20,070 nt of DNA from a virus, in IMG/VR virus record IMGVR_UViG_3300024320_000057, positions 1-20,070 of that record; one strand, 5' to 3'. A model generated the notes under the pieces. That model was not told the DNA's origin, made no database searches, and saw nothing but the letters and a program-made list of their open reading frames with translations. This document shows, piece by piece, positions 1-20,070 of the stretch (positions are counted from its first letter, which is position 1; each line of letters begins with the position of its first letter). Position numbers and translations under genes: made by a program.

Positions 1-254
1 ATCAAATGATAATGGGAGATACTGCTGATAATGTAAAATACTTTAAAGGTTATGGTAAAGCTAAAGCACATAAAATACTTAAAGGTGCTAAAACAGAGTT
101 TGCTTTAATCAGAAGAGTTTATAGTTTATTTTTAGAGTTCTATAAAGATGAAGCTAAAGATAAATTTAATGAATGTAAAAAAATGTTAAAATTAGTAACT
201 AACGTAAAAAAAATCAAACAGTATGAATCGTTCAAACAGGTATCGTCTATCTAA
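1..254 (+). CDS. 5'-3' exonuclease (FEN/T5 D15-like), C-terminal part
   Basis: The gene runs in from before the window; only about the last 84 residues are visible. The segment GDTADN followed by GYGKAKAHKIL matches the metal-binding Asp motif and helix-hairpin-helix that FEN-family 5'-3' exonucleases use to grip the DNA duplex (compare GDxADNxxG in T5 D15 and the Pol I 5' nuclease domain). Such phage enzymes remove RNA primers and flaps during replication. The next gene begins 32 nt before this stop, which indicates a tightly packed operon on the + strand. The catalytic N-terminal acidic residues lie outside the window, so activity cannot be judged. The family call is firm despite the short stretch. 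Confidence 0.8.
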   Translation, partial: QMIMGDTADNVKYFKGYGKAKAHKILKGAKTEFALIRRVYSLFLEFYKDEAKDKFNECKKMLKLVTNVKKIKQYESFKQVSSI

Positions 255-975
255 AGACGAAGAACAAATGCTTATGAATTACAGGCAGAACAATCAAGAA
301 TCAAGAGTATTAGTTATAGGAGACACACATTGTCCTTTTGACTTAGATACTTATTTAGACTTCTTAGTAGATACTTACAATAAGTATAATTGTAATAGAG
401 TTATACATATTGGAGATGAGATTGATAATCATTACTCAAGCTATCACGAAACAGATGCTGATGGTTTAGGTGGTGGAGATGAGTTAGATTTAGCTATCAA
501 GAGATTAAATAGGTATTATAAGCAATTTCCTAACGTTGAAGTTATGATAGGTAATCATACTCGTATGGTGGCTCGTAAGGCACAAACAGGTGGTATACCT
601 AAGAAGTGGATAAAAGATTATAATGATGTTTTAGAGGTGCCTAATTGGGATTTTAAAGTATCTACAGAGATTGATGGTGTTAAGTATGTTCACGGTGAAG
701 GTGGTACTGCCAGAAGCAGGGCTAAGATGGATATGCAGTCTACAGTTCAAGGTCACTTGCATACTCAGCTTTATTCAGAGTATATGGTAGGTAATAACTC
801 AAGAGTTTTTGGACTACAGTGTGGGTGTGGAATAGACCACGAGAGATATGCTTTCGCTTACGCTAAAGCTGGTAAAAAACCAGCAATCGGCTGTGGAGTT
901 GTAATAGGTGGTCACACTGCTATAGCTGTACCAATGCAATTAGAAAAATACGGGAAGAAATCTAAATTTAAGTAG
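223..975 (+). CDS. calcineurin-like metallophosphoesterase
   Basis: This 250-aa protein has the ordered metal-binding motifs of the calcineurin-like phosphoesterase fold: GDTH (residues 33-36), GDEIDNH (64-70), GNH (110-112), VHGE (156-159) and GHLH (177-180). All five blocks are intact, so it should be an active di-metal phosphoesterase. The substrate (nucleotides, nucleic acid or phosphoprotein) cannot be told from sequence. The start at 223 overlaps the exonuclease by 32 nt; a later ATG at residue 17 or 19 would still keep the whole fold. Placement beside a flap exonuclease suggests a role in DNA or nucleotide metabolism, which is inference. Confidence 0.88.
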   Translation: MNRSNRYRLSKDEEQMLMNYRQNNQESRVLVIGDTHCPFDLDTYLDFLVDTYNKYNCNRVIHIGDEIDNHYSSYHETDADGLGGGDELDLAIKRLNRYYKQFPNVEVMIGNHTRMVARKAQTGGIPKKWIKDYNDVLEVPNWDFKVSTEIDGVKYVHGEGGTARSRAKMDMQSTVQGHLHTQLYSEYMVGNNSRVFGLQCGCGIDHERYAFAYAKAGKKPAIGCGVVIGGHTAIAVPMQLEKYGKKSKFK

Positions 976-976
976 T

Positions 977-1558
977 ATGAACAATAAGGTAGTTTACTTG
1001 CATAGAAAAAAAACAAATAATGAGATTTTTTATGTTGGTATGGGTAGTTTAAAAAGAGCTAAACATAAACACGGAAGAACTAATCACTGGGTTAATACTG
1101 TTAACAAATACGGTTACATTGTTGATGTTGTTGCAAGTAAACTATCTATTGATGAAGCCTTAGAGTTAGAAGAGTTTATAATTTCAGAGATAGGACTTAG
1201 TAATTTATGTAATCTTTCTTCTGGAGGTGACCATCCAAGATTCTCAGAAGAAACAAGAAAGAAAATGTCTAAAATGAGAAAAGGTGTTAGTAATCACACT
1301 CCGTTGAGTATAAAAAAGCAAGTAGAGTCTTTTAGAAGTAATGTAGAATACATAAAAAAACTATCAAATAGTACATCGAAAAGAAACAGAGAAAATAATC
1401 CGTGCGTAAAGCACGGTGTTAGATGTGTTAATGATGGTAAGGAGTTCTTTAGTGTGAGAGAAGCTGGTAGGTATTACAATATAGACAATAGCTACTTATC
1501 AAAACACTTAAGAGGAATATATAAAGAAGTTAAAGGTCTAATTTTTGAAAGAATTTAA
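977..1558 (+). CDS. GIY-YIG homing endonuclease with NUMOD3 and NUMOD1-like domains
   Basis: The 193-aa protein starts with a GIY-YIG nuclease fold: VYL (6-8) and YVG (19-21) stand for the signature, followed by a basic residue at about 27, a catalytic Glu in the ELEEF helix (about 65) and an NLCNL segment. Residues 88-103 (SEETRKKMSKMRKG) are a NUMOD3 DNA-contact motif. Residues 148-191 (dGkeFFSVREAG...YLSKHLRG) resemble a NUMOD1 helix-turn-helix. This nuclease-then-modular-DNA-binder layout is typical of free-standing phage homing endonucleases such as T4 Seg proteins. It sits 1 nt after the phosphoesterase stop and 3 nt before the next gene, apparently inserted between them without breaking either. 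Confidence 0.87.
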   Translation: MNNKVVYLHRKKTNNEIFYVGMGSLKRAKHKHGRTNHWVNTVNKYGYIVDVVASKLSIDEALELEEFIISEIGLSNLCNLSSGGDHPRFSEETRKKMSKMRKGVSNHTPLSIKKQVESFRSNVEYIKKLSNSTSKRNRENNPCVKHGVRCVNDGKEFFSVREAGRYYNIDNSYLSKHLRGIYKEVKGLIFERI

Positions 1559-1561
1559 TTA

Positions 1562-1960
1562 ATGAACGAGAAATCAACTATAGATTTCATAAACAGTAAC
1601 TATGGAACTAATCTTATTCTTTGTAAGGATAGTTTTAGTTCCTATGATGCTGAAGATAGTAATTATATTGTTGAGATAAAGAACAGAAGAAAGTATTATA
1701 GTGATAAGCTAATAGAATGCCTTAAACTGTTTAAGAACTACCAGTCATCTCAATTAAAAGACAAAATATTCATCTATGTTGTTACAGATGAAAAAGGGAT
1801 ATACATATTTAATATAACTAAAAATATAGGTGTTATTTTAAATAGTAATCCAATACCTTTTAAGTGTCCTAAGACAACAGACTTCAATAAAAACAGTAAG
1901 ATAACAAAGTATAGTTATGTGCTAAAAGAAGGTCTTGCTTCAATGAAAAAACTTTTTTAA
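1562..1960 (+). CDS. putative PD-(D/E)XK nuclease (Holliday-junction-resolvase-like)
   Basis: This 132-aa protein has a possible PD-(D/E)XK active site: Asp29 in SSYDAED, then Glu38-Ile-Lys40 in YIVEIKNR, on a predicted beta hairpin and followed by helix and strand (IFIYVVTDE). Short archaeal-Hjc-type and phage resolvases have a similar size and a D...ExK-R pattern, so a junction resolvase or a small restriction-like nuclease is the best guess. The location among exonuclease, ERF and SSB genes supports a recombination role. It directly follows the GIY-YIG gene, so it could instead be cargo of that element. No signature outside the catalytic motif was recognised, so confidence is moderate. Confidence 0.5.
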   Translation: MNEKSTIDFINSNYGTNLILCKDSFSSYDAEDSNYIVEIKNRRKYYSDKLIECLKLFKNYQSSQLKDKIFIYVVTDEKGIYIFNITKNIGVILNSNPIPFKCPKTTDFNKNSKITKYSYVLKEGLASMKKLF

Positions 1961-1967
1961 CGTTTCG

Positions 1968-2001
1968 TTAACACTTATTAATAAAATAATCTGTAGATTT
2001 G
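1968..2001 (+). promoter_or_regulatory. Bacteroidota-type promoter P1
   Basis: TTAACA (1968-1973), a 20-nt spacer and TAGATTTG (1994-2001) match the Bacteroidota primary-sigma -7 consensus TAnnTTTG with a -33-like box. The same hexamer, spacing and octamer recur at 2990-3023. It lies 37 nt before the ATG at 2039 and follows a small inverted repeat (TTAACG/CGTTAA, about 1956-1970) at the end of the previous gene. Confidence 0.75.
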
Positions 2002-2038
2002 TAGTGTGAAATAACAATAACATTAATATATAAATAAA

Positions 2039-2221
2039 ATGAAAGGAACAAATTGGAACTCTGCAACAGGAGAATACACAAAGATTGTAAACGCAGAAAC
2101 ACAAGAGAAAGCTAATAAAGCTAACTTATTAAAATCAAAGTATAACGCATCTGTTAAAGATATTGCTTACATTCTTAATTTAAGTGAATCAAGAATAAGA
2201 GAATATTTAAGAGAATTATGA
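2039..2221 (+). CDS. small putative helix-turn-helix protein
   Basis: The 60-aa product is the first gene after promoter P1. Its C-terminal third (SVKDIAYILNLSESRIREYL, residues 39-58) reads as a short helix-turn-helix of the resolvase/sigma-like kind, while the N-terminal part is polar with no recognised motif. It may be a small DNA-binding regulator. The ATG sits in an A-rich context (AAATAAAATG), usual for this genome. The stop overlaps the next small ORF by 4 nt (ATGA), which suggests translational coupling. No family was identified. Confidence 0.6.
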   Translation: MKGTNWNSATGEYTKIVNAETQEKANKANLLKSKYNASVKDIAYILNLSESRIREYLREL

Positions 2222-2286
2222 AAACAGTATTAATAATATTAATAGTGCTATTTATTGTAGCATACTTAAAAACAAGAAAAATATGA
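2218..2286 (+). CDS. 22-aa single-pass membrane microprotein
   Basis: A 22-codon ORF encodes MKTVLIILIVLFIVAYLKTRKI: a 15-residue hydrophobic helix (residues 3-17) followed by a basic tail (K-T-R-K), which predicts one inner-membrane helix with its C-terminus in the cytoplasm. Its ATG overlaps the upstream stop and its own stop overlaps the next ATG, both as ATGA. These tidy couplings on both sides argue that it is translated. It is too short to assign a family. Small phage membrane peptides can act in exclusion or lysis, but nothing here proves either role. Confidence 0.55.
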   Translation: MKTVLIILIVLFIVAYLKTRKI

Positions 2287-2516
2287 GAAGTACACAATTA
2301 CATTATGAAACAGGTAAAGATTACGATATTATAGACGTGTGTAAAGATTACGCTCTTAACTTTAACAGAGGTAACATACTTAAATACGTAGCAAGAGCAG
2401 GTAAAAAAGATGATGAATTACAAGACTTGCGTAAAGCATTAGATTATCTGCAAAGAGAGATAGCTTATTTAGAGCAAAAGCAGAAAGAGTATATTAGAGA
2501 ACGAATAGATAGATAA
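2283..2516 (+). CDS. DUF3310 family protein
   Basis: The 77-aa protein matches the DUF3310 pattern (often annotated as SaV-like or nucleotide-kinase-like): HY near residue 7, IIDVCKDYALNF (16-27), GNILKYVARAGKKDDELQDL (30-49) and KALDYLQREI (51-60). The family is widespread in phages of Firmicutes and Bacteroidota and sits in early or replication clusters; its biochemical role is not established. Length fits a minimal DUF3310 unit with a short charged C-terminal tail. It is coupled by ATGA to the 22-aa ORF upstream and is 5 nt from the next gene, in the operon led by P1. Confidence 0.82.
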   Translation: MRSTQLHYETGKDYDIIDVCKDYALNFNRGNILKYVARAGKKDDELQDLRKALDYLQREIAYLEQKQKEYIRERIDR

Positions 2517-2521
2517 TACTT

Positions 2522-2971
2522 ATGAGTTGGTACAGTAAAAGAAAGGATTTAATCAAGTATCAGCACGAAGTAAACTATACAGATGCTTATACTAAAGAAA
2601 TGGATACAGAAGGCTTAAAAGTGCTTAAATGGTCTATGTTCGATAGTCCAGATAAGTTAGGTAGTGGTAAAATGTTTATGGAAAGTGAACCTGTGTTTAT
2701 ATTAGATGAAGCATTAAGAAAAGAAAGGTTACAAGCATTCATAGAGTTAGGTTACACTTCTAAGACTTATGCAGATAAGATTAGATTAAATACTGATAGT
2801 GCACATAGGTTAGGTAAAGCTGTTAAATTTAGATGTATTAACCCTAATCAAAGGTTTAGACTTGTAAAACAACTTATTCTTCATAGAATAGAAAGAATAC
2901 ACTTATTTAATGAAAGTATTTATTTTGACACTGATAACTATATTAAGAAACCAGAGTTATTATTCTTTTAA
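2522..2971 (+). CDS. M15-like peptidase fold, probably catalytically inactive
   Basis: Residues 39-140 follow the layout of the Peptidase_M15_3 fold: FDSPD..GSGKMFM (40-53), a helix (VFILDEALRKE), a position like SGYR here reading LGYTSKTY, then SAHRLGKAVKF (93-103) and IYFDTD (133-138). In active M15 enzymes the zinc ligands are the His of SxH, the Asp of GxAxD and the His of HxD. Here only His95 remains: the Asp position is Lys102 and the last His position is Tyr134. It is therefore unlikely to be a peptidoglycan hydrolase. Its place between DUF3310 and replication genes, away from lysis genes, also suggests a repurposed domain. The family call rests on motif order and is not certain. Confidence 0.55.
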   Translation: MSWYSKRKDLIKYQHEVNYTDAYTKEMDTEGLKVLKWSMFDSPDKLGSGKMFMESEPVFILDEALRKERLQAFIELGYTSKTYADKIRLNTDSAHRLGKAVKFRCINPNQRFRLVKQLILHRIERIHLFNESIYFDTDNYIKKPELLFF

Positions 2972-2989
2972 CACTTTTTTAAGTTTTCT

Positions 2990-3023
2990 TTAACAATTAA
3001 TAAGAAATAAAGCCTTAGATTTG
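2990..3023 (+). promoter_or_regulatory. Bacteroidota-type promoter P2
   Basis: TTAACA (2990-2995), a 20-nt spacer and TAGATTTG (3016-3023) are identical in boxes and spacing to P1 at 1968-2001. It starts the operon that carries ERF and SSB; the first ATG is at 3047. Confidence 0.78.
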
Positions 3024-3046
3024 TATCATAATCAAAACAATAAATT

Positions 3047-3205
3047 ATGAAGAAACTATTAATACAGAGATTAGCACAACTTATAGATAATTTACCAAGA
3101 GGTGTTAAGAGAACTAATGTAATGAATGATTATTTAAGTTTAAAGTTATCTAAAGATGATAAGTTTTATTTAACTATGGCAGATAAATATAAGAATTATG
3201 AGTAG
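3047..3205 (+). CDS. hypothetical 52-aa protein
   Basis: First gene after promoter P2. The product begins MKKLLIQRLAQLIDNLPRG and is polar, with an amphipathic N-terminal helix and a lysine- and tyrosine-rich end (KDDKFYLTMADKYKNYE). No family was recognised. The next gene overlaps it by 8 nt. Support for it being real comes from its position just after a strong promoter and the overlapping gene chain that follows. Confidence 0.55.
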   Translation: MKKLLIQRLAQLIDNLPRGVKRTNVMNDYLSLKLSKDDKFYLTMADKYKNYE

Positions 3206-3380
3206 CAAGACATACACATTAGAAGAGATAAACTCTAAAATAAATAAGTTACACACAAAATTAGATAATCTTCTACTAAAGAGAAAGCAGATTAATAAAG
3301 ACATTAATAACACAATAGACAAATTGTATTTTTGGGAAGAATTAGATGAATCACAATATAAATTATTTAACGATGAGTAA
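3198..3380 (+). CDS. hypothetical small coiled-coil protein
   Basis: The 60-aa protein has heptad-like leucine/isoleucine spacing through INSKINKLHTKLDNLLLKRK and on to about residue 44, predicting one continuous coiled coil, and ends in an acidic tail (WEELDESQYKLFNDE). It overlaps both neighbours by 8 nt. It may act as a small oligomeric adaptor in the recombination operon, but function is unknown. A longer ORF on the opposite strand across this region is a low-complexity shadow. Confidence 0.55.
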   Translation: MSSKTYTLEEINSKINKLHTKLDNLLLKRKQINKDINNTIDKLYFWEELDESQYKLFNDE

Positions 3381-3543
3381 ATTACAATCAACAGACAGAG
3401 TAAGAGAACATATATTACAACTACACTCTGACTACAGAAAAACACAAAGTCCTATTATATTGAAGTTAATAGACGAATGGAAACAAGTTTACATTAATAA
3501 AAAAACAGAAGAGAATGAAAGAATTAGTAGATTTTCAGTTTAG
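3373..3543 (+). CDS. hypothetical 56-aa protein
   Basis: The start at 3373 (MSKLQSTDRVREH) is preferred over an in-frame ATG at 3346 because it leaves the same 8-nt overlap as the previous gene pair and avoids a long overlap. The product is helical and charged (REHILQLHSDYRKTQSP, then LIDEWKQVYINKK), with no recognised domain. The following gene starts 29 nt before its stop. Confidence 0.5.
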   Translation: MSKLQSTDRVREHILQLHSDYRKTQSPIILKLIDEWKQVYINKKTEENERISRFSV

Positions 3544-3676
3544 ACGTATAGAAGCGTTAGACAAGAGAGTTAAAGAGTTAGAAAGGTATGTCTTGGAGTT
3601 ATCTGATGAAGATTGTCCAGAAGACTACAGAAGAATAGTAAGAAGTGAAATATTAAATAAACCAATAGCAGATTAA
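3515..3676 (+). CDS. hypothetical 53-aa coiled-coil protein
   Basis: Reading from ATG 3515 gives MKELVDFQFRRIEALDKRVK and onward to LERYVLELSDEDCPEDYRR: a charged helix with heptad spacing, then an acidic stretch. It fills the gap between the 56-aa gene and ERF, ending 3 nt before the ERF start, so the operon has no non-coding gap here. Family unknown. Confidence 0.5.
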   Translation: MKELVDFQFRRIEALDKRVKELERYVLELSDEDCPEDYRRIVRSEILNKPIAD

Positions 3677-3679
3677 ATT

Positions 3680-4234
3680 ATGAACATTTTAGAAAAACTA
3701 CAGTTGATACAAACAACTTTACACGTTCACAAAGGACAAAGAAACAAATTCGGTAATTACAATTATCGTTCAGCAGAGGATATATTAGAGGCTATTAAGC
3801 CAATATCTAAAGAAACTAAGACAATGTTTAAGATAACAGAAGAATTAGTTGAAAGAGGTGGTTATTTAGCTATTAAATCTACAGCAACAATCTATGATTT
3901 AGAAGAGCAAGAGGTTAGCAGTATTAGTTCTGATGCTTATGCTATATTAGATTTTGATGCTAAAGGTATGCAGAACCCACAAAGAACTGGTAGTTCTTCA
4001 TCTTATGCTAAGAAGTATGCATTAGGTAACTTACTATTAATAGATGATACTAAAGATAGTGATGCTGTAAATGACCATAAAGGAAGTAGTAAACCTCAAT
4101 TAAAAATCAATACAGAACCATTTAAGAAGGCTTTAGAGGCAGTTAAAAATGGTAGCGTAACTGTAGAGCAGATAGAGAGGAAATATACGCTTACAGCCTC
4201 TGTAAAACAAATGTTACAATCAAGAAGTAAATAA
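3680..4234 (+). CDS. erf: ERF-family single-strand DNA annealing protein
   Basis: This 184-aa protein carries the core of the ERF superfamily: HKGQRNKFGNYNYRSAEDIL (residues 17-36), then KPISKE, and a second conserved block TGSSSSYAKKYALGNLLLID (103-122) ending in the acidic DDTKDSD. ERF proteins anneal complementary single strands during phage recombination, as in P22, and replace RecA-type exchange. The C-terminal 60 residues are variable and probably bind partners. The SSB gene lies 170 nt further on, and the exonuclease and putative resolvase lie upstream, which together make a complete annealing-type recombination module. The ATG at 3680 follows the prior stop by 3 nt. Confidence 0.9.
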   Translation: MNILEKLQLIQTTLHVHKGQRNKFGNYNYRSAEDILEAIKPISKETKTMFKITEELVERGGYLAIKSTATIYDLEEQEVSSISSDAYAILDFDAKGMQNPQRTGSSSSYAKKYALGNLLLIDDTKDSDAVNDHKGSSKPQLKINTEPFKKALEAVKNGSVTVEQIERKYTLTASVKQMLQSRSK

Positions 4235-4235
4235 T

Positions 4236-4382
4236 ATGAATAAATTTGAATTAAAAAGAACAGACAAAAAAGACCATTACAGGTTACTTATTAATGGAGT
4301 AGATGTAACAGGCGAAAGAGAAAGAAGTGATTTTAGACACTTAGTACAAGAAATAGATAATACAATTAACGTAGGATTATAA
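4236..4382 (+). CDS. hypothetical 48-aa protein
   Basis: ATG 4236 follows the ERF stop by 1 nt and gives MNKFELKRTDKKDHYRLLIN, then GVDVTGERERSDFRHLVQEI. The predicted fold is a short beta hairpin followed by one helix. No family was recognised. Position between ERF and SSB implies co-expression with them. Confidence 0.5.
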   Translation: MNKFELKRTDKKDHYRLLINGVDVTGERERSDFRHLVQEIDNTINVGL

Positions 4383-4403
4383 ATTAAATTAAAACCAGAA
4401 ATT

Positions 4404-4703
4404 ATGAGTGCATTAGTAAATTTCAGCTTAGACTTAAGCAAACTACCTAAAGATAAGATTATCAAGGGTAAAAAAGGGCAGTACATTAACATTACTGCAA
4501 GTATTAACGATGAAACAAAGTTTGGTAACAATGCTTCTTTCTTTGTATCTCAATCAAAAGAAGAAAGAGAAGGTAAAGAGCCTAAGAATTACTTAGGTAA
4601 TGGAAAAGTTATCTGGACTGATGGAAATATTGTTCTTGCAGAGAAGGAAGAGCAATCACAACCTGCATCTGTGGTAGATAATGATGATGATTTTCTATTC
4701 TAA
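4404..4703 (+). CDS. ssb: single-stranded DNA-binding protein (Bacteroidota phage type)
   Basis: The 99-aa protein has a small OB-fold-like core (FSLDLSKLPKDKIIKGKKG, INITASIN, NNASFFVSQSKEER, NYLGNGKVIW) and a flexible tail ending in DNDDDFLF. An acidic tail with a terminal Phe is the hallmark that lets SSBs recruit other replication proteins. It is shorter than host SSB (usually 110-150 aa), as is common in phages of Bacteroidota. It directly follows ERF and the 48-aa gene and is closed by a strong terminator at 4719-4749, so it is the last gene of the P2 operon. Confidence 0.75.
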   Translation: MSALVNFSLDLSKLPKDKIIKGKKGQYINITASINDETKFGNNASFFVSQSKEEREGKEPKNYLGNGKVIWTDGNIVLAEKEEQSQPASVVDNDDDFLF

Positions 4704-4718
4704 CTAACTGGATTGAGT

Positions 4719-4749
4719 ATAGGGTAGGTTTCGGCTTACCCTATTTTTT
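4719..4749 (+). terminator. rho-independent terminator after ssb
   Basis: A 10-bp stem (ATAGGGTAGG pairing with CTTACCCTAT, one G-U) with loop TTTCGG is followed by six T. It closes the ERF-SSB operon 15 nt after the ssb stop. Confidence 0.88.
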
Positions 4750-4772
4750 ATTAACCTTTAAAGCACATTAAT

Positions 4773-5603
4773 TTGGATAACCTTAGATTAGAAGAAGAAG
4801 ATAAATTATTAATGCAATACATAGATGAAAAGAATGAATGTGTTGTAGATTTAACAGAGAAAATAGATAGACCTCCTGTTTGCTTAACAAAAGGAGAGAA
4901 GATTTACAGAGGTAAGAATGGATTAACTAAATTCGATATACCTTTAGCTACTTATGGTAACTTTAGTTTCGTACAAGCACCACCAAAGAGTTATAAGACA
5001 TTCTTTATGTCATTACTTGCAGGTGCTTATGCTGGTGCAGATGTATCTTACATAGGAGATATACAAGCACATAGAGGAAATAGAAAGTTAATACATTTTG
5101 ATACAGAGCAAGGTAAATGGCATTGTAAGAGAGTATTTATGAGAGTTGTTGATATGATTGGTGATAATAAAATACCAGACTTCTATGAAACATTCTCTTT
5201 AAGAGAACTTAACTACAATACAAGAAGACAATACATAGAATATAAGTTGCAACAAATGGTTGATAATGGAGATAAGATTGGTTTAGTTGTTATAGATGGT
5301 ATTGCTGATTTAGTTTCTGATGTAAATGATTTAAAGCACAGTAACTTAGTTGTACAGTGGTTAATGGAAGTTACCTCAAGATTTAATTGCCATATTGTAA
5401 CTATTATACATAGTAACTATGGTTCTGACAAACCAACGGGGCATTTGGGGTCTCTGTTAGAAAAAAAGGCAGAATTACAGTACACACTTAAAGCAAATAA
5501 AGATACTGGATGTATTGATGTTGTATGTAGAAGAACAAGGAATGTTCCATTTGAACCATTTAGTTTCAATCTAACAGATTCTAATTTACCTACAATAAGT
5601 TAA
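4773..5603 (+). CDS. RecA-like/AAA_25-type ATPase, putative replicative helicase or RepA-like protein
   Basis: This 276-aa protein resembles the AAA_25/RepA-like ATPases of Bacteroidota mobile elements: a Walker A-like loop at APPKSYKT (69-76), LIHFDTEQ (106-113), Walker B GLVVIDGIADL (170-180), VNDL, then a sensor-like HSN (213-215) and GHLGSLLEKKAE (223-234). The Walker A is unusual: Tyr replaces the last Gly of GKT and Ala the first Gly, a variant seen in some phage members. The role is probably ATP-driven DNA unwinding or loading. An in-frame stop at 4752 limits the start; TTG 4773 is given, with ATG 4812 as the alternative (loss of 13 non-conserved residues). Confidence 0.72.
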   Translation: MDNLRLEEEDKLLMQYIDEKNECVVDLTEKIDRPPVCLTKGEKIYRGKNGLTKFDIPLATYGNFSFVQAPPKSYKTFFMSLLAGAYAGADVSYIGDIQAHRGNRKLIHFDTEQGKWHCKRVFMRVVDMIGDNKIPDFYETFSLRELNYNTRRQYIEYKLQQMVDNGDKIGLVVIDGIADLVSDVNDLKHSNLVVQWLMEVTSRFNCHIVTIIHSNYGSDKPTGHLGSLLEKKAELQYTLKANKDTGCIDVVCRRTRNVPFEPFSFNLTDSNLPTIS

Positions 5604-5609
5604 AAAGTG

Positions 5610-5649
5610 TTAAAATATTTGCAGGGTATATTTTTATTTTGTAGTTTAG
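5610..5649 (+). promoter_or_regulatory. probable promoter for the acidic protein gene
   Basis: TTAAAA (5610-5615) and TTTG (5618-5621) precede TATTTTG (5635-5641) and TAGTTTAG (5642-5649). TTTG-N20-TAGTTTAG is a one-mismatch fit to the Bacteroidota consensus; TTAAAA-N19-TATTTTG is an alternative reading. It lies 25-60 nt before the ATG at 5674. Confidence 0.5.
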
Positions 5650-5673
5650 CATAGAATTTAAAAACAATATATT

Positions 5674-5991
5674 ATGAAAATTACAGGACAATTAAAATTA
5701 GACAGTTTATTAGAAAACTTTGATGCTTTAGACAGAGACTTTGTGTTTAAAGTAGATGAATATGAAATTGGAACAACAGACAATGAATACATCTTCGTTA
5801 AAATAGATGTTTATGTAGACTTAGATTATGAAGGAGATGTTAGAGATTATAATGTAGATGTAGAGGTATATCCAGAATACTTTGGTTCTGATGAAGATGG
5901 TGGAGAATTAGAACTTGAATTAGATGATGATGAATTAGTAGGTTTAGAAAAAGAAATACACCAACAGATAAGTTGGAAGATAAAAGCATAA
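5674..5991 (+). CDS. strongly acidic hypothetical protein
   Basis: The 105-aa product has about 31 Asp/Glu against about 9 Lys/Arg. Alternating acidic and hydrophobic residues (IDVYVDLDYEGDV, VDVEVYPEYFG, LELELDDDELVG) predict mainly beta strands with a negatively charged surface, ending in a basic helix. No family was recognised. The charge pattern would suit a DNA mimic (as in Ocr- or Arn-type antirestriction proteins) or a protein that binds basic partners; this is inference from composition only. The gene is an isolated unit with its own upstream promoter and a strong terminator 26 nt downstream, suggesting separate and perhaps high expression. Confidence 0.7.
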   Translation: MKITGQLKLDSLLENFDALDRDFVFKVDEYEIGTTDNEYIFVKIDVYVDLDYEGDVRDYNVDVEVYPEYFGSDEDGGELELELDDDELVGLEKEIHQQISWKIKA

Positions 5992-6016
5992 GACTTTTAT
6001 TCTTTGTAATCAAATA

Positions 6017-6055
6017 AAAAGTGTTTTAGTTAATTCTAAGGCACTTTTCTTTTTT
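6017..6055 (+). terminator. rho-independent terminator after the acidic protein gene
   Basis: A 13-bp stem (AAAAGTGTTTTAG with CTAAGGCACTTTT, two G-U pairs) and loop TTAATT precede a T-rich run (6050-6055). It ends + strand transcription before the convergent HNH gene. Confidence 0.85.
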
Positions 6056-6072
6056 GTTGGATAGTTAGTGTA

Positions 6073-6103
6073 GAAAATAAAAAGAGTGGCTTAAAACCAC
6101 TCT
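6073..6103 (-). terminator. rho-independent terminator for the HNH gene
   Basis: On the - strand AGAGTGG, loop TTTTAAG and CCACTCT form a 7-bp stem followed by TTTTATTTT. It lies just after the stop of the HNH gene at 6111, back to back with the + strand terminator at 6017-6055. Confidence 0.75.
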
Positions 6104-6110
6104 AATTAAG

Positions 6111-6578
6111 TTATTCATTAATATATTCATTGTATTCGTGGAGAGCATCAATCCTTGCAATGTATGCTTCTTCTTCTGTGTCGTATTTTCCTAAGAAATA
6201 TGTCTTACCTCCTAAACAAGCCTGCGCTCTGTATTTATTCTCATCAAAATACACTCCAGTATATTTACTTGTTTTATCTTTCTTATCTTTTGAGCAGTTT
6301 ACCCTGTGTGTAACTAATTGCAGGTTATCTACTCTATTGTTTTGTGGATTGTTGTCAATATGGTCTACAACTACCTTATGACCACATCTTACGTGACCTA
6401 AAAATGTTTCAGCTATAAATAAATGAGACCTCATTTTATATTTACCTAAATGAGTCATTGGATAACCAGACTTATCGATATATTGTTTTAATATTTGACC
6501 TTTAAGTCCTTTAAACCTTCCCTTGCTTGATACTTTGTATCTTTTGTCGTAAGGATATTCTTTCCAGATTTCTTTCAT
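6111..6578 (-). CDS. HNH homing endonuclease with NUMOD4 and AP2 domains
   Basis: The 155-aa protein has three modules in order: NUMOD4 (residues 1-30, IWKEYPYDKRYKVSSKGR), HNH_3 (52-97, with HLFIAETF, VDHIDNNPQNNRVDNL and LVTHRVNCSKD) and an AP2 DNA-binding domain (105-150, KYTGVYF...YRAQACLGGKTYFLG). His73 of DHID and Asn81/Asn85 fit the beta-beta-alpha metal active site, so it looks intact. It is encoded opposite to the surrounding genes, with its own terminator. Its 5' flank starts inside a set of degenerate repeats (6582-6764), the nearest copy ending only a few bases from the start codon. It is a free-standing mobile endonuclease. Confidence 0.92.
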   Translation of the reverse strand: MKEIWKEYPYDKRYKVSSKGRFKGLKGQILKQYIDKSGYPMTHLGKYKMRSHLFIAETFLGHVRCGHKVVVDHIDNNPQNNRVDNLQLVTHRVNCSKDKKDKTSKYTGVYFDENKYRAQACLGGKTYFLGKYDTEEEAYIARIDALHEYNEYINE

Positions 6579-6581
6579 TTT

Positions 6582-6764
6582 ATCTCGATTTTATATGAAT
6601 GGGTAATATACGAAAAAAGTTTTATATGATGGGATAAAGTTTTTAACAACTAATCTCGATTTTATATGAACGGGTACTTGGCTTTAATATGAACCCTATA
6701 ACTAATTGATAATTAATTACTTGGCTTTAATATGAACCCCTATTTGGCTTTAATATAATCCCCT
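6582..6764. repeat. six-copy degenerate repeat array upstream of the HNH gene
   Basis: Six units of about 22-24 bp share a core, on the + strand TTTtATATGAAc/tgGG. Two units (6582-6605, 6653-6676) are near identical (ATCTCGATTTTATATGAAyG plus GGTA). Two more (6675-6698, 6718-6741) read TACTTGGCTTTAATATGAAC plus CCCT, a fifth (6741-6764) reads TTTGGCTTTAATATAATCCC, and a weaker copy is near 6613-6635. Cores are 31, 40, 23, 43 and 23 bp apart, that is close to whole or double units. The array lies between the HNH start and a very AT-rich tract. It could be iterons, an operator array or a relic of repeated insertion. Confidence 0.7.
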
Positions 6765-7055
6765 ATCGCATAGTACTTTGCAATACATAGTACCTCACAT
6801 TTGATATAGTTTTTATCTATGCTAAAATAATTTGTATAAAATTTATTTATACACTTGTTTATGTTATTTATTTTTTGTATTCGCATATGTATTCTTATAT
6901 GGATGCAATTTAAAAAGTAACCAGAACACATAAAAACATAAAAAATATAACTTTTGTTTTAACTTAATTAACTGTAAATTAATTAGTTAACTATTTATTT
7001 TTACATTTTTTTATATTTTTTTGTCAATTTATTTTTTTATATCGAAAATGTATTG
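6765..7055. other. AT-rich non-coding gap, candidate origin region
   Basis: About 290 bp with no convincing gene. The part from 6930 to 7050 is almost pure A/T with long T runs and short TTAATTAA-like palindromes. A 63-codon ORF on the - strand (6740-6931) has low-complexity composition and runs into the repeat array, so it is not called. An iteron-like array next to an AT-rich unwinding-type tract would suit a replication origin, but this is inference. Confidence 0.35.
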
Positions 7056-7063
7056 TAGATTTG
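7056..7063 (+). promoter_or_regulatory. -7 promoter element (TAGATTTG) of the gp88-like cluster
   Basis: TAGATTTG is identical to the -7 octamers of P1 and P2 and lies 31 nt before the ATG at 7095. Unlike them it has no TTAACA or TTG box 19-20 nt upstream, only T-rich sequence, so strength or regulation may differ. Confidence 0.6.
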
Positions 7064-7094
7064 TAACCGTAAAACAATAATTAAAATAAGTAAA

Positions 7095-7259
7095 ATGTAC
7101 ACAAATAGATTTGAGGTTTATATAGAAAATGATTTTTTTATAGTAGTAGATGAACATACCAAAAAACAAGTAAGCAAAAACTATAGATATAGTAGATACG
7201 CTCACAATTTGCAATCAAAATTAGAAATTGAATATACAAAAAATAACAATAATTTATAA
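7095..7259 (+). CDS. hypothetical 54-aa protein
   Basis: Starting at ATG 7095 the product begins MYTNRFEVYIENDFFIVVDE and continues KQVSKNYRYSRYAHNL. A beta-rich N-terminal half precedes a basic, aromatic middle and an Asn-rich tail. No family was recognised. It is the first gene after the TAGATTTG element, and all five lysines are AAA. The long ORF on the opposite strand here is its shadow. Confidence 0.55.
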   Translation: MYTNRFEVYIENDFFIVVDEHTKKQVSKNYRYSRYAHNLQSKLEIEYTKNNNNL

Positions 7260-7277
7260 ACCTTTAAAATAAACAAA

Positions 7278-7448
7278 ATGACAACAAAAGAAAAACAAAG
7301 CCAATTAATTAGTAATCTAAATACATTACTTTTAAAAAATGATTTAGATAATCAAATAGTTTTTGATTTGATAGAGAATTTTTACAAGTATGGTAACGAG
7401 AATTACAACGAGGGCAAAGAAATGATTAAAGAAATTTATAATTTATAA
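7278..7448 (+). CDS. hypothetical 56-aa protein
   Basis: ATG 7278, after an A-rich leader, encodes MTTKEKQSQLISNLNTLLLK and on through IVFDLIENFYKYGNENYNEG. It is all-helical by composition, with a Leu-rich first helix; family unknown. It lies 18 nt after the previous gene and 11 nt before the gp88-like gene, each preceded by the same style of leader (AAACAAAATG, AAAAAAATG), consistent with a single small operon. Confidence 0.55.
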   Translation: MTTKEKQSQLISNLNTLLLKNDLDNQIVFDLIENFYKYGNENYNEGKEMIKEIYNL

Positions 7449-7459
7449 AACTTAAAAAA

Positions 7460-8185
7460 ATGAAACAATATAAACCAGTTAAAAACCTTTTAAGCAAAGG
7501 TACTACTAACAGCAAAACAGCTAAAAACGATATAAAAACGTTTATACTATATTTATCACCACACAATTTAAACAGCAAAAAAATTACACTATGTCCGAAC
7601 GCATCAAAAGGATGCATTGCAAGTTGTTTATATAGTGCTGGTAGGGGTAAATTTTCAAACGTTCAAAAAAGTAGGATTAATAAAGCTAACTATTTTGTAA
7701 GTGACAAAAAAGAATTTATAAAACAGTTGGTTTCTGAGATTAGAAAAGAAGTAACTAAAGCAGCAAAAAACGATTATAAGGTAGCATTTAGATTAAACGG
7801 TACAAGTGATATTGATTTCGTTTACTTAATGGCAAAATACCAGGATTATCACATTAATTTAATACCATACGACAAAGTTTATTTTTATGACTACACAAAA
7901 AGTTATGCACGTGCTATTAGGTATAAAAATCATAAAAATTATACACTAACTTTTAGTAAGTCTGAAAGTAATTTAAAAGAATGTGAAAAAATAAGACTTG
8001 AAAAAGGTATAAATATAGCTGTTGTTTTTTCTGGTGAACTACCTAAAAAATATAAAAATATCAAAGTTGTTGACGGGGATAAATCAGACCTTGAAATGCT
8101 AAAATACAAAGGCGTTATTTTAGGTTTAAAAGCAAAAGGTGATGCTAAGAAAGATACATCAGGCTTTGTTATTAACAATTACTAA
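7460..8185 (+). CDS. GP88-like phage protein (Cys-motif, mycobacteriophage L5 gp88 type)
   Basis: The 241-aa protein shares the layout of the GP88 family first named from mycobacteriophage L5: LCPNASKGCIASC (Cys45, Cys52, Cys56), then YSAGRGKFSNVQKSRINKA, AFRLNGTSDIDF (109-120), and YFYDYTKS (141-148) with TFSKSESN. The three clustered cysteines suggest metal or iron-sulphur binding, but the biochemical role of the family is not known. Of its 40 lysine codons 37 are AAA, against about half in the phosphoesterase gene at 223-975, which suggests separate origin. It belongs to a four-gene + strand cluster flanked by two homing endonuclease genes. Confidence 0.68.
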   Translation: MKQYKPVKNLLSKGTTNSKTAKNDIKTFILYLSPHNLNSKKITLCPNASKGCIASCLYSAGRGKFSNVQKSRINKANYFVSDKKEFIKQLVSEIRKEVTKAAKNDYKVAFRLNGTSDIDFVYLMAKYQDYHINLIPYDKVYFYDYTKSYARAIRYKNHKNYTLTFSKSESNLKECEKIRLEKGINIAVVFSGELPKKYKNIKVVDGDKSDLEMLKYKGVILGLKAKGDAKKDTSGFVINNY

Positions 8186-8195
8186 AAATAAGAAT

Positions 8196-8393
8196 ATGGA
8201 TGCAATAAAACTAAAACCAGCAGCAGCAAAAAAGATACTAAACACAAAAAAGGCTTTCATTTGCTTTAATACACAAAACAATATAATTAATGAATATATT
8301 TTAACGGACGACCTTATAAGACACAAAAATAAGTTTACATTTTTTAAGGTGATAAGCTGCATCAAAAAAGAATTTTTAACAATAAAAAAATAA
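8196..8393 (+). CDS. hypothetical 65-aa protein
   Basis: The start at 8196 (MDAIKLKPAAAKKILNTKKA) is preferred over an in-frame ATG at 8139 that would lie inside the gp88-like gene. The product is basic, with a middle segment of beta character (FICFNTQNNIINEYILTDD) and a helical Lys-rich end. No family was recognised. It is the last gene of the cluster; a terminator follows 12 nt after its stop. Confidence 0.55.
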   Translation: MDAIKLKPAAAKKILNTKKAFICFNTQNNIINEYILTDDLIRHKNKFTFFKVISCIKKEFLTIKK

Positions 8394-8403
8394 CTAAATT
8401 AAA

Positions 8404-8616
8404 TTAAGGTACTATAAAAAAGTACCTTTTTTTATACCTTATAATTAACCATAAATAAACCCTATAATTAAGGTACTTTATATAAAGATAATTTATACAA
8501 ATATTTTTTAAAGGTATTGATTTTGATATGTGATATAGATTGGAAAATTAAACCACTCTATTTCACCCTTTTTAAGCCTCCTAATCAATCCAAACAATAA
8601 TTTAATATTAAGGTAC
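8404..8616. repeat. three exact copies of TTAAGGTAC
   Basis: The 9-mer occurs at 8404-8412 (inside the terminator stem), 8468-8476 and 8608-8616. The surrounding bases are also alike (ATTAAGGTACT twice, ATTAAGGTACC once). The second copy runs into the 12-bp palindrome CTTTATATAAAG. The rest of 8434-8726 holds no gene that could be supported; a pair of AAGTCG motifs 11 bp apart is at 8630-8646. Confidence 0.5.
8406..8433 (+). terminator. rho-independent terminator of the gp88-like cluster
   Basis: AAGGTACT, loop ATAAAAA and AGTACCTT form a perfect 8-bp stem that runs into seven T (8427-8433). Confidence 0.85.
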
Positions 8617-8726
8617 CAGAAGTGTATTAAAGTCGCTTAGAAGTCGTTTAACGTAAAATCAGATATTAGAATACTTAGTTACAAATGCTCAAGAATTTAA
8701 CAGGATATTATATGAATTCACAAATC

Positions 8727-9491
8727 TTAATCAATTAACGTATATCTTTTCTTCATAAATGTTTTATGTAATCCATTCATAAAGTACCATACTTGGCTTT
8801 GAGATTTACCTACTTTTTCAGCAAACGTTATGTAGTTATGTTTTTCAACTATACCAGTATGATTATCTAATACATTTTTAAAGTTAGATTCTTTAGGTCT
8901 ATTCTTATATAGAACGTATCTATTGTATAACTTTTTTCTGTCTTCATTAAGGAATCCATTTATTGTATGTTTATTACAGCCTATGGTGTTGATTAGTTCT
9001 TCTTTAGTAGCTGTTATTTTTTCTTCTGTTTTAAGGTCAAATATATCGTATGTTATGCCATTAAATATAAATTCTTTATTTAGTTTAGGTCTATATTTTT
9101 CTATCCATTTCTTTTCATACTTATCTAATGATTTAACATCATTAACGGCTCTAACATAGACGTCATCAAAATCTTTATCTTTTATATGACTACTTATTCT
9201 TCCTAACAAGCTACCATTAGATTTACCTATATAAACTAACTCCTCATTCTTTAGTAAGAAGTAAATATACTTATCTTTATTAGACAGAAGTATATTTTTT
9301 ATATCGAATCTTTCGTAGTTTTCTTTGTTGAAAACAACTCTCGATTCTGATACTTTCTCATAGTTAATATACTTAACACCAACTTCACTTCGTTTTTTAT
9401 TTAAAACTTCGTTACGTTGACGAACGCAAGGTTTACAATGTCCAGAACTATAGCGTTCTGTGTCTTTATTACAATTATTACAATATTTCAT
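8727..9491 (-). CDS. GIY-YIG homing endonuclease with N-terminal zinc ribbon
   Basis: The 254-aa protein starts with a zinc-ribbon-like knuckle (Cys4, Cys7, Cys19, Cys22), followed by a GIY-YIG nuclease: YIY (75-77), VYIG (86-89), Arg98, Glu126 in KYEKKWIEKYRPKLN. The C-terminal 110 residues hold two helix-turn-helix-like modules of NUMOD1 type (about 148-195 and 206-254), each ending in a short basic stretch. All expected catalytic residues are present. It differs in architecture from the GIY-YIG protein at 977-1558, so the two are not recent duplicates. It lies on the - strand next to a non-coding, inverted-repeat-rich segment. Confidence 0.85.
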   Translation of the reverse strand: MKYCNNCNKDTERYSSGHCKPCVRQRNEVLNKKRSEVGVKYINYEKVSESRVVFNKENYERFDIKNILLSNKDKYIYFLLKNEELVYIGKSNGSLLGRISSHIKDKDFDDVYVRAVNDVKSLDKYEKKWIEKYRPKLNKEFIFNGITYDIFDLKTEEKITATKEELINTIGCNKHTINGFLNEDRKKLYNRYVLYKNRPKESNFKNVLDNHTGIVEKHNYITFAEKVGKSQSQVWYFMNGLHKTFMKKRYTLID

Positions 9492-9527
9492 AATCTATTT
9501 TATATCTTAATATTAATACTAATTAAC

Positions 9528-9713
9528 GCAACCCTCCTATACATTTAAGTTTCTTACTTGCTAAGTAAGTGGTTAGCTATTATACTGGTTAGTTTGAATA
9601 TCAGCTGGGTTGCATTACGAAATGTATAAAGGATACTGATGCAATTACTAAACAGATTTAATTTAACTGAACCAAGTGCCTTACAATTATGACACAAGTT
9701 TGGTAGTATCCTT
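9528..9713. ncRNA. candidate structured RNA with pseudoknot-type pairings
   Basis: No gene lies in 9492-9894, yet paired segments are frequent: GCAACCC 9528-9534 with GGGTTGC 9607-9613; TATACATTT 9538-9546 with AAATGTATA 9620-9628; hairpin CTTACTT-GCT-AAGTAAG 9553-9569; AAGGATACT 9629-9637 with AGTATCCTT 9705-9713; ACCAA 9671-9675 with TTGGT 9700-9704. The first two cross in order, as in an H-type pseudoknot. TTGCAT 9610-9615 can pair instead with ATGCAA 9639-9644, giving a possible switch. G-U extensions of the 3' helices fit a + strand RNA. No tRNA, tmRNA or group I intron core was recognised. Confidence 0.45.
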
Positions 9714-9740
9714 ACTCTCTACTACAATATAACGAAATAA

Positions 9741-9789
9741 TTTATTTTTAGTTGATAAAAATTATCGTTTATCGATAACTATAAATAAA
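9741..9789. repeat. imperfect long inverted repeat
   Basis: TTTATTT (9741-9747) and AAATAAA (9783-9789) enclose further complementary blocks (AGTT/AACT, ATAAA/TTTAT), forming a near-continuous hairpin. An alternative inner stem is TTATCG/CGATAA with a 5-nt loop. There is no T run typical of a terminator on either side. Confidence 0.45.
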
Positions 9790-9841
9790 TAATATAGTAT
9801 GTTACATTTCTATAAGTTTTATCTATTGTAGTTAAACATTA

Positions 9842-9883
9842 CCAAACCTCTACATAGTGGATGCTACGATACGTGAGGCTTGG
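9842..9883. repeat. inverted repeat downstream of the lipoprotein gene
   Basis: CCAAACCTC (9842-9850) faces GAGGCTTGG (9875-9883). Read on the - strand all nine positions pair (one G-U); on the + strand one A-C mismatch remains. It lies 12 nt past the lipoprotein stop and could end or stabilise the - strand transcript, though no T run follows in that direction. Confidence 0.4.
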
Positions 9884-9894
9884 CTTTGTTATTT

Positions 9895-10158
9895 TTATAG
9901 TTTTATTTTCTCATCTCTTAAATCACATATTACAGAACCTTTAGCTTTTTCATCATTAGTTTCTATAATCTTCCAGAACTCTTTACCACAAGGTAATCTA
10001 AGTAATGTTTCATACCTGTTATTGTCTTTAAGGGTAGAACTCTCTACTATACCACAGAAATCCTTATCACTATTACACTCTATTGGCTGTTCATATTCTT
10101 CTACACAAGAAGAAAAAGTTAATACTAATGCTACTACTAATAATTTAATTGCTTTCAT
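9895..10158 (-). CDS. small lipoprotein, probably surface-exposed
   Basis: The 87-aa protein has a signal peptide (MKAIKLLVVALVLTFSS) ending at a lipobox with Cys18. The residues after the cysteine are V-E-E; acidic residues at this place resemble the lipoprotein export signal that sends lipoproteins to the cell surface in Flavobacteriia. The mature part has four more cysteines (28, 35, 57, 78), enough for two disulphides, and ends in a basic tail. It is the last gene of the - strand operon, 5 nt after its neighbour. Small phage lipoproteins such as T5 Llp block receptors against superinfection; that role is plausible here but unproven. Confidence 0.72.
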   Translation of the reverse strand: MKAIKLLVVALVLTFSSCVEEYEQPIECNSDKDFCGIVESSTLKDNNRYETLLRLPCGKEFWKIIETNDEKAKGSVICDLRDEKIKL

Positions 10159-10163
10159 AATTT

Positions 10164-10487
10164 CTATTGTTTAATTGTTAAATAATAATGTTCTTTTATT
10201 TGTTCTACTAAATCTGTTATCATATCTACCCATTCTGCATCTTCTGTAAGGTCTTCTAATCCTATTTCTTCACTAACTACCATATTCAACTCTAAATCTC
10301 TAAAGTTATCTATAATGTCTGCGTATAGAAGGTCTATAGGAGATTTTACTATATCAGTAACGTTATTAGCAAGTTCTTTAATGTTTAAAACATCTTGTGA
10401 TATTAATCTTTGTCCTGTAGCTTCTGATGAGATACATACTAATATGAATCTGGTGAATGCTTTGTCTAATTCTTCTTGTTTATTCAT
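10164..10487 (-). CDS. hypothetical protein, helical and acidic
   Basis: The 107-aa product starts MNKQEELDKAFTRFILVCIS and has a predominantly helical, acidic C-terminal half (EEIGLEDLTEDAEWVDMITD). No signal peptide or membrane segment was found, and no family was recognised. It overlaps the upstream gene by 8 nt and lies 5 nt before the lipoprotein gene, so it is part of the - strand operon that begins at the 11561-11590 promoter. Confidence 0.6.
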   Translation of the reverse strand: MNKQEELDKAFTRFILVCISSEATGQRLISQDVLNIKELANNVTDIVKSPIDLLYADIIDNFRDLELNMVVSEEIGLEDLTEDAEWVDMITDLVEQIKEHYYLTIKQ

Positions 10488-10764
10488 TTTTATCTATTTT
10501 AAATAATTCGTAATTACTATTCTCTGTTTTAAACTTTACATAATCATCTTTTTGCTCTACAATCTCTGTTATTGTTGTAGTCTGCCAAGTAAAGAAATTA
10601 TTAAATGGCGACATAATTAATGAACGACCTACAGCAGGTAATTCAAACTTATCTTTAAATGTACCATCTTCATTCCATTCTAACCATAACACTTTAGCTG
10701 ATTCTTTTATTAACTTATCTCTCTCTCGAATTAACCTATATTTAGGTTGTACTCCTTGTATCAT
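10480..10764 (-). CDS. hypothetical phage protein (beta-rich)
   Basis: The 94-aa product contains LWLEWNEDGTFKDKFELPAV and GRSLIMSPFNNFFTWQTTTI, then TEIVEQKDDYVKFKTENSNYEL. The pattern of short strands with W-x-E-W-N-E-D-G and T-W-x-T-T-x-I-T-E resembles a small conserved protein of Bacteroidota phages and elements, but no named family can be given. It lies 15 nt after the DnaA-like gene and overlaps the next gene by 8 nt. Confidence 0.6.
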   Translation of the reverse strand: MIQGVQPKYRLIRERDKLIKESAKVLWLEWNEDGTFKDKFELPAVGRSLIMSPFNNFFTWQTTTITEIVEQKDDYVKFKTENSNYELFKIDKNE

Positions 10765-10779
10765 ATCTGTTTTTATTTA

Positions 10780-11286
10780 TTAAAAAGTATCCTCTAATGG
10801 AGAACTACCTTCGATTATCTCACACCTATCTTTACTTTTCCAACTCCAAGATTTTATTCTCAGATTAACCAACTCATATATTTCCTCTCTCTTGTTTTTA
10901 GGTATGTCGTCTATTAGCTTATCCAACTTATCTTTCTCTCTATCATCTTTTTTATTAAGTATGTGTACTGGTTCATATCTTTCTTTAAAGTCTGTGAAGA
11001 ACTTATCATAATAGTACCTCCAAGTAGGGTTCATCTTATAGTTAGTTTCTAAACCACTAATACCTACATAAACAGTAGACCTGTCTACCTTGTAACCTAA
11101 TCTAAACATTATATCCTCTGTATCTTGGTCATTAAAACCTTTGCAATATAATATCTTATAAAATACTGCTCTAAGAAAGGGTGTGGGTTGTTTTCTGGTC
11201 TTTTGAAAAGGGTCTATCTTTAATACACTCTTAAAATTATTGTACTCATACTTAATCTCTGCAAGCATTTCTTTAGTTAGCTTCAT
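10780..11286 (-). CDS. DnaA domain IV-like DNA-binding protein
   Basis: Residues 35-98 of this 168-aa protein align in pattern with the C-terminal DNA-binding domain of DnaA: TPFLRAVFYKIL (start of the first helix, like ARxxAxYL), GFNDQDTEDIMFRLGY (like the sl.eIG..fg helix), and VDRSTVYVGISGLE, corresponding to the DnaA signature DHTTV followed by a helix. There is no ATPase domain, so it could bind a DnaA-box-like site without firing replication itself, either as a regulator or as a phage initiator accessory. The C-terminal 60 residues are charged and variable. It overlaps the first operon gene by 14 nt. Confidence 0.6.
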   Translation of the reverse strand: MKLTKEMLAEIKYEYNNFKSVLKIDPFQKTRKQPTPFLRAVFYKILYCKGFNDQDTEDIMFRLGYKVDRSTVYVGISGLETNYKMNPTWRYYYDKFFTDFKERYEPVHILNKKDDREKDKLDKLIDDIPKNKREEIYELVNLRIKSWSWKSKDRCEIIEGSSPLEDTF

Positions 11287-11533
11287 AATACCAATTTAAT
11301 TTATTTTTATCAACTTCTTTATTTAACCTCTGCTCTAAAATATTCATTATACTACTAATAAGTTCTGTAGATAATTCCATCTTCTTTTTACATTGTAAAC
11401 CTAATGTACCATTTCTATCTAAAGACAACTGCATATTATCTGCGTCTATAGTTATCTCATACGCCACACCATTAATATACTCAAAAGTAGGTATAGTGGT
11501 AGCTATTGTTTCATATAGTTTTAAATCTTTCAT
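11273..11533 (-). CDS. hypothetical protein, first gene of the - strand operon
   Basis: The 86-aa product starts MKDLKLYETIATTIPTFEYI; two beta hairpins are likely (VAYEITIDADNMQLSLDRNG) followed by a helix (ELSTELISSIMNILEQRLNK). No family was recognised. Its ATG lies about 20 nt after the expected transcription start of the promoter at 11561-11590. It overlaps the DnaA-like gene by 14 nt, so the two are probably translated together. Confidence 0.6.
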   Translation of the reverse strand: MKDLKLYETIATTIPTFEYINGVAYEITIDADNMQLSLDRNGTLGLQCKKKMELSTELISSIMNILEQRLNKEVDKNKLNWYYEAN

Positions 11534-11560
11534 TTAACTTGTTTTTTAATTAATACATAG

Positions 11561-11590
11561 CAAAGATACAATATAAAATGACTTACACAA
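11561..11590 (-). promoter_or_regulatory. Bacteroidota promoter of the - strand operon
   Basis: On the - strand, TTG (11590-11588), a 19-nt spacer and TATCTTTG (11568-11561) match the TTTG-N19-TAnnTTTG consensus. The first ATG is at 11533, giving a leader of about 20 nt. Confidence 0.8.
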
Positions 11591-11593
11591 CCT

Positions 11594-11621
11594 TTTTAAC
11601 AAATTTTAACATATTTTAACA
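11594..11621. repeat. three TTTTAACA units in helical phase between divergent operons
   Basis: TTTTAACA repeats at 11594-11601, 11604-11611 and 11614-11621, exactly 10 bp apart, with one more T run at 11634-11637. T runs phased at 10 bp bend DNA. The array lies directly upstream of the - strand promoter and before the tail operon, where TACCTTTT (11637-11644) may be a weak + strand -7 box 16 nt before the ATG at 11660. It could be an UP element or an operator shared by both promoters. Confidence 0.5.
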
Positions 11622-11659
11622 TATAAAGATAAATTTTACCTTTTACGTTATAATAGTAT

Positions 11660-12352
11660 ATGGAAGAATTTATTATTAAAATACCTGCAACAAAGAGGGA
11701 TATAAAACTGAAGGACTGGCAGAAGTTTCAAGACGTTTTAGAAAAAAATAAAGATGTAAAAGATAGTGATGAGTTTATTAACCTAAAAGCACTACAGTTC
11801 TTTTGTGGTTTAGATTTAAAGATTATTAATAGTATACCTTTAAGTCAATTTCAAGAGGTATTAGACCACTTAGGAGATGTATTAGGTGAGAATGATATTA
11901 GAGTTAATACCTTTAAACTAAGAGGAACTGATGGTGTAGAGGTTGAGTTTGGTTTAGTACCTAACTTAGACGAAATGAGTTATGGTGAGTATAAGGATTT
12001 AGAGAATTATATTTACGATTATAAGACAGCACATAGAGCAATGGCTGTATTGTATAGACCTGTTCAGTACAGAAAAGGAGATGCGTATCATATACAGAGG
12101 TATAAAGGTTCAGACCACTTATCAGACATAATGAAGGATGCACCTTTAGATGTTTACTTAGGTGTAAGGGTTTTTTTTTACAATTTAGCGAAAAAATTGC
12201 CTCTTTATACGATGGATTGTACACTTCAACAGTTACAGGAGAACGTGGAGAATCGCTTAGACAATCCTTCGGAAAAAAGTGGGGTGGATACCAAGCAATC
12301 TATACACTTGCACAGGGAGATGTTACGAAATTTGATGAAGTTACAACCTTAA
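11660..12352 (+). CDS. tail assembly chaperone, short (G-type) product
   Basis: The 230-aa frame-0 protein opens the morphogenesis operon. Its body (ALQFFCGLDLKIINSIPLSQ, then DEMSYGEYKDLENYI, MAVLYRPVQ) and the helix DVYLGVRVFFYNLAKKL have the layout of tail assembly chaperones encoded ahead of tape measure genes in Bacteroidota phages. At codons 171-173 the ribosome meets T9 (12171-12179), a T TTT TTT slippery site; normal decoding continues to 12352. Chaperones of this type coat the tape measure during tail building. Start ATG 11660 has an AT-rich leader. The last 57 residues overlap the -1 frame that encodes the extension. Confidence 0.7.
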   Translation: MEEFIIKIPATKRDIKLKDWQKFQDVLEKNKDVKDSDEFINLKALQFFCGLDLKIINSIPLSQFQEVLDHLGDVLGENDIRVNTFKLRGTDGVEVEFGLVPNLDEMSYGEYKDLENYIYDYKTAHRAMAVLYRPVQYRKGDAYHIQRYKGSDHLSDIMKDAPLDVYLGVRVFFYNLAKKLPLYTMDCTLQQLQENVENRLDNPSEKSGVDTKQSIHLHREMLRNLMKLQP

Positions 12353-12441
12353 ATGTACATAAAGCATTAATGTACTTAGAATACATTAAGGAATTAAACG
12401 AAACAGAGAATAAGATTATGAAACAAAATATGAAACGATGA
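11660..12441 (+). CDS. tail assembly chaperone, frameshifted (GT-type) product
   Basis: The -1 frame is open from 12106 to 12441 and has no ATG before 12370, so it needs a ribosomal frameshift (or a TTG start at 12217). Slipping at T TTT TTT (12172-12178) joins 173 residues of frame 0 to 87 residues ending in ENKIMKQNMKR, about 260 aa in total. The extension holds SFGKKWGGYQAIYTLAQGDV and FDEVTTLNVHKALMYLEYIK, a pattern typical of the T part of these chaperones. Its stop overlaps the next ATG at 12438 (ATGA), which supports translation of this frame. A missing T in the assembly could mimic the arrangement. Confidence 0.65.
12172..12178 (+). promoter_or_regulatory. slippery heptamer T TTT TTT (-1 frameshift site)
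   Basis: Within T9 (12171-12179), the frame-0 codons GTT TTT TTT TAC allow both tRNAs to re-pair after a -1 shift (canonical X XXY YYZ). It is placed where the downstream chaperone frame is already open. Confidence 0.65.
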
Positions 12442-12896
12442 GAGAATTTTATACAGCAGTAGATGCAGTTAAAGATGCTTTAAGAGCAAATAATAGCATA
12501 AATACTGTTACTTTTGGGGATTTATCAGATATAGACTTAGATAAGACTACTATATTTCCATTATCTCACATTTTCGTAGAAAGAGTAAGAAATGAGGATA
12601 ATATGCTGATATTTGACTTCTCTGTACTGGTTGCTGATATAGTTGATTTTAGTAATGAAGAAACAGAGTTTGATGATTTCTTTGGTAATGACAACTTACA
12701 CGATGTATTAAACACTCAGTTAACAGTTATTAATGGTCTTATAACAAGTCTTAGAAGAGGTGATTTATACAGAACTCAATATCAATTAGACAACGAACCT
12801 ATTGCAGAGCCATTTAAAGAGCGTTTTAAGAACCTTTTAGCAGGTTGGGAAGCAACTATATCAATTAGAGTTAAAAACAACGTTACAATCTGTTAA
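12438..12896 (+). CDS. putative tail terminator/minor tail protein
   Basis: The 152-aa protein begins MREFYTAVDAVKDALRANNS and has SHIFVERVRNEDNMLIFDFS, VLVADIVDFSNEE, then LHDVLNTQLTVINGLITSL. The length, the helix-then-beta-sheet layout and the position between chaperone and gp10-like genes suggest a tail-end closing protein (gpU-like), but no signature is decisive. It overlaps the frameshifted chaperone stop by 4 nt and is followed 1 nt later by the next gene. Confidence 0.5.
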   Translation: MREFYTAVDAVKDALRANNSINTVTFGDLSDIDLDKTTIFPLSHIFVERVRNEDNMLIFDFSVLVADIVDFSNEETEFDDFFGNDNLHDVLNTQLTVINGLITSLRRGDLYRTQYQLDNEPIAEPFKERFKNLLAGWEATISIRVKNNVTIC

Positions 12897-12897
12897 A

Positions 12898-13413
12898 ATG
12901 GGTAAATTAAAGGAAGTTTTATCAGATTTAGCTAAAGACTATAAAGAAGCTATACAAAGACTAATAGTACAGGAAGAATTAGTTGATAAAGGTGATTTAA
13001 AGAACTCTATTAGGTTTGAGGTAACTGATACTGGTTTTTCTATAACATCTGATAAGAAGTATGCTCATTTATTAGGTTCTAATGGTTATTTAAAGAGATG
13101 GAGTAAGCCACCAGCACAGAAATTAGCTGAGTGGGCAAAAAGAAAGGGTATGCGACCTTTGTTAAGAGATAGTAAAGGTAGGTTTAAGAAAATGACAGAT
13201 AGAAGTTTTCTTAGTTTAGGTTATGCGTTAGCGAAAAGTATTGACAAAGAAGGTACTATTGAGCGATTTAACTATAGAGGTTCAAGAATTATACAAAGAG
13301 TTAATCAACAAATGGAAGGTAAACTTGCAGGAGAGATTACAGAAGCGTACAGATTAGAACTTATAGAAGGAATGAAACAAACATTTGAGTTTGATAATAT
13401 AAAAATACAATAA
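12898..13413 (+). CDS. HK97 gp10-like tail completion / head-tail joining protein
   Basis: The 171-aa protein has the features of the HK97-gp10-like family: an N-terminal helix, then DKGDLKNSIRFEVTDTGFSI (residues 31-50), and YAHLLGSNG (56-64), corresponding to the ytG.LrrSI...YA.yvEfG pattern, followed by helix-rich basic sequence (KPPAQKLAEWAKRKG). Such proteins connect head and tail or complete the tail. A large insert (RDSKGRFKKMTDRSFLSLGY) lengthens it beyond the usual 110-140 residues. Its stop overlaps the next start by 1 nt (TAATG). Confidence 0.7.
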   Translation: MGKLKEVLSDLAKDYKEAIQRLIVQEELVDKGDLKNSIRFEVTDTGFSITSDKKYAHLLGSNGYLKRWSKPPAQKLAEWAKRKGMRPLLRDSKGRFKKMTDRSFLSLGYALAKSIDKEGTIERFNYRGSRIIQRVNQQMEGKLAGEITEAYRLELIEGMKQTFEFDNIKIQ

Positions 13414-14621
13414 TGAGTTTAATATTAACAAGAAGTCCTTATTTTGTAAGTAGAGAAGATAGAGATTCGGCTTCTACTCTAAAATTAGAAATACTTAATG
13501 GTGCTAATGTATTAAAGACTTTTAATTTAGCTTTTAGGAATAATTATTTATTAGACATATCTCCACTGGTAGATGATTATTTTGATTCTAAAGAGTATGA
13601 ATGGGTTACTACAGGTAATGGTTCTTTTTATACAGGTGGTGGAACTTATTCAGCCTTAACTGTAAGAACAACACTTTCTGGAGATTTATCTACAGGTGGA
13701 AAAGGCACTGATATTGTAACAACATATACGGCAAGAAGAGGTTATTTATTTTCTACTGATGGATATAACGGAAATGCTACTGTTATTGATAGTAAAGGAG
13801 TGTTTAGCTTGTTAGACGATTTAAAAAACAAAGCTGGTTATGCAGGCTCGTCTAATATAGTCTATAAATTAGATGATTCTAATCTAAGGTTACCTACTTT
13901 ACTTCCTCCTGGAATAGGTGGAGATTTACAAGTAAACTATTATAGTAAAAGTAATGAGTTAGTTCGTCAAGAAACAAATTCTTCAATTTCAGATGGCTTA
14001 ATAGTTGATTATAATTACTCCTCATTCAAAGATAGAGTCACCTCTGACTCTGACTTTTTGACAAGTGGTGGAAAGATTGAAGAAACTAAATGCTTACTTA
14101 ATTTCTTAGAGGATTTTGATTTAAACGATGTTGCTCGTATAGACTTTTTATTTGAAGTTGCAGGCATAGTTTATCGTAATGAAGTTATAGTAAAATCTAT
14201 CTCTGAATGCAAATACAACCCTTATAGGGTTACTTTTCTTAATAGATGGGGTATTAAAGAAGATTTATGGTTCTTTAAGAGAAGTGATGTTACTTTACAG
14301 ATAGAAAAAGAATCTTATAGGGTTAATTCTATTCAGTCCTACAACGCTTCAAGCACTATAAAGACATATCAAGATTACAACGTTAATGGTGTAGAGAAAA
14401 TAACTTTAAATAGTGGTTTTGTAGAGGAAGAGATGAATGAGGCTTTCAAACAATTACTTTTATCAGAAGATGTTACAATATATGACTATAAAGACAATAA
14501 AGAACATACAGCTAATATATCTACCTCTGAGTTTCAATATAAACAACATATAAACGAGAAATTAATAAATTATACAATAGAATTTAAGTTTGCCAGAGAA
14601 GTTATAAATAACGTAGGATAA
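13413..14621 (+). CDS. large tail structural protein (function unknown)
   Basis: The 402-aa protein is beta-rich, with many Ser/Thr/Gly/Asp residues in the first half (TTGNGSFYTGGGTYSAL), suggesting an exposed domain. The conserved-looking core is ECKYNPYRVTFLNRWGIKED followed by LWFFKRS (about residues 267-292), and the last part (LNSGFVEEEMNEAFKQLL, YTIEFKFAREVINNVG) resembles proteins found before the tape measure in other Bacteroidota phages. It could be a distal tail or minor tail protein. It overlaps the next gene by 1 nt (TAATG). Confidence 0.6.
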   Translation: MSLILTRSPYFVSREDRDSASTLKLEILNGANVLKTFNLAFRNNYLLDISPLVDDYFDSKEYEWVTTGNGSFYTGGGTYSALTVRTTLSGDLSTGGKGTDIVTTYTARRGYLFSTDGYNGNATVIDSKGVFSLLDDLKNKAGYAGSSNIVYKLDDSNLRLPTLLPPGIGGDLQVNYYSKSNELVRQETNSSISDGLIVDYNYSSFKDRVTSDSDFLTSGGKIEETKCLLNFLEDFDLNDVARIDFLFEVAGIVYRNEVIVKSISECKYNPYRVTFLNRWGIKEDLWFFKRSDVTLQIEKESYRVNSIQSYNASSTIKTYQDYNVNGVEKITLNSGFVEEEMNEAFKQLLLSEDVTIYDYKDNKEHTANISTSEFQYKQHINEKLINYTIEFKFAREVINNVG

Positions 14622-17416
14622 TGAGATTAAAAACACAACTTTATATTGATACTTCTAATAATACTATAGACGAAGAAGCTAATTATGAATTAGTAGATTT
14701 CTTTGACTTTGAAACTATAGAAATTACTGAAACTATTAAGAACATACAAGAGTTTGATGTTGTTTTTACAGATTATACAAAAGAATTTGTTGTACCTGCT
14801 AATAGTAGAAATAATAGAATATTTCAACACTATTATTCTACATCCCTAATAAATTCATTTGATGCAAGAATTAAGAAAAGAGCAAGAATATTTATTAATG
14901 GTATATTCTTTAAGCAAGGTTATATAAGACTAACTGCTTCTAAAATAAAGAATGGTTATCCTTATGCTTACAATCTTACTTTCTTTGGTGCTTTGAGTGG
15001 TTTAGGAGATGTTATAGGAGAAGATAAGTTATCTGATTTAGATTATCTAAATAGATTCGACCACGAATTTAACTTATCTAATGTAAGTAGTGGATTAAAA
15101 AAGGGATTGCAGTATAATGGTACTGCTATGGAAGAGTTTACTAATATATCAAGAGATATAATATATCCTTTAATATCTGTACAGAATAAATGGTTTTATG
15201 ATGGTAGTGGAGTAACTTCTGATACTGAATTTCAGGAAGGTTTTTCTGTAAATATTTATAAAGACAATAGTGGTGCAGATGCTAATTATGGTTTAAGATA
15301 CACTCAATTAAAACCTGCAATAAAAGTTGCTCATATATTTAAAGCAATAGATGAAAAGTATGATTCTATAAATATAAAACAAGACTGTTTTGTTTATGGC
15401 TCAAAGTTAAATGAATTATATTTACTATTGCACAACAAGAAAGGCTCTTTGACACAAGGTGTTGGTGGTGATGAAACATTTTCTAAGACTTTTATAGTTT
15501 ACTCTAATAATGGTAGAACTGATTTCGATACTTCTGGTGCAGACCAAGAATTACTACCTATAAACACTTACACAAGGTATGAAGGTTTCCAACAAGCAAG
15601 AAACAGAACTGAGATACAGTTTGATGTAACTATTAACGACCCTATAGCTGGAGATGTAGAATACACTATGGAGATATTTGATGGCACTACTCCATTAGTA
15701 TCTAAAAGAAGTACAAGTTTAGGCTCTGATTCTATTCAGTATGAGTTAAAATCAATAGAATACAAGACTTGGGATATTAGGTTTAGAATAACATCTGATG
15801 GTAGTGTTGCTAATTATGATGTAGAAATGACTATAGATGAGTTTTATGAAACTCGTTCTTACTCTGCTTCTATATCTGACAGTGCTTGGAGTAGCAATGA
15901 TAAAACACATACATATCCATCAATAGAAGGTGCTTATACTTTTCCACAGAGAGCAGAGATTATGAGGCAAGTACCAGATATGAAAGTAATAGACTTTATG
16001 ACAGGTATTTTTAAGATGTTTAATTTGGTTGCTAAGGTAGATGACAGTACAGGAGAGATGGATATATTGCCTTTAAACGATTACTATCTTTCAGGTCAAG
16101 AAAGGGATATAACAAATTATGTAGATACTTTTAATTACGATATAGAGAGATTACAGTTATATGGAGATATAAACTTTAATTACGAAGATGCTTCTACTTT
16201 TGGGTTAGTTAATCATAATGAAATACAACAAGATAATTTTGGAGATTTAAAATTTGATGCTACAGATAATGGTAAGAATAATAACTTTGTATTTGATAAA
16301 GGTAAATATGATGTAAAAGTTCCTTTTGAGAAACTTTACTTTAGTAGGCTTCGTGATGAGAATAATAGTGATTTAACTAATATTTGTGAGGGTTGGTTAG
16401 TTAATGAAGACCAAGAACCAGAAACACCTAAACCTATATTATTTTTTGGGATAAATACTTCTGTAGATACGAATGTTTACAAGTTTGGATTAAGAGAAGA
16501 AACAAGTTTTATAAGCACTTATAACAGAGGTTCTAATAGTAATTCAGATGGTTCTTTAACTATCAACTTTGGTAAAGAAGTGGATGAATATACGTTGCAA
16601 GTAAATGAAAATAGTTTATTTAATAACTATTATAGTTCTTATATCTCAAATATGTTTAATAATGAATCAAGAAACCTAAAGATAGAAGGTAGGCTTCCTT
16701 TAAGTTTCTTATTTGAATATTCTTTAGCAGACAGATTGATTATAAATGGCGCACCATACGTTATAAATGAAATAACAACTAACTTAAACACTAATAAGAG
16801 TCAATTAGACTTAATTACTGCTTTTGATATTAATTTAGAAGAGTTTGTTGATGTAACACCACCTGCTGATGTAGTTGGGTTAGCTATAGAAACAACGCTT
16901 ACAGATAGAGTTAGAATGATTTGGAATCAAAATATAGAAACAGACCTTGCAGGGTATAAGGTTTATGTAGATGGTGTATTATATGCTACATTAGGTTTAC
17001 AAAACAATATAATGATTACAGGATTAAGTCAATCTACAAGCTATGCTATAAAGGTTACAGCTTATGATGAGGCAGGTAATGAAAGTTTATTATCTTCTGC
17101 TACAGAGGTTACAGCAACTACTGGTAGTGTATCAGATGTAACGTCACCTACAATACCAACTAACCTAAGAACAACCTTAATAGGTTCTAACGGTTTTACA
17201 GTTGCTTGGGATGCTTCAACTGATGATACAGGTGTAACTATGTATAAGGTTTATTTAGATAACGTTTTACAAACACCTTCTGATGCTAATACATTCTATA
17301 CATTTGGTGGATTATTACCAGATACAGATTATGGTGTAACAGTAGAGGCTTTAGATGCAGCAGGTAATGTAAGTGCAAGAAGTGCAAAATTAGAAGTAAG
17401 AACAAGAAATATATAG
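14621..17416 (+). CDS. large tail protein with two C-terminal fibronectin type III domains
   Basis: At 931 aa this is the longest product. The first 740 residues are beta-rich, with a baseplate-hub-like appearance (IQEFDVVFTDYTKEFVVPAN near the N-terminus), then two FN3 domains follow: about 743-838 (TPPADVVGLAIE, VRMIWNQN, AGYKVYVDGVL, YAIKVTAYDEAGN) and about 840-931 (TSPTIPTNLRTT, FTVAWDAS, YKVYLDNVL, GVTVEALDAAGNVS). FN3 repeats on phage tails often help bind host surface polysaccharide. It is probably the tail tip or receptor-binding component; no catalytic motif was seen. Confidence 0.7.
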   Translation: MRLKTQLYIDTSNNTIDEEANYELVDFFDFETIEITETIKNIQEFDVVFTDYTKEFVVPANSRNNRIFQHYYSTSLINSFDARIKKRARIFINGIFFKQGYIRLTASKIKNGYPYAYNLTFFGALSGLGDVIGEDKLSDLDYLNRFDHEFNLSNVSSGLKKGLQYNGTAMEEFTNISRDIIYPLISVQNKWFYDGSGVTSDTEFQEGFSVNIYKDNSGADANYGLRYTQLKPAIKVAHIFKAIDEKYDSINIKQDCFVYGSKLNELYLLLHNKKGSLTQGVGGDETFSKTFIVYSNNGRTDFDTSGADQELLPINTYTRYEGFQQARNRTEIQFDVTINDPIAGDVEYTMEIFDGTTPLVSKRSTSLGSDSIQYELKSIEYKTWDIRFRITSDGSVANYDVEMTIDEFYETRSYSASISDSAWSSNDKTHTYPSIEGAYTFPQRAEIMRQVPDMKVIDFMTGIFKMFNLVAKVDDSTGEMDILPLNDYYLSGQERDITNYVDTFNYDIERLQLYGDINFNYEDASTFGLVNHNEIQQDNFGDLKFDATDNGKNNNFVFDKGKYDVKVPFEKLYFSRLRDENNSDLTNICEGWLVNEDQEPETPKPILFFGINTSVDTNVYKFGLREETSFISTYNRGSNSNSDGSLTINFGKEVDEYTLQVNENSLFNNYYSSYISNMFNNESRNLKIEGRLPLSFLFEYSLADRLIINGAPYVINEITTNLNTNKSQLDLITAFDINLEEFVDVTPPADVVGLAIETTLTDRVRMIWNQNIETDLAGYKVYVDGVLYATLGLQNNIMITGLSQSTSYAIKVTAYDEAGNESLLSSATEVTATTGSVSDVTSPTIPTNLRTTLIGSNGFTVAWDASTDDTGVTMYKVYLDNVLQTPSDANTFYTFGGLLPDTDYGVTVEALDAAGNVSARSAKLEVRTRNI

Positions 17417-17417
17417 T

Positions 17418-17576
17418 ATGATTAAAGATATAATAGAACTATTAAATAGTAACGATTTTTACGATATAGCAGATGACGATATTCAGTTTGCTAAAGGTGC
17501 GTACAACTTTCCTACAAGTATAAAGAGGTTAAAAGATTACAGAAAAAGACAAAAAGCATTAAGAGATGGCAGATAA
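17418..17576 (+). CDS. hypothetical 52-aa protein before the tape measure
   Basis: ATG 17418, 1 nt after the tail protein stop, encodes MIKDIIELLNSNDFYDIADD and continues with DIQFAKGAYNFPTSIKRLKD, ending in a basic helix (YRKRQKALRDGR). It overlaps the tape measure start by 11 nt, so translation is probably coupled. Acidic N-terminal and basic C-terminal halves suggest a binding adaptor; family unknown. Confidence 0.6.
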   Translation: MIKDIIELLNSNDFYDIADDDIQFAKGAYNFPTSIKRLKDYRKRQKALRDGR

Positions 17577-19776
17577 TAGTATAACATATAAGATACTTGT
17601 AGACAAGGAGAGTGGAACAGCTACTTTGAGAGATTTTAGAGGTCAAATTGTTGCTACACAAGTTCCTATAAAAGAACTTAGAAAAGAGTTTGGTAATTTT
17701 GCTAAAGAAGTTGAAAAGGTTAGGTTTGATAAGTTTAATAACAGCTTAAAATCAACATCTAAAGCTAAAAACGATTTTAGTAAAGCCTCTGGTGGTGCAA
17801 CATCTTCTGTATTAGAATTAGGTAGGGTTATTCAAGATTCTAACTACGGAATGAGAGGTATGGCTAACAACATTACACAGTTAGCCTCTCAAATGGCATT
17901 TGCAACAAAGACAGCAGGTAGTTTTCGTGGTGCTTTAAAGGATATGGGTAAAGCAATGTTAGGTCCTTTAGGTGTTGTATTTGCTATATCTGTTATTGTT
18001 TCTATAATGGAGAGAATGGAAGGTAGTAGTCAAAAAGCTAAAAAAGCTATTGATTCTTTAAACGAAACATTTGGAGAAGAAGCTACTAAGTTAATGGTTC
18101 TTAAAGATGCTTTAAATGACAGCAATATATCATTAGAAACTAAAAAAGAATTAGTAAGTAAAGCTAATGATGAATTTAAAGACTTAAATATATCAATAAG
18201 TGATACTGGAGAATTAAGTGAAGAGGCTGCTGAAAAAATAGATTTACTATCTATGTCTTTTATAAAAAATGCTAAAGCAAGAGCAATAGCTAAACTTATT
18301 CAAGACGAAATGATTGAGCAATCTAAAATAGAGGCTCGAACAGCAGGAGAGAATTTAAAGTGGTACGAAACAGCTTACTATGCTTTAATAAATAGTATTA
18401 GTGGTGCTGGTGCAGGTATGGCTGATGCTTTAGAAGCTGATAGTAAAAACCAAGAAGAAGCATTAAAATCATCTAAAGACACTATTCAGAAGTATTTAGA
18501 TATGCTTAAAAAGAATGATGGAGAGTTAGCTAAATTTATTTTTGGTGGAAATAAAAAAGGTAGAACTTCTGGGAAAAACAAAATCTCTATATTCAAAACT
18601 AAAGAAGATTTAGATTTAGATGTTAAGAATCAAGAACAAGCGATATTAAGGCTTCAAGAAAAAATAAAGATTCAAAACTTAAAGAATAGAGAGGCAGAGG
18701 AATTAGCAAATGCATCTACAGAAAAAGATAAAAAAAGAATAAAAGAAAGATACTCTAAGGTTTACTTGGAGATGGAGTTGAGTAATGAAAAGAAAAGACT
18801 TGAACTTGCTAAAAGTACAGAAAAAAATATAGCAAGAGCAAAGCACGATGAACACGTTGCTAATCTAATGAGAATATTAGAAGAGTATAAGTTAAAAATT
18901 AAGTTAGATAAAAGTATAAGTGAGGCTAAGAAGAAAGAGTTAACAGGTGATGCAGAATCAAAGACAAGGGAATCTATACTTCAATCTGGTAAAGAATTAA
19001 GTGATACAATCTCACAAATAGATGAAGCGTACGAACCTTTATTTAGCCTTTACGAATCATTAGGGGAAGCGAGAAGAGCTGCTATTGGTATAGGTAATGG
19101 TGATAAAAAACAAGAAGAATTTGATGCCTTATCTCATTACATAGAAACCTACAAAACTTTAATGTCTGGTGTTACTGATTTTGTAAATGGTGAATTTGAA
19201 AGACAATTACAGATAGAACAAAATAAAACCAATGCTTTAAACGAAGAGTTAAATAACAGATTACTTAATGAAAACCTATCTGTAAAAGAAAGAAAGAGAA
19301 TACAAAACGAGATAGCAAGAAATGATGAAGAAAACAGAAAAAAACAAAATGAAATTAAAAAGAAGCAATTTAATACTCAAAAGGCATTTAATATTGCTAT
19401 GGCAGTTGTAGATACTTATGCAGGTGCTTCCAAAGCATTAAACGATAAAACTGTTCCAAGTACTATTGCAAGGATTGCTTTAGCAAGTGCTACCATTGCA
19501 AGTGGTTTATTACAAGTTGCAACTATAGCAAGACAAAAATTCCAACCAGAAGCAGCATCTACACCAATAAGAACAGCAAGTGGTGGTGGAGGTGGTGGTG
19601 TAGGTAACAGGACCTTTGACTTCAACTTAGTTGGTAGTAGTCAAGGTAACCAAGTTGCAGAAGCAGTACAAGGTCAATTTGATAAACCTATCAAGGCTTA
19701 TGTAGTTTCTAAAGACATAACTAATCAACAGCAATTAGATGCTAATACTAAATCATCAGCAAGGTTTGGTGGTTAA
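17566..19776 (+). CDS. tail tape measure protein
   Basis: The 736-aa protein has an N-terminal domain rich in charged residues, VLELGRVIQDSNYGMRGMAN with NITQLASQMAF (about 82-112), typical of Bacteroidota phage tape measures, and a hydrophobic segment at 131-148 (MLGPLGVVFAISVIVSIM). A long Lys/Glu-rich coiled-coil middle and a second hydrophobic stretch (AFNIAMAVVDTYAGASKALN to VATIARQ) follow, and the C-terminus has a Gly run (GGGGGG) before VGNRTFDF. By the usual 0.15 nm per residue, the tail would be about 110 nm long. The start at 17566 lies inside the previous small gene. Confidence 0.9.
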   Translation: MADNSITYKILVDKESGTATLRDFRGQIVATQVPIKELRKEFGNFAKEVEKVRFDKFNNSLKSTSKAKNDFSKASGGATSSVLELGRVIQDSNYGMRGMANNITQLASQMAFATKTAGSFRGALKDMGKAMLGPLGVVFAISVIVSIMERMEGSSQKAKKAIDSLNETFGEEATKLMVLKDALNDSNISLETKKELVSKANDEFKDLNISISDTGELSEEAAEKIDLLSMSFIKNAKARAIAKLIQDEMIEQSKIEARTAGENLKWYETAYYALINSISGAGAGMADALEADSKNQEEALKSSKDTIQKYLDMLKKNDGELAKFIFGGNKKGRTSGKNKISIFKTKEDLDLDVKNQEQAILRLQEKIKIQNLKNREAEELANASTEKDKKRIKERYSKVYLEMELSNEKKRLELAKSTEKNIARAKHDEHVANLMRILEEYKLKIKLDKSISEAKKKELTGDAESKTRESILQSGKELSDTISQIDEAYEPLFSLYESLGEARRAAIGIGNGDKKQEEFDALSHYIETYKTLMSGVTDFVNGEFERQLQIEQNKTNALNEELNNRLLNENLSVKERKRIQNEIARNDEENRKKQNEIKKKQFNTQKAFNIAMAVVDTYAGASKALNDKTVPSTIARIALASATIASGLLQVATIARQKFQPEAASTPIRTASGGGGGGVGNRTFDFNLVGSSQGNQVAEAVQGQFDKPIKAYVVSKDITNQQQLDANTKSSARFGG

Positions 19777-19813
19777 AAACAATATAATATAACAAACAAA
19801 ACGTTACAATAAT

Positions 19814-20070
19814 ATGGAGAACTTAGATACAATAGAACTTTTTATAGACGAAGAAAGCAGAGAAGATGGAATATACGCTATTTCATTAGTGGAATTTCCT
19901 GCTATAGAGGAAAACTTTGTAGCACTTAGCCAACACAAGGTAGAGTTTAAAACCTTAGACGAAGACAAGAGAGTAGTTGTAGGTTTAGCTTTAGTACCAG
20001 ACAAGAAGATTTACAGACGTAAAAAAGATTATGAGTATAACATAACATTTTCTAAAGATACTGTTAGAAA
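19814..20070 (+). CDS. XkdF-like capsid maturation protease (Peptidase_S78_2), N-terminal part
   Basis: The gene runs off the window; the first 85 residues are visible. GIYAISLVEFPAIEENFVAL and then VVGLALVPDKKIYRRKKDYE match the N-terminal pattern of XkdF-type phage serine proteases (fISfVe.PAIe..f, G.AliPDk.IyR), which trim scaffold and capsid proteins in immature heads. The catalytic Ser and His lie further on and cannot be seen. The gene begins 37 nt after the tape measure stop, with an A-rich leader and no visible terminator in between. Confidence 0.72.
   Translation, partial: MENLDTIELFIDEESREDGIYAISLVEFPAIEENFVALSQHKVEFKTLDEDKRVVVGLALVPDKKIYRRKKDYEYNITFSKDTVR

Follow-up and report, generated by a model that had tools for sequence, protein, structure and literature searches.

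Between a GIY-YIG endonuclease gene and a lipoprotein gene of an uncultured virus lies a short stretch of DNA dense in inverted repeats, and the question is whether it encodes a structured RNA and, if so, what such an RNA might do. The locus belongs to IMG/VR record IMGVR_UViG_3300024320_000057, analysed here over positions 1 to 20,070 (20,070 nt, the window). A preliminary description made from the letters alone had listed five pairings in positions 9528–9713, two of them in the order of an H-type pseudoknot, and had proposed a new structured RNA with alternative folds. All five pairings are present (Table 1), and the region is indeed free of genes, being flanked by the GIY-YIG gene and by the lipoprotein gene (9895–10158, minus strand). 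The element is there, but it is larger than 9528–9713: it takes up about 9526–9733 of the minus strand, preceded by a promoter-like box of its own. The virus is a tailed phage, probably with a host in the Flavobacteriia, as suggested by weak similarity of its tape-measure protein to those of Cellulophaga, Nonlabens and Flavobacterium phages, by the TAnnTTTG box of a short form of the RNA (see below) and by gene style.

Table 1. Features of the RNA, its box and the adjoining gene in the window, followed by the pairings of the preliminary description
Feature	Position	Strand	Sequence, partner or remark
Promoter-like box	9729..9753	−	AACTAAAAATAAATTATTTCGTTAT; score 16.7; class RAACA-N13-TTnAGTTATC of relatives
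Whole RNA	9526..9733	−	span as matched by covariance model R1 (148 bits, E 8e-27), whose training set includes the window copy
Hairpin A region	9703..9725	−	in the window GTAGTA 9720-9725 / TACTAC 9703-9708
Hairpin B	9672..9703	−	CCAA 9700-9703 / TTGG 9672-9675
Hairpin B, inner stem	9691-9695 / 9676-9680	−	GTGTC / GGCAC
Hairpin B, invariant 4-nt bulge	9696-9699	−	ACTT
Invariant single strand after hairpin B	9667..9671	−	NUCAG
Helix d, 5′ strand	9647..9655	−	CTGTTTAGT; partner 9585-9593, one T x C mismatch
Conserved AATTGC	9641..9646	−	UUG pairs with CAA of 9594-9599; pairing read from sequences
Helix c, 5′ strand	9636..9640	−	ATCAG; partner CTGAT 9600-9604
Helix a, 5′ strand	9620..9628	−	TATACATTT; partner 9538-9546
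Helix b, 5′ strand	9607..9613	−	GCAACCC; partner 9528-9534
Helix c, 3′ strand	9600..9604	−	CTGAT
Invariant ATTCAA	9594..9599	−	between c′ and d′
Helix d, 3′ strand	9585..9593	−	ACTAACCAG
Hairpin D	9553..9569	−	variable region between d′ and a′
Helix a, 3′ strand	9538..9546	−	AAATGTATA
Helix b, 3′ strand	9528..9534	−	GGGTTGC; 3 nt (GGA) after a′
GIY-YIG endonuclease gene (PF01541)	8727..9491	−	36 nt downstream; neighbour, outside the RNA
Described pairing, helix b	9528-9534 / 9607-9613		GCAACCC / GGGTTGC
Described pairing, helix a	9538-9546 / 9620-9628		TATACATTT / AAATGTATA; crosses GCAACCC/GGGTTGC
Described pairing	9629-9637 / 9705-9713		AAGGATACT / AGTATCCTT
Described hairpin	9553-9559 / 9563-9569		CTTACTT / AAGTAAG
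Described competing pairing	9610-9615 / 9639-9644		TTGCAT / ATGCAA; read from sequence

Relatives of the element

The region is unchanged in two IMG/VR contigs (L002 and L003). A search with the GIY-YIG protein led to L027 and L028, whose DNA upstream of the gene holds a diverged, recognisable copy of the RNA on the same strand. A gapped pattern made from common words gave 48 matches in IMG/VR, corresponding to 21 sequences at 97% identity, and a third pattern added about nine further diverged full-length members as well as a shorter form. Pattern scans of IMG/VR yielded about 30 distinct full-length relatives, and all members are metagenomic contigs. Diverged full members are also detected by covariance model R1, strongly for L243, L254, L264, L284 and L315 and more weakly for L294, L285, L259 and L292. 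A 14-base search pattern (CTTGGNTCAGTTAAA) was dropped as too loose, and the three matches of a pattern search of genome contigs were taken as chance.

The RNA of the window and those of L028, L158, L162, L173 and L176 have no match in Rfam 15 at gathering or relaxed thresholds (sensible E ≤ 1), and a tRNA/tmRNA search of the window returned none. Searches of several members by blastn against phage isolates gave no match to the RNA, only short ones at its AT-rich flank. Among flavobacterial-type phage genomes, model R1 has no match in phi10:1, P12024L and 11b, nor has model R2 in these three and in the initial 45 kb of Maribacter phage Panino; neither model matched any of 395 Bacteroidota genomes, searched with strict filters and without positive control. 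The RNA was not found described in a literature search. The proposal of a new structured RNA is upheld and extended: both the RNA class and its fold are new, while its biochemical role could prove to be of a known type.

Covariation and a triple-crossing core

Among the checks that the preliminary description had named were a comparison with shuffled sequences and a search for covariation in relatives. In the single sequence, the signal is only modestly above chance: of 2000 dinucleotide shuffles, 69 also contain two perfect helices that cross, one of 9 bp or more and one of 7 bp or more, and nested folding of the minus strand is better than that of shuffles (z = −2.1). A plus-strand RNA was rejected (nested folding z = −0.35). 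It is the relatives that decide, and there the covariation is strong. Seven helices (A, B in two parts, d, c, a and b) were written on a MAFFT alignment (A1), in which 87.3% of helix cells pair. Both sides are changed in 27 pairs and 146 cells, against 18.6 pairs and 46 ± 5.6 cells in shuffles, and when the partners are slid by 1–3 columns at most 25 cells are doubly changed. RNAalifold by itself finds helices B and c and counts 10 compensated pairs out of 14. In the automatic alignment helix a is broken or displaced in some rows, and 76% of its cells are paired. Among the variants observed are AUCUAU/AUAGAU, GGUGUU/AGCACC, GUUAGU/ACUAAC and others for helix c, and GCACCC/GGGUGC, GCGGCCC/GGGCCGC and UGAUGCCC/GGGCAUCA for helix b.

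Read along the RNA, the strands come as c, a, b, c′, (d′, variable hairpin), a′, b′, an arrangement in which each of the helices a, b and c crosses the other two. Helix c continues through UUG/CAA into d, and the 5′ strands of a and b lie in the loop of this c–d stem, with their partners further 3′; by eye, UUG/CAA becomes CUG/CAG in L264, L284 and L315. A topology-only search, independent of sequence, found three crossing helices with matching offsets in L264, L284, L315, L294, L285, L259 and L292, while per sequence 0–1 of 60 shuffles do as well. The pseudoknot order noted for a and b is thus correct, both helices being kept by compensatory changes, and it extends to a higher order in which a, b and c cross, covary and persist in distant members. 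On these comparisons it is nearly certain that the locus encodes a conserved structured RNA of about 200 nt with a triple-crossing core.

The supposed alternative folds fared differently. The pairings AAGGATACT/AGTATCCTT and TTGCAT/ATGCAA are not conserved among relatives, and the 9553–9569 hairpin lies in a variable region. What is conserved is a set of helices (A, B, c, d, a and b) that can all form together, four of which (A, B, c and d) had been missed. Two other readings of short words were rejected: AGGAGG at the a′–b′ joint as a Shine–Dalgarno sequence, since it is not universal, and CTGATG/CGAAA as hammerhead-like, the order being wrong. A terminator was looked for directly after b′, and no consistent signal was seen.

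The 5′ module and a short form

Hairpins A and B form a 5′ module that covaries in its own right: across 36 sequences, 82 cells are doubly changed against 25 ± 4.8 in shuffles and at most 10 with slid partners. Helix 1 of hairpin A covaries in relatives, and the window copy is divergent. The ACUU bulge and the NUCAG tail are invariant and unpaired, and they suggest a protein site.

The module also occurs alone. In the short form, found weakly by model R1, hairpins A and B are followed by UAGGGGG and a polypyrimidine (U/C) tract of 60–80 nt (records L236, L239, L248, L256, L260, L263, L271, L274, L281, L298, L313 and L321). It is placed between lysis genes (holin/endolysin) and recombination genes, in either orientation. 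A TAnnTTTG box, the consensus of the Bacteroidota −7 box (PMC7366714), precedes hairpin A by about 7 nt in 11 of 15 short-form copies, where 0.8 would be expected.

Genomic setting

At loci with flanking DNA, the gene that follows the full-length RNA is usually on the opposite strand, typically 350–550 nt away, and the RNA itself usually stands at the end of a short operon or apart from it. Since the next gene is usually on the other strand, the RNA is regarded as a stand-alone gene; it is not consistently upstream of same-strand genes, as a cis-regulatory leader would be. The exceptions are the window and L027/L028, where a same-strand GIY-YIG gene follows the RNA after 36 or about 130 nt. 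The position upstream of that gene, mentioned in the preliminary description, proves incidental: in most full-length relatives the RNA is not followed by a gene of this kind, no RNA lies upstream of the closest GIY-YIG homologue (L026, 63%), and in L203, L211, L219 and L202 other endonuclease genes stand in front of the RNA. The endonuclease would therefore be a neighbour at an often invaded site and not a partner.

Homing-type endonuclease genes, GIY-YIG-like or HNH-like by sequence, repeatedly flank the RNA (L203, L211, L219, L194, L202 and the window at 8727–9491), as if the site were a hot spot for them.

A promoter-like box of a probable late class

Full-length members have in common an upstream box, RAACA-N13-TTnAGTTATC. 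When eight whole contigs were scanned together with the window, using a weight matrix trained on 21 RNA sites, 27 sites scored at least 14, and seven of these precede RNAs. Of the other 20, in RNA-positive contigs, thirteen lie within 80 nt before a gene start, compared with 10% of random positions, the matrix being one trained on RNA sites; box scores before non-RNA genes varied. Among the genes so preceded are those for the large subunit of terminase (PF04466, E 3e-33) and for a head protease of XkdF type (PF14550), and the gene that opens the divergent tail operon (phrog_32199). The box is likely a phage late promoter, and from its occurrence before both the RNA and virion operons we infer that the RNA is expressed late, at the virion stage. 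It is likely to be an independent, stand-alone late RNA gene.

In L340–L356 the same motif stands upstream of genes for terminase, head protease, tail and other virion proteins.

RNA or helix-turn-helix gene in one slot

Two close relatives (L004 and L005) share structural genes with the window at 92–94% DNA identity over large parts, yet have no RNA; the segment 8682–9737 is replaced there by other genes, including one for a 135-aa helix-turn-helix protein. Five of six RNA-negative relatives have this gene, against none of 21 records with the RNA; these counts come from fragments and from lineages that are not independent, so that the replacement is a lead and not a proof. The records with the gene are L004, L005, L013, L014, L017, L018 and L026, and in L004 and L005 it occupies the slot of the RNA; RNA-negative G005 has neither.

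Proposed role and alternative explanations

The preferred reading, which we consider fairly probable, is that of a stand-alone late non-coding RNA acting in trans via a protein partner and aiding late gene control or assembly. The RNA would be made late in infection and code for nothing; once folded it would act in trans, its 5′ module holding the protein partner and its core serving as a rigid scaffold, and would help late gene control or particle assembly. Late transcription control and assembly are the two roles held most plausible, and a protein-binding trans-acting RNA is our best guess. Few phage RNAs of such complexity are known, and almost none with a known function. The fold described here is compact, covaries strongly and occurs in dozens of uncultured marine phages, and it has no counterpart in Rfam or in those sequenced phages that were searched; it also offers testable handles, namely a 5′ module that can stand alone, an association with the late promoter class and the choice between RNA and protein at one slot. 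Among known systems, GOLLD and ROOL are also phage-encoded, highly structured, pseudoknotted and stand-alone, with function likewise unassigned; GOLLD is induced around lysis (PMC12286853). However, those RNAs are far larger and often lie beside tRNA islands, whereas the window has no tRNA, and the Rfam searches gave no match to their covariance models. Flavo-1, Bacteroidales-1 and other motifs (PMC2864571) are likewise structured RNAs of Bacteroidota, but they are in Rfam and none is matched here.

The idea of a leader or riboswitch of the GIY-YIG gene, working by the fold switching of the preliminary description, agrees with the same-strand gene of the window and L027/L028, but most members have no such gene, the homologue in L026 has no RNA and the competing pairs are not conserved; as most members have no downstream same-strand gene, the RNA is not a leader, and this reading, largely refuted, is highly improbable. 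Even less credible is a remnant or mobile self-splicing intron with its homing endonuclease: a complex pseudoknotted RNA does lie beside a homing-type endonuclease gene, but Rfam yields no group I or II match, no gene is split, no exons are seen and the endonuclease is usually absent; a group I intron in particular was rejected because, in addition, the order a b a′ b′ with its 3-nt joint differs from the P3–P7 order. Processive antitermination of the put/EAR type, in which the two-hairpin 5′ module would bind the emerging RNA polymerase and cause read-through in cis, is unlikely, though there is a resemblance by description. HK022 put, about 70 nt long and made of two stem-loops, comes directly behind an early promoter (PMC9378689); the A–B module, two hairpins in about 65 nt, lies in the short form within about 7 nt of the TAnnTTTG box, at the presumed start of the transcript, and L262, L293 and L298 have same-strand genes behind it. 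In almost all full-length members and in most short ones, however, the genes that follow are on the opposite strand, so that read-through would have no target; put acts in cis on terminators of the same-strand genes behind it, which most members do not have, and is without the triple-pseudoknot core added here.

The RNA might do at a late-control locus the job that the helix-turn-helix protein does in sister phages, perhaps with polymerase or a sigma factor as its target, in the manner of 6S RNA. In the records searched the two are mutually exclusive in the same slot, the helix-turn-helix is weakly of the LuxR/sigma-70 region-4 type and the box before the RNA is of the late promoter class. Yet slots near phage operon boundaries exchange cassettes freely, G005 has neither element, and RNA-negative G001 and G002 keep the same box before a virion gene (MKIVQPITSEQ), so that use of the promoter is independent of the RNA; such transcription control is judged improbable. 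The broader thought that a widespread late RNA class with a triple-crossing core stands in for a DNA-binding regulator, sister phages having either the RNA or the helix-turn-helix protein in one slot, as an RNA-based controller of the virion-production switch or of assembly, is offered as a rather unlikely one. A packaging or assembly RNA like phi29 pRNA, which would bind portal or terminase and be needed for head filling, has a slim chance. The size is similar (phage RNAs of about 170–200 nt), and the promoter class is common to terminase and head protease genes, a possible link to packaging. The phage pRNA family is included in Rfam, where the present RNA has no match, and L004 and L005 keep near-identical structural genes without it, so that a strict requirement of the RNA in packaging is unlikely.

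Other elements around the RNA

Several further features were observed near the RNA. A conserved non-coding repeat lies on the minus strand of the window at about 8640–8730, with a consensus close to TTGAATTCATnnAAnTGnnnTACT..CATTCATTTTACGT and in one or two copies; in most relatives it is found 100–400 nt downstream of the RNA, between converging operons, and it may be a replication origin or a regulatory site. An intergenic element at 9832–9898 (minus strand) contains the inverted repeat CCAAGCCTC/GAGGTTTGG. It is 98.5% identical in L004, although the genes that follow differ, and is kept in L005; its exact core occurs only in the copies of the window's own phage (two contigs) and in the L004 and L005 contigs. 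This element is possibly a second structured element or a terminator. Behind a GP88-family gene (PF17338; 7460–8393, plus strand) stands a small ORF; such ORFs are paired with this gene in many RNA-positive phages, and the GP88 gene adjoins the RNA in many long-form loci. Finally, a free-standing NUMOD4/HNH_3 endonuclease gene is found at 6111–6578 on the minus strand, opposite to the surrounding early genes.
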